Part shown: positions 1-64,000 of the stretch, piece by piece | Layout of the letters: every line of letters starts with the position of its first letter | Numbering within the stretch: position 1 is the first letter of the stretch | Translations under genes and position numbers: made by a program | The notes under the pieces: model-generated | The model's database searches: none | Told to the model about the DNA's origin: nothing | What the model saw: only the letters and a program-made list of their open reading frames with translations | From: Snodgrassella alvi | GTDB taxonomy: Bacteria > Pseudomonadota > Gammaproteobacteria > Burkholderiales > Neisseriaceae | DNA length: 64,000 nucleotides | Direction of reading: 5' to 3' | NCBI RefSeq assembly: GCF_040741455.2 | Contig: NZ_CP160328.2 | Location: 1,426,001 to 1,490,000 of the forward strand

Positions 1-489
1 GCCATCGATGATGTTGGTACGGTTTAAGTCGACAGCAAAAATGGTTCCGTGCGGAAAAATCGGTTCCATGCTGTTGTCGCTCACCGGAAAACATACCACC
101 ATCTCTGCATTGATTTTTTTACGCTCTAAAAGCTCGGTACTCAGGCTGAATTTTTTGCAATGCTGTTTATGTGCCTGTTTGGAACGCACACAGCCGGCCA
201 GCTCAATGGAGGGGTACAGGCAGACAGCTACCTCATCCTGATTATACGGGCCGGAATCTATAGCAGCAGGAATATCGTCTGGTTGCGCTGGAAAAGGATT
301 ACCACGACCTTCACGCAGCCAGGTAAGACTTACACCGAGTATGTTGGCCAGTATGTCCAGATTTTTGGGTTCGTAATTGCCGTTTTCCCATTTGAATACT
401 GCGGTTTTGGAGACGCCCATTTTATCGGCTACCTGTTGCTGTGACAGGGCGATACGCTGCCGCGCCTGTTTGATGCGATCGCTTAACAT
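1..489 (-). CDS. XRE-family repressor with LexA-like S24 domain, partial
   Basis: Reading leftwards from an ATG at 489, the frame stays open to the window edge, so the C-terminus is missing (163 codons seen). Residues 1-60 form a helix-turn-helix of the Cro/CI type (LSQQQVADKMGVSKTAVFKW). The C-terminal part starts a LexA/CI-like peptidase S24 domain, with the segment SDNSMEPIFPHG carrying the expected nucleophilic Ser before Met-Glu-Pro. Family members are DNA-binding repressors, often of prophages or stress genes, inactivated by self-cleavage. The matching catalytic Lys lies beyond the edge, so activity cannot be judged. No phage genes are visible on this side. The nearest gene, cysN, is convergent-free and about 490 bp away. 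Confidence 0.85.
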   Translation of the reverse strand, partial: MLSDRIKQARQRIALSQQQVADKMGVSKTAVFKWENGNYEPKNLDILANILGVSLTWLREGRGNPFPAQPDDIPAAIDSGPYNQDEVAVCLYPSIELAGCVRSKQAHKQHCKKFSLSTELLERKKINAEMVVCFPVSDNSMEPIFPHGTIFAVDLNRTNIIDG

Positions 490-976
490 CTGTTATCTCC
501 CGATTAAAAGACATAATGATGTTAACTTAATTTGTGTTATGTTTTGTTTATAGCAATAGTTATTTTCAATATATAAAACATGTCAGTTTATTCCCTATTT
601 CACTGTAAAAATTATACCATCCACTTTATATAATAATATTAAGATGATAATTCGCTAGCAGGCTTAGTTAACATTCTCTTTCTTCTCTCAGCCCAACATC
701 AAAAAAATTAATTTTTACATCATTTTTATCTGTTTTTTACACAAACCTCTTATTCAAATTCAATTATGAAGCTGGATTGATTTTATCCATATAACATATT
801 TTTACATAATATTAACTCGTTTGTCGTATATGTGTGTTTTTATCAACGCCTGCTACCTAAACTGCTGCACCTATACCTGCAAAGCGTAAACAAGATGCAA
901 CAGCATTCATGTTTTCTGCATACTGTGTTACGCGGAGACGGTATATTTTCACCGCGAACTTTTATGCATGTGACGC
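490..976. other. Intergenic region upstream of the S24 repressor
   Basis: About 490 bp of AT-rich DNA between the repressor start and the 3' end of cysN. I see no convincing gene. A GTTAAC-centred stretch about 40 bp upstream of the repressor ATG is a plausible operator. A weak hairpin (CGCGG at 931-935 with CCGCG at 952-956) lies just beyond the cysN stop but has no T-run. Confidence 0.4.
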
Positions 977-2272
977 CTAAGATAAGGCAACAATCATGCC
1001 GGCGGCAACTGTATGATTGGTGGCTTCATCAATTAGGATAAAGGCACCAGCCGCCGGATTGGCCTCGTAGTTAGTGGCAATAAGTGGTTTTTGCACACTG
1101 ATCTGTACCCGTCCAATGTCGTTTAGTTGTAGGCTGCTGCTGTCTTCTTGATGATTGAGACTTTGTACATCCAGCAGATATTCAACCTTTCTGATTTTGG
1201 CATACACGGTCTGCGTGCTGTGCTTGAGCCAGTACCGTCTGGCTGAGTTGAGTGGTTTACTGTCAAACCAGCACAACGATGCACTGATGTTGCTGACCGG
1301 ATGCAAATCACTGCCGGCAGCGACAATACTGTCTCCACGGGATACATCTACATCATCAGCCAGCACTAAAGTGAGCACATCACCTGCCTGAGCCTGGTCT
1401 ACGGCGCCATCTGGGCTGTATATGGCTGCAATGGTGCTACTCTGGCCGGCTGGTTCGATACGTACGGGCTCGCCTATTTTCAGGCCCCCCTGTTCTAGCC
1501 GACCCTGATAGCCGCGAAAATCATCAGCACTGCTGCCATCCAGCCGGGCGACGCGCTGTACTGGATAGAGAGCGGGTGCCTTCAGCAACTGACTGTGACG
1601 GTTAGCAGCAGGCAGGCTTTCCAATAAAGGCAACAGCGGTTGCCCTTGATACCATGGCATGTGTGCACTGGCAGTGACAATATTGTCGCCGTTTAGCGCC
1701 GATATTGGTACATAGCTGACGTGGCGCAAGTCCAGAGCGGTGGCCAGCTCGTTGTAAGCACGTTTGATGGCGTTGAATTTTTCTTCGCTGTAATCCAGCA
1801 AATCAAGTTTGTTTACCGCTACAATGATGTGCGGTGTACCCAGCAGTTTCAGAATGGCGCTGTGACGACGGGTTTGCGGCAGTAAGGCCGGCGTCTGTTC
1901 GCTGAAATCCAACCGTGTGGCATCTATTAGAATGATGGCGGCATCGGCAGTAGAGGCTCCAGTCACCATATTGCGGGTATATTGTTCATGGCCGGGGGTG
2001 TCGGCAATGATGAATTTGCGTGCCGGCGTTGCAAAATAGCGGTAAGCAACATCAATGGTAATGCCCTGCTCACGCTCGGCCGCCAACCCGTCAGTAAGCT
2101 GGGCGAAATCAGGGACGCCCTCGGCAGTGCGCTTGTGCTTGCCTCGATACAGTGAGGCTACCTGATCAGCCAGCAAAGACTGGCTGTCAAACAGCAGACG
2201 TCCAATTAGTGTGGATTTACCATCGTCCACGCTGCCGGCTGTAATAAATCGCAATACGGAATCAGTACTCAT
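977..2272 (-). CDS. cysN: Sulfate adenylyltransferase subunit 1 (CysN)
   Basis: GTPase subunit of ATP sulfurylase; with CysD it makes adenosine 5'-phosphosulfate (APS) from sulfate and ATP in the cytoplasm. The 431-residue protein opens with a translational-GTPase P-loop (GSVDDGKST), then DTPGHEQY (G3) and NKLDLLD (G4), followed by two beta-barrel domains. I start at ATG 2272 rather than a longer in-frame ATG at 2284, because a GAGA stretch lies about 6 nt upstream. The start is 8 nt after the stop of the preceding hydrolase gene, so it is the last gene of a cysH-cysD-hydrolase-cysN operon. There is no fused APS kinase (CysC) domain, which fits the Fe-S type CysH nearby. Confidence 0.95.
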   Translation of the reverse strand: MSTDSVLRFITAGSVDDGKSTLIGRLLFDSQSLLADQVASLYRGKHKRTAEGVPDFAQLTDGLAAEREQGITIDVAYRYFATPARKFIIADTPGHEQYTRNMVTGASTADAAIILIDATRLDFSEQTPALLPQTRRHSAILKLLGTPHIIVAVNKLDLLDYSEEKFNAIKRAYNELATALDLRHVSYVPISALNGDNIVTASAHMPWYQGQPLLPLLESLPAANRHSQLLKAPALYPVQRVARLDGSSADDFRGYQGRLEQGGLKIGEPVRIEPAGQSSTIAAIYSPDGAVDQAQAGDVLTLVLADDVDVSRGDSIVAAGSDLHPVSNISASLCWFDSKPLNSARRYWLKHSTQTVYAKIRKVEYLLDVQSLNHQEDSSSLQLNDIGRVQISVQKPLIATNYEANPAAGAFILIDEATNHTVAAGMIVALS

Positions 2273-2280
2273 TCGATGTC

Positions 2281-2883
2281 TCATTGGTTGGTGGTAACGA
2301 CCTGCGTCAGCATCTGCTTCAGGCTCTGCCACGCTGGAGTCAATTCGCTGAAGCCGTCTTCAGCCATCAGGTGGCCACCATGGGATACATAATCGATGTG
2401 GCTGTGCAGTGATGCTGCAATGGATTGGCTGGCGGCTTCTGGCACATAGGGATCGTTGGTGGAAATAATACTGTGCACCGGCATGCTGATGTGCTGTAAT
2501 GCACTGAAATCAGGCTGGCTGGCATCGATATATTCATCCAGTATATGCAGCGTAGGCAGGCGCGAGGCAAAACCAGCGGCCAGTATCAATCCGCCCAACT
2601 TTGCAGGCTGGTGACGGCTAAGAAAACGCAGCAGGGTAATAACGCCGAGGCTGTGGCCGACCAGTATGGTCTGAGCTTCAGGCTGGCCAATAATCTGATC
2701 CAGTGTCTGCTGCCATACCGCTGCTTGCGGATAATCGGGTGCAGGCATTGCCGGTATGGTGACAACGGCACCGGCAGAACGCGCCTTCCGAGCCAGCCAC
2801 TCAAACCAGTTATCATGCGGGCTGCTTTGAAAGCCATGCACAATATAGACATGGGGCGCTGAAGCGGTGAGTGTGGGAGCCAT
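2281..2883 (-). CDS. RBBP9/YdeN-family serine hydrolase within the cys operon
   Basis: A 200-residue alpha/beta-hydrolase of the RBBP9/YdeN type: N-terminal VYIVHGFQSS, nucleophile motif GHSLG near residue 97, and a C-terminal GGHL that should supply the catalytic His (Asp in STNDPYV). Substrate is unknown for most of this family. Its ATG overlaps the cysD stop as TGATG, and its own stop is 8 nt before cysN, so it is translationally coupled inside the sulfate-activation operon. This insertion between the two ATP sulfurylase subunits is unusual and hints at a role linked to sulfur metabolism, but nothing in the protein proves that. Confidence 0.85.
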   Translation of the reverse strand: MAPTLTASAPHVYIVHGFQSSPHDNWFEWLARKARSAGAVVTIPAMPAPDYPQAAVWQQTLDQIIGQPEAQTILVGHSLGVITLLRFLSRHQPAKLGGLILAAGFASRLPTLHILDEYIDASQPDFSALQHISMPVHSIISTNDPYVPEAASQSIAASLHSHIDYVSHGGHLMAEDGFSELTPAWQSLKQMLTQVVTTNQ

Positions 2884-3797
2884 CAGAAATAACCTGCTTT
2901 CTTACGCTCTTCCATGGCCGCTTCCGAAACTTGATCGTCCATGCGCGTGGCGTTACGCTCGGAAATCGTGGTTTGCGCCGTCTCAGCTATTATTTCAGCG
3001 GCGGTAGCGGCTTCGCTCGCCACCGGACAAGTACAGGAAATATCGCCTACTGTACGGAAACGTACACTGCGTACCACGCTCACTTCGCCCCCTTTTTTCG
3101 GTGTCAGTGGTGTTACCGGCACCAGCATATTTCCGCGTTCCACCACCTCACGCTGGTGAGCATAATAGATGTCAGGTAAAGCCAGCTGTTCACGCGCAAT
3201 GTATTGCCAGATATCCAGTTCGGTCCAGTTCGAAATCGGGAATACGCGCATGTTTTCGCCTGGATGGAGACGAGTATTATATAAATCCCATAATTCCGGA
3301 CGCTGGTTTTTCGGGTCCCACTGACCAAATTCATCGCGGAACGAGAATATGCGTTCTTTAGCACGCGCTTTTTCCTCATCGCGACGTGCACCGCCCATTA
3401 ATGCATCAAAGCCGTTAGCTTCAATGGTTTCCAACAAGGTCACAGCCTGGGCGGCATTGCGCGAATCGGTAGCTCGGCGCAAGGTTACACTGCCTCGGCG
3501 AATGGATTCTTCCACACTGCCCACCACCAGTTTCGCACCCAGCCGCTGTACAGTGGCATCACGAAAGGCAATCACTTCGGGGTAGTTGTGGCCAGTATCG
3601 ATGTGCACCAGTGTTAGCGGTAATTGCAGGCTGTGGCCAGGTATCTGAAACGCTTTTACTGCCAGTGCCAGCAGCACTACCGAATCCTTGCCACCGGAAA
3701 ACAGCAGCGCCGGATGGCGTGCTTCAGCGACCACTTCGCGGATAATGTAGATGGATTCCGCTTCCAGCCAATCCAGATGTTTGTTTTGAATACTCAT
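2883..3797 (-). CDS. cysD: Sulfate adenylyltransferase subunit 2 (CysD)
   Basis: Catalytic ATP-pyrophosphatase subunit of ATP sulfurylase, forming APS with CysN. The PP-loop SGGKDSVVLL lies near residues 35-44, and the rest follows the CysD fold to a C-terminal RKKAGYF, typical of the family. The length of 304 residues matches E. coli CysD (302). I chose ATG 3797; the longer frame to 3842 adds residues not expected in the family. The stop codon shares a base with the ATG of the downstream hydrolase (TGATG), and cysH ends 63 nt upstream. Confidence 0.96.
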   Translation of the reverse strand: MSIQNKHLDWLEAESIYIIREVVAEARHPALLFSGGKDSVVLLALAVKAFQIPGHSLQLPLTLVHIDTGHNYPEVIAFRDATVQRLGAKLVVGSVEESIRRGSVTLRRATDSRNAAQAVTLLETIEANGFDALMGGARRDEEKARAKERIFSFRDEFGQWDPKNQRPELWDLYNTRLHPGENMRVFPISNWTELDIWQYIAREQLALPDIYYAHQREVVERGNMLVPVTPLTPKKGGEVSVVRSVRFRTVGDISCTCPVASEAATAAEIIAETAQTTISERNATRMDDQVSEAAMEERKKAGYF

Positions 3798-3860
3798 TGG
3801 TTTATTCCGTAGTGGCTGCAGCGCATGACAGCGCACCTGCAAGCCTGAGTTAAATTCTGC

Positions 3861-4583
3861 TTATTTATGCAAACCACATTCTTTACTATCGCGGCTCTCC
3901 CACCACCAGCGGCCAGCCCGAATATCCTCACCCACTTTTACCGGACGCGTACACGGCTCACAGCCGATGCTCGGATAGCCCTGCATATACAAAGCATTTA
4001 CCGGCAGTTGCTTCGCTTCGGCATAAGCCCACACATCAGTTTCCAGCCAATCAGCCAGCGGATTGTATTTGGCCATCGCATGAGTCTGATCTTGCTCAAC
4101 CAATGCCAGCTCGGTACGGGTGCTGGACTGCTCGCGCCGCTGTCCCGTAATCCATGCATCTGCATCACTGAGTGCACGGTTGAGCGGTTCGATTTTGCGG
4201 ATATGGCAGCATTCGCGCCTCAGAGCAACGCTGTCATAGAAAGCCAGCTTGCCATGTGCAGCCACATACGCATCAACAGCCGCCTCATCTGGCCGATATT
4301 CAACAATTTGGATACCCCAGTGCTGGCCGGCGGCGTCTAACAACTGACAGGTTTCACTATTGAGCGCACCAGTATTAAGAGTAAATACCTCTACAGGCAG
4401 CTGCGCGCGCACAATCACATCGGTAATCACCATGTCTTCAACGGCCAGACTAGAAGCAAATTTAACGTGCTGATGCTGGCTGACAATCTGCTCTAAACGG
4501 TTTTGTAGTTCGGCAGTAAGTACAGGCAAGCGTTGGGTGGCGGCCGCATCATGCGGTGGGCTCCACAAGCGGGGGCGCAACAT
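3861..4583 (-). CDS. cysH: Assimilatory APS reductase, Fe-S type (CysH)
   Basis: Reduces activated sulfate to sulfite. The 240-residue protein has the family core (FASSLAVEDMV) and the C-terminal catalytic ECGLHK. It also has the two cysteine pairs of the 4Fe-4S-dependent subgroup: Cys-Cys in RRECCHIRK and CxxC in IGCEPCTR. By established family knowledge these cysteines mark enzymes that use APS directly, which agrees with the absence of an APS kinase gene or domain here. It is the first gene of the minus-strand cys operon and faces cysG across a 259-bp promoter region. Confidence 0.93.
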   Translation of the reverse strand: MLRPRLWSPPHDAAATQRLPVLTAELQNRLEQIVSQHQHVKFASSLAVEDMVITDVIVRAQLPVEVFTLNTGALNSETCQLLDAAGQHWGIQIVEYRPDEAAVDAYVAAHGKLAFYDSVALRRECCHIRKIEPLNRALSDADAWITGQRREQSSTRTELALVEQDQTHAMAKYNPLADWLETDVWAYAEAKQLPVNALYMQGYPSIGCEPCTRPVKVGEDIRAGRWWWESRDSKECGLHK

Positions 4584-4842
4584 ATTCTTTTACGTTCCTG
4601 AAAGCACAATTTATTAATGCCAGCAACTGTTTAAGCAGCTTACTGTCTGTCTGATTCAGATAGTAGCAAGCGTAGCCTGCGGCAAGGAAAGAATAAAAAT
4701 TTCTTTCTTTATAACCAAACTTCCGTCGCGAACATGGCCCATATAGATATAACCGCCAACGATTTGGTTAGAAAAAATGCTTCTTTTTCAGCCACACAGC
4801 GGCACTTATAAGATAGTGTGCACACAACAAAGACAAACCAAC
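4584..4842. promoter_or_regulatory. Divergent cysH/cysG control region with inverted repeats
   Basis: The region must carry promoters for the cysH operon and for cysG. Two inverted repeats stand out: a perfect 8-bp pair TAACCAAA (4712-4719) and TTTGGTTA (4763-4770) with a 43-bp gap, and a tight pair GAAAGAA (4687-4693) and TTCTTTC (4701-4707). A LysR-type regulator such as CysB would be the obvious ligand, but I cannot match either to a defined consensus. Confidence 0.4.
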
Positions 4843-6249
4843 ATGAATCACTACCCCATATTTACTCAATTACACCAGCGCAAAGTGTTACTGGTAGGCG
4901 GCGGACAGGTGGCCGAACGCAAGGCCAGTGCCCTGTTACAGGCTGGAGCACAACTAAAGGTGGTGGCACAGCAAACCACCAGCCGCTTTCAGGATTGGTT
5001 TGCCGCACAGCAAGCCGAACACATCGCCACAGAATTTAGCCCTGCGCTGCTAAGTGGTGTGTTTCTGGTAGTGGCCGCTACTAACGACCCTGCCTTAAAT
5101 CGGCAGGTATTTCTGGCAGCCGAAGCAGCGGCAACATTCTGCAATTGTGTCGACCAGCCGGCATGTTGTTCGTTTATCGTGCCGGCATTGATTGACCGCA
5201 GTCCAATACAGGTGGCTATAAGCAGCGGCGGCCACGCACCAGTGTTGGCGCGGCTGATTCGTCAGCAAATAGAAACGCTACTGCCGTTTTCAATCGGCAA
5301 AGCAGCGGCGCTGGCCGGACGCTGGCGGACACAGGTAAAACAAACCTTTCAGCATTTGAGCGAACGCCGCCGCTTCTGGGAGCAATTATTTCAGCACAGC
5401 CGCTTTTCCCAGTATGTGGCCAGTGGTGATGAAAAGGCAGCAGAATCGCTGTTGCAGCAGCAACTAAATGCCCACCAGCCACTACTACAGGGTGAAGTGG
5501 TGCTGGTTGGTGCCGGCCCAGGTGATGCCGGTCTGCTCACTTTGCACGCCTTACAGGCACTTCAGGCAGCAGATGTGGTTTTATATGATGCATTGGTATC
5601 GGCAGAGGTACTTGAGCTGGTACGCCGCGATGCCCTGAAAATCAGCGTTGGTAAGCGCTGTGGCAACCATCAGGTACAACAGCAACAGACCAATGAGCTG
5701 CTGGTAAAGTGGGCACAGCAAGGTAAACGTGTTGCGCGCCTAAAAGGCGGTGATCCTTTTGTGTTCGGCCGTGGTGGTGAAGAATGTGCGGTATTACAGG
5801 CAGCGGGAATTCCTTTCAGAGTCATTCCTGGCATCAGTGCTGGCCTAGGCGCTACCGCCTATGCCGGTATTCCGCTTACCCATCGGGATTATGCCCAGAG
5901 TGTGCTGTTTATAACCGGCCATCAGCAGCTGGCTGCACAGTCACATGGCTGGCACACACTAGCAGGTGCTCAGCAAACACTGGTGATTTATATGGGTACC
6001 CTCACGGCAGCGGAAATCAGCCGCCAGCTGATTGCCCATGGACGAGCCGCCACCACACCGGTAGCAATCATCTCGCAAGGCACGCTACCACAGCAAACCG
6101 TATCAACCGGCCAGCTCCACCAGCTAGCCTCCCTGGCACAACAAGCTGCCACACCGGCATTGATTGTGATTGGGGAAGTAGTCAGTCTGCGCCAGCAGCT
6201 GGCATGGTTTCAGCCCAGCAGTGCACACGAAAGCGTAGTAGCGGCTTAG
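4843..6249 (+). CDS. cysG: Siroheme synthase (CysG)
   Basis: Trifunctional enzyme converting uroporphyrinogen III to siroheme, the cofactor of assimilatory sulfite reductase. The N-terminal half (about residues 1-200) is the precorrin-2 dehydrogenase/ferrochelatase with the NAD motif VGGGQVAERKA. The C-terminal half (from about residue 215) is the SAM-dependent uroporphyrinogen methyltransferase with VGAGPGDAGLLT and GGDPFVFGRGGEE. The length of 468 residues is close to the E. coli enzyme (457). ATG 4843 is chosen over an upstream in-frame start because the family begins with the sequence MNHYPIF followed directly by the Rossmann fold. It is divergent from the cysHDN operon it supports. Confidence 0.96.
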   Translation: MNHYPIFTQLHQRKVLLVGGGQVAERKASALLQAGAQLKVVAQQTTSRFQDWFAAQQAEHIATEFSPALLSGVFLVVAATNDPALNRQVFLAAEAAATFCNCVDQPACCSFIVPALIDRSPIQVAISSGGHAPVLARLIRQQIETLLPFSIGKAAALAGRWRTQVKQTFQHLSERRRFWEQLFQHSRFSQYVASGDEKAAESLLQQQLNAHQPLLQGEVVLVGAGPGDAGLLTLHALQALQAADVVLYDALVSAEVLELVRRDALKISVGKRCGNHQVQQQQTNELLVKWAQQGKRVARLKGGDPFVFGRGGEECAVLQAAGIPFRVIPGISAGLGATAYAGIPLTHRDYAQSVLFITGHQQLAAQSHGWHTLAGAQQTLVIYMGTLTAAEISRQLIAHGRAATTPVAIISQGTLPQQTVSTGQLHQLASLAQQAATPALIVIGEVVSLRQQLAWFQPSSAHESVVAA

Positions 6250-6278
6250 TATCAGCGCCTACAGCAAACACATAAAAA

Positions 6279-6300
6279 CAGCACTTGTGAGCAAGTGCTG
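6279..6300 (-). terminator. Terminator of the bfr operon (shared with cysG)
   Basis: Perfect 9-bp stem CAGCACTTG/CAAGTGCTG with a 4-nt loop. Read leftwards it runs into TTTTTA, so it mainly ends the bacterioferritin transcript. Read rightwards it ends cysG with only a short T-run (TTAT). Confidence 0.8.
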
Positions 6301-6326
6301 TTATCCTGTTTGTTCACTGGAATCGC

Positions 6327-6800
6327 TCAATCTGTTACTGCCGCAGACTGCGCATAATTATTCAATCCAACTTCTTTAATCAGATCAAGCTGCGTACCCA
6401 GCCAGTCCAAATATTCCTCATTCACCGCTTTTTGCTGTTCAAGCAAATCACGTGACACAAAATCCAGCTGGTTTTCACACACAGCTATGGCATCAGCCAG
6501 AGCAATGTGTTTGGCCTGCTCTGCCCGTTGGTCACACTGCAGAATCTCAGTAATATTCTCACCCACCAGAATTTTGCCGTACTCCTGTAGATTCGGCAGA
6601 CCTTCCAGAAGCAGGATACGTTCAATCAGCGCGTCTGCGCTCTTCATATCGCGAATCGAATGCTTATATAAAGTCTCACCCAGCTCGTTGAAACCCCAGT
6701 TGCGCAGAATACGAGCATGCAGAAAATATTGATTGATGGAAACCAACAACAAACCCAGATTTTTATTCAATGCCTGAATGGCCAAACGATCTCCCTGCAT
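6327..6800 (-). CDS. Bacterioferritin subunit, haem-binding type lacking ferroxidase ligands
   Basis: A 157-residue ferritin-fold protein, equal in length to neisserial BfrB. Counting residues against the E. coli Bfr numbering, Met52 (the inter-subunit haem ligand) is present. The di-iron ferroxidase ligands are mostly lost: Glu18 is Leu, Glu51 is Asp, His54 is Ser, Glu127 is Asn and His130 is Tyr; only Glu94 remains. It should therefore contribute haem sites rather than iron oxidation to a 24-mer shell. A strong Shine-Dalgarno (GGAG) precedes ATG 6800, 10 nt after the stop of the partner gene, so the two are co-transcribed. Function beyond the iron-storage role is inference. Confidence 0.9.
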   Translation of the reverse strand: MQGDRLAIQALNKNLGLLLVSINQYFLHARILRNWGFNELGETLYKHSIRDMKSADALIERILLLEGLPNLQEYGKILVGENITEILQCDQRAEQAKHIALADAIAVCENQLDFVSRDLLEQQKAVNEEYLDWLGTQLDLIKEVGLNNYAQSAAVTD

Positions 6801-6810
6801 ATCGTTCTCC

Positions 6811-7275
6811 TTACAGCTGGCTTTGCAGATAATTGGGCAAGCCCATCACCTCAATTTGGCGCAATTGTTGTTCTAACCAGTGTGCATGGTCTTCTTCCGT
6901 ATCTTTCAGCTGAGCCACCAGAAACTGACGCGTCACATAATCCTGCTCCTGCTCACATAGCTTAATCGCATCTTTTAAATTCTGGCGCACGCTTAGCTCT
7001 GTAGCCAGATCATTTTCCAGCATGCTGACTACATCCGTGCCCACATTAATCGCATCCGGTACCATTTCCGGTTTGCCGTTCAGCATCAGAATACGGTGAA
7101 TAAACTGGTGCGCATGGTCGGTTTCTTCCTGCATCTCGTGGTCTATACGCTGAAACAGCTTCATATAGCCCATATCTTCATACATCCGCGAATGTGCAAA
7201 ATACTGGTCACGTGCGGCCAGCTCTCCTGCCAGTAAACGGTTTAAACAATCCAATACAACCTTTTTGCCTTCCAT
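6811..7275 (-). CDS. Bacterioferritin subunit, ferroxidase type lacking the haem methionine
   Basis: A 154-residue bacterioferritin, the length of neisserial BfrA. From ATG 7275, the ferroxidase ligands Glu18, Glu51, His54, Glu93 (E. coli 94), Glu127 and His130 are all present, while the haem-ligand position 52 is Thr. It is thus the catalytic iron-oxidising subunit, complementary to the haem-type subunit encoded 10 nt downstream. Split subunits of this kind are known to co-assemble in Neisseria and Pseudomonas. The ORF extends to 7296, but the start at 7275 gives the family N-terminus MEGKKVV. Promoter elements upstream are not obvious to me. Confidence 0.92.
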   Translation of the reverse strand: MEGKKVVLDCLNRLLAGELAARDQYFAHSRMYEDMGYMKLFQRIDHEMQEETDHAHQFIHRILMLNGKPEMVPDAINVGTDVVSMLENDLATELSVRQNLKDAIKLCEQEQDYVTRQFLVAQLKDTEEDHAHWLEQQLRQIEVMGLPNYLQSQL

Positions 7276-8341
7276 GTTTGCATCCTTTTTACTCAAAACT
7301 GCTACATCTTACTCACCAAGCAGTTGTGATGAATCACTAAACCACTACCGACCTGACGCGACAAGCATCAAGCGCAGATAACCATTTAATGAAAAATTAT
7401 GTCTGTTATTTTTCTACCCATGAGCAGCGGATTTGTCTTGCTTCTTAAGCAAAAAACCACGGTCGGATAGTTACTTATACGTAGAGGATAAATATCCTGC
7501 ACCAATATTTTCTGCAGTCTGGGGTTGCAGGCTAAAATTAACCTGCAACCCTTTTCCCCCTTGAACAGTTGCACTAAATCAGGCGTTAAAATTACATTAC
7601 CCTAACCAATACAACTGTTTGGGCTTATCATAACATTAAATATCGTGACTATTTTTAATCTAAATAAGACTAATTTTCATAATAATTAATTGAAAAAATC
7701 AAAAATTAACAGAAAAATTCCATAAAAACATAGCATTAAAACAATAATGGTTATCACACTTTATTAGAATCATTCAACTAAACCATCACAGACGGCAAAT
7801 TTAAAAGAAAATTTATATAGATTAACATAATTTCACGCTTAGTCTGCATCCTTAGCGGCCACAATATACAGAATCAACAAGCAATTAGCGTAAAACATAA
7901 CCATTTTCATTCCGTCCAGCTCTACACCTCAGCCAGCCTTTTATTCCCTTTTCAACGAGATCAATTATTCCTTTAGCATCATCATTAATCCAGCCTGTAG
8001 CAACAGCCTTTCAGTAGCGCTTATAAATCAGCACAATCACAGCCGAAACAGCTACCTGCCTTTTATTTCAGCAGGAAATCTAGGCACCCATTCCTGAACA
8101 CAGCTTGCAGCGCGTACTGCTGACATGCTTCTTTCTTATCCAGTACATAAGTGAATTGCGGCAAAAAGGAAATATCACTAATGCTTCTTCACTCCCAATT
8201 TATCCTCCGCGATGCAAAATATCATTTTTTTATCTATTGTATGAAAAAACAAAAAATGAGAAATATAAATATTACAAATAAATATTTATATGCGTCAATA
8301 GCAAAAAAAATATGGTTTTTGCTCATAGAAAAAACAATAAA
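7276..8341. other. Long AT-rich intergenic region with one orphan terminator
   Basis: More than 1 kb without a credible protein gene. Open frames at 7386-7574 and 8151-8354 have poor composition and no ribosome-binding site. The only clear structure is the rightward terminator at 7522-7551, described separately, with a small hairpin AGGATA/TATCCT (7485-7498) just before it. The part from 7600 to 8340 is very AT-rich and otherwise featureless to me. Confidence 0.5.
7522..7551 (+). terminator. Orphan rightward terminator, possible end of a small RNA
   Basis: Perfect 10-bp stem GGGTTGCAGG/CCTGCAACCC with a 10-nt loop, directly followed by TTTT. It works only for rightward transcription, yet no plus-strand gene lies upstream: the bfr genes point the other way. 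It therefore probably ends a short non-coding transcript starting between about 7300 and 7480. Confidence 0.65.
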
Positions 8342-8411
8342 AAATCCGTACTAAAACTCATTTTACTGCCGGTATTACACCGGTACAGAAACCGAATTTC
8401 AGTACGGATTT
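8342..8411 (-). terminator. Terminator of the SDR gene with nested hairpin
   Basis: An 11-bp outer stem AAATCCGTACT (8342-8352) and AGTACGGATTT (8401-8411) encloses a second small stem CCGGT/ACCGG (8369-8383). Read leftwards, the outer arm runs into a T-rich tail, as expected for a factor-independent terminator of the gene ending at 8434. The long loop is unusual. Confidence 0.7.
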
Positions 8412-8433
8412 ATTAGAAAAACAACAAAATGTC

Positions 8434-9327
8434 TTACAGCAAAATACCGCCGGTCACACCATAAACCTGAGCGGTTACATAGCTGGATTCATCCGACATC
8501 AGGAAAACATAAGTTGAAGCCAGTTCGGCAGGCTGGCCGGCACGGCCAAGAATAGATTCGCTCTGACCAAATTTTGGAATGGCTTCAGGCGGCTGACCGC
8601 CGGTAATTTCCAGAGCAGTCCAGATAGGGCCGGGAGCCACTGAGTTCACGCGAATTCCTTTCGCAGCTACCTGTTTAGCAAGACCCTGCGTAAACGCTAC
8701 AATAGCGGCCTTTGTAGAGGCATAATCTATCAGATTCGGGCTGGGTTCATAAGCCTGTACAGAGCTGGTGGTCACAATAGTAGCACCGGCAGGCAAATGC
8801 GGCATTGCAGCCTGAATCACCCAAAAAAGCGAGAAAACATTAATTTCGAATGTTTTTTTTAACTGTTCCGTACTGATATCACAAAATCGCTCAACAGCCG
8901 TCTGCTTACCAGCCACCAAAGTCAGACCGTCCAGACCGCCTAACTGCTGATGCGTTTTTTCTACTAACTGTTTGCAGAAATGCTCATCACTTAAGTCACC
9001 CGGCAGACACACAACCTTACGGCCGGCTTCCTGTACCAGTGCTGCAACCTGTTTAGCATCCTCTTCTTCTTCCGGCAGATAGTTAATCGCCAGATCCGCA
9101 CCTTCACGCGCATACGCAATGGCAGCAGCACGACCAATACCGGAATCGGCACCCGTTACCAAAATCTTGCGCCCACACAAACGGCCATGACCTTCATAGC
9201 TTTTTTCACCACAATCAGGTACAGGGTCCATTCTGCTTTGCAGGCCGGGCGCTGGCTGACGTTGTTTGGCATAATCCTGATGGTAGTACTTGGTTTTAGG
9301 ATCTTGTAAACCTTCTTGATGCTTCAT
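8434..9327 (-). CDS. SDR-family NAD(P)-dependent oxidoreductase, YghA/GsiB-associated type
   Basis: A 297-residue short-chain dehydrogenase with an N-terminal extension of about 50 residues before the Rossmann fold, as in the YghA/glucose-and-ribitol-dehydrogenase-like subgroup linked to general stress. Visible motifs are [12 protein letters not shown] (coenzyme binding), LVAGKQ (NNAG position), the catalytic Ser in [10 protein letters not shown], and YASTK (catalytic Tyr and Lys). The PGPIWTAL segment after strand 6 is typical. ATG 9327 has a good Shine-Dalgarno (AGGAGA, 6 nt upstream). It is monocistronic, with its own terminator at 8342-8411. Physiological substrate is not known. Confidence 0.9.
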
Positions 9328-9507
9328 GATACATCTCCTTGTTTAACAATGCTTTATCCAGATGGAACAGCAAAACCATCATACGACAGATTATGAAACA
9401 GAAAAGAAAACTACTTGTAATTTATGTCAATATTCTAGTTAAAATTTATTAATCTCAATGGCTTGAGAACGAAAAGACAAATCATGCAAAACTACTGGGC
9501 AAAACAA

Positions 9508-9537
9508 ATGCAGGACAGTACCTATACTGTCCTGCAT
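9508..9537 (-). terminator. Terminator of the fadL-like gene
   Basis: Perfect 13-bp stem ATGCAGGACAGTA/TACTGTCCTGCAT with a 4-nt loop. Read leftwards it is followed by TTTGTTTTG. It lies 20 nt past the stop of the outer-membrane protein gene. Confidence 0.85.
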
Positions 9538-9557
9538 GTATACTGCCTAGGCTGATA

Positions 9558-10958
9558 TCAGAAGCGATGCGTATACGAAACACCAGCGATATGTGCATGC
9601 GAACGGTAATCCGCCTCTCCACGCACATTACTCGACACGTGTGCCCCATCATCCTGCTGATTCATTCGCGTATGCTGGATATGCAGATAGGCATACGACA
9701 CCGCCACCGTATCCTTTTTATTTACATCATATTTAGCACCGGCGCCAAACAGCCAGCGATTACCATCTGGAATAGTAGACAGGCGTGTAGACGAACTGCG
9801 TACCGGCGACTGATCATAATTCACACCAAAACGCCATTGCAGGCGTGGGGTTTGCTGATAGGAAGCCCCTACACCAACTGCATAGGTATCGCGCCAGTTG
9901 GTCGCAATATGCGTGGTATGCGAAGTGGCACCATGTACCGGATCAATCGCCTTATCATTTTCAAAATTGATATCCAGCTCATGCAGGCGTGAAGAGCGCG
10001 TCCAGCTCACATTACCAAATAGATTCCATTGTGGATTCACTTTCCACATCCCGTGCACCGATACCACTTCAGGCGTGGTAATTTGTACCTGCGCCCCTTC
10101 CAGCTCTTTAAAACCAAACTGCGCAAACAGAGGCGCATACTGTCTTGCATACTTTCCTACCGGCTGCCAGCGCGCTGTACCATGCAGATGCTGATTAATC
10201 TTTGAGCGATAGCTCACACCTACCCGCACATCATCATTCACATCCCATAGCCAGCCCGCATTGAAACCATAGCCCCAGTCATTACCTTTTACCGTAGCAC
10301 GAGCATCAAATGCACCTGGCGCCCGCTGATGCAGCATCGCTGGAGGAATTCCAGACTGCGCACTGCCTACAGGCGTGAAATCAGCATATTTCTGGACTTC
10401 TGCATGGAGATACTGTGCGATCAGCCCCACACCCAGCGAATGCCGGTCATTGATTTTAAAAGCCACAGCCGGATTGATATCCAGCGCCTTCACATTGGTT
10501 TTATTCACGTTATAGCGCAACACCGAAGCGGAACTATCATTGGTTCTGGCCGCATACGGTATATAAACACCCAGCCCTACACCCCATCGTTCATTCAGCC
10601 GATGAGAAAAATACAGCTGCGGCACCAACTGAGCCGTATTGGCAATATTACCGTGTGCCGGACCACTGACAGCAGAACCATCCGAAAACGTTCCTCGCGC
10701 ATTCTTATATTTAATATCCGGTTTAATCACAAACAGATTAGTATCAATCTGCGTACCCTCCACATGCACCAAGCCAGCCGGATTACTAACAATCGTCGTA
10801 GCATCGGCAGCTTCAGCCGCTGCCGCATTACCGGCTGCTACCGACGTCACCGACTGCAAACCTAAATGATATCCGGAAGCCAAAACTGGAGAACTTAAAA
10901 CTGCGGCACTGATCACAACAGCGCTCATTTCAAACACAACTGGCAAACGTCTTGTCAT
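9558..10958 (-). CDS. Outer-membrane long-chain fatty acid transporter, FadL/OmpP1 family
   Basis: A 466-residue beta-barrel that should carry hydrophobic compounds across the outer membrane. It has a signal peptide (hydrophobic stretch to about residue 28, with SSPVLASG before the mature start). The mature N-terminus YHLGLQSVTSVAAGNAAAAE followed by DATTIVSNPAGL is the FadL hatch signature. It ends in aromatic Phe (SYTHRF), as needed for barrel assembly. ATG 10958 is preferred over a TTG at 10973. A terminator-like hairpin sits in the leader only 34-50 nt upstream of the start, which could mean attenuation. Confidence 0.9.
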   Translation of the reverse strand: MTRRLPVVFEMSAVVISAAVLSSPVLASGYHLGLQSVTSVAAGNAAAAEAADATTIVSNPAGLVHVEGTQIDTNLFVIKPDIKYKNARGTFSDGSAVSGPAHGNIANTAQLVPQLYFSHRLNERWGVGLGVYIPYAARTNDSSASVLRYNVNKTNVKALDINPAVAFKINDRHSLGVGLIAQYLHAEVQKYADFTPVGSAQSGIPPAMLHQRAPGAFDARATVKGNDWGYGFNAGWLWDVNDDVRVGVSYRSKINQHLHGTARWQPVGKYARQYAPLFAQFGFKELEGAQVQITTPEVVSVHGMWKVNPQWNLFGNVSWTRSSRLHELDINFENDKAIDPVHGATSHTTHIATNWRDTYAVGVGASYQQTPRLQWRFGVNYDQSPVRSSSTRLSTIPDGNRWLFGAGAKYDVNKKDTVAVSYAYLHIQHTRMNQQDDGAHVSSNVRGEADYRSHAHIAGVSYTHRF

Positions 10959-10991
10959 TATGTCTTTTCTCAAAAAGCAGAAAATAAAAAA

Positions 10992-11008
10992 GACCTTTTC
11001 AAAAGGTC
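10992..11008 (-). promoter_or_regulatory. Terminator-like hairpin in the fadL leader
   Basis: Near-perfect palindrome GACCTTTT-C-AAAAGGTC. On the minus strand it is followed at once by TTTTTTATTTT, the layout of a factor-independent terminator, and then by the fadL start 34 nt further on. It is either a leader attenuator or the end of an upstream short transcript. Confidence 0.5.
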
Positions 11009-11699
11009 AAAATCAAAAATAAAAATTCGAGTGTTTATTCTAACCCAAAAAAACTTTCATTGCCGTTTACCGTCCTTACAATTATTCAGATAAATTAAAT
11101 TGCTTATATCTGAATATAATTATTTTTTACCCCAAATGCATAATAAATCCCGCTTTTATTCAGAAACACAACTGAAAATCAATATCTTTCAGCATTATAA
11201 AATATCTATCTACCCTAATCACAAATGAATAAAAAATAACAGGCACCACCCATTCCATTGATAGAAAATATCAGAACGCCATATAATTGCTTTATTCAGC
11301 CTTCTATTGAAATATAGATGCTCCGCTTCATCCGCCGGCCTCTGGCTCTGTCTGGCAGCCGCTGTAGGCAAACCAACACTTACCGCGTACAGAATAAATA
11401 TTTACTGGTCATGCATTCACGTATAAAACCTGCTTTGGTTGCACTGCTTCCACGGCTACGTACACCGCTTCTGCTTTTGCCCGACTTTGCAATCATTAAA
11501 TATTTTTTATACATAACATCCAGCAAATAAGCGGCATCAATCAGCCATACTTTCTACCTCTTTGCATTCGTTGTTTATCCAGCTTGTAACAACATCTGCT
11601 GGTTTTCTCAGTAGAAACAACTGCCAGACAGCCATTTACAGCACCACACAGCAATGGTTACACTGTCGCATTATTATCTGTTCTCATGGTAAGACAACA
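11009..11699. other. Intergenic region between fadL and the small membrane protein gene
   Basis: About 690 bp. The first 280 bp are AT-rich and must hold the fadL promoter. The remainder includes an unconvincing 70-codon plus-strand frame (11318-11530) without a ribosome-binding site. I see no supported gene. Confidence 0.4.
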
Positions 11700-12224
11700 A
11701 TGTTTCAACGCTTGAAACGCACCTGGCCGTTAATGCTGCTCTGGCTGGATTTGATTTACAGTTTCATCCTGAATATTGGTGCCAGCGTCTCACTAGAACA
11801 AACACCTGTATCGGGCAACAGCTTACCCCTATCACCGGATATTGCCTTCAGCTGGCTACAGGTCATCGCCAACGGCGGCATGGTACTGACTCTTAGCTTC
11901 GCCTTCATCGTTCTGCTGCAACTTAACCGCGCCATGCAGCAGCATCAGTTCTGGCCGCTCACACCGGTCCGCATTGCCGCTTTACTGATTGTGCTCGCGT
12001 TTAGCCTGCCCGCATGGTGGCAATGGCTATGGGCAGGATGGGCACTGGCACACGGGCAAATGGTTGTAGAATGGCACAATTTGCGCTACCTCATCGTTTC
12101 CATTCTCTTGCTTTATCCTGCCTATCTTTGCCTGCGCTTAATGTGGATACGCAACCGGCAACATACCTGCAAGCCAGATTCTGGCCATATCATTAGTCCT
12201 GATCAAATGCCGCCATCAGCCTAA
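11700..12224 (+). CDS. Four-helix integral membrane protein of unknown function
   Basis: A 174-residue protein with four predicted membrane helices at about residues 12-28, 52-75, 88-110 and 125-147, Trp-rich in the third. A periplasmic or cytoplasmic loop of about 25 residues separates helices 1 and 2. The topology recalls small DUF2569-type membrane proteins, but I see no defining motif and do not assign a family. ATG 11700 is chosen because the longer frame (from 11562) has no helix or ribosome-binding site support. It lies 89 nt upstream of mrp and may be co-transcribed. Confidence 0.7.
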   Translation: MFQRLKRTWPLMLLWLDLIYSFILNIGASVSLEQTPVSGNSLPLSPDIAFSWLQVIANGGMVLTLSFAFIVLLQLNRAMQQHQFWPLTPVRIAALLIVLAFSLPAWWQWLWAGWALAHGQMVVEWHNLRYLIVSILLLYPAYLCLRLMWIRNRQHTCKPDSGHIISPDQMPPSA

Positions 12225-12313
12225 ATTCCGGTTTCCGCCCGCCCCATTAACCAGTTCATAGGCCAATATAGGGTAAAATATGCGCCAGAAATTCAGCAGC
12301 GGATTTAAATTGC

Positions 12314-13393
12314 ATGGACACACAATCCCTTACCACCCTGATTAACAGCATCACCCTGCCAGACAGCAACCGGACACTCGGCAGTGAACAAGCTGTCCGC
12401 AACATTATCATCGACAACGACGGCATCCACCTTGAGCTCGTTTTTCCCTATCCAGTGGCCCACCTCATTCACGAGCTGCAACAGCGCATCGATCACGCCA
12501 TCACCGCCAAATTCGGCGACAAGCCCCTATTCGTAAAGGTACAGCTGGACATCGGCACACATAAAGTTCAGCCCGGCGTCCAAACCATCGCCGGCGTTAA
12601 AAACATCATTGCCGTCGCTTCCGGCAAAGGCGGCGTCGGCAAATCCACCACCAGTGCCAATCTGGCTGTAGCTTTAAGCCGCATGGGCGCACGCGTTGGC
12701 GTGCTTGATGCCGACATTTACGGTCCCAGCCAGCCAACCATGTTTGGCGTTGCCGGACAAGAACCGCGTCAGCATCAGGGTAAAATGATACCGATCATGG
12801 CTACGGGTGAGATTCAGGTAATGTCCGTCGGTTTTCTCGTCGATACCGATCAGGCCGTCATCTGGCGTGGCCCTATGGTCAGTCAGGCTTTACAGCAACT
12901 CCTGTTTCAAAGCCAATGGGATGATGTAGACTATCTAATTATTGACCTGCCGCCCGGTACCGGCGACATCCAGCTAACACTGGCACAGAAAATACCCGTA
13001 ACCGGCGCCGTCGTCGTCACCACACCTCAGGATGTGGCCTTAATCGACGCTCGCAAAGCCGTCAACATGTTTCAGAAAGTTAACATTCCCATTTTCGGCG
13101 TACTCGAAAACATGTCCGTTCATATCTGCTCCCACTGCGGACATGCCGAACCCGTATTTGGACACAACGGCGGCAAGGAACTGGCACACAACCTCGGCGT
13201 TCCCCTGCTCGGCCAATTACCACTTACTTTATCCGTCCGCGAAGCCATGGATAACGGTCAGGCCTACGCACTAGCAGAGCAAAATCCGCAAATTGCTGCC
13301 CTGTACCAGCAGGCAGCATGGCAGCTGGTACAGGCATTGGCCGATCAGGGCAAAGACTATAGCCAGCGTTTTCCAAAAATCGTGGTCGAATAA
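12314..13393 (+). CDS. apbC: Iron-sulfur cluster carrier ATPase Mrp/ApbC
   Basis: A 359-residue P-loop ATPase of the Mrp/NBP35 family that carries Fe-S clusters to apo-proteins. Residues 1-90 form a MIP18 (DUF59) domain. The deviant Walker A GKGGVGKST is at about 104-112, the switch region DLPPGTGDIQL at about 213, and the CxxC cluster ligand pair is Cys272/Cys275 (ICSHCGH). The length and order are those of bacterial ApbC. No obvious Shine-Dalgarno precedes ATG 12314. It precedes birA-coaX with a gap of about 157 nt. Confidence 0.94.
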   Translation: MDTQSLTTLINSITLPDSNRTLGSEQAVRNIIIDNDGIHLELVFPYPVAHLIHELQQRIDHAITAKFGDKPLFVKVQLDIGTHKVQPGVQTIAGVKNIIAVASGKGGVGKSTTSANLAVALSRMGARVGVLDADIYGPSQPTMFGVAGQEPRQHQGKMIPIMATGEIQVMSVGFLVDTDQAVIWRGPMVSQALQQLLFQSQWDDVDYLIIDLPPGTGDIQLTLAQKIPVTGAVVVTTPQDVALIDARKAVNMFQKVNIPIFGVLENMSVHICSHCGHAEPVFGHNGGKELAHNLGVPLLGQLPLTLSVREAMDNGQAYALAEQNPQIAALYQQAAWQLVQALADQGKDYSQRFPKIVVE

Positions 13394-13550
13394 ACCGCAG
13401 AAAAAGATACTTTCACCAAACCATGCGATAATATTCACATTGATTTTGAACACACAGCCACTAATAAATCCTGCTTGCATCCGGCCATGCAGCAGACCAG
13501 CCCCTTAAACCAAACCATTGTTATCAGCAAAACAATGGCCATGCCATTTT

Positions 13551-15278
13551 ATGAACACACCGTTTTGGCCTTTACTGGCCCTGCTTGCCGATGGTCTGGC
13601 GCATGAAGTACAGACACTGGCAAAAACCCTGAACTGCAAAATACCCCAGCTCAACGCAGCCTGGCAGGAAATGCCTGCCCATATCCAAAGTCTTCTGCGT
13701 CAGCGCAATGGCGTCTGGCAGCTTACCAAAACACTGGCATTGATACCCGAAAACACCTTCAATCACTGCGCGCGCCAGTACGGCTTTGAACCGCATCTGC
13801 TGGCTCAGACCACCTCCACCAACACCATTCTACTGGAACAGGTACGCCACGCCCCCATAGACAGCCCACCACAAATCTATCTGGCTTACGAACAAACAGC
13901 CGGACGCGGCCGTCAGGGCAAAGCATGGCAAAATCGCATTGGCGAATGCCTGATGTTTAGTTTGAGCTGGACATTCCAGCGCCCACAAGCCGAACTTGGC
14001 GGACTGGCACTTATCGTAGCAGTGGCCATCTCCCAGACCCTGCGCGAACTCGGCATCCCCGCTCAAATCAAATGGCCTAATGACCTGATGCTGGACAACA
14101 GCAAACTTGGCGGCATCCTGATTGAAACCGTCACTCATCAGCAACAAACCACCGCTGTTATCGGCATTGGCCTCAATTTCAGCATCCCCGATCAGGTTGG
14201 CACCGCCACAGCCATCCTGTCCCTGCTACCTCAGGCACAAGTCAGCCGAATTTTTCAGGGCATTCTTGCCAAACTGGTTCAATTCCTGCCCCGCTTCAAT
14301 CAGCATGGGCTCAGCCCATTTCTGGCTGATTACAATCAATTACACCGCGATCAGGGACGGCTGGTACATCTGCTGACAGGCGGCTGCACCTTAGCCGAAG
14401 GCACTGTCAGCGGCATCGCTCCTTCCGGTGCTCTGTTGCTACAAACTGCCAACGGAGAACAAAGTTTCGTCAATGGCGAAATCAGCCTGCGCCCAGGTGC
14501 AGCAGCTACCGAAACCCAAAACGCCACCCAAAAACGCTGCCTGCTACTGGATGCAGGCAACAGCAAGCTCAAATGGGCATGGGTAGAAAATGGCTGCATA
14601 CTCAGCTATGGCAAAGCCGCCTATTATGATCTGCAACCCCTTATACAAGACTGGGCCAGACAGGGCTGCGGCACAGAACGCATCATAGGCTGCGCGGTCT
14701 GTGGAGAAGCTCGCCAGCAGCAAATTGCCGCCATTCTGCCACAACCGGTACTGTGGCTGCCCTCCATGCCTGAAGCCCTCGGTATCTGCAATCATTACCG
14801 CAATCCTGCCGAACACGGTGCCGACCGTTGGTTTAATCTCATCGGCAGCCGGCGATACACCAGACAGGCATGTGTTGTGGTCAGCTGTGGCACAGCTGTC
14901 ACAGTTGACGCTCTTACCGACACCAATCATTACCTCGGCGGCAGCATCCTGCCGGGATTTCATCTGATGAAAGAAGCATTATCCAGACGTACCGCCAACC
15001 TCAACCGCCCGCTCGGCAAAGCCTATGCTTTCGCCACCACCACCCCAAATGCTATGGCCAGTGGCATCATGGATGCCGTCTGCGGCGCCATCGTCCTCAT
15101 GCATGAGCGCCTGCAACAGAAAATCGGCACTGGCAAACCAGTTGACATCATCATCACCGGCGGTGGAGCCAATAAAGTAGCACAGGCCTTACCCAATACA
15201 TTTGTCTTAGACAACCGCATTGAAATTGTGGATAATTTAGTGCTTTACGGTTTACTCAACTGGGTTGAATACGCATGA
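13551..15278 (+). CDS. birA/coaX: Bifunctional biotin-protein ligase / type III pantothenate kinase (BirA-CoaX fusion)
   Basis: A 575-residue fusion. The N-terminal part has a short winged-helix-like segment (about 1-80), then the biotin ligase catalytic domain with AGRGRQGKAW near residue 117 and the biotin-binding KWPNDLM and KLGGILIE segments, ending in the C-terminal BirA SH3-like domain at about 320. From about residue 330, LLLDAGNSKLKW starts an acetate-kinase-fold type III pantothenate kinase (also GADRWFNLIG and SCGTAVTVD). It attaches biotin to carboxylase subunits and performs the first step of CoA synthesis. This fusion is a hallmark of Neisseria and relatives. Its stop overlaps the next ATG (ATGA). 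Confidence 0.95.
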   Translation: MNTPFWPLLALLADGLAHEVQTLAKTLNCKIPQLNAAWQEMPAHIQSLLRQRNGVWQLTKTLALIPENTFNHCARQYGFEPHLLAQTTSTNTILLEQVRHAPIDSPPQIYLAYEQTAGRGRQGKAWQNRIGECLMFSLSWTFQRPQAELGGLALIVAVAISQTLRELGIPAQIKWPNDLMLDNSKLGGILIETVTHQQQTTAVIGIGLNFSIPDQVGTATAILSLLPQAQVSRIFQGILAKLVQFLPRFNQHGLSPFLADYNQLHRDQGRLVHLLTGGCTLAEGTVSGIAPSGALLLQTANGEQSFVNGEISLRPGAAATETQNATQKRCLLLDAGNSKLKWAWVENGCILSYGKAAYYDLQPLIQDWARQGCGTERIIGCAVCGEARQQQIAAILPQPVLWLPSMPEALGICNHYRNPAEHGADRWFNLIGSRRYTRQACVVVSCGTAVTVDALTDTNHYLGGSILPGFHLMKEALSRRTANLNRPLGKAYAFATTTPNAMASGIMDAVCGAIVLMHERLQQKIGTGKPVDIIITGGGANKVAQALPNTFVLDNRIEIVDNLVLYGLLNWVEYA

Positions 15279-16063
15279 AATGGCTGTTTGCAATCTTGGT
15301 AGCATTAAATATCATCGTTTTCGGCAGCATGATAGCCGGCAAACTGGTACACGGTATTTCAGCTTCTCCCGCTGCGTCCAGCGCCACCAGCGCAGCCACT
15401 GATACCATCGCACCGGCCAGCCCCGACATCAGCGTGCGCCGTGCTACCGATACAACAGCCGCTGCCGGCAGCGCTGTACCTGCTGCGAAAGCTGCCAGCA
15501 AGACCGAAACCACCACTGCCGGCAAACAGAAAAGCGACACGGCCGACAACTCCGACAAAACTATTGCTGCACCAGCCAGTACCTGTACCGCCACCGTTAC
15601 CCTCCCCGAAGACGACTTTCACCGCATCAAAGGCTTGCTCAATCACTGGCCGTTTACCACCAGCCGCTTCATAGAACAAGTAAATGCACCGGCTCGAACC
15701 CGTACCACACCCGCACCCACCCGTTACATGGTAGCGCTTTCATCCAGTGGCGATAGCACCACTCGTGCCCGTCTTCAGGAGCAGGGCTTCGACTATGGCA
15801 TCAATCAGGGCAGAGTCAGCTTAGGTGTATTCAACCGGAGGGAAGATGCGGAAGGATTGATGGCACGCGCCAAAATGCAAGGATTCAGTGATGCCTTCAT
15901 TACCACTTTGGGTGGCAGTAGCGACAGCGATTCAGGCAACACCCCCACAAGCATAGCCAAAATGCGCGTTGTATTCAGCGGCGTAGACAACTCAGCCATG
16001 AACGACATCAACGCCATTACCGGCCGTTACGGCCGCATGCAGCGCAGCGGTAACTGTCACTAA
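15275..16063 (+). CDS. Membrane-anchored SPOR-domain protein
   Basis: A 262-residue protein with one N-terminal membrane helix (about 3-25), then a low-complexity Ala/Thr/Ser-rich linker (about 30-105) and a C-terminal SPOR-like region (about 145-205: RYMVALSSSGD, then RVSLGVFNRREDAEGLMARA). The motif GxFxxxExAxxL is the SPOR hallmark for binding denuded peptidoglycan at septa. The start overlaps the birA-coaX stop by 4 nt, so the two are coupled. A SPOR protein following birA-coaX is also the neisserial arrangement, to my knowledge. Its precise cell-wall role is unknown. Confidence 0.82.
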   Translation: MKWLFAILVALNIIVFGSMIAGKLVHGISASPAASSATSAATDTIAPASPDISVRRATDTTAAAGSAVPAAKAASKTETTTAGKQKSDTADNSDKTIAAPASTCTATVTLPEDDFHRIKGLLNHWPFTTSRFIEQVNAPARTRTTPAPTRYMVALSSSGDSTTRARLQEQGFDYGINQGRVSLGVFNRREDAEGLMARAKMQGFSDAFITTLGGSSDSDSGNTPTSIAKMRVVFSGVDNSAMNDINAITGRYGRMQRSGNCH

Positions 16064-16088
16064 GCCGGCACTATCCATTAGAGGCTTC

Positions 16089-17564
16089 ATGAGCACCCGT
16101 GCCGTAATCCTGAAAAACATCTCTGCCAACCTCCTGCTGCAACTGATCACCGCACTGGGCGGCTTTATTCTGCCGCCCCTGATTGTCGTAACTTACGGCT
16201 CAGCCACCAACGGCATGCTCGCATCCGTTAAACAGTTCATCGCCTACCTCACCTTGCTGGAAGCTGGCATCGGAGCCGCCGCCATCGTCGCCCTGTATCA
16301 GGCGCTTACTGCCCATGACAATCAGCTACGCAACCGCATCCTTGCCGCAGCCCATCATTTTTACCGGATTTCCGGCAGCCTGTTTGCCGTCGCCCTAGTA
16401 GTACTGGCCACCCTGTTTGCATGGCTCACCCGCCATGAAATCAGCGCCAACCTGACCTTTTGCATCGTACTGGTCATGGGAGCCGTCAATATCCTTGATT
16501 TCTTCTTTTTCGGCAGCTATCGCGCCCTCCTCACCGCAGACCAGAAAACCTACATCATCTCCGGCATACAAGCAGTCAGCATTCTCGCCAACATCGCCGT
16601 CTGCTACTGGCTCATCCGCGCCGGTTACAGCATCCTGAGCGTACAGACAGCATCTACCCTGATACAAGCTGCAAAATTCCTCTTCTACCGCCGTTATGTC
16701 CGCCTTCATTACTCTGGTCTAAACCAGCACTACGACAAACACCATCCCTACCACCTGCAACAAACCTGGGACGCCCTCACCCATCAGCTCACCGGCCTGC
16801 TTATCTTCAGCTCGCCACTGGTGCTCATTTCACTTTTCCTGTCCCTAAAAGACGCCAGTATTTACGCCGTTTATGCCCTCATTTTCGGCGCCATCAAAAT
16901 GGCATTGCAATCCTTGTCACAAGGCATGCAGGCCATATTCGGCCATAGCCTCAGCACCAATCCCGCACAGACCCGCCACAACTTCTGCCGCTACAATCGC
17001 CTCTTCATGTGCTTTCTCGGCTGGGTCTACACCTGCACTGGCCTACTGCTGGCACCGTTTATCCAGCTTTACACCCACAATATGACCGATGCCAATTACC
17101 ACCAGCCCGTACTTGCCATCCTATTTCTATTTGTCGGCATCATCGAAAACAGCCGAATTCCAGCCATGACCATCATCATGGCCGCCGGCCGCTACAAAGC
17201 CACCAAACCACAAGCCCTGCTTGAAGCCGGTATCAACATCACCTGTTCCCTGTGTTTTATCCAGATATGGGGCAGCGCCGGCATCCTACTGGCCGCACTC
17301 ATCTCATTTCTGTACCGTAGCACCGAAATGCTCCATTACAGCTGCCGCCATATCCTCTCCCTGTCTTTCAGACGTCCACTCATATTATGGCTGGTCATAT
17401 TCATCACCATCGCCGTAGCCATCAGCATCGGCTGGCAGCCCATTAGCAACATCAGCGTGCACAACTATCTCGACTGGATTAAACTGAGCCTCATCACCGG
17501 CCTGATTGCAGCCTTACCTTTCAGCTTCCTCCTATTGCTCATTTACCGCCGGCCCGTCCAATGA
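16089..17564 (+). CDS. Wzx-type polysaccharide flippase (MOP superfamily)
   Basis: A 491-residue polytopic protein with about 12-14 membrane helices spanning the whole length, starting with LKNISANLLLQLITALGGFILPPLIV, split here as NISANLLLQLITALGG and FILPPLIV. The length, N-terminal helix and even spread of helices fit O-antigen/capsule repeat-unit flippases, which move undecaprenyl-linked sugars to the periplasmic face. It starts 25 nt after the SPOR gene and overlaps the following glycosyltransferase by ATGA, placing it first in a five-gene glycan locus. Codon use is C-ending and GC-rich like the rest of the locus. Substrate cannot be read from sequence. Confidence 0.82.
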   Translation: MSTRAVILKNISANLLLQLITALGGFILPPLIVVTYGSATNGMLASVKQFIAYLTLLEAGIGAAAIVALYQALTAHDNQLRNRILAAAHHFYRISGSLFAVALVVLATLFAWLTRHEISANLTFCIVLVMGAVNILDFFFFGSYRALLTADQKTYIISGIQAVSILANIAVCYWLIRAGYSILSVQTASTLIQAAKFLFYRRYVRLHYSGLNQHYDKHHPYHLQQTWDALTHQLTGLLIFSSPLVLISLFLSLKDASIYAVYALIFGAIKMALQSLSQGMQAIFGHSLSTNPAQTRHNFCRYNRLFMCFLGWVYTCTGLLLAPFIQLYTHNMTDANYHQPVLAILFLFVGIIENSRIPAMTIIMAAGRYKATKPQALLEAGINITCSLCFIQIWGSAGILLAALISFLYRSTEMLHYSCRHILSLSFRRPLILWLVIFITIAVAISIGWQPISNISVHNYLDWIKLSLITGLIAALPFSFLLLLIYRRPVQ

Positions 17565-18316
17565 TACCCAAACTCATACACTACTGCTGGTTCGGTCCAC
17601 AGCCATTACCCACCACCACCCAGCGCTATCTGCACAGCTGGCGCCAGTATCTGCCCGACTACAAGCTCCAGCTGTGGAACGAAAAAAACTTTGACTATCA
17701 GGCCAATCCCTACGCACGCGCCGCCTATGCGGCCGGCAAATACGCTTTCGTCGCCGACGTGTGCCGCATTCAGGCACTGTATCAGCAAGGTGGTATCTAT
17801 CTGGATACCGACGTCCAAATGGTGGCCTCATTCGACCCCTTCCTGCATCACCACTGCTTCACCGGCTTCGAACAAGGCATGAATCCCTACACTCGCCAGC
17901 TCACCTGCAACCCGCAGGCCGGCGTAATGGGATGTGAGGCCGGCAGCGCCTTAATGCACGACATCTGGCAACAATACCAGCAGCTCGAATTCAACCCACA
18001 GCAGCTCATCACCATCAACCAAATATTCAAACAGCTATACCAGCAGCACGGCATCATCCTCAACAACCAGATGCAGGAAATTCCAGACTACGTCTGCGTC
18101 TATCCCAGCGACTACTTCATGGCCAAAAACGCCTATACCCATGAACTAAACCGCACCAGCAACACAGTCTGTATCCATCACTACGATGGCAGCTGGCTCA
18201 GCGACAGCAAACACACCGACCAAATCAAACGCCTTCTACTCAGCCTACTGCGCACCACCCTCGGCGCCAGCAACAGTCAAAAACTCATCGCCCTGCTCAA
18301 ACGGAAACTTCGATGA
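17561..18316 (+). CDS. Glycosyltransferase family 32 (DXD-containing)
   Basis: A 251-residue cytoplasmic sugar transferase. The N-terminus IPKLIHYCWFG and the segment YAFVADVCRIQALYQQGG, followed by IYLDTDV, are the signature of the Gly_transf_sug/GT32 (OCH1-like) family. The Asp-x-Asp in LDTDV binds the nucleotide-sugar metal. The CNPQAGVMG segment is the usual conserved second half. It overlaps both neighbours by 4 nt (ATGA on each side), so expression is tightly coupled to the flippase and the Stealth gene. Donor and acceptor sugars are unknown. Confidence 0.88.
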   Translation: MIPKLIHYCWFGPQPLPTTTQRYLHSWRQYLPDYKLQLWNEKNFDYQANPYARAAYAAGKYAFVADVCRIQALYQQGGIYLDTDVQMVASFDPFLHHHCFTGFEQGMNPYTRQLTCNPQAGVMGCEAGSALMHDIWQQYQQLEFNPQQLITINQIFKQLYQQHGIILNNQMQEIPDYVCVYPSDYFMAKNAYTHELNRTSNTVCIHHYDGSWLSDSKHTDQIKRLLLSLLRTTLGASNSQKLIALLKRKLR

Positions 18317-19389
18317 ACACCAGCTCAGACCATACCCCAATTGACTTCGTCCTGCCTTGGGTAGATGGCGGCGATCCCGCATGGCTGGCCGAAAAAAACC
18401 GCTGGCTGCCACAGCATCAGGGGCACAGCGACGCCGTCAGCAACAACCGCTATCAAGACTTCGGCACCTTGCGCTACGTTTTACGTTCCATCGAGCAAAA
18501 CTGCCCGTGGTATCACAAAATCTATCTGATTACCGCCAACCAGCGCCCACACTGGCTACAAACCAACCACCCGAAAATCGAAATCGTCAGCCATCAGCAG
18601 CTTTTTATCAGACCCCAGAACCTGCCCGTATTCAACTCATCCGCCATCGAGATGAATCTGGTCAATCTCAAAGGCCTGAGCGAGCACTTCGTCTACCTCA
18701 ATGACGATACTGTCATCCTTCGTCCCACCCCGCGCGAGCGCCTATTTCAGCATGGCCTGCCCGTCGACTTCCTTTGCCATGGCTGGCTCAAGCGCGGAAC
18801 CCTTTTCAGCCGTCTGCGTGGCCAAAACAGCTGGGTAGATGCCCTCAACAACAACATCCGCCTCATCAACCGTCAATTTCAGCCAGCCAGCCTCAGCAAA
18901 CCACAGCTTTTCGCCAGCAGCTACAGTCTGCGTGAAAAAATTAGCAACATCCTGCTCAAATATTTTTATCGTCATTACTTCTGGTTTGCCCACTGGCATC
19001 TACCCCAGCCCTATACCCGCCATACTCTGCAAGAAGTCTACCAGCACTTCGCCCCCGAAATTCTGGCCAGCACGGCCAACCGCTTCCGTGCTCCTAACGA
19101 CCTCACTATCTACCTCAACCGTTACTGGCAACTGGCCAGCGGTGCTTTCATCCCGCACAAATATAACGATGGGTACGTACGCAACATCAGCAATCTTGCC
19201 GACCTTAGCCATGCCATCGACCACTTGAATCAGCATCCCGAAATCCGCTTCGTCTGCCTCAACGACACCTGCACCAGCCCAAACAGCAACGAAGTAGCTC
19301 AGCTTATCCACGCGCAGCACACCTTCTACCAGCACTACCTCCCCAACCCAGCCTCATTCGAACTGAACAATAGCCAGACCCTGCTGTAA
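18313..19389 (+). CDS. Stealth-family capsular polysaccharide phosphotransferase
   Basis: A 358-residue member of the Stealth family, which forms phosphodiester-linked glycans by moving sugar-1-phosphates. CR1 is seen as IDFVLPWVDGGDPAW. CR2 covers RYQDFGTLRYVLRSIEQNCP, then HKIYLITANQRPHWL. The aspartate cluster FVYLNDDTVI follows, and a late CR3/CR4-like stretch includes RFVCLNDTC. The family is known from neisserial capsule polymerases and related proteins. The gene overlaps the GT32 gene by ATGA. A 152-nt gap separates it from the next transferase. It implies a phosphate-containing surface glycan; the sugar is unknown. Confidence 0.9.
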   Translation: MNTSSDHTPIDFVLPWVDGGDPAWLAEKNRWLPQHQGHSDAVSNNRYQDFGTLRYVLRSIEQNCPWYHKIYLITANQRPHWLQTNHPKIEIVSHQQLFIRPQNLPVFNSSAIEMNLVNLKGLSEHFVYLNDDTVILRPTPRERLFQHGLPVDFLCHGWLKRGTLFSRLRGQNSWVDALNNNIRLINRQFQPASLSKPQLFASSYSLREKISNILLKYFYRHYFWFAHWHLPQPYTRHTLQEVYQHFAPEILASTANRFRAPNDLTIYLNRYWQLASGAFIPHKYNDGYVRNISNLADLSHAIDHLNQHPEIRFVCLNDTCTSPNSNEVAQLIHAQHTFYQHYLPNPASFELNNSQTLL

Positions 19390-19541
19390 CAGACACAAAT
19401 GTAAAAAAATCAATACCAATCCTTGATTTTTCAGCACAACCCCACAGCACCCAGCAGGCAGCAGTCACCAGACAACATTGTTGCGATATAATAAACAAAT
19501 CTTGACAAACCACCGGCATACCTGCCACTGCTGCCAAGCCA

Positions 19542-20363
19542 ATGAATACGCAACCCTTTTCCGTTTTGCTCTCACTGTATGCACAGGAACAGCCACACTG
19601 GCTCAGTGCCTGTTTTGACAGCCTGTGCACGCAGAGCATACAGGCAGAAGAAATCATCGTCGTACTCGACGGCCTCATCGGCAGCAACCTGCAAGAGATA
19701 CTTAGCCAATACCAAACCCGCCTGCCCCTGCACATCATCCGGCTGCCTCAGCATGTTGGCCTTGGCCATGCCCTCAATGCCGGCCTCGAACACTGCCGGC
19801 ATGAATGGATTATGCGCATGGATACGGACGACATCTGTGCACCCGAGCGCTTTGCCCGCCAGTGGGCGTACATACAACAGCACCCCGATATTGCCTTCTT
19901 CAGCGGCCAGATAGCAGAATTCAATACCACCCCTGAACACACCAGCACCGTGCGGCAGGTACCCCTTAGCAACAATGCCATCAGACACTATGCCCAATGG
20001 CGAAACCCCATTAACCACATGGCTGTTGCCTACCGCAAAAGCGCCGTACTTGCCGTAGGCGGCTACCAGCACCACCAATGGATGGAAGACTACAACCTGT
20101 GGCTACGCTTGCTTGCCGCCGGCTATCAGGCTGCCAACCTACCCGAAATCCTCGTTTACGCCCGTGCTGGCCACAACATGCATGCACGCCGGCGCGGACT
20201 GAGCTACCTCAGCAGCGAATGGCAACTGCTGCGCCTTAAACGCCGCCTCCGCAGCCAGCCCCTGCTGCCAGCACTCAGCTGTTTTGCCCTGCGCGGCAGT
20301 AGCCGCCTATTGCCTACCAGCATGCTCACCCACCTCTACCAACATTTGCGCCTGAATAAATAA
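19542..20363 (+). CDS. Glycosyltransferase family 2 (AmsE-like)
   Basis: A 273-residue GT-A fold transferase. The N-terminal FSVLLSLYAQEQPHWLSACF and IIVVLDG, then the metal-binding RMDTDDI (residues about 91-97) and the acceptor-side MEDYNLWLRLL, are classic GT2 features and closest in style to amylovoran AmsE-type enzymes. It probably adds one sugar to the lipid-linked repeat unit. It ends 10 nt before the initiating transferase gene. Specificity is not determinable here. Confidence 0.88.
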   Translation: MNTQPFSVLLSLYAQEQPHWLSACFDSLCTQSIQAEEIIVVLDGLIGSNLQEILSQYQTRLPLHIIRLPQHVGLGHALNAGLEHCRHEWIMRMDTDDICAPERFARQWAYIQQHPDIAFFSGQIAEFNTTPEHTSTVRQVPLSNNAIRHYAQWRNPINHMAVAYRKSAVLAVGGYQHHQWMEDYNLWLRLLAAGYQAANLPEILVYARAGHNMHARRRGLSYLSSEWQLLRLKRRLRSQPLLPALSCFALRGSSRLLPTSMLTHLYQHLRLNK

Positions 20364-20373
20364 ACCCACTATC

Positions 20374-21612
20374 ATGCGAAGTTTACTGTCCTATAAAAGC
20401 CGCCTCTTTTTCGGTTCCTTGCTGGTCATGCTACTCCCTCTGGCCATCATGGAGCCCATCAAAGGCTTCTCACAAGGCCGAGCCGCCTTCATCACCAGCA
20501 TCATCCTTGCCGGCATCGCCCACCTACTCAACACAAAATCTCTGTCTGTATTCAGCAACTTTCCCGGCCGCAAATCCGCCGTTATCGCCCTGCCACATAC
20601 TTTCTTCTGGTTTTTCGGCATGTGGATGGCAGCCAAATTCTTCAACCTGCCTTACACCGTATGGTTCCTATTCATGGCCGGCTGCCTATCCCTCTTCCTG
20701 TGCATCGCCTACATCTACTACCGCAACAAATTTATCACCACCTATGCCTATTTACCCTACGGCCGTGCCATTAACGCAGATCAGCTACCCAACGTTAATT
20801 GGATCAAACTCACCAGCCCAGATCTCCCCGTAGCCACAAATATCAACGGCATCGTAGCTGACTTGCACGAACCCGAGCTTGACCACCATTGGCAAAAATT
20901 TCTCGCCAGCCAGACCCTCGCCGGCATGCCCGTATACAATATTCGTCAAGTAGAAGAATTCCTTACCGGCCGCGTTAAAATTCATCATCTGTACGAAAAC
21001 GACCTAGGCTCACTCCTACCCTCACCAACCTATGTACTGATAAAACGCTTAGCCGATATCCTTCTTATTCTTCTGTCTTGTCCCATTACCTTACCAGTAA
21101 TGCTTGTCACAGCCATCGCCATCAAACTTGAAAGCCCCGGTAGCGTTCTCTTTCGGCAAAACCGTGTCGGCCGCGGCGGCCATGAATTCTGTATATACAA
21201 ATTCCGCAGCATGTGCAGCGATTCCGAAAAAAATGGTGCCCAGATGGCACAACTAGGCGATAGCCGCGTTACCCGCATCGGCCATATCATCCGCAAAACC
21301 CGCATCGACGAATTGCCCCAGTTCTGGAACATTCTCAAAGGCGACATGAGCCTCATTGGCCCCCGTCCCGAACAAAAAATATTTGTCGACCGGTTTATTC
21401 AAGAAATTCCCTTTTACGACTACCGCCACATCGTCAAACCTGGCATCTCCGGCTGGGCTCAGGTCACACAGGGCTATGCCGCCGACACTGAACAAACCCA
21501 AATAAAAATCGAGCATGATTTTTACTACATTAAGCACTTTTCCTTTTCCCTCGACATCCTTATCTTCTTTAAAACCCTCAAAACCATGCTCACAGGCTTC
21601 GGAGCACGCTGA
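20374..21612 (+). CDS. Polyprenyl-phosphate sugar-1-phosphate transferase (initiating enzyme)
   Basis: A 412-residue membrane enzyme that should load the first sugar phosphate onto undecaprenyl phosphate. Helices occupy roughly residues 10-125, a soluble segment follows, then one helix (LADILLILLSCPITLPVMLV) leads into the bacterial sugar transferase domain: ESPGSVLFRQNRVGRGG, YKFRSM, TRIDELPQFWN, MSLIGPRPE and VKPGISGWAQV. This is the PglC/WcaJ/WbaP catalytic core. The reduced N-terminal part lacks the full CoA-binding-like domain of long WbaP proteins. It closes the locus; an AT-rich island starts just after. Confidence 0.9.
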   Translation: MRSLLSYKSRLFFGSLLVMLLPLAIMEPIKGFSQGRAAFITSIILAGIAHLLNTKSLSVFSNFPGRKSAVIALPHTFFWFFGMWMAAKFFNLPYTVWFLFMAGCLSLFLCIAYIYYRNKFITTYAYLPYGRAINADQLPNVNWIKLTSPDLPVATNINGIVADLHEPELDHHWQKFLASQTLAGMPVYNIRQVEEFLTGRVKIHHLYENDLGSLLPSPTYVLIKRLADILLILLSCPITLPVMLVTAIAIKLESPGSVLFRQNRVGRGGHEFCIYKFRSMCSDSEKNGAQMAQLGDSRVTRIGHIIRKTRIDELPQFWNILKGDMSLIGPRPEQKIFVDRFIQEIPFYDYRHIVKPGISGWAQVTQGYAADTEQTQIKIEHDFYYIKHFSFSLDILIFFKTLKTMLTGFGAR

Positions 21613-21705
21613 TCAAACAAAATATAAAAATGCTATCCATCAACTTTATAATCTAGATAATCAAAATTAAGAAAATTAATTTTTATCACCAGAAGGAAAC
21701 AAAAA

Positions 21706-22086
21706 ATGTTTAAACCTAATAGCGTTATTGTTTATGTCAAAGATGTCGATACTAGTACAGAATTTTACACAAAAATACTAGGGCGTCCTCCTATCAAAAC
21801 TTATCCTGGCTTCGCTGTATTTTTATTGAATGATAATTTTATTTTAGGGCTACAAGAGGCTGATAAAATAACGCCAAAGGCACCTAATCATTACGGTGGT
21901 TTTGAGTTGTCATTTAATGATGTAACAAAAAATGATGTAGATGAAATTTATTCGACATGGAAGAAATTAAACGTCAAAATTGAACTTGAACCACAAATGC
22001 TCGATTTCGGATACACATTTGTAGGAAATGATCCAGATGGTCATCGACTTCGTGTTTGTGCTACCGACACTTCAAAGTTTGAATAA
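21706..22086 (+). CDS. VOC-superfamily (glyoxalase/bleomycin-resistance-like) protein
   Basis: A 126-residue single-domain VOC protein: VIVYVKDVDTSTEFYTKILG at the N-terminus, GGFELSF in the middle, and VGNDPDGHRLRVC at the end. These give the paired beta-alpha-beta-beta-beta modules. Family members bind metal and act as dioxygenases, isomerases or drug-binding proteins; here the function is open. A good Shine-Dalgarno (AGAAGGAA) precedes ATG 21706. The base composition is far more AT-rich than the glycan genes just upstream, pointing to separate origin. Confidence 0.85.
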   Translation: MFKPNSVIVYVKDVDTSTEFYTKILGRPPIKTYPGFAVFLLNDNFILGLQEADKITPKAPNHYGGFELSFNDVTKNDVDEIYSTWKKLNVKIELEPQMLDFGYTFVGNDPDGHRLRVCATDTSKFE

Positions 22087-22152
22087 AAATTATCTTAAGA
22101 AATTAAAACAATGGGGAATTCATTATGTAGCCATTATTTATGATAAATTCAT

Positions 22153-22391
22153 TTGATTAAAAAAGTATAGTTGATTACGGGAGCATCTCGTGGCTTAGGT
22201 TTCGCTTGGCAAAATCTGCTCCGGCTCAAGGTGATTTGGTAATTGGTGTTGCAAAAAATATTAATAATTTAGATGTACTAAAACAAGAATATTCCTCAAA
22301 TTTCATTTCAGTCAGAAGGGTGTTATTAGTGAAGTATCAAGTAAAAGAAGGCATTAAATTATATAAAAGAATCGAAGTAGTAAATTGGTAG
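22153..22391 (+). pseudogene. Broken short-chain dehydrogenase (SDR) remnant
   Basis: From a TTG at 22153 the frame reads IKKV, an in-frame TAG at 22168-22170 where SDRs commonly have Trp, then LITGASRGLGFA, the SDR coenzyme-binding motif. At about 22206 the frame shifts to LAKSAPAQGDLVIGVAKN and continues through LDVLKQEYSSNFISV, again typical SDR sequence. It then loses the catalytic core and ends in a short tail resembling an SDR C-terminus (KRIEVVNW). One nonsense codon, one frameshift and a large internal deletion show it is dead. Confidence 0.72.
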
Positions 22392-22717
22392 CATTCCAGC
22401 TCAGAAGTAAAATAGTGCAATTTGTTTGCAAACAGGCATAATTCAACAGACCAAAAACAAATTAAATACAAAAAACATAAAAATAAAGCTAAAACCTATT
22501 TTTATATAATGATCCGTATAATCAATTGATACATAAAATCATATAATTACACAATTATCAATTTTTGATTGCTTGTATAGTATTAATTTTAAAATAAAAT
22601 ACCAAATATCGAGTACTGAACCAGAAAAAATAGAATTTTTTTATTAAAAATAATAATATACAAAAATTATTAAAAAATTTAGCAATTAAATTAAAACAAA
22701 TTTATTTTGGAGAAATT
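22392..22717. other. AT-rich spacer before the FAD oxidoreductase
   Basis: About 325 bp of very AT-rich DNA with no gene that I can support. It must contain the promoter for the two-gene unit starting at 22718. No operator is recognisable. Confidence 0.4.
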
Positions 22718-24163
22718 ATGTATGACATAGCTATAGTTGGATTTGGGGCGACTGGAGTTAGTTTAATCAAGCAGATACAAGATGAAATATATTCTCTTAA
22801 TCTAGATAAACCTAAAATTGCTATAATGAACCCTTTAAATAGCTTTGCCACAGGCCACGCTTTTGGCGATGCTGACAGTATTCATAAAGTTAACACCATT
22901 CCTCATTTATTGCCAGTTTCATCCTATGAACCTGACAGCTTTTATCACTGGTTGAAAAAAAATAAAATTATTACAGATAACTACCCAGCCAGACTACAAT
23001 TTTCTCGGTTTCTATCCCAGCTTTATCATCAAATAAATTCCGCTGATACACTTCACATTACAGAATTTCATAGCTCAGCTACCTCCATAGCCAAAGCAAA
23101 AGATAAATTTGTTATTGAAGATAGCAACCATCAAATTATACATTCAAAAACAGTCGTAATGTGCCTAGGTGCCAAATCTTCAGATAATTTTCCACAATTT
23201 TCTACCCAAAAAGGATTTATCCGTCATTTTAAAGAATATGACGATACTGACGGTAAAATCCTGATTGCTGGCAGTAGCCTAACAGCAATAGATGCTTTTA
23301 GATATGCTTATAGTAAGGGAAATCAAGATATTAACTTATTTTCAAGAAAAGGTTATTTACCTACCTGCATAAGCAGCAGCAACCAATATCACCCTGTATA
23401 TTTAACTTGGCAAAATATCATAATAAACAGTAAAAAATCTGGAGATATACTGAACACATTCATACATCTACTGAATAAAGAGATGGGTCAATTAAAAGTA
23501 GTAGGAGAATTCAGACAAGCCATGAATCTTTTACAAAAGGGGAAACATCAAGACTATTTTGAATTTTTACTGCAACGTGCCCAAGAAGCGAATCTTCCTT
23601 GTCAGGATATACTGGTTAGCACAAGACCCTATATGCATAAAATCTGGGCTTTGATGAATATCAAACAAAAACAGAAATTTATAAACACTTTAGGATCAAT
23701 TTGGGCAGCATGGCGCCATCCTGTTCCACAAAAGGTATTCGAAGAAATACATGAAGCTATCATAAATAACAGATTAAAATTTCATAAACTGATATCCGCT
23801 CCTACATTTAAAAAAAATAAATATATAATTTCAACGAAAAAAGGCACAATCAGCTCAGGAACATTCTGGGATGCTACTGGTGGCGGAAATAATCTTACTC
23901 TTATGAAAGATAGCTTATTAAGCTCTCTCAAAGAAAAAAATCTTATTGAACCTTGTCAAAGTGGTGGCATCAACATAAATGTCTCTACTATGGAATGCAT
24001 CGTTAACAATCAAGCCGTAAAGGGGCTATATAATCTAGGCCCATTAAATAAAGGATGTTTGTTTTCAACTAACGCCTATTGGTTTAATACCCAATGTGCG
24101 AATATTGTAGCGAAAAATATAATTCGACAGCTTTCATTAGCGGAACAAAAGGAAAACATATGA
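22718..24163 (+). CDS. FAD/NAD(P)-binding oxidoreductase (NAD_binding_9/YdhS-like)
   Basis: A 481-residue flavoprotein with N-terminal dinucleotide fold IAIVGFGATGVSLIKQI, a second nucleotide-binding turn ILIAGSSLTAIDAFRYA near residue 190, and ATGGG near residue 390 followed by a C-terminal YNLGPLNKGC. This layout matches the FAD-NAD(P)-binding (HCgU/YdhS-like) proteins, relatives of flavin monooxygenases; the substrate is unknown. SD GGAG precedes ATG 22718. It overlaps the next gene, a permease, by ATGA, so the pair is coupled. Both are strongly AT-rich compared with flanking genes, suggesting transfer as a unit. Confidence 0.8.
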   Translation: MYDIAIVGFGATGVSLIKQIQDEIYSLNLDKPKIAIMNPLNSFATGHAFGDADSIHKVNTIPHLLPVSSYEPDSFYHWLKKNKIITDNYPARLQFSRFLSQLYHQINSADTLHITEFHSSATSIAKAKDKFVIEDSNHQIIHSKTVVMCLGAKSSDNFPQFSTQKGFIRHFKEYDDTDGKILIAGSSLTAIDAFRYAYSKGNQDINLFSRKGYLPTCISSSNQYHPVYLTWQNIIINSKKSGDILNTFIHLLNKEMGQLKVVGEFRQAMNLLQKGKHQDYFEFLLQRAQEANLPCQDILVSTRPYMHKIWALMNIKQKQKFINTLGSIWAAWRHPVPQKVFEEIHEAIINNRLKFHKLISAPTFKKNKYIISTKKGTISSGTFWDATGGGNNLTLMKDSLLSSLKEKNLIEPCQSGGININVSTMECIVNNQAVKGLYNLGPLNKGCLFSTNAYWFNTQCANIVAKNIIRQLSLAEQKENI

Positions 24164-25029
24164 ACTTTTTCCTACCACTAATTTACTTGCTATGTGGTTT
24201 GATCGCAGGGAAAACAAGCTTTGATTTCAAACCACTACTTTCAAAGCTACTGACCAAATTCATTATCCCTATTGTCATCATCTATAATATAGCCACTAAC
24301 TTTAGCAGTATGAGTGTCGTGCTCGTTACCACTATCATAGTGATGACTTTGATGCTATTGCTAGGAAAAATAATTAAAATCAACCCTGTTGATAATCTAT
24401 GCTTCACTTACCTAAATATTGGCTGGCTGGGTCTACCCATAGCCGCCTCCCTTTTCGGTAATCAGGCCGCCACTATTTTTATTTCTGCCTATATCGGCAG
24501 TTCCATTATTGGCAACTCACTTGGTGCATGGCTACTTACAGGTATCAGATTTAATATACGCAAACTAATTCAAATGCCTCCTGTAATTGCGCTAATAATT
24601 GGAATAATTCTTTTACCATATAGCAGACAGATTGATTTAGAATTCAAGTTTATCTATAACATAGCTAAATTTTTAATGAGTTTTTTGGGTATGGCTGTAC
24701 TTGGCATGTGGTTAGCCAAAGCCAAAATTACCTTAAAAGATCTGCGTACCACTCTTTTTTTATTCCTAAAAAAAGTCGCCGGTTATTGTGGAATCATAAC
24801 CATCTTGCTGGCCTTTGCTCATCTATTCAAACAAAATGTTATTTTGCAAAACAGTCTAGCACTTTATTTGTTTTGCTTACTTCCCCCTGCGGCAAATATC
24901 ATTGTATTAGAAACTCATTATTTAGGCACCGGCCGCTCAGTTAAGCCCATCTCCTGTGGAACCTGTATTAGTGTCATAGCCATTAGCATTTATTCTTTAT
25001 GCATAATAATCATTAAACATATTACCTAA
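24160..25029 (+). CDS. AEC-like membrane permease
   Basis: A 289-residue polytopic protein of about 9-10 helices in the auxin-efflux-carrier/bile-acid-transporter style: LIYLLCGLIAGK at the start, FIIPIVIIYNIATNF, YLNIGWLGLPIAASLFG in helix 4, and a Pro-containing crossover near LPPAANIIVLE. The last matches the AEC family helix break. It lies downstream of the FAD enzyme and its ATG overlaps the enzyme stop, so the two are probably one functional unit: making or modifying a small molecule and moving it across the inner membrane. Direction and substrate are unknown. Confidence 0.78.
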   Translation: MNFFLPLIYLLCGLIAGKTSFDFKPLLSKLLTKFIIPIVIIYNIATNFSSMSVVLVTTIIVMTLMLLLGKIIKINPVDNLCFTYLNIGWLGLPIAASLFGNQAATIFISAYIGSSIIGNSLGAWLLTGIRFNIRKLIQMPPVIALIIGIILLPYSRQIDLEFKFIYNIAKFLMSFLGMAVLGMWLAKAKITLKDLRTTLFLFLKKVAGYCGIITILLAFAHLFKQNVILQNSLALYLFCLLPPAANIIVLETHYLGTGRSVKPISCGTCISVIAISIYSLCIIIIKHIT

Positions 25030-25196
25030 TCAACTAAAGCAACCAACAGCTATCTGCGTATGGATCTGAACTTTAAAAGCCTAATAATGATATATTAATA
25101 ATTAACTTGCTTATTTAATTTTCTTGTATCTTTCACGTATCCCTTTAACACAATCAGGCTATAATTAAAAGTTACTTATACATGAATTGAGGATTT

Positions 25197-25370
25197 ATGT
25201 ATAAGCATTATTGGATAAGTTGTATCTCTTTAATATTGATTAATTTTATTATTTTGTTTCCATTATTACGGATGATTTATGGCCATTTTGGTAACAGGTG
25301 GGGCTGGTTTTATTGGCTCCCACACTACAGTTCAGTTGTTAAATGCCGGCCACGATGTGGTTATTATTGA
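25197..25370 (+). CDS. Possible small membrane-peptide ORF overlapping galE
   Basis: A 57-codon frame with a good Shine-Dalgarno (GAGGA) upstream of ATG 25197 and a hydrophobic segment at residues 6-24 ([18 protein letters not shown]). It runs 92 nt into galE in another frame, where its sequence is no longer protein-like. It may be a leader peptide for galE or chance. A TATAAT at 25160-25165 is suitably placed upstream. Confidence 0.25.
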
Positions 25371-26307
25371 TAATTTGTGCAATGCTTCAAGTGTAGTTTT
25401 AGAGCGTATCAAAGAGATTACTGGCAAGGAAGTCACGTTTTATCAGGGGGATATTCGTGATCGTGGTTTGCTGCAACAGATCTTTGCTCAGCACAGAATT
25501 GAAAATGTTCTGCATTTCGCCGGTCTGAAAGCGGTGGGCGAAAGTGTGCGCGAGCCTCTGAAATATTATGATAATAATGTCAGCGGCAGTTTGATTCTGG
25601 CAGAAGAAATGGCTAAAGCTGGTGTATTTAATCTGGTATTCAGCTCTTCGGCTACGGTTTACGGTACGCCAGCTACGGTACCTATTGATGAGTGTGCAGC
25701 TACCGGCGGCACAACTAACCCCTATGGTACGTCGAAGTATATGGTGGAACGGATGCTGATGGATATTCAGGCAGCCGATGCACGCTGGAGTGTGACGCTG
25801 CTGCGTTATTTTAATCCGGTGGGTGCGCATGAATCGGGACTGATGGGTGAAGACCCGAACGGAATTCCGAATAATCTATTGCCTTATATCTGTCAGGTAG
25901 CGGTAGGTAAGCTGGCTCAGTTGTCGGTATTTGGTGACGATTATGAGACGGCGGATGGCACAGGGGTGCGCGATTACATTCATGTGATGGATCTGGCTGA
26001 TGGCCATTTATCTGCTATGCGCGCTACTGCAAATCGCTCCGGTGTACATATTTACAATCTGGGTACGGGACAGGGCTATTCGGTGCTGGAAATTGTACGT
26101 GCTTTTGAAGCAGCCAGTGGACAAAAAATCCCTTATCAGATTGTGCCACGTCGCGCGGGCGATATTGCTGTGTGTTTTGCCAACCCTGAGCGTGCGGCGC
26201 AGGAGCTGGGCTGGCAGGCACAGCGTGATCTGGCCTGTATGATGGCGGATGCATGGCGCTGGCAACAGCAAAATCCGCAGGGCTATGGTGCTGATGCTGT
26301 GGCTTAA
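25279..26307 (+). CDS. galE: UDP-glucose 4-epimerase (GalE)
   Basis: A 342-residue extended SDR that interconverts UDP-glucose and UDP-galactose. Visible are the NAD motif [10 protein letters not shown], the DIRD segment, the catalytic SSSATVYG (Ser) and YGTSKYMVE (Tyr-x3-Lys), and NPVGAH, all standard for GalE; length matches the E. coli enzyme (338). It supplies UDP-galactose for LOS or capsule glycans and lies beyond the AT-rich island, 3.7 kb from the glycan locus it may serve. A weak ribosome-binding site precedes ATG 25279. A strong bidirectional terminator follows. Confidence 0.96.
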
Positions 26308-26327
26308 ATATTTGATTTGAGTAGTAT

Positions 26328-26482
26328 TTAAAACACCAGACCCACTGATTATGCAGTGGGTCTGGTGTTTTCGGTTTTTGAGTTTTGATGCAAAATTTAA
26401 CGCTAATCGCTAAGCCGCTCCTGAGATAAAGTTGATAGATGCTTGAGGTCTTTACCGGTTAACTATTGCTAACTAACTGGTG
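26328..26482 (-). ncRNA. Candidate Fur-repressed small RNA (NrrF-like architecture)
   Basis: Inferred from signals: a consensus-like promoter on the minus strand (26489-26516), an expected start near 26482, and an 18-bp intrinsic terminator ending near 26328. This defines a transcript of about 155 nt. The strand has no ATG anywhere between promoter and terminator, so it is unlikely to code for protein. A Fur box overlaps the promoter spacer, so transcription should rise when iron is short. Neisserial NrrF has the same logic (Fur-repressed, non-coding, targets iron-using enzymes), but I have not compared sequences and do not claim homology. Confidence 0.6.
26330..26371. terminator. Strong bidirectional terminator after galE
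   Basis: Perfect 18-bp stem (26330-26347 with 26354-26371; core ACACCAGACCCACTG) and 6-nt loop. Rightwards it is followed by TTTTCGGTTTTT and ends galE; leftwards it is followed by TTTTAAAT and would end the candidate sRNA. Confidence 0.93.
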
Positions 26483-26488
26483 ATGCTT

Positions 26489-26516
26489 ATTATAATATAA
26501 TGAGAATTATTATCAA
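26489..26516 (-). promoter_or_regulatory. Sigma70 promoter with Fur box in the spacer
   Basis: Minus strand: -35 TTGATA (26511-26516), 16-bp spacer, -10 TATAAT (26489-26494). Within it, 26501-26515 reads TGAGAAT-T-ATTATCA on the plus strand, one mismatch from the 7-1-7 Fur consensus TGATAAT-N-ATTATCA. Fur-Fe(II) bound here would block RNA polymerase. Confidence 0.72.
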
Positions 26517-26700
26517 TAACAATTTTTGTTTTTACATATTGTTTTTGTATCATGGATATAAGAATGCTGTTTGTGTTTGAAGGTGGTAGCCGGCATTTAC
26601 CCAGACGCTTCTTGTTTTCGGTATAATTGCCCACAGTTATTTTGTGTTTAAACCCTTTCTCTGTTTGTGCTTTTTGTCACAATTCTATTTGTTATCACAC

Positions 26701-28152
26701 ATGCCTATTTCTACTCCAACCGCTCAACTTGTACATCAACAGTTACTGGCCGATAACGAGCTGGCTGTAGCTGATTTTACTCATGCGCTGTCGTTGATGA
26801 GCGCACATCATATTGATTATGCCGATATTTACTGTCAACGCAGTACTTATGAAAGCTGGCATTTGGAAGAAGGCATGGTGAAGTCGGGCAGTTTTCAGAT
26901 TGAGCAGGGTGTAGGGGTACGTGCAGTCAGCGGAGAAAAAACGGCGTTTGCTTATGCAGATAATCTAAACGTGCAGGCGTTAACCGATGCGGCGCAGGCG
27001 GTACGGGCAATTGGTCAGGCTGGCCAGCAACGCTCAGTTGGTTTACAAACGCGAAATCTGGCCAAGCCGCTGTACGGAATGGCTAATCCGATGCTGAGCT
27101 TGGATGCGGCTGCGAAAGTGGCTTTATTGCAGCGGGTAGAAACGCTGGCTAAAGCTGCGGATCCGCGCATTGTGCAGGTAATGGCTGGTCTGGTATGTGA
27201 ACATGAGCTGATTTATCTGGCACGGCTGGATGGCCGGATACACACTGACGTCCGTCCGCTGGTGCGTTTGTCGGTTACGGTGATTGCGAAGCAGGGTGAA
27301 CGGCGTGAACAAGGCAGTAGTGGTGGAGGTGGCCGCTTTGATTTGGGCTATTTCGATGAGGCCAAAGTTAAAGAGTATGTGGATATTGCTGTGGCACAGG
27401 CGCTGACCAATCTGGAAGCACGGCCGGCTCCGGCCGGCTCGATGACGGTGATATTGGGCAACGGCTGGCCGGGTGTGCTGCTGCATGAGGCAGTTGGACA
27501 TGGTCTGGAAGGTGATTTTAACCGCAAGGGCACCAGCGCCTTTGCTGGCCGTCTGGGTGAGCGGGTAGCGGCCAAAGGCGTAACGGTGGTGGATCAGGGT
27601 AATATAGCTGAGCGCCGTGGTTCGCTGAATATAGATGATGAAGGCAATGCCACCCAGCGCACAGTGCTGATTGAAGATGGTATTTTATGTGGCTATTTAC
27701 AGGATGAAACCAATGCTCGTCTGATGGGTGTACCGGTTACCGGTAATGGCCGCCGTGAAAACTATGCTTCGGCACCGATGCCACGTATGACCAATACTTA
27801 TATGGAAAATGGTGTGCTTAATCCAGAAGAAATTCTTGCTTCTGTGGATAAAGGTTTGTATGCGGTGAATTTTGGCGGCGGGCAAGTTGATATTACCAGT
27901 GGCAAATTTGTTTTCAGTGCCTCAGAAGCTTGGTGGGTTGAAAATGGTAAGCTGCAGTATCCGGTAAAAGGTGCCACCATTATCGGCAGTGGACCTGAAG
28001 TTTTGAAACATGTGAGTATGATTGGTAATGACAGCCGTTTGGACAGTGGTGTAGGTGTGTGCGGTAAAGACGGACAAAGTGTGCCGGTAGGGGTGGGACA
28101 ACCAACGCTACGCATTGATGCCGGCCTAACTGTGGGCGGCAGCCAGACCTGA
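26701..28152 (+). CDS. tldD: Metalloprotease TldD
   Basis: A 483-residue TldD/PmbA family protein, the zinc-bearing partner of the TldD/TldE protease that trims unfolded peptides and antibiotic precursors. The zinc motif HEAVGHGLEGD (HExxxH at residues 262-267) is intact, and the C-terminal metal ligand region with CGKDGQSVPVG is present. ATG 26701 gives the family N-terminus; an in-frame GTG at 26644 would add a hydrophobic stretch not expected. It is preceded by 180 nt containing the divergent Fur-box promoter and is followed by its own terminator. Confidence 0.94.
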   Translation: MPISTPTAQLVHQQLLADNELAVADFTHALSLMSAHHIDYADIYCQRSTYESWHLEEGMVKSGSFQIEQGVGVRAVSGEKTAFAYADNLNVQALTDAAQAVRAIGQAGQQRSVGLQTRNLAKPLYGMANPMLSLDAAAKVALLQRVETLAKAADPRIVQVMAGLVCEHELIYLARLDGRIHTDVRPLVRLSVTVIAKQGERREQGSSGGGGRFDLGYFDEAKVKEYVDIAVAQALTNLEARPAPAGSMTVILGNGWPGVLLHEAVGHGLEGDFNRKGTSAFAGRLGERVAAKGVTVVDQGNIAERRGSLNIDDEGNATQRTVLIEDGILCGYLQDETNARLMGVPVTGNGRRENYASAPMPRMTNTYMENGVLNPEEILASVDKGLYAVNFGGGQVDITSGKFVFSASEAWWVENGKLQYPVKGATIIGSGPEVLKHVSMIGNDSRLDSGVGVCGKDGQSVPVGVGQPTLRIDAGLTVGGSQT

Positions 28153-28178
28153 ACGAAGTAAAACTGGCAAATCATAGC

Positions 28179-28196
28179 GGGCACCATTTGGTGCCC
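28179..28196 (+). terminator. Terminator of tldD
   Basis: Stem GGGCACC/GGTGCCC with 4-nt loop, then ATTTTTG. Lies 26 nt after the tldD stop. Confidence 0.85.
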
Positions 28197-28227
28197 ATTT
28201 TTGTTTTTAGCAGGCTGTAGTGTAGTT

Positions 28228-28896
28228 TTATAATGGATTACGTGTGAATTCTTTTAGCAACAGAGTGCTCAGATTTTCATGGCGGTTGTTGAAGCGGAAT
28301 TCACACTCTTTCAGGTGCAAATAATATTTATCTACATTTATTCCGTTGAACATCGCTAGCCGCCGTGTCACAAAAGACCAGAAGGCAGCAATCTGATGGA
28401 TTTTTTCTTCATGCGCCAACAGGCTTTCGTCGCTATGATGCAGGCGGGCTCGTTTATTTTCTTCGACGTCAATCAGCATATCATACGGATACCAACTGCG
28501 TGCAGGCTGCACGGTACGAATATCTCGCTTACCTCGAATTACCTCCTGTAGCATTAGGCGATACCGTTCGGGGATAATTTCTACATGGACTTTGTCATTA
28601 CGCCACAATAGTCCACACACGAAATTTTTATCCGCAATGCCGTCGTGGTTATCACTGAATGGTTGAATGTAATCATCAGTGATAGTCATGTCAAAATCTA
28701 CAGGCGAATCCATAGCTGTGAGCAACACGATGCGGCTGCGCAGTTTATACATTAGTTTATTGACACTAATTCGGCTCACGTCACTTAACTGAGCAATCTT
28801 TGATGCAGGTAAATCTTCTACAAACAAACGTATAATATGGCGAAATTTTGCCTCATTTATGTGAGCATGATAGTAATATTTGTTAAATACTTTCAT
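28228..28896 (-). CDS. IS1595/ISXO2-like transposase-derived protein, catalytic triad degraded
   Basis: A 222-residue intact frame with the layout of IS1016-type transposases: N-terminal HTH (about 15-50: LFVEDLPASKIAQLSDVS), a central RNase-H-like core (VCGLLWRNDKVHVEI) and the hallmark C-terminus LAMFNGINVDKYYLHLKECE, then FRFNN. The expected DESYFGG acidic motif has become DDYIQPF, and the third catalytic site (normally IENFW) is IAAFW. Activity as a transposase is therefore unlikely. I find no terminal inverted repeats or target duplication. It may be a domesticated DNA-binding protein or a decaying element that has kept its frame. Confidence 0.72.
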   Translation of the reverse strand: MKVFNKYYYHAHINEAKFRHIIRLFVEDLPASKIAQLSDVSRISVNKLMYKLRSRIVLLTAMDSPVDFDMTITDDYIQPFSDNHDGIADKNFVCGLLWRNDKVHVEIIPERYRLMLQEVIRGKRDIRTVQPARSWYPYDMLIDVEENKRARLHHSDESLLAHEEKIHQIAAFWSFVTRRLAMFNGINVDKYYLHLKECEFRFNNRHENLSTLLLKEFTRNPL

Positions 28897-28950
28897 AACA
28901 CTACTTTACCATATTCTTTATTTAACCTAAGTTACCCTGTGAGAGACAAC

Positions 28951-29559
28951 ATGCGTGTTAACCGTATCATTAAATCGAATCTAAGTCTAATTAAACCCTT
29001 GATAATGTGTGCAATTTTAAGCCTAAACTATAATTATGTTATGGCGCAGGAGGCTTCCTCTGAGATGGCACCGCAGGCACGTATCCGCCTGTACGGGCAA
29101 AACCAAAAACCCACCAATATGAGATACCGCTATGAGGGTCACTTAGTGAAAGAAACAGCTGGCGGTAATCTGAGCGGAGCTTTTACCTCTCTTTTGCACA
29201 TAGCCCGAAACAGCAGTATTGGTATCCCTGCTACATCTACGATAGAAACGATGAAACAGCATAATCATTATCTGTCTAAGCTGTTTTATCGCGAATTCAC
29301 GATTCCGGCCAATATACCGATAACCATATCTAATGCATATATGGGTCTGACCACCGTCAATAATACCCATCAAAACGGATCCGTTATTTATAACGAGCCA
29401 TCCTGCCAGAGTGATAAATTAACATTTGTAGCCAAACCTGGTCATGATTATGAGGCGATTGCATCTTCTGCTTCGGCACAATGTGGTGTAACGCTGTTGG
29501 AGGTACATGCAGATGGTTCAACTACGCCATTGGTAAATGTACAGGCTGGTGGTAATTGA
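28951..29559 (+). CDS. Secreted or periplasmic protein of unknown function
   Basis: A 202-residue protein with a signal peptide (residues 1 to about 32, ending YNYVMAQEA). The mature part begins RIRLYGQNQKPT, contains a cluster of beta-prone segments, and has two cysteines (SCQSD and AQCGV) that could form a disulfide. This resembles small exported beta-sandwich proteins, but I recognise no family. SD GAGAG precedes ATG 28951. It is divergent from the transposase-like gene with only 54 bp between starts, so the promoters overlap. A 16-bp perfect palindrome lies 43 nt downstream. Confidence 0.65.
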   Translation: MRVNRIIKSNLSLIKPLIMCAILSLNYNYVMAQEASSEMAPQARIRLYGQNQKPTNMRYRYEGHLVKETAGGNLSGAFTSLLHIARNSSIGIPATSTIETMKQHNHYLSKLFYREFTIPANIPITISNAYMGLTTVNNTHQNGSVIYNEPSCQSDKLTFVAKPGHDYEAIASSASAQCGVTLLEVHADGSTTPLVNVQAGGN

Positions 29560-29602
29560 TTTTTATCAAGTGCTGACTGAATAGGATTTCATCCTGCTGG
29601 TA

Positions 29603-29618
29603 TTCCTGCCGGCAGGAA
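29603..29618. repeat. Perfect 16-bp palindrome after the secreted-protein gene
   Basis: TTCCTGCC-GGCAGGAA, no loop and no T-run following, so it is not a standard intrinsic terminator. It may still stop or stabilise the mRNA, or bind a dimeric protein. Confidence 0.5.
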
Positions 29619-29962
29619 CATTGTGCGTTAACATAAACATATCAGCTAAAACAAAACGGCTGGTATTTTTATGTCTGAGATGTGTTGAGCCGTTTACTTT
29701 AGTATGGTTAAACGAGAAGATACGATATCTGCTTTTTATGGATGGGATAACTAATATCGCTGAATTATGCCGGCATCCTGATTGGATTAAGTTATTTTTC
29801 TTTTTTATTGGCTGAACAGAAATATTTGCATCTATGTTTTTTCTGTTCTCACGAAAAGATTATGCTAGGACTGCAAGAATTTTTTTCCGGCAGTTGAATT
29901 TGCTTCAAGACAAAATGGCAATCACTGCGACGGATTTGCTACCATCAAATATAGAAATAAAA

Positions 29963-30007
29963 AAGTGGTATGTCTGCCTGATTTTTGGTCAGGCAAGCAT
30001 ACCACTT
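29963..30007 (-). terminator. Terminator of the tiny lipoprotein gene
   Basis: Long hairpin: outer arms AAGTGGTATG/CATACCACTT, 2-nt bulges, inner arms TGCCTGA/TCAGGCA. Read leftwards it runs into TTTTTTATTT. It ends the gene at 30023. Confidence 0.88.
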
Positions 30008-30022
30008 ACTTATCGGTAACGC

Positions 30023-30151
30023 TTAGTTAGATTCTACTGCAGCCTGTACATCGCTGTAAGGAGCGGCTTTGGTACCAGAATCTGTGGTTGCACAAGCAGA
30101 CAGTAACAGAGCAGCCAAAACTGCACTCAATCCCAATAATTTTTTCATCAT
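30023..30151 (-). CDS. Tiny lipoprotein (42 residues)
   Basis: Starts MMKKLLGLSAVLAALLLSAC: a lipoprotein signal peptide with lipobox LSAC and Cys20 as the acylation site. The mature part is only 23 residues (CATTDSGTKAAPYSDVQAAV, then ESN). Shine-Dalgarno AAGGA lies about 6 nt upstream of the double ATG, and a strong dedicated terminator follows. Function is unknown; entericidin-like or envelope-stress roles are possible but not shown. A similar gene lies 180 nt upstream in the same orientation. Confidence 0.8.
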   Translation of the reverse strand: MMKKLLGLSAVLAALLLSACATTDSGTKAAPYSDVQAAVESN

Positions 30152-30332
30152 TGTGTCCTTTATGGTTGGTTTGAAAAGCTGTTTTATTAATCTAGCTTAA
30201 CTTTATTAATATAACAATTACTCTAGGTAAATTTTGCACTTTCAAACTGCATAATATATCCATTTTACGACACTATTTGGCTTATCCTGCTAAATTGTTC
30301 GTATTCCAACAAAATTTACTTGACCTATAAAT

Positions 30333-30473
30333 TTAATGACTGGTATGAGACGTTTCCACGCCGCCTTTGAGTTGGCCGTAAACTTCTGTATGGCTGCTAT
30401 TACCTCCGTCAGCGGCACAACCTGCCAGTAAAAATGTACAGCACAACAGGCTTAAAGACAGAATTTTTTTCAT
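30333..30473 (-). CDS. Tiny lipoprotein (46 residues)
   Basis: MKKILSLSLLCCTFLLAGC forms a lipoprotein signal peptide with lipobox LAGC and Cys19 acylated. The mature tail has 28 residues rich in Gly, Ser and His and ends GGVETSHTSH. The frame is 46 codons, too short for most gene callers. It starts 10 nt after the YrdA stop, and its SD (GGAAG) lies just past that stop, so it may be co-transcribed with yrdA. Its role is unknown. Confidence 0.8.
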   Translation of the reverse strand: MKKILSLSLLCCTFLLAGCAADGGNSSHTEVYGQLKGGVETSHTSH

Positions 30474-30483
30474 GTTAGCTTCC

Positions 30484-31041
30484 TTATTCAATATGCTTTA
30501 TATTCTGGGTTGATTGGTGATTCTGCATCAATCTGACATAATGCGCAGCAGAATATTTTAGAAATTCGCGTTCTTTTTCAGTTAAAGGGCGGATCTGCTG
30601 TACGGGAGAACCCATATACAGATAGCCACTGGCCAGACGTTTGCGTGGTGGCACTAAACTGCCAGCGCCAATCATCACCTCATCTTCGATTACGGCATCA
30701 TCTAGTACGATTGAACTAATTCCTACTAGCACGCGGTTGCCTATGGTGCAGCCATGCAAATTTACATGATGACCGATGGTGACATCTTCACCAATCCGTA
30801 ACGGTGAGCCTTCAGGCTTGTCTGCGCTTTTATGGCTTACATGCAGCATACAGTGATCCTGAATATTGCTCCGAGCACCTATCTGCATACTGTTTACGTC
30901 GGCACGTATCACCGCAAACGGCCACACGGATACCTGTTCGTGCAAAATCACATCGCCGATAACCACTGCTGTATCGTCGATAAAGCAATCTGGCGCAATT
31001 TGTGGTTGCGTATCTAAATAAGAACGAATATTGTTTTTCAT
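30484..31041 (-). CDS. yrdA: Gamma carbonic anhydrase-like protein YrdA
   Basis: A 185-residue left-handed beta-helix protein of the gamma-carbonic-anhydrase family. The hexapeptide pattern runs from about residue 15 to 140, and the metal-binding histidines are visible in CMLHVSHK and IGHHVNLHG. The length matches E. coli YrdA (184). Family members bind Zn or Fe; many have no shown carbonic anhydrase activity. The start at 31041 has AAGG upstream; the ORF's earlier ATG (31065) would add residues not in the family. It is divergent from prlC. Confidence 0.9.
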   Translation of the reverse strand: MKNNIRSYLDTQPQIAPDCFIDDTAVVIGDVILHEQVSVWPFAVIRADVNSMQIGARSNIQDHCMLHVSHKSADKPEGSPLRIGEDVTIGHHVNLHGCTIGNRVLVGISSIVLDDAVIEDEVMIGAGSLVPPRKRLASGYLYMGSPVQQIRPLTEKEREFLKYSAAHYVRLMQNHQSTQNIKHIE

Positions 31042-31170
31042 GTTTTTGACCTTATCCTGTTGCATTATGCAACAGTGTTTATAGCAGAAGATAAACAGCA
31101 GCTCCTGCCTTTTCCACCCGATTTACCTGAAAAACCGCAAATTTACAGGTATTTTTCTCAAGAGAATACT

Positions 31171-33270
31171 ATGTCTGAAAATGTTTTGTTGAATCTGGAC
31201 AGCGAACCGCGATTTGATGCTATTCGTGCCGCTGATATCGAACCGGCTATGACTGAAGCCATGCTTCAGGCCAATGAAGCCATTAAAAAGCTGAAAGCAC
31301 AACCCGAAGTAAACTGGAATAATACGGTAGAAGCGCTGACCAATATTACCGAACGTGCCGGCCGTATCTGGGGGGTGATTGCCCATTTGAACAGTGTGGC
31401 TGATACACCTGAGCTACGTGATGCCTATAATAGCCTGATGCCGAAAGTAAGTGAGTTTTTTACCGCCATCAGTCAGGATATTGATTTATACGAACGCTTT
31501 AAGAGTATCAAGGCCAGTGATGAATATGCTCATTTGAGTGCCGCTCAGCAAACCAAACTGAATCACGATTTACGGGATTTTGTACTGAGCGGTGCGGAAC
31601 TGCCGGCAGCGGAACAAGCTGAATTTGCTGCTTTACAGGCAGAGGGCGCTCAGCTTTCCGCTAGTTTCAGCCAGAATGTACTGGATGCTACAGATGCTTT
31701 TGCTTTGTATTTTGCCAATGGTGAGGAGCTAGCGGGTAAAGAGAATATTTCTAGCGGTTGCAGCAGTAAGGCTGATTTTGCTCGCGACAGTGAAATTAGC
31801 GGTCTGACGGAAGAAGCGCTGGCCATGTTTGCTGCCGCGGCAGAAGCCGAAGGTAAAACTGGCTATAAAATCGGCCTGCAGATGCCGCACTATCTGGCTG
31901 TGATGCAATATGCACATAATCGCGAGCTGCGACGGCAGCTTTATCATGCTTATTCTACCCGTGCCAGCGAACTAGGTGAGGCTAAATGGGACAATACAGC
32001 TAATATTAACCGTATCCTTGAAATAGCCACTCGTGAAGCACACTTATTGGGCTTCCAGAATTATGCTGAGCTGTCTTTAGCCACCAAAATGGCTGATACG
32101 CCACAACAGGTGCTGGCCTTTTTACAGGATCTGGCTAGCCGCGCCAGACCATTTGCTGAGAAAGATCTGGCCGAAGTAAAAGCATATGCGCATGAGTATC
32201 TGGGATTGGATGAGTTACAACCATGGGATGTAACCTACGCCAGCGAAAAGCTGCGGCAGGCCAAATATGCCTTCAGCCAAACAGAAGTGAAAAAATATTT
32301 TCCGGCAGACCGCGTACTGGCTGGACTGTTTGCACAGATTGATAAACTGTATGGGGTGCATTTTATTGAAAAACAGGTTCCGGTATGGCATCCCGATGTT
32401 CGCTATTATGAGCTAGAGCAGGGTGGCGCCATTATCGGCGGAGTATACATGGATCTGTATGCACGTGCCGGCAAACGTGGCGGCGCATGGATGAATGATT
32501 ATCGCGGCCGCCGCCGATTCACTGATGGTCATTATGCCGGCCAGCTTCAAACACCGATCGCTTATTTAGTGTGCAATTTTACTCCGCCTGTAGCTGGTAA
32601 TACTGCGCGTCTGAGCCACGAAGAAATTCTGACATTGTTTCACGAAACTGGCCATGGCTTGCACCATTTGCTGACTCAGGTGGATGAGTTGGGCGTATCC
32701 GGTATCAACGGTGTGGAGTGGGATGCGGTGGAAATGCCAAGCCAGTTTATGGAAAATTTTGTGTGGGAATACGATGTACTGGCTGGCATGAGCAGCCATC
32801 AGGACACTGGTGCCATCCTGCCTGTAGAACTGTACGACAAAATGCTGGCTGCTAAAAATTTCCAAACTGGACTGTTTATTTTGCGCCAGATGGAGTTTGC
32901 GCTGTTTGATATGGAAATTTACAGCCAGCCTGGCTGTGACTGGCAGCAAACATTGCGGGATGTACGTCGCAAGGTTGCGGTGATGCCGCAACCTGACTTT
33001 AACCGCTTTGCCCATTCTTTCAGCCATATATTTGCCGGAGGCTATTCTGCTGGCTACTATAGCTATAGCTGGGCAGAAGTTCTATCGGCTGATATCTATG
33101 CGGCCTTTGAAGAAGAAGCTGATGCGTCTGCTACCGGAAAACGCTTCTGGCATGAGATTCTTGCCGTAGGCGGCTCACGCCCTGCCATGGAATCGTTCAA
33201 AGCTTTCCGTGGCCGCGAACCCAGTATTGATGCATTGCTACGCCATTGCGGCTTGGATGAAGCTGTCTGA
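31171..33270 (+). CDS. prlC: Oligopeptidase A (M3 family)
   Basis: A 699-residue cytosolic zinc metallopeptidase that degrades oligopeptides, including cleaved signal peptides. The zinc motif HETGH is at residues 491-495 (in LFHETGHGLHH), with the third ligand Glu in the downstream EWDAVEMPSQFME segment. The C-terminal HSFSHIFAGGYSAGYYSY is the M3 substrate-binding signature. The length is that of E. coli PrlC (680). ATG 31171 is used because the upstream in-frame extension (from 31060) overlaps the yrdA region and is not family-like. A perfect 13-bp terminator follows. Confidence 0.95.
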   Translation: MSENVLLNLDSEPRFDAIRAADIEPAMTEAMLQANEAIKKLKAQPEVNWNNTVEALTNITERAGRIWGVIAHLNSVADTPELRDAYNSLMPKVSEFFTAISQDIDLYERFKSIKASDEYAHLSAAQQTKLNHDLRDFVLSGAELPAAEQAEFAALQAEGAQLSASFSQNVLDATDAFALYFANGEELAGKENISSGCSSKADFARDSEISGLTEEALAMFAAAAEAEGKTGYKIGLQMPHYLAVMQYAHNRELRRQLYHAYSTRASELGEAKWDNTANINRILEIATREAHLLGFQNYAELSLATKMADTPQQVLAFLQDLASRARPFAEKDLAEVKAYAHEYLGLDELQPWDVTYASEKLRQAKYAFSQTEVKKYFPADRVLAGLFAQIDKLYGVHFIEKQVPVWHPDVRYYELEQGGAIIGGVYMDLYARAGKRGGAWMNDYRGRRRFTDGHYAGQLQTPIAYLVCNFTPPVAGNTARLSHEEILTLFHETGHGLHHLLTQVDELGVSGINGVEWDAVEMPSQFMENFVWEYDVLAGMSSHQDTGAILPVELYDKMLAAKNFQTGLFILRQMEFALFDMEIYSQPGCDWQQTLRDVRRKVAVMPQPDFNRFAHSFSHIFAGGYSAGYYSYSWAEVLSADIYAAFEEEADASATGKRFWHEILAVGGSRPAMESFKAFRGREPSIDALLRHCGLDEAV

Positions 33271-33284
33271 ATATAAATTGAAAG

Positions 33285-33316
33285 TAGAAAACGCGGTGCT
33301 TGTACCGCGTTTTCTA
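33285..33316 (+). terminator. Terminator of prlC
   Basis: 13-bp perfect stem TAGAAAACGCGGT/ACCGCGTTTTCTA with a 6-nt loop; the T-run is inside the right arm. Confidence 0.85.
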
Positions 33317-33526
33317 TTGGTTTGCGATTGAGTGATGAATTAAATTATTCAGTTTAGTTAGTTTTTTTATTTTAAATCAGTAAGCTAATTTGTTGTTTAC
33401 ACGTTTAATACATTTTATTTTAAAAATCTGATTTTATAGTCTGACTGGGGTCATCAAATTTCTTTCACTCATTAATAACAAAATAGATTAACATGTTAAG
33501 ATAAATATATTATTTTTATATTGCCT

Positions 33527-35221
33527 ATGCAGATGGGGAAAATGGTTGATACCAGCAAAAACTACTGGTTTTTAGGTGCCTGCCGAGATGGTAATGATGA
33601 CCTAAGTGAATACTTTATCAATAGCGGAACGTGGCTATATAACGGTCAAAATAATAAGGAAATAAATTTGATCCAGTCTATCCAGACCGGAGATCGGATC
33701 GCTATCAAGACTGCCTATGTACAGAAAAATAAATTACCTTTTGATAACAAAGGTTATCCCATTCCAGTATTGAAAATCAAAGCGATCGGTACGGTTTTGC
33801 AAAATCCAGGGGATGGAAAAAGCCTGAAAGTTGATTGGGATAAAAATTTTTCTGAAAAAAAATGGTATTTTTACACCAAGCCAAAGACCATTTGGAAAGT
33901 AATCCCGAGCAACTGGCAAGATGAAGAGTTAATTAATTTTACTTTTCATAATCAACTTCAGGATATCAACAGATTTTGCAATGCACCAAACTGGCAGAAA
34001 CGTTTTTGTAACGTTGATATAAATAAGCTAGAACTAACCAAATTTAGATGGAAACAAACTGTTTTAGAATTCATTAAGGAATTATGTCATCAAAATAACA
34101 GTGAGATTTTTAGCCGGCAACAAATTCTGGAATATTATCAGCAAAGGTTGAAAGAACTGTTTCCTGATAACAATACTATCGAACAATCTGTAAGCCGAAC
34201 CTTACAAGAATTACGTGACCAGAATATTTTACAGTTTGTAACAAGAGGGCAATACAAATTATCTGATTATGATCTAGACATTACTGAACACTTCAGTGCA
34301 GATATACAGGAAAACAGTCAGGATTACATAGTGAGACCATTTTATTCTCTCAAGGATTTAATCAACGAAGGCTGCTTTGTTGATCCTCAACAATTAGAAA
34401 TTATTCTGGAAAGGTTAAAAGAAAAGAAAAACCTGATTTTACAAGGACCGCCCGGTACAGGTAAAACTTGGTTAGCCAAACGTCTGGCCAATGTGATGGT
34501 TGGTTTCCAAGATTTCGATAATATTAAAGTAATACAGTTTCATCCAAATATGTCTTACGAAGATTTTATTCGCGGTTATCGACCCTCATGTGATGGCAAG
34601 CTTGAATTGATTGATGGTCCTTTTATCGAAATGGCCAATCGGGCCAGATACGATCCTAATACAAATTATGTACTTGTAATTGAAGAAATCAATCGAGGCA
34701 ATCCGGCACAGATTTTCGGTGAAATGCTGACCCTACTGGAGGCAAATAAACGAAATTACCATGAAGCTATGGAATTAACCTATAAGCGTAATGATGAATC
34801 CGTTTTTTTTATTCCGGATAATCTATACGTAATCGGTACCATGAATATTTCCGACCGATCACTGGCCATGTTTGATTTAGCATTGCGGCGACGCTTTGCA
34901 TTCTTCACTCTGCAACCAAACTTTGGTAAGCAATGGCTATCCTATATGACAGAAAAAACGGCCATTGCACCTGAGAAATTAAAAGACTGGCAGCAACGCA
35001 TGTTACTACTGAACCAGAAGATCAGCGATGATCCGATGTTGGGAAAGGCTTTTACCATTGGCCATAGTTATCTGACCACTAATAAACCTGTTCCAGATGC
35101 AGATACTTGGTATGAAAACATTATCGACACTGAAATTCGGCCTTTACTAACAGAATACTGGCTTAATGATCCAAATAAAATTGATGAGGCTATTGAAGCC
35201 TTACTGTCTGATGTGTGCTGA
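33527..35221 (+). CDS. mcrB: McrB-type restriction GTPase with N-terminal EVE-like domain
   Basis: A 564-residue motor subunit of a modification-dependent restriction system. Residues about 8-130 form an EVE/PUA-like reader (NYWFLGACRDGNDD, GDRIAIKTAYVQK, KKWYFYTK), expected to recognise a modified base. A winged-helix-like segment follows (about 180-245). The AAA+ domain has Walker A GPPGTGKT at 307-314, Walker B VLVIEEINRG, the McrB-type IGTMNISDRS, and LRRRFAF arginines. Start is uncertain: ATGs at 33527, 33533 and 33542 are all possible, none with an ideal ribosome-binding site. McrC follows directly. Confidence 0.9.
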   Translation: MQMGKMVDTSKNYWFLGACRDGNDDLSEYFINSGTWLYNGQNNKEINLIQSIQTGDRIAIKTAYVQKNKLPFDNKGYPIPVLKIKAIGTVLQNPGDGKSLKVDWDKNFSEKKWYFYTKPKTIWKVIPSNWQDEELINFTFHNQLQDINRFCNAPNWQKRFCNVDINKLELTKFRWKQTVLEFIKELCHQNNSEIFSRQQILEYYQQRLKELFPDNNTIEQSVSRTLQELRDQNILQFVTRGQYKLSDYDLDITEHFSADIQENSQDYIVRPFYSLKDLINEGCFVDPQQLEIILERLKEKKNLILQGPPGTGKTWLAKRLANVMVGFQDFDNIKVIQFHPNMSYEDFIRGYRPSCDGKLELIDGPFIEMANRARYDPNTNYVLVIEEINRGNPAQIFGEMLTLLEANKRNYHEAMELTYKRNDESVFFIPDNLYVIGTMNISDRSLAMFDLALRRRFAFFTLQPNFGKQWLSYMTEKTAIAPEKLKDWQQRMLLLNQKISDDPMLGKAFTIGHSYLTTNKPVPDADTWYENIIDTEIRPLLTEYWLNDPNKIDEAIEALLSDVC

Positions 35222-35226
35222 TAGTA

Positions 35227-36357
35227 ATGCAAAAGCCTGAACGATCCACTACTAATAATACCGTCGCTACGATACCCATCAGAAATATCTGGCTGCTGCT
35301 ATTGTATGCTTCTGATCTGTATAAAACACTTGGTGCGCAGCAAAGAGTAAAGCTGGAACAAAATCCTCAAGAACTGATTATTCTGGTTGCAAAACTATAT
35401 TGTCAGGCTGTTAGCAAAAGACTAATGCGCGCATTATCCTGCGGCTATCAGCAACATACACAATCACTAACTCGTGTCAGGGGAAAAATAGATCTGCTGA
35501 CTACCGCACGCCAGCAGTTATTAGAAAAAGGGCGCATTCGATGCCAGTTTGATTCTTTAACCATTGATACCCCGAAAAATCGCTTTATTCATGCTGCCGC
35601 GCATGTATTGCTGGCACAGTTAGAGGATAAAACATTAATCCGGCAATGCCAGAACATTATCAGTCGGTTTACGGCGCTTAAGATAGGGCAGTCGACTCAG
35701 TATGACCATTTAACTGAATCTTTTGATCAATCTGGCAAACAAGATAAAACGCTGCTTACTCTGTGCCGGCTGATTTTTAATATGGCTACACCCACCGAGC
35801 AGGCAGGTAGTTATTTACTGGAGCAAGCAGATAAAAAAGATCAGTGGTTGCGGCATTTATTTGAAAAAGCAATAGTTGGATTTTGCCGTACTAATTTGAG
35901 TAGTAAGGATTGGATAATAAGCGCCGGCAAACGATTATATTGGCAGCAGCTACAACCCAGTACAGGTATAAAGGATTTTTTACCCAGTATGCAGTCTGAT
36001 TTGGTCATTGAACGCCGCCAGTGCCGGCATCGCCTAATTATTGATACCAAATGTACGTCTATCCATACCCAGTCTTTTTATAAAGACAAGGTGTTTAAAA
36101 GTCCTCATATTTACCAGCTCTATACTTATCTGCGCAGTCAGGAAAATCCTGTTGATCCGCCATCACTCAATGCAACCGGAATGTTATTGTATCCTGCAAT
36201 TAATGAATCAATTAATGAATCTGTCACCATTCAAAATCATCAGTTCCGATTCTGTACTATTGATCTCAATTTGGATTCCGGTTTAATCAGAAAAAATTTA
36301 TTGGATTTATTAAGTCAATGGTGCTGTAGTAGTGGCGGCTTTCAGCAAAATGATTAA
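35227..36357 (+). CDS. mcrC: McrC restriction endonuclease subunit
   Basis: A 376-residue McrC partner of the upstream GTPase. N-terminal IPIRNIWLLLLYAS and LTRVRGKIDL are typical of McrC. The PD-(D/E)xK nuclease core is in MQSDLVIE and LIIDTKCT, with LFEKAIVGFCR before it. With McrB it cuts DNA carrying modified cytosines. ATG 35227 lies 5 nt after the mcrB stop; a GTG at 35215 overlapping mcrB is an alternative. Codon use is as AT-rich as that of mcrB, somewhat lower in GC than the flanking housekeeping genes, fitting an acquired defence unit. Confidence 0.9.
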   Translation: MQKPERSTTNNTVATIPIRNIWLLLLYASDLYKTLGAQQRVKLEQNPQELIILVAKLYCQAVSKRLMRALSCGYQQHTQSLTRVRGKIDLLTTARQQLLEKGRIRCQFDSLTIDTPKNRFIHAAAHVLLAQLEDKTLIRQCQNIISRFTALKIGQSTQYDHLTESFDQSGKQDKTLLTLCRLIFNMATPTEQAGSYLLEQADKKDQWLRHLFEKAIVGFCRTNLSSKDWIISAGKRLYWQQLQPSTGIKDFLPSMQSDLVIERRQCRHRLIIDTKCTSIHTQSFYKDKVFKSPHIYQLYTYLRSQENPVDPPSLNATGMLLYPAINESINESVTIQNHQFRFCTIDLNLDSGLIRKNLLDLLSQWCCSSGGFQQND

Positions 36358-36825
36358 AAGAGCAGACTATTATCTAAAATAAACTAAGTTTTTTTCTGCG
36401 CCATACAGTTTTTATTTAATAATTATTTAATTTATCCTATTGAGATTTTAAACTTGTTGATTTCTCTCAATATGATTTTTTAATACAACCTAAATAAATA
36501 AGTAAAATCAGTTTTTAAAGCAATTTTTCCAGCTTTCATCTACCATATATAAAAGCTAGTTTATAAAAGGTTTTCCGGTTTCTGTGCATTGACCTAAGGA
36601 ATATAATTAATCGGTGGCAATACCAGCTCTGGCACATTTATTTAGTCTTTTATTGAGTTCAGATCAGTGGATATAACCAAATACCGGCAGAAACAGATTT
36701 TAATGCTCATTACTTTTGTCTGATCCACTTTGAATATATTTTATTGGGCAAATTGATTATATTAATTTAAAAAGGCTGTTTATTTCTTCATATAGGGAAA
36801 CGTATGATAGTCTGTGCTGGCAAAT
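36358..36825. other. AT-rich intergenic region after mcrC
   Basis: About 470 bp without a supported gene, repeat or RNA. No clear terminator follows mcrC. Confidence 0.4.
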
Positions 36826-36862
36826 AAAAAGCTGACTATCAATTTCGACAGCCAGCTTTTTT
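36826..36862 (-). terminator. Terminator of ftsY
   Basis: Stem of 10 bp (with two G-U pairs in RNA) flanked by A/T pairs: arms AAAAAGCTGACTATC and GACAGCCAGCTTTTTT. The T-run for leftward transcription is TTTTTATTT. Confidence 0.75.
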
Positions 36863-36875
36863 CTTGCCTGAAAGC

Positions 36876-38150
36876 TTATTCCTCATCCTCAATCAATGCA
36901 TCTACAAATGCTTTGGCGTCAAACGGGCGTAAATCGTCGATGCTTTCGCCTACACCGATGAAACGTACCGGTATCGGGCGTTTGGCGGCCAGTGCGGCGA
37001 GGATACCGCCTTTTGCGGTGCCATCCAGTTTAGAAACGATCAGGCCGGTTAAGCCAAGGGCGTCGTCGAAAGCGACTACTTGATTGATAGCGTTCTGGCC
37101 GACGTTGGCATCGAGTACCAGCATGACTTCGTGTGGTGCTTCGGGTAATGATTTTTGCAACACGCGTTTTACTTTTTTGATTTCTTCCATCAGATGCAGC
37201 TGGGTTGGCAAGCGGCCAGCGGTATCAGCCAGTACGATATCGATACCACGTGCTTTGGCTGCTTCAAGGGCATCGAAGCAGACGGCGGCAGAATCACCGG
37301 ATTCCTGCGCAATTACGGTTACGTTATTGCGCTCACCCCATTGCTGTAATTGCTCGCGCGCAGCTGCGCGGAATGTGTCACCTGCGGCCAAGAGGACGCT
37401 TTTACCCTGACTTTGAAAATATTTGGCCAGTTTGCCGATACTGGTGGTTTTGCCTGCGCCGTTTACGCCAGCCATCATGATAACAAAAGGTTTTTTATCA
37501 GCAGGTATGGACAAGGGCTGCTGAAGTGGCTGCAGTAATTCATATAAGGCTTCTTTCAGGGCGCTGCGCAGTTCGTTTCCGTTTTTCAATCCTTTCAGAG
37601 TAACGCGCTGACGTACCTGTGCCAGTAGTTTTTCGGTGGCTTCGATACCCATATCACTGGTGAGCAATACTGTTTCCAGCTCTTCATACAGGTCTTCATC
37701 GATTTTGCCGCCACCAAATACAGACGCCAGCGATTTGGCCATCTGGTTGCGCGATTTGCTTAGGCCCTGTTTGAGACGTGCTGCCCAGCCTAGTCGTGCT
37801 GGTTTGTCTGTTTCGCTAGGGGTTTCTGTGGTATCTACAGGAATCACGATGGTGTTTTCGCTGGCCGGAGCCTGAACAACCTCTGATTCCGTGCTGGTGG
37901 CAATGGCGGCCGGTTCATCTACGGCAGCCGGTACGATGATGTCTTCTGTTGTTTCGGTAGCTGTAGATTCGGAGATGGCTGCATTCGCTGTGTGCTCTTC
38001 TACGCTCTGGTGGGAAGCAGCCGGTTCAGGCTGAGTATGAGTTTCAGCCGCTGTATCGGGTTGCTCTACTGATTCCGGCTGAGCGGGGTTAACGCTGGCT
38101 TGTTCTTGCTCTGGCTCTGTATTTTTTTTTCTTTTAAAAAATCCAAACAT
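36876..38150 (-). CDS. ftsY: Signal recognition particle receptor FtsY
   Basis: A 424-residue SRP receptor GTPase that docks ribosome-SRP complexes at the inner membrane. Residues 1-115 form the acidic, repetitive A domain (many Glu, Ala and Thr), starting with the membrane-targeting patch MFGFFKRKK. The N and G domains follow with P-loop GVNGAGKTTS, DTAGRLPTQ, and SKLDGTAKGG. The length is within the range for neisserial FtsY. It is the only gene of its transcript, with a terminator 14 nt beyond the stop. Confidence 0.96.
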   Translation of the reverse strand: MFGFFKRKKNTEPEQEQASVNPAQPESVEQPDTAAETHTQPEPAASHQSVEEHTANAAISESTATETTEDIIVPAAVDEPAAIATSTESEVVQAPASENTIVIPVDTTETPSETDKPARLGWAARLKQGLSKSRNQMAKSLASVFGGGKIDEDLYEELETVLLTSDMGIEATEKLLAQVRQRVTLKGLKNGNELRSALKEALYELLQPLQQPLSIPADKKPFVIMMAGVNGAGKTTSIGKLAKYFQSQGKSVLLAAGDTFRAAAREQLQQWGERNNVTVIAQESGDSAAVCFDALEAAKARGIDIVLADTAGRLPTQLHLMEEIKKVKRVLQKSLPEAPHEVMLVLDANVGQNAINQVVAFDDALGLTGLIVSKLDGTAKGGILAALAAKRPIPVRFIGVGESIDDLRPFDAKAFVDALIEDEE

Positions 38151-38557
38151 GGGTTATTCCTGATGCTAGGTGAACCAAAGTTCTGTAAAAGCTTGTCTTT
38201 GGTAATGAATATATGGGTGCTATTGTAGCTTAGAGCCGCTGGTTTGATAATGTGTTATGGTATTTAGACCTATTTATACGGCCAGTTTGGTTTGCCGGTA
38301 TTTGATTTTTATCAGTCTCAAAGGTTTTTTCTACTTATGTTGTTGGCAGTTTCAACCATGTTGGCAGACAGTATTGCCGAAGCGCTCTGAAAACGGATGG
38401 ATATTTTTTCCGCCATGCTAATGAAAGCACTGTGCATTTCTGAAATAGCTGCTGACGTTAGTTTTTATTCGCATTTGTTCACTGGTTGCAATTGGTAGTG
38501 ATGTTCCGGATTACTGTTACGAGTATTGATGCAGTTATGAATGCTGTTATTGCCGCG
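38151..38557. other. Intergenic region between ftsY and the deoxynucleotidase gene
   Basis: About 400 bp with the ftsY promoter expected in the left half. No gene or strong hairpin is recognisable. Confidence 0.4.
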
Positions 38558-39106
38558 TTACTGCAATAATTCTGACCAGCTTTCCGGTTTTTGCCAGTTT
38601 ACACGATGGATGTTGGTTGCATTGCGGTTGTAGGGCTGATCATAAATCCAGTGCTGCCATTGTGGCTGCAGGCTGCCGCTTATCATGGGTTTGTCATCAA
38701 TGAGGATATCGCCGCGAATCCATGTTTTGTCTTTGGCTAAAATGATGCGGTTTAGCCATTCATCACCTAAGTAGCGGGCGACCCAGTCAAATTTTTCGGA
38801 TACGCAGTAATGATAGTCATCGATAGGTGAGGTGCAGATGCGTACGTCGTGTCCTGCTTCTAGTAAGCGTCTGGCCGCCTGAATACCCTGATTCATGGGT
38901 GGCAGGGAGGCAAAAAAACCCTTACTGCTGTAAATCTGTGTCAGCTGTTGGTGATACTGTGGCGCCATGTCTTCACGCAGGTAGAAATGTCGGCGTTCTG
39001 GCAGGGGTAGGGGCTGCTGGTAGGTTAGTTGCCAGCGCTGTCTTACACCCTGCTCAAAATCAGCCAGAACTCCATCCTGATCGAGTAAAATCAATTTGGC
39101 TGCCAT
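38558..39106 (-). CDS. 5'(3')-deoxyribonucleotidase (NT5C-type, HAD superfamily)
   Basis: A 182-residue HAD phosphatase. Motif I is LLDQDGVLADFEQG, with nucleophile Asp and acid/base Asp two residues later. Motif II is CTSPIDDY (Thr or Ser) and motif IV is DILIDDKPM. This is the pattern of bacterial homologues of mammalian 5'(3')-deoxyribonucleotidase, removing phosphate from dNMPs such as dUMP and dTMP. The gene begins 41 nt after ruvA, so both are probably transcribed together. Substrate preference is inferred from family only. Confidence 0.88.
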   Translation of the reverse strand: MAAKLILLDQDGVLADFEQGVRQRWQLTYQQPLPLPERRHFYLREDMAPQYHQQLTQIYSSKGFFASLPPMNQGIQAARRLLEAGHDVRICTSPIDDYHYCVSEKFDWVARYLGDEWLNRIILAKDKTWIRGDILIDDKPMISGSLQPQWQHWIYDQPYNRNATNIHRVNWQKPESWSELLQ

Positions 39107-39147
39107 ACGATTTCCTGTGGTGGGGTCTGCGATTATCAGAGTGTTGT

Positions 39148-39726
39148 TTATAACATGTTTTTTAAGGCAAGTCGTACACCTTCACTGATGTCGGTACCGG
39201 CCGGTATGTCTTTGCAGGCGCTGCGGGCTTCTTTATCGGTATAACCTAAGGCTAGCAAAGTGTTAATTATGTCTTCGTTTGCGCTGGCAGCTTCGGCAGC
39301 ATACAAACCTAGGCTATCGCCACTGGCAGCTAATTTGCCGCGTAGCTCAAGTACGAGACGCTCGGCTGTTTTTTTACCAATTCCGGGAGCAGCAGTCAGG
39401 CGTTTGATGTCTTCGCTGGCGATAGCAGCCGCCAGTTCATCACTGCTGAGACTGGAGAGGATGCCCAGTGCGCTTTTGGCTCCGATGCCGCTTACTTTGA
39501 TAAGTGCACGGAACGTTTCGCGTTCTTCGCGAGAGCCAAAGCCAAACAGCAGATGGGCGTCTTCCCGTATCACCAGCTGGGTGTAAAGCGCCGTTTCTTC
39601 TCCGACTGCGGGTAGGTTGTAAAAGGTTTGCATGGACACCTGAGCTTCGTAACCCACGCCATGTACATCCAGTACCACTATCGGTGGATTTTTTTCTAGC
39701 ACGATACCGCGTAAACGACTAATCAT
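39148..39726 (-). CDS. ruvA: Holliday junction DNA helicase subunit RuvA
   Basis: A 192-residue protein that binds four-way junctions and loads RuvB. N-terminal OB domain [20 protein letters not shown], two helix-hairpin-helix motifs ([12 protein letters not shown] and [15 protein letters not shown]), and a C-terminal RuvB-contacting helix bundle ending LALKNML. The start at 39726 has an excellent SD (GGAAAGGAA), whereas the ORF's earlier ATG adds a spurious extension. ruvB and ruvC are not in the window. A shared terminator separates it from rlpA. Confidence 0.96.
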
Positions 39727-39754
39727 TATGTTCCTTTCCTGACGCGGGACAAAC

Positions 39755-39784
39755 AAAAGCCCGTGCATGATACCACGGGCTTTT
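39755..39784 (-). terminator. Terminator of rlpA
   Basis: Perfect 11-bp stem AAAAGCCCGTG/CACGGGCTTTT with an 8-nt loop, then TTTTG leftwards. It lies between rlpA and ruvA and insulates them. Confidence 0.88.
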
Positions 39785-39804
39785 GTCTGAGTTTGTTGCT
39801 GAGT

Positions 39805-40599
39805 TTACAGTGTGGTCAGCATAGATTTTCTGGCTTCATCAGCACGTTGTTGTTGCTGGAAAGGGCCCATACGGACAACGTAGCTGTTTTTCACTTTCAC
39901 CAGTTTGGCCTGCTGTGCGCTGCCAGCAGCCTGCAGATGCTGTGTGGTTGCTTTCAGATACTGCTGTGCCAGCTCTTTATTGGCAAATTTCTGTAAATCA
40001 ACATAAATGTTGCCACCACTGCCGGCTGGTTGCAGGCTTTCGCCGGGCAGTACCTGTTCTACGCGTACCTGTGCTGTGCCGGCACGGACGAAACCCAGTT
40101 TCTGCGCCGCAGCGTAAGATAAGTCCATGACACGGTTTGCGTGGAAGGGGCCACGATCGTTTACTCTCACGACGACTGTCTTGCCGTTTGAGAGATTGGT
40201 TACCCGAGCATAGCTGGGAATAGGCAGAGTGGGGTGGGCTGCTGTCAGCATCTGGCTGTCAAACCGCTCTCCAGATGAGGTGCGGCGCCCGTGAAAATTC
40301 TGACCATAGTAAGAGGCTCGGCCTACCTGACTGAAACTGGCCACTTTTTGTAACGGGTAATATCGTTTGCCCGCTACCTGATAGCTAAGGTTAGCTGTTT
40401 TATGCAGATGCTCTGCTGGTGCTACTGTAAGATTAGATAGAGATTTTTTAGCATGATAAACCGGCGCTGACAGATGAGCGGTCTGCTTGGCACTGGCCAT
40501 GCTGAACCCCAGTATCATGACAACGCTAACAAATAATACTTTAATCCTGATCAAACCATATTTCCGTTTCTGTGAGTAAAAGACGCAAACACCAGACAT
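39805..40599 (-). CDS. rlpA: RlpA-like septal lytic transglycosylase with SPOR domain
   Basis: A 264-residue exported cell-wall enzyme. A signal segment (about 17-38: IKVLFVSVVMILGFSMASA) precedes a double-psi beta-barrel with GRASYYGQNFHGRRTSSGE, LPSYARVTNL written here as IPSYARVTNL, and VVRVNDRGPFHANRVMDLS, which carries the catalytic-type Asp. The C-terminal SPOR domain (about 180-260) has NIYVDLQKFANKELAQQYL. The start is uncertain: ATG 40599 gives a long N-region, while TTG 40554 with GGAA upstream gives a compact signal peptide. No lipobox Cys is visible, unlike E. coli RlpA. Confidence 0.9.
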   Translation of the reverse strand: MSGVCVFYSQKRKYGLIRIKVLFVSVVMILGFSMASAKQTAHLSAPVYHAKKSLSNLTVAPAEHLHKTANLSYQVAGKRYYPLQKVASFSQVGRASYYGQNFHGRRTSSGERFDSQMLTAAHPTLPIPSYARVTNLSNGKTVVVRVNDRGPFHANRVMDLSYAAAQKLGFVRAGTAQVRVEQVLPGESLQPAGSGGNIYVDLQKFANKELAQQYLKATTQHLQAAGSAQQAKLVKVKNSYVVRMGPFQQQQRADEARKSMLTTL

Positions 40600-40843
40600 G
40601 CAGATTTTGTTGTCCGCGACAACACGTCAGTCTGGTAAAACTGTATTTATACTAAGACAGCAAAAAACAGTGGCAGCCACTAAAAAGTGGCAGGAGAGGC
40701 AGTAACCTCAATTGGCAGGAACTGACACCGACTGTGGTTTAATACAGCACATTGGCGGGTTCCGAAAGTTGCTTACTAATCGGCAAAAAGCCGAAATGGT
40801 AACGCAGTTAATAATTGAATCAGTAATTTATCAGGGCGACACT

Positions 40844-40933
40844 ATGCCAAACAAGCCTTTGTCTGTCAAAGATTTTTTCAATCCGGATGAGCCAGCGACC
40901 AAACAAAAACCTGTGCGGCACCCGATTTTTTAA
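40844..40933 (+). CDS. Possible 29-residue small protein overlapping comF antisense
   Basis: An ATG at 40844 with AGGG about 8 nt upstream opens a 29-codon frame (MPNKPLSVKDFFNPDEPATK and a short tail HPIF). Composition is protein-like. The last 56 nt are antisense to the comF 3' end. Function and expression are unknown. Confidence 0.35.
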   Translation: MPNKPLSVKDFFNPDEPATKQKPVRHPIF

Positions 40934-41588
40934 GGGTTTGCGCTAGTTCGGCAATTGTTGCGCCGGTGGTCACAACATCGTCAATTAACAACAGGTTACG
41001 TTTTTTTACGGGCTGCTTCAAGTGAAATACACCGCGTACATTACGCTGGCGGGCTGATTTTTTCAATGTAGACTGGGGCGGCTGGTGGGTGCGATCAATG
41101 CAGTACGGTGGCAGCAGCGGTAACTCGTAATGGCGGGCAATGCTGGCAGCAAGCAGCTGGCTTTGATTAAAGCCACGCTTAAACAGCCGCTGACGGCTTA
41201 AGGGCATGGCCAGCACTGCGTCTATTTGTGCGGTTTCCAGCCACTGTGGCGGCCGTGCCAGCATTAATGCGGCCAAGGTATCGAGCAGGGCAAGCTGGCG
41301 CTGATGTTTGTACGCGCTGAGTATTTGTCGGAGTGGAGTGGCATAGCGGTAACTGGCATAGAGGCGAGCAAACGGCCAATGCTGCCCGCATTGCTCACAA
41401 GCTCCCACTGTCAGATTGCCGGAATGGCATTGCAAACAGATATCACGTTCTGGGCGCTGAAGGTTGCTTATGTCCTGCCAGCACGGAGGGCACAAGCCTG
41501 AGCCATCAGCATAATCGTGGCATAATAAACAGTGCGGCTTGCCGATACAGGCGTGCCAGAATGAAGTAAGTAATGAAACTATTCCCAT
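40878..41588 (-). CDS. comF: ComF family protein (phosphoribosyltransferase-like, competence)
   Basis: A 236-residue ComF/GntX-type protein needed in many bacteria for DNA uptake. N-terminal zinc-finger cysteines (CLLCHD, CPPC, CLQCHSG, CEQCG) precede a phosphoribosyltransferase domain with RGFNQSQLLA and the PRPP loop LLLIDDVVTTGAT. ATG 41588 has SD AGAAGG 8 nt upstream. Its start codon overlaps the bioH start on the other strand by 2 bp (CATG at 41586-41589), leaving no intergenic region between divergent genes. The 3' end overlaps a possible small plus-strand ORF. Confidence 0.92.
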   Translation of the reverse strand: MGIVSLLTSFWHACIGKPHCLLCHDYADGSGLCPPCWQDISNLQRPERDICLQCHSGNLTVGACEQCGQHWPFARLYASYRYATPLRQILSAYKHQRQLALLDTLAALMLARPPQWLETAQIDAVLAMPLSRQRLFKRGFNQSQLLAASIARHYELPLLPPYCIDRTHQPPQSTLKKSARQRNVRGVFHLKQPVKKRNLLLIDDVVTTGATIAELAQTLKKSGAAQVFVWSLAHPD

Positions 41589-42339
41589 GATCACACCTTC
41601 TCAAACTTTACTGATACACGGCTGGGGTGCCAATCATCATATTTTCGACCCTTTTCTGGCCAACCTGCCGCTGCCAAATCAAATGCATATACTTACACCG
41701 GATCTACCCGGCCATGGCAGTGCGCCGTTTGATGGCACTTTTGATATAAATACTATTGCCGACCAACTAGCGGCACAGTTATCTGAACCCGCTCATGTTC
41801 TTGGTTGGTCGCTGGGAGGTATGGTGGCCATCAGTATGGCCGCACGTTATCCAGACAGGGTTGCCACGCTGTGTCTAACAGCCAGTCTGGCTAAATTACT
41901 GGCCAGCAGTGACTACCCGCAAGGCCTGCACAAGATTAGTCTGCATCAGATGGCAGACAAATTCAGGATAGATTATCCCAAATACATGCAACAGTTTCTA
42001 CAGTTGCAGATGCTGTATGCGGATACGGGGATACAAACCGGCATGCAGCATCTGCTGCCGGCCATTTGCCAGTACGGAGCACCGGTTGCTCTTAACGCGG
42101 CTTTGCATGCGTTAGAACAAGCAGATTTACGCCCGCTACTCAGTAGCTTACACTGTCCGGTATTACTGGTTTACGGTGGGCGCGATACCATAACGCCGCC
42201 ACGCATGGGCGAATATCTGCATCAGCAACTGCCGCAGAGTGAATGGCATCTGCTGCCGCAGGCTGCTCATACACCGTTTTTAAGCCATCCTGATGAATTT
42301 GCCCGTGTACTGGGTCGGTTTTGGGAACAATACACATGA
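41587..42339 (+). CDS. bioH: Pimeloyl-ACP methyl ester carboxylesterase BioH
   Basis: A 250-residue alpha/beta-hydrolase that releases pimeloyl-ACP from its methyl ester, ending the BioC-BioH route to biotin. HGWGANHHIF carries the oxyanion loop, GWSLGG the nucleophile Ser (residue about 78), GGRDTITP the Asp and AAHTPF the His. The stop overlaps bioC (ATGA), making a bioH-bioC operon. The start codon overlaps that of divergent comF; only weak ribosome-binding sequence precedes it. A 5-codon frame (MKLFP, stop overlapping the bioH ATG) sits just upstream and might assist initiation. Confidence 0.94.
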   Translation: MITPSQTLLIHGWGANHHIFDPFLANLPLPNQMHILTPDLPGHGSAPFDGTFDINTIADQLAAQLSEPAHVLGWSLGGMVAISMAARYPDRVATLCLTASLAKLLASSDYPQGLHKISLHQMADKFRIDYPKYMQQFLQLQMLYADTGIQTGMQHLLPAICQYGAPVALNAALHALEQADLRPLLSSLHCPVLLVYGGRDTITPPRMGEYLHQQLPQSEWHLLPQAAHTPFLSHPDEFARVLGRFWEQYT

Positions 42340-43151
42340 CAACTCTGCCACACCAGCCAGACTGGTTTCTGCATGCACATCTGGCCGCGACGCTAGACGA
42401 ACGCCTGAGTATTCTGAAACAGCCACCGCAGCACATTTTGCTGGCCGCCGCTGATGGCAATGAAAGCTACCGCTTACTTAAAATGCGTTATCCACAAGCT
42501 TGTTTCCATGAATATGATAGTCGCAGCTGCTATCTTCAGGCAGCACAGGCGATTCGAAAAGCCAAACAGAGCTGGTGGCAGAAGCTCAATAGCAGTCTGC
42601 CGGAACAGATCGCAACCGACCGGCTGCCGGATAATCAGGCGGCGGATATGGTATGGAGTAATCTTGGCCTGATTCATCAGCCAGATGCAGTAGCGGTGAT
42701 TGAAAACTGGGCTGGTGCTTTGCGCCCTGACGGTCTGCTGTTTTTTAGCCACTTTGGGCCGGATACATTAAAAGAAGTCCTGACACTGTGGCGCGCTGCG
42801 GGTATAGTGGTCAGCGCGCCGAGGCTACTCGATATGCACGACCTTGGCGACATGCTGTATCAGCACGGTTTTTATGATCCGGTGATGGATATGAATATGC
42901 TTACGCTGCAATATACTAAGCCAGAACGCTTTATCGAAGATATGCGCACAGCTGGTCTGTGGCAGAGTCTGAAATTTGACAACGAAATTGAGGCTGTACG
43001 TATTCTGGCACAGGCGTGGCAGAATGAAGATATACAGAATGTCACGCTGGAACTGGTGTACGGACATGGTGTGAAAAAACAGATTCTTCCAGAGAACGTT
43101 GCACCGATACAGTTTTATCCATCGTCTTCCACTCACTCTTCCCAACCTTAA
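42336..43151 (+). CDS. bioC: BioC-like malonyl-ACP O-methyltransferase
   Basis: A 271-residue SAM-dependent methyltransferase in the BioC position, methylating malonyl-ACP to start pimelate synthesis. Class I fold features are the acidic strand end FHEYDSRS, ADMVWSNLGLIHQPD (motif IV region) and ALRPDGLLFFSHFGPDTL, which is close to the BioC post-motif. The glycine-rich motif I is atypical: HILLAAADGNE instead of a GxGxG loop. This also occurs in neisserial BioC proteins as far as I recall. The ATGA overlap with bioH supports the pathway assignment. Confidence 0.87.
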   Translation: MTTLPHQPDWFLHAHLAATLDERLSILKQPPQHILLAAADGNESYRLLKMRYPQACFHEYDSRSCYLQAAQAIRKAKQSWWQKLNSSLPEQIATDRLPDNQAADMVWSNLGLIHQPDAVAVIENWAGALRPDGLLFFSHFGPDTLKEVLTLWRAAGIVVSAPRLLDMHDLGDMLYQHGFYDPVMDMNMLTLQYTKPERFIEDMRTAGLWQSLKFDNEIEAVRILAQAWQNEDIQNVTLELVYGHGVKKQILPENVAPIQFYPSSSTHSSQP

Positions 43152-43166
43152 TATAAAAATATAAAT

Positions 43167-44057
43167 ATGAAATTTACTGTATTGCTGCGTACTTGTGCTG
43201 TGATTATTTCGGTTTTCGGTAGTCTTTCTGCTTGTAAAAGCACTACTCCTGTCACCCCAACAGCGGCAACCAAGCCGCGTGCGGTTATCGGGCTGGCACT
43301 TGGTGGCGGGGTATCCAAAGGGTTTGCGCATATCGGGGTGATAAAAGTTTTACAGGAAAACCATATTCCGATACGAGTGGTGACTGGCACCAGTGCTGGC
43401 GCGCTGGTAGGCAGTATGTACGCCTCTGGTATGAGCCCCGACCGGCTGGAGCTGGAAGCAGAAATTCTAAATAAAACCGATCTGGTGGATCCAGTGCTGT
43501 CTACTTCCGGCTTTATCAAGGGACAGAAACTACAGGATTACATCAATGCGAAGGTAAGGAATAAACCGATTCAGCAATTTCCTATCCGCTTTGGTGCTGT
43601 GGCCACTGAATTCGGTACTGGCCGCATGGCAGTGTTCAACAATGGCAATGCCGGACAGGCTGTACGCGCCTCGGCAAGCATTCCAAATATTTTTCAGCCA
43701 ACGGTAATTGGCAATAAACGTTTTGTGGACGGTGGTTTGGTAGCACCAGTGCCGGTCACCGCCGCCCGACAACTTGGTGCCAATGTGGTCATTGCGGTGG
43801 ATATTTCCGCCAAACCGGCGCGCCTGACCAGTGAAGGCTTTTTTTCTTATTTAGACCAGAGCCTGAATATCATGAGCGCTTCGGCACTGAACAGCGAGCT
43901 AAGTAAAGCGCAGGTGGTTATCCGGCCACAGGTACAGAAGCTGGGTACAGTTGGCGGCTTCGACCAGAAAACACAGGCTATTCAGCTGGGTGAGCAAGCA
44001 GCGCGTGCCGCTTTGCCACAAATTCGCGCGGTTCTGGCCAAATATCAAGTTAACTAA
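43167..44057 (+). CDS. Patatin-like phospholipase lipoprotein (RssA-type)
   Basis: A 296-residue lipoprotein: signal peptide with lipobox LSAC (Cys23), then a patatin domain. Visible are the oxyanion loop LALGGGVSKGFAHIGV, the nucleophile GTSAG (Ser about residue 76), and DGG about residue 192 with the catalytic Asp. Patatins are Ser-Asp dyad phospholipases. Outer- or inner-membrane anchoring cannot be decided, but no inner-membrane Asp+2 signal is seen (Lys at +2). It begins 15 nt after bioC and is followed by its own terminator. Confidence 0.9.
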   Translation: MKFTVLLRTCAVIISVFGSLSACKSTTPVTPTAATKPRAVIGLALGGGVSKGFAHIGVIKVLQENHIPIRVVTGTSAGALVGSMYASGMSPDRLELEAEILNKTDLVDPVLSTSGFIKGQKLQDYINAKVRNKPIQQFPIRFGAVATEFGTGRMAVFNNGNAGQAVRASASIPNIFQPTVIGNKRFVDGGLVAPVPVTAARQLGANVVIAVDISAKPARLTSEGFFSYLDQSLNIMSASALNSELSKAQVVIRPQVQKLGTVGGFDQKTQAIQLGEQAARAALPQIRAVLAKYQVN

Positions 44058-44082
44058 GCGTTCTGTACTGGAGTAATCGGAT

Positions 44083-44107
44083 GCAGGCTGCCGCTGTGGC
44101 AGTCTGC
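44083..44107 (+). terminator. Terminator after the patatin lipoprotein
   Basis: Stem GCAGGCTGCC/GGCAGTCTGC (one G-U pair) with 5-nt loop, followed by GTTTTAATT. Confidence 0.78.
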
Positions 44108-44112
44108 GTTTT

Positions 44113-44687
44113 AATTCTGGTTAATCTTGTTAAAAATAATGCAATCCATGATAGTGGCAATTTAATGATTATTAACTAAAATAATCAATAATTTTTTACT
44201 CATATGCCATAAACAACATGAGCTAATTCACAATATTAGCGTTAACTGTAAACTGAATCATTTTCAGGCAATCAAGAATTTCATAATTAAAAAATGATAA
44301 AAAGATATTTACACGGTTTGTATTTAGTATAAGCAGGAAACCATCTATGTGAATCTACTGGTTGAATAATATGAATAAAACTATTTCTGGCAATTCATTT
44401 TAGTTTTTTATATACGCAAGCTTAGTTGTTACAAAATGAATATCTAATTGTTATCAGCAACAACCAAATACTTCCATTTATCATATAGACAGTCAGCCAA
44501 AGCACTATAAACAAAACTGTCATTCAGGTAATGCATTTCCTGCTTATGTGTAACGCAGCCAGTATAGAATAAACTGAATACATACCAATAGACATTACCG
44601 AACCCCACTGTCGAACCTTTTTATACTTATCTATGTGCAGCCGTTTTGCTGCAATTTTTATGATAATCATGGAAAACCCATAAAGAA
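44113..44687. other. AT-rich intergenic region between two converging units
   Basis: About 575 bp between terminators of the patatin gene and metE. I see no coding sequence, RNA or repeat. It also marks where the strand composition changes (see findings). Confidence 0.4.
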
Positions 44688-44712
44688 AACCGCCCCGATA
44701 AACGAGGCGGTT
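44688..44712 (-). terminator. Terminator of metE
   Basis: Stem AACCGCC/GGCGGTT extended by a G-U and a C-G pair, followed leftwards by TTCTTTAT. Confidence 0.78.
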
Positions 44713-44736
44713 GGATAATATGATACTGAATCAATT

Positions 44737-47010
44737 TTAGGCTTTCAGTTCAGCACGCAGTTTTTTAGTCACTTTTACCATCACTTCTAAAGCTGCCGTG
44801 GTTTCCGGCCAGCCACGGGTTTTCAGACCACAGTCTGGATTTACCCACAAGCGTCGTTGGTCGATAACTTTCAGTGCTTTGCGCAGCAGATGCTCCACTT
44901 CAGCTTCAGTAGGTACGCGCGGGCTGTGGATATCATATACGCCGGGGCCTATATCGTTTGGATAGCTGAATTTCACAAAGGCATCGAGCAATTCCATATC
45001 AGAACGTGAGGTTTCGATGGTAATAACATCAGCATCCATGCTGGCAATTGCTGGCAGAATATCATTGAATTCTGAATAGCACATATGGGTATGAATCTGT
45101 GTACTGTCGTCGGCATCGGTAGACGTCAGGCGGAAAGATTCACACGCCCAATCCAGATATTCATCCCATTGCGCACGTTTCAGCGGCAAAGCTTCGCGAA
45201 TAGCCGGTTCATCAATCTGAATGACGCGGATGCCGGCTTTTTCCAGATCCAGCACTTCATCGTTTAAGGCCAGAGCAATCTGTTTGCACACCAAGCTCAA
45301 TGGTACGTCATTGCGCACGAAACTCCATTTCATCATGGTTACCGGACCGGTCAGCATACCTTTCATCGGCCGTTTGGTTAGCGACTGAGCATAGGCAGAC
45401 CACGCTACGGTCATGGCTTTCGGGCGGGCGACATCACCAAAGATAATCGGCGGTTTTACACAGCGGGAACCATAGCTTTGTACCCAGCCATACTGAGTAA
45501 AGCAGTAGCCATCCAGCTGCTCACCAAAGTATTCCACCATGTCATTGCGTTCGGCTTCACCGTGCACCAATACATCGATATCCAGTTTTTCCTGCTGCTC
45601 AACACAGTAGGCGATATCTTTTTTCATTGCAGCTTCATAATCAGCGGCACTCAGCTCACCTTTTTTGAAAGCCGCACGTGCCTGCCGGATTTCTTGAGTT
45701 TGCGGGAAGGAACCAATGGTTGTAGTGGGCAACAACGGCAGCTTCATCCACGCCTGCTGCTTCTCAATCCGCTCTGCAAACGGGCTATGACGTTGGTCAG
45801 CATGAGCACGCAAATTAGCTACACGCGCAGCAACCTGATCGTTATGAATCAGTTTACTGGTCTTACGTCCGGCAGCAGCAGCATCAGAAGCAGCTAGAGC
45901 TTCCTGTACCGTGTCCTTACCATGTGCCAGAGCTTGTTTGATAATACCCAGCTCTTGTAATTTCTGGGCGGCAAAGGCCAGCCAGTTTTTGATTTCTGGG
46001 TTAAGTTTCTCTTCTACATTCAAATCCTGCGGGCTATGCAGCAATGAGCAGCTCGGTGCAATCCACAGATTGTTGCCCAACTGAGTGGCTACCGGTGCCA
46101 GCAAATCGATTACTTCACGCAGATTGGCACGCCATACGTTGCGGCCATCAATCAGGCCAACGGACAGAACTTTGTTTTCTGGCCATACATTGGCAAACTC
46201 GGCCAGCTGCTCGGGTGCACGGACACAGTCAATGTGTACACCATTTACAGGCAAATTTTTGAGTAAGTTCAGGTGTTCGGCCACACTTCCAAAATAAGTA
46301 CCGATGATAATGCGGGTACCAGTAATAGCCAGCTCCTGATAGGTAGGTGCAAACGCATCCAGCCATTCACGCGCAATGTCCACAGCCAGAATCGGTTCAT
46401 CAATCTGTATCCAGTCCACACCGGCATTGGCCAGTTCACGCAGCAATTTCTGATATTCAGGCAACAGACGTGGTAGCAGTTCCAAACGGTTATGACCGGC
46501 ATCTTTTTCCTTACCCAGCCACAGCAACGTCAGCGGACCTACCAGCGTCGGTTTGATATCGTGGCCAGTGGCTTTGGCTTCTTCGATCTGTGCAATCAGA
46601 TTGGCGGCATTGGCTTTAAAGCTGGTGTCCTGATGCCATTCCGGCACAATATAGTGGTAGTTGGTATCAAACCATTTGGTCATTTCCATAGCCACCTGAG
46701 TGGCATTACCGCGAGCAAGCTCAAAATACTGGCTAAGAGTAAGCGTGGCCGCATCAAACCCAAAACGAGCCGGAATAGCGCCAAGCGCACACAGAGTATC
46801 CAGCACATGGTCATAATAAGAAAAATCACCAACCGGCAGCAGGTCAGCGCCAGCCGCTATCTGAGTAGCCCAGTTTCTCTGACGAATATCCGCGGCGGTC
46901 TGCCGCAGCTCAGCCTCACTTTTGCTGCCTTTCCAAAACGCTTCAACAGCAAATTTGAGTTCGCGTTTAGCGCCAACACGCGGATAACCGGATAAATGGA
47001 ATGTATTCAT
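44737..47010 (-). CDS. metE: Cobalamin-independent methionine synthase (MetE)
   Basis: A 757-residue enzyme that transfers methyl from methyl-tetrahydropteroyl-triglutamate to homocysteine. The duplicated barrel begins [20 protein letters not shown]. The catalytic C-terminal half has [13 protein letters not shown] and the zinc site: HMCYSEF (His and Cys) and [11 protein letters not shown] (Cys), with the acidic ligand between them. The length equals E. coli MetE (753). It is divergent from metR, its usual LysR-type activator. The terminator lies 25 nt past the stop. Confidence 0.97.
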
Positions 47011-47311
47011 AAGTGTTTCTCCCTATTTGTGAAAAATAAATTTCGATAATAGTCAGTGTGCGGTAGTTAAGACATGACGACAAGCGATAAATTTTGCAGT
47101 TCTACATGAAAAATTTTAATATACCAATCAGACACTATGCAGTACGAGAATATGATAAGGTATGTAAGTGTATAGTACGAAAACAGATAAATGGCTATTC
47201 GAAGAGAAATAATCAGCATAGCCATATCACTCTTAATTAATAAACAAAACGATTGTTTATGAATTTTTTAACTTGTATTCGTGGTTAAAATGATCATTAA
47301 AGGCGGAAAAT
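47011..47311. promoter_or_regulatory. Divergent metE/metR control region
   Basis: Expected to hold both promoters. A partial MetR-type site TGAA-N5-TTAA lies at 47107-47119 (one mismatch from TGAA-N5-TTCA). An 8-bp inverted repeat ATGGCTAT/ATAGCCAT spans 47191-47225. No complete MetR consensus is seen. Confidence 0.4.
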
Positions 47312-48244
47312 ATGGAGTCGATTATTGAGCTGCGTCATTTACGCACTTTGCTAGCTCTCGAAGAAACCGGAAGTGTTTCCATGGCAGCCAAGCGAGTATT
47401 TCTGACCCAGTCTGCGCTATCACATCAAATACGGGTGCTAGAACAGTTTTACGGCACACCACTCTTTGAACGCAAATCCAGCCCCATTCACTTTACACCC
47501 GTAGGCGAACGCCTACTGCAACTGGCGCGCGAAATCACGCCTCTGGTCACCGTAGCTGAGCTGGATATGGCGCAGATTATTGAAGGCGAAGCAGGGGAGC
47601 TGCGCGTGGCTGTGGAATGCCACACCTGTTTCGACTGGCTGATGCCAGCCATGGATGCGTTCCGGCCGCTGTGGCCGAAAGTGGAGTTAGACATCGTGTC
47701 TGGTTTTCAGGCCGATCCGGTTGGATTACTGCTGACCCATCGTGCCGATCTGGCCATTGTGTCTGAATATGCACCTCAACCAGGAATTCTTTTTCAGCCT
47801 TTATTTGCCTATGAAATGGTGGGAATTTGCGCCAAAGACCATCCACTGGCCGCCAAAAGTGTCTGGCATGCGCAGGACTTCACCGACGAAACACTGATTA
47901 CCTATCCAGTACCGGACGATATGCTGGATTTAATCCGCAAAGTATTGAAACCAGCAGGCGTACAGCCCGCACGCCGCAACAGCGAATTAACTATTGCCAT
48001 CATCCAGCTGGTTTCAAGCCGGCGTGGTATAGCAGCTTTGCCATATTGGACGGTGATGCCCTATCTGGAGAAAGGTTACGTGGTGGCACGCCAGATTGGC
48101 GACATTCCATTGCAAAGTGAGCTGTATGCAGCAATGCGCGAATCAGACCACAGCAAAAGCTATCTGGATAGTTTCTGCCAAATTGTGCGTGAGCGCAGTT
48201 TCGCCGATTTACCCGGTCTTAGCCCACTGAGCACCCCCGATTAA
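47312..48244 (+). CDS. metR: LysR-family transcriptional activator MetR
   Basis: A 310-residue LysR regulator. Residues 1-65 hold the winged HTH (IELRHLRTLLALEETGSVSM, and TQSALSHQIRVLE), and the rest is the periplasmic-binding-like effector domain. Its place divergent to metE, and its start MESIIELRHLRTL, match MetR, which activates metE with homocysteine as co-effector. SD AGGCGG sits 8 nt before ATG 47312. No clear terminator follows. Confidence 0.93.
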   Translation: MESIIELRHLRTLLALEETGSVSMAAKRVFLTQSALSHQIRVLEQFYGTPLFERKSSPIHFTPVGERLLQLAREITPLVTVAELDMAQIIEGEAGELRVAVECHTCFDWLMPAMDAFRPLWPKVELDIVSGFQADPVGLLLTHRADLAIVSEYAPQPGILFQPLFAYEMVGICAKDHPLAAKSVWHAQDFTDETLITYPVPDDMLDLIRKVLKPAGVQPARRNSELTIAIIQLVSSRRGIAALPYWTVMPYLEKGYVVARQIGDIPLQSELYAAMRESDHSKSYLDSFCQIVRERSFADLPGLSPLSTPD

Positions 48245-48729
48245 TTTCCAACGACACAGACAATTTACCTTGGGAGTGGTTCGACAGTTGTAAAAAATGT
48301 TGGCAGCTTGCCGCATCTGAAGCGAATCCCAAAGTAGATACAATACCAATTATATTCATGTCTGCGAAAACCAGATAAGCACTCATGATTTCCATCTGCG
48401 CTAAACTGGTAGTGAATAAATAACGGCGACCGGAGTGGCACCGCTACAAGTTATCTGAAGAAGGATAGAAACAGTCTGAGCAGGATACGGTTCTAGCTGC
48501 AGGTGAAGACATGTTCACAGTTTGTTTGTGTACATACACTGAATGCCAGAAAAAAGCAGAGTTTTTTTCCAAAAAGCACGGTTTTCACCTACCGGTATTT
48601 ACCTTTATAGAATTTTCCTGTTTAAACGTTCAATTAAAGCTGATTATTCCTGTTCACAGAAACTGTTAATAATCCATTAACATATTTTTCCTTGCGATTT
48701 TTCAGCCTCAATCGGCTACAATAAGCGCT
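48245..48729. other. Unassigned intergenic region before uvrD
   Basis: About 485 bp. Composition is closer to coding than other gaps, but all six frames are broken and I recognise no family. It could hold a decayed gene; I cannot support one. Confidence 0.35.
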
Positions 48730-50949
48730 ATGGAAATTCTATCTTCTTCCGGTTTACTGACCGGCCTCAATAGTGAACAATTAGCCGCCGTCACTTGGCC
48801 GGCGCAGCCTGCTTTGGTGCTGGCCGGCGCCGGCAGTGGCAAAACAAGGGTACTTACCACCCGTATTGCTTGGTTATTACAAACAGGCCAAGCCAGTGTC
48901 CACAGCATACTGGCTGTGACCTTCACCAATAAAGCAGCCAAAGAAATGCAATTGCGCCTAAGCGCCCTGTTACCAGTATCAGTACGCGCCATGTGGCTGG
49001 GTACCTTCCATGGTCTGTGCCATCGTTTTCTGCGCCTGCATTATCAAGAAGCCGGCCTGCCGAAAACGTTTCAGATTCTGGACATGGGTGACCAGCTATC
49101 TGTGATTAAGCGCTTGCTCAAACAACTCAATATTTCTGATGAAATTATTGCTCCGCGTAGCCTGCAAGGATTCATCAATGCTCAGAAAGAAAACGGTTTG
49201 CGTGCCTCCCAGCTAAGCGCACGCGACCCGCATGAGCGGCAAATGATTGAATGCTACGCTGCCTATGACAGCCTGTGCCAGAATGAAGGTGTAGTGGATT
49301 TTGCCGAGCTGATGCTGCGCAGTTACGAAATTCTGCAAAATAATGATGTACTACGGAGCCATTATCAAAACCGCTTTAACCATGTACTCATTGATGAATT
49401 TCAGGACACCAACAAACTTCAGTATGCATGGTTAAAACTGCTTGCCGGAAAACAAGCAGCGTTTTTCGCAGTCGGCGACGATGATCAGAGTATTTATCGC
49501 TTCCGCGGAGCCGAAGTAGCCAATATGACCCGCTTTCTGCATGAATTTAACGTGAGCGAACCCATTCGGCTGGAACAAAATTACCGCTCCGTTGGTAACA
49601 TTCTTACCGCAGCCAACGCCGTGATTGCGCATAATGCCAGCCGTCTGGGAAAAAATCTGCGTACCGAAGCAGGCACCGGAGAAAAAATTCGCGTCTTACA
49701 AGCGATAAATGATATAGAAGAAGCTCAATTTGTTGTCGATGAAGTAAAAGCTTTGCATCGTGAAGGACTAGACTATATACAGATGGCAATACTGTATCGC
49801 AGCAATGCTCAATCGCGTGTACTGGAACAAGCCTTATTTCGCGCCGGTATTCCCTACAAAATCTATGGCGGTTTGCGTTTTTATGAACGGCAGGAAATCA
49901 AAAATGCACTGGCATATCTGCGGCTGGCCGTCAATCCCGATGATGATAACGCACTTTTGCGCATCATCAATGTACCCACTCGCGGAATCGGCGCCCGCAG
50001 CATTGAAAATATTCAGGCAGCAGCCAACGAAGCCAATACCTCACTATGGCAGGCTGCTACCAATCTGGCGTCCAAAAACAGCAAAATTGCCGCTTTTGTG
50101 CGTCTGATAGAAAATCTTCAGCTTCAAGCTACGCAGATTTCCCTGCCGGAAATCATGGCTGCTGCCATCTACGACAGCGGGCTGATGGAATATTACCGTA
50201 CCCAAAAAGGCGAGCAGCAGGAACGCATCAACAATCTAGAAGAACTTCTCAATGCAGCCGTAGCATTCAAGCCACAAGAATCAGGATTTGAATTTGAATC
50301 CGACTATGACCCAAACGACCCATTATTCGCAGTATTGTCATTTCTAAGCACCGCCTCACTCGAAGCAGGCGAACATCAGGCTGGGCAGGGCGAGGATGCT
50401 TTGCAATTAATGACAGTTCATGCGGCTAAAGGTCTCGAATTTGACGGGGTTTTTCTTACTGGACTGGAAGAAGGCCTGTTTCCGAGCGAATACAGTATGG
50501 CTGAGCGCGACGGACTGGAAGAAGAGCGGCGTCTCATGTATGTCGCCATCACCCGAGCACGTAAACGCTTGTATCTAACCATGGCCGAGCAACGGCTACT
50601 ACACGGACAGACTCACTTTGCCTTACCATCACGCTTTGTGGATGAAATACCCGAAGCAGTACTGCAATACCTGTCAGCACACAAAAACTCTTTGATAGCC
50701 AGACAGCAGAGCACACAGCGCACCAATCCATTTCATAGCCGCAGCAAACTGGCTGAAACACAAGCCAGCCCAGATTTCGACGGCTTCCAGCTGGGGCAGA
50801 ATGTGCATCACGAGCGTTTCGGTACCGGCGTCATTATCGATGCCACACACAAAGCAGAAGGCGCGCGTCTGACCATAAACTTCGGCAAACAGGGAATCAA
50901 AGAGCTAGATACCGTATTTGCCAAAGACAAACTGACCATTATTTCTTAA
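48730..50949 (+). CDS. uvrD: DNA helicase II (UvrD)
   Basis: A 739-residue superfamily 1A 3'-5' helicase used in nucleotide excision and mismatch repair. Motifs in order: LNSEQLAAV (Q motif), AGAGSGKTRVL (I), AVTFTNKAAKEM (Ia), LIDEFQDTN (II), GDDDQSIYRFRGAE (III), LEQNYRS (IV), MTVHAAKGLEFDGVFLTGLE (V) and VAITRARKRL (VI). The C-terminal segment HHERFGTGVIIDA and GIKELD resembles the UvrD tail that binds RNA polymerase. A HIT gene follows after 53 nt. Confidence 0.95.
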   Translation: MEILSSSGLLTGLNSEQLAAVTWPAQPALVLAGAGSGKTRVLTTRIAWLLQTGQASVHSILAVTFTNKAAKEMQLRLSALLPVSVRAMWLGTFHGLCHRFLRLHYQEAGLPKTFQILDMGDQLSVIKRLLKQLNISDEIIAPRSLQGFINAQKENGLRASQLSARDPHERQMIECYAAYDSLCQNEGVVDFAELMLRSYEILQNNDVLRSHYQNRFNHVLIDEFQDTNKLQYAWLKLLAGKQAAFFAVGDDDQSIYRFRGAEVANMTRFLHEFNVSEPIRLEQNYRSVGNILTAANAVIAHNASRLGKNLRTEAGTGEKIRVLQAINDIEEAQFVVDEVKALHREGLDYIQMAILYRSNAQSRVLEQALFRAGIPYKIYGGLRFYERQEIKNALAYLRLAVNPDDDNALLRIINVPTRGIGARSIENIQAAANEANTSLWQAATNLASKNSKIAAFVRLIENLQLQATQISLPEIMAAAIYDSGLMEYYRTQKGEQQERINNLEELLNAAVAFKPQESGFEFESDYDPNDPLFAVLSFLSTASLEAGEHQAGQGEDALQLMTVHAAKGLEFDGVFLTGLEEGLFPSEYSMAERDGLEEERRLMYVAITRARKRLYLTMAEQRLLHGQTHFALPSRFVDEIPEAVLQYLSAHKNSLIARQQSTQRTNPFHSRSKLAETQASPDFDGFQLGQNVHHERFGTGVIIDATHKAEGARLTINFGKQGIKELDTVFAKDKLTIIS

Positions 50950-51002
50950 ACCGTTACTCAGGTTACGCCAAACAAACCGACACACCAGAGAGGAGACCCA
51001 TT

Positions 51003-51422
51003 ATGCAGCAGTACGACCAAAATAACATCTTCGCCCGAATCATCCGTGGCGAAATTCCTTGTCATAAAGTATATGAAGACGCACAAACACTGGCCTTTAT
51101 GGATGTGATGCCGCAGGCGCGCGGCCATGTACTGGTGATTCCGAAATGCGAAGCGGTAGAGTTAACCGACATGCCAGACGATTATCTACAAGCAGTATTC
51201 AATGCAGCCAGAAAAATCATCAGTGCCCAACGTAAAGTGTTACACCGTGATGGCGTTGTTCAGTTGCAGCTGTCCGGTGAGCAGGCTGGCCAATCTGTGT
51301 TTCACTATCATATTCATTTAATTCCCGGCCACATCCATGAACTTGCCAAGCATGAAAGCACACAGGCCGATCAGGCAGAGCTGGCACAGTTGGCCGCGCA
51401 GCTACGCGGTGAACTGGAATGA
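51003..51422 (+). CDS. HIT-family nucleotide hydrolase (HinT-like)
   Basis: A 139-residue histidine-triad protein. FARIIRGEIPCHKVYED at the start and the triad FHYHIHLIPG near the end fit the Hint/HIT subgroup, which hydrolyses AMP-linked phosphoramidates. A strong SD (GAGAGGAGA) lies before ATG 51003. It follows uvrD in the same direction and may share its transcript. Two perfect DnaA boxes lie just downstream. Confidence 0.92.
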   Translation: MQQYDQNNIFARIIRGEIPCHKVYEDAQTLAFMDVMPQARGHVLVIPKCEAVELTDMPDDYLQAVFNAARKIISAQRKVLHRDGVVQLQLSGEQAGQSVFHYHIHLIPGHIHELAKHESTQADQAELAQLAAQLRGELE

Positions 51423-51443
51423 AACTTCAGTTTGATACAACAA

Positions 51444-51464
51444 TTATCCACAGAATTATCCACA
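51444..51464. promoter_or_regulatory. Tandem DnaA boxes
   Basis: Two perfect TTATCCACA boxes at 51444-51452 and 51456-51464, same direction, 3 bp apart. A relaxed box TTGTCCACA follows at 51564-51572 in AT-rich DNA. Such spacing suits cooperative DnaA binding; no dnaA or dnaN gene is in the window. Confidence 0.65.
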
Positions 51465-51602
51465 GATAATCAACTTAATAATATAAGTGAAAAATAAATT
51501 AACCCTTTATTTATAAGGATTTCAGAACCAAAGCTAAATTTTATTCAGACAAATACATTAAATTTGTCCACAATATATTTACCCAGACTGCCACCTTTCC
51601 AC

Positions 51603-51634
51603 ATCGCTTCTGTAGAAAATCATACAGAAGCGAT
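51603..51634 (+). terminator. Rightward terminator downstream of HIT gene
   Basis: Perfect 12-bp stem ATCGCTTCTGTA/TACAGAAGCGAT with an 8-nt loop, then TTTTTA. It lies about 180 nt after the HIT stop and ends that unit. Confidence 0.85.
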
Positions 51635-51851
51635 TTTTTACTTGGAGCTATATCAAACAGATTGCCTGTTGAGATTCAGCTTAATCAGCTTTGGCTCTTC
51701 ATACCAGCCATAATCCGAGTATTTAGCAAACTTTAAACCGGCCAAACACCGACTAACCTTTTTCCCGAACAAGAAAACGACACCACTCAAATTAAAGCAT
51801 ACTGCCTACCGGCTCAGCCTTAAACAGCCTGATTCTTGGCCAAATACAACA

Positions 51852-51885
51852 AAAGCCCGCTGATTTCATACCATCAGCGGGCTTT
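51852..51885 (-). terminator. Terminator of dnaJ
   Basis: Perfect 13-bp stem AAAGCCCGCTGAT/ATCAGCGGGCTTT, 8-nt loop, then TTTTG leftwards; about 70 nt past the dnaJ stop. Confidence 0.85.
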
Positions 51886-51957
51886 AACGTTGCATAACCA
51901 ATGTTGATTATTTATCTGTCTGGACTAAACTTTTCTAAACCATTCTTTCATCACAGC

Positions 51958-53100
<1,143 letters not shown>

Positions 53101-53344
53101 TCAGTACAACAGGTTGCCTGAAAAAAAACCGGATAATAGAAATGCAGCCCATATATGGGCTGCATCTATAAAAACAAGATATTAAAACAAAGTTAATTCC
53201 AGCTGAAGCAAAAAGGCCGGTTAACGCCGGCACCAACAAGCACAGACAAACACCATAACAACGATTGCGAATAATCTAAACCAATCGGCATCTGTATCCG
53301 CATCCAATAGCTGAATCGGCTTGATACAAAACTCATTTATTCCC

Positions 53345-55219
53345 TCAGGCACCGTTCTGGGGCAACAAAGCATTGATATAATTTAGTCCCACACTCACCT
53401 GCACAAGGTCTACACCAGTTATCGCTACTTTCATCCTGCTTTTAGGCAAAGCATCAACAGGTATCCCGCTCACTCTGCTCACCAATGGCAAACCCTCTAT
53501 CCGCACCAAATCATCGCGGATTAACTGTGCATTCAATTCCTGCAAATGCTCCTGCTGAATATAAATCAGACTCCAGTATGCCTCCATATGGCGCTGAAAA
53601 TCATTATAGGTAGCATAAGTAGATTCAAAATCCCGCAATACCGCAAACAACATCGCATCCTGCGGCTCAAAGCGGGGAGAAGCATGCGGGTCAAGCAAAC
53701 TAATCAGCTGTTTTTGATTAATATAATCAGTGGCGCGACGCAGCGGTGAAGTAAACCATGCATAATGTTTCAGTCCCAGACCAATATGCGGCTCAGAATG
53801 CGTACTCATTCTTACCCGTCCCGTAGGCTGAACACGAAACAAACCCGCCATATCCGCAGCATCCAGCATCTGAGCCCAAGTACTGTTGGCAAAAATCATC
53901 AGCTCACTTACCAGCATATCAATTGGCGCACCTCGCTCGCGCACACAGATACGCACCTGATTACCCGCTTCCAGCTTAATACCGTAATCATACTGAGACG
54001 GGCGAGCCGGATCATATTTTCCGCGTGCCTGCATTCTGGCCACGGCAAAATCATACAGCCAGTTCATTTCTTGCTGATGCGGAAAAATCTCATCATCTGT
54101 GCGCATCTGTTGCGGCTGAAAGGCCTGCTCAATATGTTCAATACGTAAATTACGATCTACATAAACCGACTCAATACACGATTTACAATGCACAATCTCA
54201 AACTGAGGATTCACTTCAGCATATAGACTGATAGCCGGCCGGCTATCACCCTCATCCAAACTAAAAGCAGCTACCCAGTTATCCGGCAGCATCGTGATTT
54301 TTCCGCCCGGATAATAAACCGTACTTAGGCGTTCAAATATCAGCTTTTCCAGCGCCGAATCAGCATCAATGGCCAAGGAAGGTGCAGCAATGTGAATACC
54401 CACCAGCTTATTACCATTGGGCAGATCACGTACACTAAACGCATCATCTACCTCACTAGTATCCGCATCATCAATCGAAAATGCCCGCACCGCCTCATCA
54501 GCAACAGGTAAATTGCCAATATCCGGCAACGGATAATCTCCGCATGCCACCCCATCAGGAAACTCGGCAAGTAGAAAACCATCCAGAAAGTAGTCCGGCA
54601 GCGCAGGCACAGCACCTACACTCTGCATCAGCGCAAACAAAGATATTTTTTTCTGCTCAGCGGCTTTTATCACCGCCTTATAACTCAAACTTTGCTTATC
54701 AGGCGCGTGCAAAATCATCTTTGCATCAGCAGCAATAGCAGCAGGGAGGTGGCCGGCAAGCAATTCTTCAATCCAGCCATTAATTTGTTCTTCCTGCTGT
54801 TTGCGCCGTTCAATCGCCGCCAAAGCCTGCTGCAAAGTTTCTGCCGGTGCAGCCTTAAACACCCCTTTATTCTTCTTATAAAAGTACATAGGTGCCGCAT
54901 AGAGCGCCATTAAAACCGCAGCAAGTTCAACCTGACCACTATTACTACCGAAATATTCAGAAGCAGCCTCGGCTGCCGTAAATTCAGCTTCTACACCCAC
55001 AGCTTCCCACAACAGGCCGATATCAATACCGGCGGCGGCAGCACTGGCCTGCTGTAAAAACTGCGCAGCATCACCCTCAAACACCAAAAAAACATGGCTG
55101 GATTTAATTTTTGCCCGTTTGCCATGCTGTGTATTCACCAGAAAAGTAGCCTCATTTTCCTGAACCACTTCGGCTACTTTAAACTGACCGGACTCCTCAT
55201 AAAAAATATGTTTACCCAT
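53345..55219 (-). CDS. RNB-domain ribonuclease (RNase II/R family)
   Basis: A 624-residue exoribonuclease. The N-terminus (about 1-230) is unlike classical cold-shock domains of E. coli RNase II and is Ala/Gln-rich. The RNB core begins near SIDDADTSEVDDAFSV, which holds the catalytic aspartates, then GGKITMLPDN, and ends at SPLRRATDYINQKQL. A short C-terminal S1-like part follows (about 560-620). This is the shorter neisserial-type RNB enzyme. It should degrade single-stranded RNA 3' to 5' with magnesium. The gene stands alone, facing an 890-bp AT-rich gap. Confidence 0.9.
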   Translation of the reverse strand: MGKHIFYEESGQFKVAEVVQENEATFLVNTQHGKRAKIKSSHVFLVFEGDAAQFLQQASAAAAGIDIGLLWEAVGVEAEFTAAEAASEYFGSNSGQVELAAVLMALYAAPMYFYKKNKGVFKAAPAETLQQALAAIERRKQQEEQINGWIEELLAGHLPAAIAADAKMILHAPDKQSLSYKAVIKAAEQKKISLFALMQSVGAVPALPDYFLDGFLLAEFPDGVACGDYPLPDIGNLPVADEAVRAFSIDDADTSEVDDAFSVRDLPNGNKLVGIHIAAPSLAIDADSALEKLIFERLSTVYYPGGKITMLPDNWVAAFSLDEGDSRPAISLYAEVNPQFEIVHCKSCIESVYVDRNLRIEHIEQAFQPQQMRTDDEIFPHQQEMNWLYDFAVARMQARGKYDPARPSQYDYGIKLEAGNQVRICVRERGAPIDMLVSELMIFANSTWAQMLDAADMAGLFRVQPTGRVRMSTHSEPHIGLGLKHYAWFTSPLRRATDYINQKQLISLLDPHASPRFEPQDAMLFAVLRDFESTYATYNDFQRHMEAYWSLIYIQQEHLQELNAQLIRDDLVRIEGLPLVSRVSGIPVDALPKSRMKVAITGVDLVQVSVGLNYINALLPQNGA

Positions 55220-56109
55220 AACGCCTACTTAAACCTAAGAAACTACCCAAGCAACCTGTAAAAACGATTCAGAAAACAGCATTTATTCGATTATAAACAA
55301 ATAGACTGACATCCAGCTTACACAGAAACCACCATAGTATTAACCTATAGACATATCAGCATGAATAGCCCGCCAATACTCCCCCTCAGGCATTTCTGTT
55401 ATACATAAATTTAATTATTAAAACATACAAATTAAATAGTTCCATGTTTTAATTTTTAAATAAAACAATCACCCCAAGTTAGCACAACATAATTATGCCT
55501 TAAACAATATTATGCTTTAAAACCAGTAAAATAAACAGCAAAAAAACACATTCCAGCAAACAAATTTCATCAAAACAAATAAAAATTATATAATTCCATA
55601 TAAATAATCTACACAATATTCATCTTTAAAAACGCTGAAATACTCTATCCGAGCTGCCCAGTCTTAGTGTGCCAGACATATTTATGCTATTAAAATAAAT
55701 ACTACGGGCCATACTTTACACCCATTCCTTCATTCAGCTCGTTTCCCTATTTTCAACCACCTTTAAAGCTTATGGCTGATAGAATTTATGAATATATAAA
55801 TAAAATTTATGAGCAGAATATTCGAATTCATACAAAACACATTCTTCAGTATATTCAATCCATGATTTAAAGCATCCATGAATCACAGCCAGACAACCAC
55901 ACCATACCACTTATTAATCAGAAAAAAGTTAACAAAAATTTATTAGTTTTATTAACAGCAATTCACAGCTCAGAAACATAATCTACCCGCAGTCGCATTA
56001 CACGACAAAACTTCAACCCTACTGCTATTCAGCCGACCACTGAGCATATCCACAGCAAGAGCACCACAGCCAGTGTTACAATATTCCCGATAATGTCTAA
56101 AGACCCCAC
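55220..56109. other. Large AT-rich intergenic region
   Basis: About 890 bp, one of the most AT-rich stretches of the window, between the RNB gene and xseB (divergent). It contains one near-match DnaA box (ATATCCACA, 56046-56054) and no gene, RNA or repeat that I can support. Confidence 0.4.
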
Positions 56110-56340
56110 ATGATGAAGAAAATCACACCCAAGAGCTATGAAGAAGCCATCCAGCAACTGGAAAAAATTACCGAATCAATGCAAAACAATGATCTGCCAT
56201 TAGAAGAAGCGTTAACCGCTTACGAGTATGGTCAGGAATTGGTGCAATACTGCCAGCAAAAACTGGCCGAAGTCGAACAAAAACTACAGGTATTGGACAA
56301 CGGCGAATTGAAGGAGCTGAAACTTGAAGCAGGGGAGTAA
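56110..56340 (+). CDS. xseB: Exodeoxyribonuclease VII small subunit (XseB)
   Basis: A 76-residue helical protein that forms the XseA-XseB nuclease. The motif [17 protein letters not shown], the [16 protein letters not shown] segment and the coiled C-terminus [12 protein letters not shown] are typical. Its end overlaps the ispA TTG start by 17 nt, the usual xseB-ispA order. Either of two adjacent ATGs (56110, 56113) may start it. Confidence 0.95.
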
Positions 56341-57220
56341 CTTTGCCCACTGGCAACAACAGGTACAAAACCATACCGAACAAACCCTAAATCGCCTATT
56401 GCCCTTATCTGACGAGCTACCGGCACCCCTGATTGATGCCATGCGCTATGCTGCGCTGGATGGCGGCAAGCGCTTGCGTCCGATGCTGGTTTTCGCTGCT
56501 GCCGAGCTGGGAAACAACATAGCAGAGGCTGTGGATAACGCCATTGCCGCAATCGAATGTATCCACATTTATTCACTGGTACACGACGATATGCCCGAAA
56601 TGGACAACGACAGCTTGCGTCACGGCAAAGCTGCCTGCCACATTCGCTACACACCAGCCACCGCTTTACTGGTTGGCGACGCGCTGCAAAGCATGGCATT
56701 CAGCCTACTCAGCCGGCCCACCACACTCTCACCCGAGCGTCAGCTGCAAATGGTACAGACACTGGCTCAGGCCGCCGGCTATAGTGGTATGGCAGGAGGA
56801 CAAGCCATTGATCTGGCCTGTGTCGGTAAAAGCCTGAATCAAAATGTACTTGAGCATATGCATCAGCTCAAAACCGGTGCCCTAATCCGGTCAGCCGTAG
56901 CCCTTGGCGGACTCTGCTGTAACGATATCGATCAGCACCAACTTACTGCTCTTGATGCCTATGCTGGTCATTTGGGTTTGGCTTTTCAAGTAATAGATGA
57001 TGTACTCGATTGTGAACAGGATAGCGGCGTTCTGGGAAAAACAGCCGGAAAGGATGCACAGGCCAATAAACCCACCTATGTCAGCCTGCTGGGTCTGGCT
57101 TCAGCGCGCCAATATGCTGAAAACTTAATACAAAAGGCCTTGGAAGCACTGGCTGGTTTTGACCATCGCGCTGAGCATCTGCGCGAACTGGCTCAATTTG
57201 TCATTGCCCGCAATCATTAG
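56324..57220 (+). CDS. ispA: Farnesyl diphosphate synthase (IspA)
   Basis: A 298-residue prenyltransferase that makes farnesyl diphosphate, the precursor of undecaprenyl phosphate and quinone tails. First Asp-rich motif [11 protein letters not shown], second FQVIDDVLD, and GGKRLRPML near the start. The length equals E. coli IspA (299). The start is a TTG at 56324 with a good SD (AAGGAG, 8 nt upstream) inside xseB, so the two are coupled. dxs does not follow in this window. Confidence 0.95.
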
Positions 57221-57318
57221 CAACATCATCACCGCACAACCCCGCGTGAATCCTGATAATAAATCCTTAGATTTCTGCCTTAGTAAATGCGATCAACGAT
57301 TCACAAAGAGACCGGCAA

Positions 57319-57888
57319 TCAACGCAGCCGTTTACCTGACGCCCAGTCAATAATCTGGCTGGGTTGCCGGCGACCACCGGTTCGTCCGCCAAGAATCAAC
57401 ACCTGACGCCCAAACTGACGTCTAACCTCGCGCTCCGTTTTACAGGCTTTTTTACCAGCCCGATTGCATGAAGTGGAGACCAGTGCCGTACCGGCTGCTT
57501 TGCACATAAACCGTGCCGTATCCAGATCAGGAATACGTACCGCCAGATTGTGTCGACCACGCCCCCGCAGCAAAGGCAAAACTCGCTGCCGTGCTGGTAA
57601 CAACAAAGTTTTAGGCGCTGGCCATTCGCGCATAATAGCTTTAGATTCAGCTGCAGACACAGGTGCCAACAATGGCCGCAATTGTGCAAAATCAGCACCA
57701 ATCACAATCAGTCCCTTATGCTGAGCCCTTTTTTTTAGCGCTATCAGCCGGCGTAACGCCGGAGCATAATCAGGCAAACAGCCAAGCCCGTAACTGCCTT
57801 CCGCCGGATAGGCAATCAAGCCGCCCTTGCGCAGAAACGCTTGCAGATGATGTAAAAATCGGCCAGCCGGCCGGGCACGATGGTGCAT
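57319..57888 (-). CDS. tsaC: Threonylcarbamoyl-AMP synthase (TsaC/YrdC)
   Basis: A 189-residue Sua5/YrdC-fold enzyme that makes threonylcarbamoyl-AMP for the t6A37 modification of ANN-decoding tRNAs. GGLIAYPAEGSYGLGC, KKRAQHKGLIVIG, and the ligand-binding STSCNRAGK are present. The length matches TsaC (190 in E. coli), without the extra Sua5 domain. It is convergent with ispA and about 100 nt from the ThiF-like gene start. Confidence 0.94.
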   Translation of the reverse strand: MHHRARPAGRFLHHLQAFLRKGGLIAYPAEGSYGLGCLPDYAPALRRLIALKKRAQHKGLIVIGADFAQLRPLLAPVSAAESKAIMREWPAPKTLLLPARQRVLPLLRGRGRHNLAVRIPDLDTARFMCKAAGTALVSTSCNRAGKKACKTEREVRRQFGRQVLILGGRTGGRRQPSQIIDWASGKRLR

Positions 57889-57991
57889 AGGTATTCAGAG
57901 AAATATAGCTAAGCCCTTATAATAGCAGGGCACAATCATCCACACTACTACTGCATCTTCGGCCACCATCATTCAATCAAACGAGGCTCTC

Positions 57992-58735
57992 ATGATTACC
58001 GATGAACAACTACTTCGTTACAGCCGCCATATCTTACTGGATAAACTGGATATAGCCGGACAGCAGGCCATTCTCAGCGCACGCGTACTGATTATCGGAG
58101 CAGGTGGTTTAGCACATCCGGCGCTTACCTATCTGGTGTCCAGCGGCGTAGGGCACATCACCGTAGTGGACAACGACAGCATTGATATCAGCAATCTGCA
58201 ACGGCAGTATTGGTTTAACGATTCCGATATAGGCGCAGATAAAGCCAGCGTCTTATGCCAACGCTTACAGGCTCATCATTCACACACACAACTGCATCCC
58301 GTTGTTGCCAGAGCAGATGCTACTCTGCTGCACAGGCTGGTACAGGATACAGACATAGTGCTTGATTGCACCGACAACTTTGCCAGCCGCCGTCTAATTA
58401 ATCAGGCTTGTTTTACAGCCCATAAACCACTGGTTTCGGCCTCAGCACTGATATTTTCCGGTCAGCTGGCAGTATATGATTTTCGCGACGGCCATGGCCC
58501 CTGTTATCAGTGCCTGTTTGAAGGTGAAATGAATGATGAAGGTGCCAGTTGTGCCAAAAACGGCGTATTTGCTCCCTTACTCGGTGTCATGGGCGCCGCG
58601 CAGGCTGGCGAAGCATTAAAGCTCATCACCGGTATCCAACCTACCGGCTGCTGGCTGCACTGCTTTGATGCACAACGCTTTCAATGGCAACGCTTACAAC
58701 TGGCACCAAACCCAGACTGTCCGGTATGCGGATAG
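57992..58735 (+). CDS. ThiF/MoeB/HesA-family adenylyltransferase
   Basis: A 247-residue E1-like enzyme that adenylates the C-terminus of a small sulfur-carrier protein (ThiS or MoaD type). LLRYSRHILLDKLDIAGQQ, the nucleotide loop IIGAGGLAHP, DNDSIDISNLQRQ and DCTDNF are diagnostic. Zinc-binding CxxC pairs are CYQC and CPVC, and the catalytic-type Cys lies in EGASCAKNGV. MoeB and ThiF cannot be separated by eye, and no moa or thi genes flank it. SD GAGG lies before ATG 57992. Confidence 0.92.
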   Translation: MITDEQLLRYSRHILLDKLDIAGQQAILSARVLIIGAGGLAHPALTYLVSSGVGHITVVDNDSIDISNLQRQYWFNDSDIGADKASVLCQRLQAHHSHTQLHPVVARADATLLHRLVQDTDIVLDCTDNFASRRLINQACFTAHKPLVSASALIFSGQLAVYDFRDGHGPCYQCLFEGEMNDEGASCAKNGVFAPLLGVMGAAQAGEALKLITGIQPTGCWLHCFDAQRFQWQRLQLAPNPDCPVCG

Positions 58736-58741
58736 CCAACT

Positions 58742-58777
58742 TTATACACAAATTCCTGTGGATAAACTTGTGGATAA
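58742..58777. promoter_or_regulatory. Cluster of three DnaA boxes
   Basis: TTATACACA at 58742-58750 (plus) and two perfect boxes TGTGGATAA at 58757-58765 and 58769-58777 (TTATCCACA on minus), 3 bp apart. It lies between the ThiF-like and MFS genes, both ending here. The 9-3-9 spacing equals that of the pair at 51444-51464. Confidence 0.65.
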
Positions 58778-58784
58778 TTATCTA

Positions 58785-59987
58785 TTATTGAAAATCAGCC
58801 AGCTTCCGATCCTGACCAGCTTTCCAGCCGGATACCGTAATCACCAGCGCAGCAAAAAACATCAGCACCAACGCAGGAAACCATGAATGCATGATGTCGT
58901 GTAACGCCCCCATCAAAACCGGCCCTACAGCAGCAAACAAATATCCACAGGTCTGTGCCATACCAGACAACAATACGCCCTCAGTTACACTGCTACTGCG
59001 CAGACTGAAAAACATCATACTCAGACAGAAAGCACCACTGATACCGAGACCCAGCAGCAGCACGGCTGGAAAATAACAGCTACGCCATGGCGACATCAGC
59101 AATAACACAGACAGTATCAGCGATACCCCACATAATGCGCCAATCCACTTCTGCTGCTTTAATCTAGCCGCATAAATTGGTATCAGCAGATTAGTTGGCA
59201 CCATTACCAACTGCATCAGCCCAAGCCAGCCTCCGGCCTCAGTAGCAGACACACCGGCTTTAGCTACAATCTGCGGCAGCCAGCTTACCGTGGAATAAAA
59301 CAGAAATGATTGAAATCCCATAAACAGCGTCACCTGCCACGCCAGCGGATTACGCCACAAATGTACCGTTACCGGCCGCGAACGCACAGCCGCTCTGGGA
59401 ATGGCATTCGCTGTTTTAAAAGGCAGCCACCAGATCACCATCGCTACCAGAGCTGGCAATACCCACGCCACCAAAGCGCCACGCCAGCCCCACAAGTTAC
59501 TATGCGCTAAAGGTGCACTCAATGCCGAACCGGCAGCACCACCCACATTCATAATCAGGGCATATAATGCAGTTACCAAGCCCATCTTAAACGGGAAATA
59601 CTGTTTCACCATACTGGGAATCAGCACATTACCCACAGCAATAGCACAGCTAAGCAAAGTTGTACCCGCCAGCAGCAAAAATAGCCCGCTGCCACAACGC
59701 AACACCAGCCCCAGCGTCAGCACCCACAAAGCAAAAAATACCATCTGCTCCGAACCAAACCGAGCTGCCAGTCTAGGAATAAAAATAGAAAACAAACCAA
59801 AGGTCAGCAGCGGCACCGTCGTTAGTAAACCAGCCAGCGTACTACTGATGTGCAGCTGTGCCTGAATATTCTGCAATAAAGGTCCGACACCCGTCAGCGG
59901 ACCACGCAGAACAAAAGCCAGTGCCAGAATAGCCACAAAAAGACTAAGACGACGCTGTGTTTTCGATACAGTCGAATCTGTTGTCAT
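58785..59987 (-). CDS. MFS transporter, CynX/NimT-like
   Basis: A 400-residue major facilitator with 12 helices. The first helix holds LALAFVLRGPLTGVGPLL, the feature of the CynX/NimT (cyanate, 2-nitroimidazole) group, and the RLAARFGSEQ loop between helices 2 and 3 corresponds to MFS motif A. Substrates in this group are small organic compounds; here it is unknown. Its start lies 25 nt after the patatin stop, so the two genes form an operon. Confidence 0.9.
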   Translation of the reverse strand: MTTDSTVSKTQRRLSLFVAILALAFVLRGPLTGVGPLLQNIQAQLHISSTLAGLLTTVPLLTFGLFSIFIPRLAARFGSEQMVFFALWVLTLGLVLRCGSGLFLLLAGTTLLSCAIAVGNVLIPSMVKQYFPFKMGLVTALYALIMNVGGAAGSALSAPLAHSNLWGWRGALVAWVLPALVAMVIWWLPFKTANAIPRAAVRSRPVTVHLWRNPLAWQVTLFMGFQSFLFYSTVSWLPQIVAKAGVSATEAGGWLGLMQLVMVPTNLLIPIYAARLKQQKWIGALCGVSLILSVLLLMSPWRSCYFPAVLLLGLGISGAFCLSMMFFSLRSSSVTEGVLLSGMAQTCGYLFAAVGPVLMGALHDIMHSWFPALVLMFFAALVITVSGWKAGQDRKLADFQ

Positions 59988-60012
59988 TACTTCACCAAAT
60001 TACCCATTCCCC

Positions 60013-60912
60013 TTAATCCTGTACATTAAGGCTGAAGAAATCTTTAAACACCGGCCATTGCTGCAGAAATTTTTGTCCACACTCCAGCCCAGCCGCATAA
60101 CTATAACGCAAACGGCTAGCATCCTGACACAGGCGTCCAGCCATTTTGCTATTTTCCGGCGGATTGATTTCAAAAATATACCGCGAGTGTTCAGGCCGGC
60201 GCATCCATGCCAGCGTAGCATTATAATGCTTTACCCGCTGACGCAAAGCCCGAGCAAACCCATTGTCAGGCAAGCGCCGTGCCAGCAAAGCATCACCAAA
60301 TCCACCTTTCTTAACATAAGCATGCGCACGTGTACGGATAACAACAACACCGCCGATATTCGGCTGCGACAGCGCCCATCGCACCGGCAAGGCATCAGCC
60401 ACACCACCGTCAAAATAAATTTCACTACCGATGGGTACCGGTTTACGAATAATAAAAGGGATAGAGCTAGAAGCACGCAGCACATCTAAAAAATTTTTGG
60501 GTTCAGCCTCAGCATAATGTGCCTCCCCTGTAACAGCATTACTAAGCACAATTCTGAAATCACGCTTCTGTGCAAACATACGTTCGCAGTCGAGCGGATT
60601 TTCCTGCTGTACCACTCGCCATAACCAGTCTATATCCAATAAATCACCACCACGGATAAAACGAGACCAGCTGATAAACGGCCTCTGGCACGACTGATTC
60701 ATCAGCACATCCAGATTACGACCGGTTTGCCCAGACAGATAGCTGGCAATCGTACTGGCACCAGAAGATACACCAACCAGCAAAGTAAACGGATTAAAGT
60801 CTGCCTGCAAAAAAGCATCTGTCACCCCACTGCTGAAAGCGGCACGCATACCGCCGCCCTCCACAACCAAAGCAACTTGCATCCCAGACGGTTCCCGCTG
60901 CGCATTACACAT
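60013..60912 (-). CDS. Patatin-like phospholipase (YjjU-type)
   Basis: A 299-residue soluble patatin. Oxyanion loop ALVVEGGGMRAAFSSGV, nucleophile in LVGVSSGAST (GVSSG), catalytic Asp in YFDGGVADALPV, and the IPFI...PVPIG loop of the YjjU/YjhH-like group. No signal peptide, so cytoplasmic; it probably hydrolyses lipid acyl esters. It is the promoter-proximal gene of the patatin-MFS operon. A second, lipoprotein patatin lies at 43167-44057. Confidence 0.9.
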   Translation of the reverse strand: MCNAQREPSGMQVALVVEGGGMRAAFSSGVTDAFLQADFNPFTLLVGVSSGASTIASYLSGQTGRNLDVLMNQSCQRPFISWSRFIRGGDLLDIDWLWRVVQQENPLDCERMFAQKRDFRIVLSNAVTGEAHYAEAEPKNFLDVLRASSSIPFIIRKPVPIGSEIYFDGGVADALPVRWALSQPNIGGVVVIRTRAHAYVKKGGFGDALLARRLPDNGFARALRQRVKHYNATLAWMRRPEHSRYIFEINPPENSKMAGRLCQDASRLRYSYAAGLECGQKFLQQWPVFKDFFSLNVQD

Positions 60913-62049
60913 GGTTTATCATGTCCATGTTTATGTAATAATAGATAAATATTAATAAATACATAATACACATAGGCGCAAAACAATAAAAGCTGATTCC
61001 AACTACATATTATTCAACCGCATTTAACCAGCTCTTTTTGAAAACAACTATACAACACACTATTTGTACCGCCGTCAGTAACTTCCGTTTTATCACCAGA
61101 TAAAACAAAATCAAACCGGCGTATCAAACAGCGAATTACCGCTTTGCAGGGACAACGGCTGCTGAATTAGAGTCAGTAATGTTGAAATCACAAATAACGA
61201 TTAGCGGTTCTACACCAAATGTCATCGTCCTTTGAAACTGCTTAATGAAATTTCAGAAAAAGAAGCTTAGTTTAATCATGCATCGGTTCTAAAATATTGC
61301 CTTGTGTTAACCGAAATCAAAAGGCGAACCAATACGATACAACTCATCACCTTGGGTAGCAGAACGAATACAGTGGTAACAGCAAATATTAGTTCGTGAC
61401 TTGGACACGAAGCTTTTCAAAAGAAAAAACACGCTCAAATATGCGACACAGGGTTACACAGCGTCACCTAGCACTTAATTATGACAAAAAGATAAAAATA
61501 TTCAGATACCGAAAGGATTAACATCCTATTTGTAAAAACTGCGCCTTACACTTACTACTAAAATGATATGTTGCCCCGTTTATCCTTGAATCACGCCACG
61601 TTTTGTTATTGCTCAAACATCAACACAAACAGAAGCAATTATTTTCATTTGAGCACCCAATTTTAAAATAAAACTTAGAAGCCGCTTATCAAATGCATCT
61701 TCATTAAAATCAGCCCAACTCATCTCACCAACATATTAATGACATTAAAACAATATCACCATTTTTATTCATTTAATACTCTGGTTCGAGTGTAAAATTC
61801 AAGCTATATCTAATCTTTGGGCTCAGAGCAACCATCACCAGCGCTATGGTTTCTCAACTATATATTGCTGTCCAGCCTAAGGGGTTTGTACATACATCTT
61901 TGTCATATGCCATCCCTACTGTATCTTTCTTTGTTTTGCATCGCTTGCGATGGCACACAGAGCAGGTATCATCTCGCCTACAGCATTCTGAATTAAATTT
62001 TTTGCCTGTGCGCATTTGTACTCTGGCTGCAATCTTTTCCGAGGAATTC
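60913..62049. other. Long intergenic region before hsdM
   Basis: About 1.1 kb. It holds the promoters for the minus-strand patatin gene and for hsdM, but no gene, repeat or RNA I can support. A frame at 61854-62123 (minus) runs over the hsdM start and is not protein-like. Confidence 0.4.
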
Positions 62050-64000
62050 ATGACAAACACTAATTTTTCCCAAACGGCTGCGTTTATCTGGTCGGTGGCA
62101 GATTTACTGCGTGGAGATTTCAAGCAGTCTCAGTACGGGCGCGTGATCCTGCCCTTTACCCTGCTGCGCCGCCTAGAGTGTGTATTGGCAGAAACGAAAG
62201 ATGCAGTGGTGGCAAAATATGATGAATTTCAAACCAACACACTGCCGGAAGAAAGCTTAAAAATGCTTCTGCAGCACGCCAGCGGACTTACTTTTTACAA
62301 TACGTCTAAGATGGATCTAGGTAAATTGGGGCAGAACGACATCAAAGCCAACCTAGAAAGCTACGTACAGGCGTTTTCACCGGATGCGCGTGAAATCTTC
62401 GATCACTTTAAATTCAGTGAGTTTATCGGCCTGCTGGAAGATGCCAACTTGCTGTATAAAGTAGTGAAAAAATTTGCCACTACCGACCTTAGTCCAAAAG
62501 CGATATCCAACTATGAAATGGGGCTAGTATTCGAAGAGTTGATCCGCCGTTTTGCAGAAAGCTCAAACGAAACCGCCGGTGAGCACTTCACCCCACGTGA
62601 TATCGTCCGTTTAACCACCTCTCTGGTATTAATGAAAGATGATGAAGTGCTGGTCAAGGACGGTATCATCCGCACCATTTACGACCCAACCGCCGGCACA
62701 GGTGGTTTTCTCTCTGCCGGTATGGAATATGTGCACGAGCTAAATCCTAAAGCTGTCCTATGTCCTTTTGGCCAAGAGCTAAACCCAGAATCCTACGCCA
62801 TCTGTAAAGGCGATATGCTCATTAAAGGTCAGGATGTCAGCCGAATTAAACTGGGCAACACCCTCTCTAACGACCAGCTATTGCTGGATAAATTTGACTA
62901 TATGCTTTCTAACCCGCCATTTGGCGTAGACTGGAAAAAAATAGAGGGCGAGATTATTGATGAGCATATACAAAAAGGATTTAGCGGCCGCTTTGGCCCT
63001 GGCCTGCCGCGGGTTTCCGACGGTTCGCTATTGTTTCTACTGCACCTGATTAGCAAAATGCGCAACAGCCAAAATGTAGATGATAGCGTCAGCCACGGCA
63101 GCCGTATCGGAATTATTCTTAACGGCTCTCCACTGTTTACCGGTGGAGCGGGCAGTGGTGAAAGCGAAATCCGTCGCTACATTTTGGAAGCCGATTTGCT
63201 GGAAGGCATCATCGCATTGCCAACAGACATGTTCTACAACACTGGCATTGCCACCTACATCTGGATACTCTCCAACAAAAAAGCGCCTGAGCGTAAAGGC
63301 AAAGTACAGCTAATTGATGGCAGCAACCTGTGCGGCAAAATGCGTAAATCATTGGGTTCAAAGCGTAACCTAATACGTGAAGATGATATCAAACTAATTA
63401 CGCAAATCTTTGGTAATTTTGAAGTAGTGACTGCTACCCCCCTAAAAGAACTGGGTTTGGAAAAAGCTAAGGAGCAAAAATCCAACCGTGGCCGCCAGCC
63501 TGCCACCGCCAAAACCGAAGCGCCGAAAACCTTCGCCAGTAAAATCTTTAACAATACCGACTTTGGCTACCGCCGCCTGACCATTGAGCGCCCGCTGCGG
63601 ATATCTGCTCAGGTGACGGATGAAGCAATTGCAACCCTACGCTTTGCACCGAAACCATTTAACGCGCCGATGGAACGCCTGTATGAAGAGTTCGCGTCCC
63701 AGTGGCAGGACAACACCTACGGCGATTTCTCGGAGCTGGAAGCCGATGCGCGCGCCATCATCAAAGCTGAATTTGCCGAACTGAAAGAGAAGCAGATTAA
63801 AGACCTGCTCGACAGCAAACTGTGGCTGGTGCAGCGCACATTGATGAAAAAAGCACAGAAAATTCAAGAAGCTTTAGGGTCGCAATCGGGTGGCAAAACG
63901 CTGGTGAGCAATGACTTCAACCAGTTCCAGCTAAGCCTAAAAGAGGCCATCAAAACCGCTGGCGTGAAGCTGGATACGAAAGAAAACAAACAATTTATCG
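62050..64000 (+). CDS. hsdM: Type I restriction-modification methyltransferase subunit HsdM, partial
   Basis: Starts at ATG 62050 with SD GAGGA 5 nt upstream and is open at the window end (650 codons seen). N-terminal HsdM helical domain ([25 protein letters not shown]), then the N6-adenine methyltransferase with SAM motif DPTAGTGGF at 212-220 and catalytic NPPFG at 288-292. It should methylate the recognition site set by HsdS and form the complex with HsdR, both expected beyond 64000. The C-terminal part is long and includes a Lys/Gln/Arg-rich insert near residue 475. Confidence 0.94.

Follow-up and report, generated by a model that had tools for sequence, protein, structure and literature searches.

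A probable NrrF orthologue upstream of tldD in Snodgrassella alvi, with a candidate pairing site in the sdhC leader

Does the minus strand between galE and tldD of Snodgrassella alvi encode a small RNA repressed by Fur and, if so, is this RNA the counterpart of neisserial NrrF or an independent iron-responsive RNA? A preliminary description of the region had proposed the former and left the latter undecided. We analyzed both questions in a 64-kb stretch of DNA, here called the window, which corresponds to positions 1426001-1490000 of a single-contig genome of 2,291,622 bases. The TldD encoded in the window is 99.8% identical to that of S. alvi wkB298 over 480 residues (100% in the best segment).

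Promoter, Fur box and predicted transcript

Pfam searches agreed with the neighbors originally named: a galE-like epimerase gene (25279-26307, plus strand; Pfam Epimerase) and a tldD metalloprotease gene (26701-28152, plus strand; Pfam PmbA/TldD), to which the putative RNA lies head-to-head. A second galE fragment was seen upstream of galE in genome G012 (L013:3-257). The promoter scan recovered the minus-strand promoter as first described, with a -35 element TTGATA (26511-26516), a 16-nt spacer and a -10 element TATAAT (26489-26494) that together match 11 of 12 consensus positions; both elements are retained in most aligned relatives. A predicted Fur box (26501-26515) with one mismatch to the 7-1-7 consensus TGATAATNATTATCA lies within this promoter, also as claimed, and it is the sole Fur-like 15-mer with at most one mismatch in the 64 kb (0.02 expected from shuffles). 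The complete 2.29-Mb genome lists eight distinct sites at this threshold, and at up to two mismatches it holds 72, vs. 26 for the reversed pattern. A composite pattern of promoter plus Fur box, which was fitted to the site, occurs once in the window and in none of 100 shuffles. Upstream of tldD, a Fur box with 0–2 mismatches was found in 13 of the 14 genomes of the genus; in the 14th (G006) a contig end cuts off tldD. Genes for both Fur and Hfq were found in the same genome as the window. Judged from the site, the RNA can be predicted with good confidence to be repressed by Fur.

The predicted transcript runs for approximately 153 nt (26331-26483, minus strand), the span of its match to the Rfam NrrF family (RF01416); its DNA was matched in 13 of 14 genus genomes, this one counted. 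Reading the minus strand confirmed that it has no ATG, here over 26326-26483. An alignment of 30 chosen loci has in common the -35/Fur/-10 block, a GGAG...TA block and a ACUCAAAA(A)CC motif ahead of the terminator. At the 5' end, a stem-loop (26452-26483) has 14 bp in two sister species and one A-C mismatch in the window, at a position where an A-U pair is formed in just two of nine genus sequences. This stem-loop is predicted in most of 30 related Neisseriaceae sRNAs (mean fold z of -2.5, z > 0 in 2 of 30), and within the genus none of 14 pairs showed two-sided changes in a covariation test. The 5' hairpins of L012 and L013 (genomes 94% and 96% complete), where sdhC/D were not matched, are quite different.

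Alignment and folding place the mostly unpaired GACCUCAA (26443-26450, minus strand) where Neisseria carries its CCAUUAAAC core, and it is a possible lineage-specific seed. Among 23 Neisseria sequences that core, as CCATTAAAC, hardly varies; in Snodgrassella it is replaced. Closer to the 3' end, alignment and k-mer counts identify CUCAAAAACC (26373-26382, minus strand) as the window's version of the ACUCAAAA(A)CC motif seen across the family. It is followed by an 18-bp hairpin (26330-26371), discussed below.

Relationship to NrrF

A default Rfam scan of the window reported no family. Under permissive settings, positions 1-160 of the 160 in the NrrF model align at 26483-26331 on the minus strand with 37.3 bits (E 5.9e-6 for 351 bases and all 4227 families), a score that exceeds that of every other of the 4227 families at the locus and falls short of the 60-bit Rfam gathering score. 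The covariance search that had been suggested as a check therefore gives a full-length match from the predicted start, below the cut-off. Matches to RsaD and RsaJ were weaker, and were discarded as driven by AT-rich sequence and the terminator. Two whole-genome NrrF scans did not list the locus (one had no match, the other two weak matches elsewhere), perhaps because just part of the candidates, 150 of 177 and 30 of 189, were scored. Among 12 other loci of the genus, seven match NrrF at E ≤ 0.05 over the 4227 families, a level not reached at L006, L008, L012, L013 and L179. In a scan across the family, NrrF matches at E ≤ 0.1 were found in 50 of 83 genomes, 21 of which reach the 60-bit cut-off; those listed for G000 and G005 sit elsewhere and resemble chance.

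The genomic position of nrrF gives a further clue. Among 30 NrrF loci, all from Neisseria (genus g5), 19 have tldD head-to-head within 1.5 kb, and longer stretches covering the other 11 and nine further matches added 15 of 20. In all, nrrF is head-to-head with tldD in 34 of 39 Neisseria loci; the remaining five stretches are without tldD, and in one of them (L212) the contig runs out at nrrF in the direction in which tldD would be expected. The gap between the two genes is 179–229 nt in 7 of the 15, and 5.3–6.7 kb in five loci with a high NrrF score. The same arrangement, together with the Fur promoter, was found in 13 of 14 Snodgrassella genomes. A box with at most three mismatches accompanied by CTCAAAA(A)CC was also found in two Eikenella genomes (genus g3), Conchiformibius L189, Neisseria L185 and G080 (L191); L190 has the motif and a box with four mismatches, and L180 and L184 have the box with the motif absent. 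The Conchiformibius stretch that carries the nrrF-like locus also has a match to the sRNA NmsRb (L189:17-106; 42.1 bits, cut-off 52). Upstream of tldD, 11 of 20 longer-stretch loci (L181 Stenoxybacter, L186, L187 Alysiella, L188, L192-L198) showed no NrrF-like feature. The same held for L059, L060, L062, L063, L064, L066, L068, L071 and L094, in which no box within approximately 0.9 kb of tldD had fewer than four mismatches; some loci of these two sets are from the same genomes, and nrrF may sit farther off.

On the opposite strand the terminator hairpin alone scores 27.2 bits with RF01416, and evidence independent of it was therefore sought. Run unfiltered on 1 kb of the window, a terminator-free model built from 23 Neisseria sequences has its top match exactly in place, with 5.7 bits (E 0.15). 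At E ≤ 1 this model finds one of 13 Snodgrassella-genus sources, Snodgrassella sp. CFCC 13594 (L014; 24.6 bits, E 0.0015), and it also finds Eikenella L182 and Conchiformibius L189. A wider terminator-free model (R2) had no hit in the window; L009 (E 0.015) was the only one it found among the 11 other genus loci supplied. Homology of the RNA body was accordingly set aside as too weak in core Snodgrassella to carry orthology. This weakness, and the absence of the petA core, are what would be expected if an independent Fur-regulated sRNA had arisen upstream of Snodgrassella tldD, similar to NrrF in logic and terminator only. We consider such an origin improbable, as Snodgrassella, Neisseria, Eikenella and one Conchiformibius genome have the same tldD-side place, a similar promoter and the 3' motif, and as the more distant CFCC 13594 is recognized by its body.

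Another reading concerns the end of the transcript, namely that the promoter drives a long antisense transcript into galE and that the hairpin ends the galE mRNA only. The terminator scan calls the hairpin on the plus (galE) strand only, which agrees with the first-described role as galE terminator; as for the roughly 155-nt RNA described as ending at it, the hairpin and a predicted length near that value stand, while a scored minus-strand terminator does not. The U tail on the sRNA strand is short, with four U in the window and approximately three in several sister species. Tails are equally short at some Neisseria NrrF loci, however (e.g., GCGTTT then ATCG at L019), and the Neisseria loci, in which galE was not seen next to nrrF, have a hairpin at a comparable distance. 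The hairpin also covaries: across nine Snodgrassella sequences 100% of cells are paired, and 5 of 17 counted pairs show two-sided changes, compared with none when the pairing is slid. Since the aligned conserved blocks end at the hairpin as well, a long antisense transcript is very unlikely, and the hairpin presumably terminates the sRNA too.

Fur boxes are palindromic, and a box approximately 185 nt from the tldD start could act on that gene instead, but this is the least credible reading, given that the box sits within the minus-strand promoter and that in L064 (= G061) and L068 (= G026), where nrrF and tldD are >5 kb apart, nothing in the 0.9 kb ahead of tldD comes closer to a Fur box than five mismatches.

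Because of synteny, promoter, 3' motif and the intermediate species, the predicted RNA at 26331-26483 is very probably the Snodgrassella orthologue of NrrF. The choice between counterpart and independent RNA, left undecided at first, is thereby tipped in favor of the counterpart by the position beside tldD, the Fur-box promoter, the full-length Rfam match and the 3' motif. It shares with Neisseria NrrF a Fur-box promoter, a length of approximately 160 nt, the lack of coding potential and the head-to-head position with tldD, along with the parts of the RNA itself: 5' hairpin, GGAG block, ACUCAAAACC and terminator. It differs in that the CCAUUAAAC petA core is replaced, no petA was found and the score is below the Rfam cut-off. 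Lying outside that cut-off and without the petA core, it is therefore best described as an NrrF variant, orthologous by position and parts.

Candidate targets

The 3' motif has a counterpart in the leader of sdhC. ACUCAAAA(A)CC is present in 21 of 21 compared sRNAs, and the complementary GGUUUU(U)GAG lies upstream of sdhC in 19 of the 21 cognate genomes, beginning 33–46 nt before the start codon as assigned here; the two leaders without GGTTTT(T)GAG (wkB298 and G066) carry GTTTTGAG. Reading the sdhC leaders by eye had first revealed the motif, as GGTTTTGAG, in both genera. The k-mer count came afterward and needs no motif to be supplied; it returned GTTTTGAG as the commonest 8-mer of the 21 leaders (17 of 21) and ACTCAAAA as that of the sRNAs (21 of 21). 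The largest cognate 8-mer complement was shared by 13 of 21 pairs, vs. a maximum of 4 in 1000 shuffles, and by 8 of 13 representatives, vs. a maximum of 3. Pairing was stronger in cognate sRNA-leader combinations than in permutations (p 0.016 across the 21 pairs, p 0.004 for Neisseria), and no such preference was detected within Snodgrassella (p 0.48). The Neisseria preference is consistent with extensions of the pairing, e.g., AUCAG in NrrF with CUGAU in the leader in three genomes.

In 464 kb of the same genome (the window plus 20 stretches, the sdh stretch being included by choice), eight sites could pair with the motif. Of these, sdhC alone offers a convincing leader: five sites lack a start codon at a suitable distance, another precedes a questionable GTG ORF, and the last is the sRNA's own locus. 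In 377 kb of Neisseria DNA there were 34 such sites. Twenty belong to nrrF loci, and among the 14 that do not, 3 are followed after 28–57 nt by an ATG ORF of 119–224 aa. Within the window, GGTTTTGAG occurs three times (21577-21585, 21898-21906 and 56867-56875; 0.59 expected), none of them in a convincing leader.

Energy calculations were less specific. The suggested target prediction against sdh, when carried out with whole-sRNA hybrid energies, did not single these genes out, with sdhC ranked 15, sdhD 23, sdhA 31 and sodB 60 of 61. With opening energies included, the best totals were near zero, at -2.6 (sdhC), -0.7 (sdhD) and -0.1 kcal/mol (sdhA), and with a restricted seed, chosen after the fact, sdhC ranked 8 of 377 for the window's sRNA. 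The sdhC pairing in the window's genome has a one-base bulge, with 5 A facing 4 U. Of the 14 genomes of the genus, 10 gave matches to sdhC/D, and CTCAAAACC is retained in G012 and G013, though no sdhC was found there.

This last observation, and the place of ACUCAAAACC immediately before the terminator, would fit an NrrF orthologue in which the motif is kept for Hfq/ProQ binding or as an A-rich terminator leader, the sdhC match having some other cause. Such a role is on balance rather unlikely, considering that the leader motif is found at similar spacing in both genera, with an equal count in 0 of 1000 shuffles, and that cognate pairs are preferred in Neisseria. We thus regard the sdhC leader as a fairly probable direct target of the RNA, and this candidate pairing as the most valuable new lead to come from the sequences.

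Two other targets were considered. A search for the petA Rieske family found none in the 14 Snodgrassella-genus genomes (control genomes responded), and the CCAUUAAAC petA-pairing core is absent from the aligned Snodgrassella sRNAs. The segment UGCAUCAAAAC (26382-26392, minus strand; sRNA nt 92-102) is exactly complementary, over 11 nt, to codons of sdhA near FDA, a weak lead that is not above background. Its complement occurs at five places in the genome: the segment itself, sdhA, an Fe-SOD-like gene, rnc and a ubiH-like gene (names read from the proteins; L149-L152). Because the sdhA pairing is broken in S. communis and sdhA ranks 31 of 61 by whole-sRNA energy, this candidate was rejected and the match was not taken as evidence. 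The strongest NrrF pairing around the start of sdhA varied in position among 11 Neisseria genomes.

Proposed mechanism and significance

With iron present, Fe-Fur bound at 26501-26515, between the -35 and -10 elements, would block RNA polymerase; when iron is short, the RNA of approximately 153 nt would be made. Computed folds suggest that it forms the 5' stem-loop and the terminator hairpin, with portions of the central region and the A-rich 3' segment unpaired. From the conserved complementarity, the 3' motif ACUCAAAA(A)CC would then pair with GGUUUU(U)GAG approximately 40 nt upstream of the sdhC start codon (sRNA segment ACUCAAAAACC with leader segment GGUUUUGAG), lowering sdhCDAB expression and so sparing iron. 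Downstream of the 5' hairpin, the stretch that in Neisseria pairs with petA appears to have been replaced, probably by another seed. The account as a whole (NrrF orthologue, Fur repression and sdhC-leader pairing) seems likely.

RyhB and PrrF are Fur-repressed, iron-sparing RNAs with sdh among their targets. The Snodgrassella RNA is predicted to be functionally alike, as an iron-sparing Fur sRNA, and their families are not among the Rfam matches listed at the locus. The gene pmbA is a relative of tldD and shares its Pfam name. HrrF of Haemophilus influenzae, which adjoins pmbA, is likewise a Fur-regulated sRNA; it differs in being approximately 97 nt long and from another bacterial family, and according to its authors its sequence does not resemble that of NrrF (PMC4144887). 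Two families of Fur-regulated sRNA are thus found beside related genes, NrrF by tldD and HrrF by pmbA.

In the published NrrF survey (PMC5586341), nt 21-34 of NrrF pair with petA at -43 to -30, nt 19-86 are put forward for the sdhD-sdhA region as a pairing neither validated nor delineated, and the nrrF locus is described as missing or truncated in the remaining commensal Neisseria examined. The complementarity found here points to the sdhC leader, and not to the sdhD-sdhA junction proposed there, as the place at which a Fur-controlled RNA would repress sdhCDAB. The sdhC site is a new lead relative to that survey, and the founding NrrF papers of 2007 and 2009 may already propose it. In the literature searched, no paper joined Snodgrassella with NrrF, NrrF with tldD, or Snodgrassella with iron and a Fur box, and a search for Snodgrassella alvi with sRNA returned only papers unrelated by title.

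We lean toward a model in which, across the Neisseriaceae, NrrF represses sdhCDAB by one ancient ACUCAAAA(A)CC seed that lies before the terminator and pairs approximately 40 nt upstream of sdhC, with the 5' seed as a second, faster-evolving module (petA in Neisseria, rewired in Snodgrassella) and the sdhD-sdhA region not the main site. If true, a single RNA holds a stable seed apart from a rewired one, and NrrF is more widely distributed than the Rfam cut-off or the survey suggests (PMC5586341). The NrrF-sdh interaction, called unvalidated and undelineated in that survey, would gain an exact and testable site, and Fur-sRNA control of respiration would reach beyond Neisseria to a symbiont of the bee gut.
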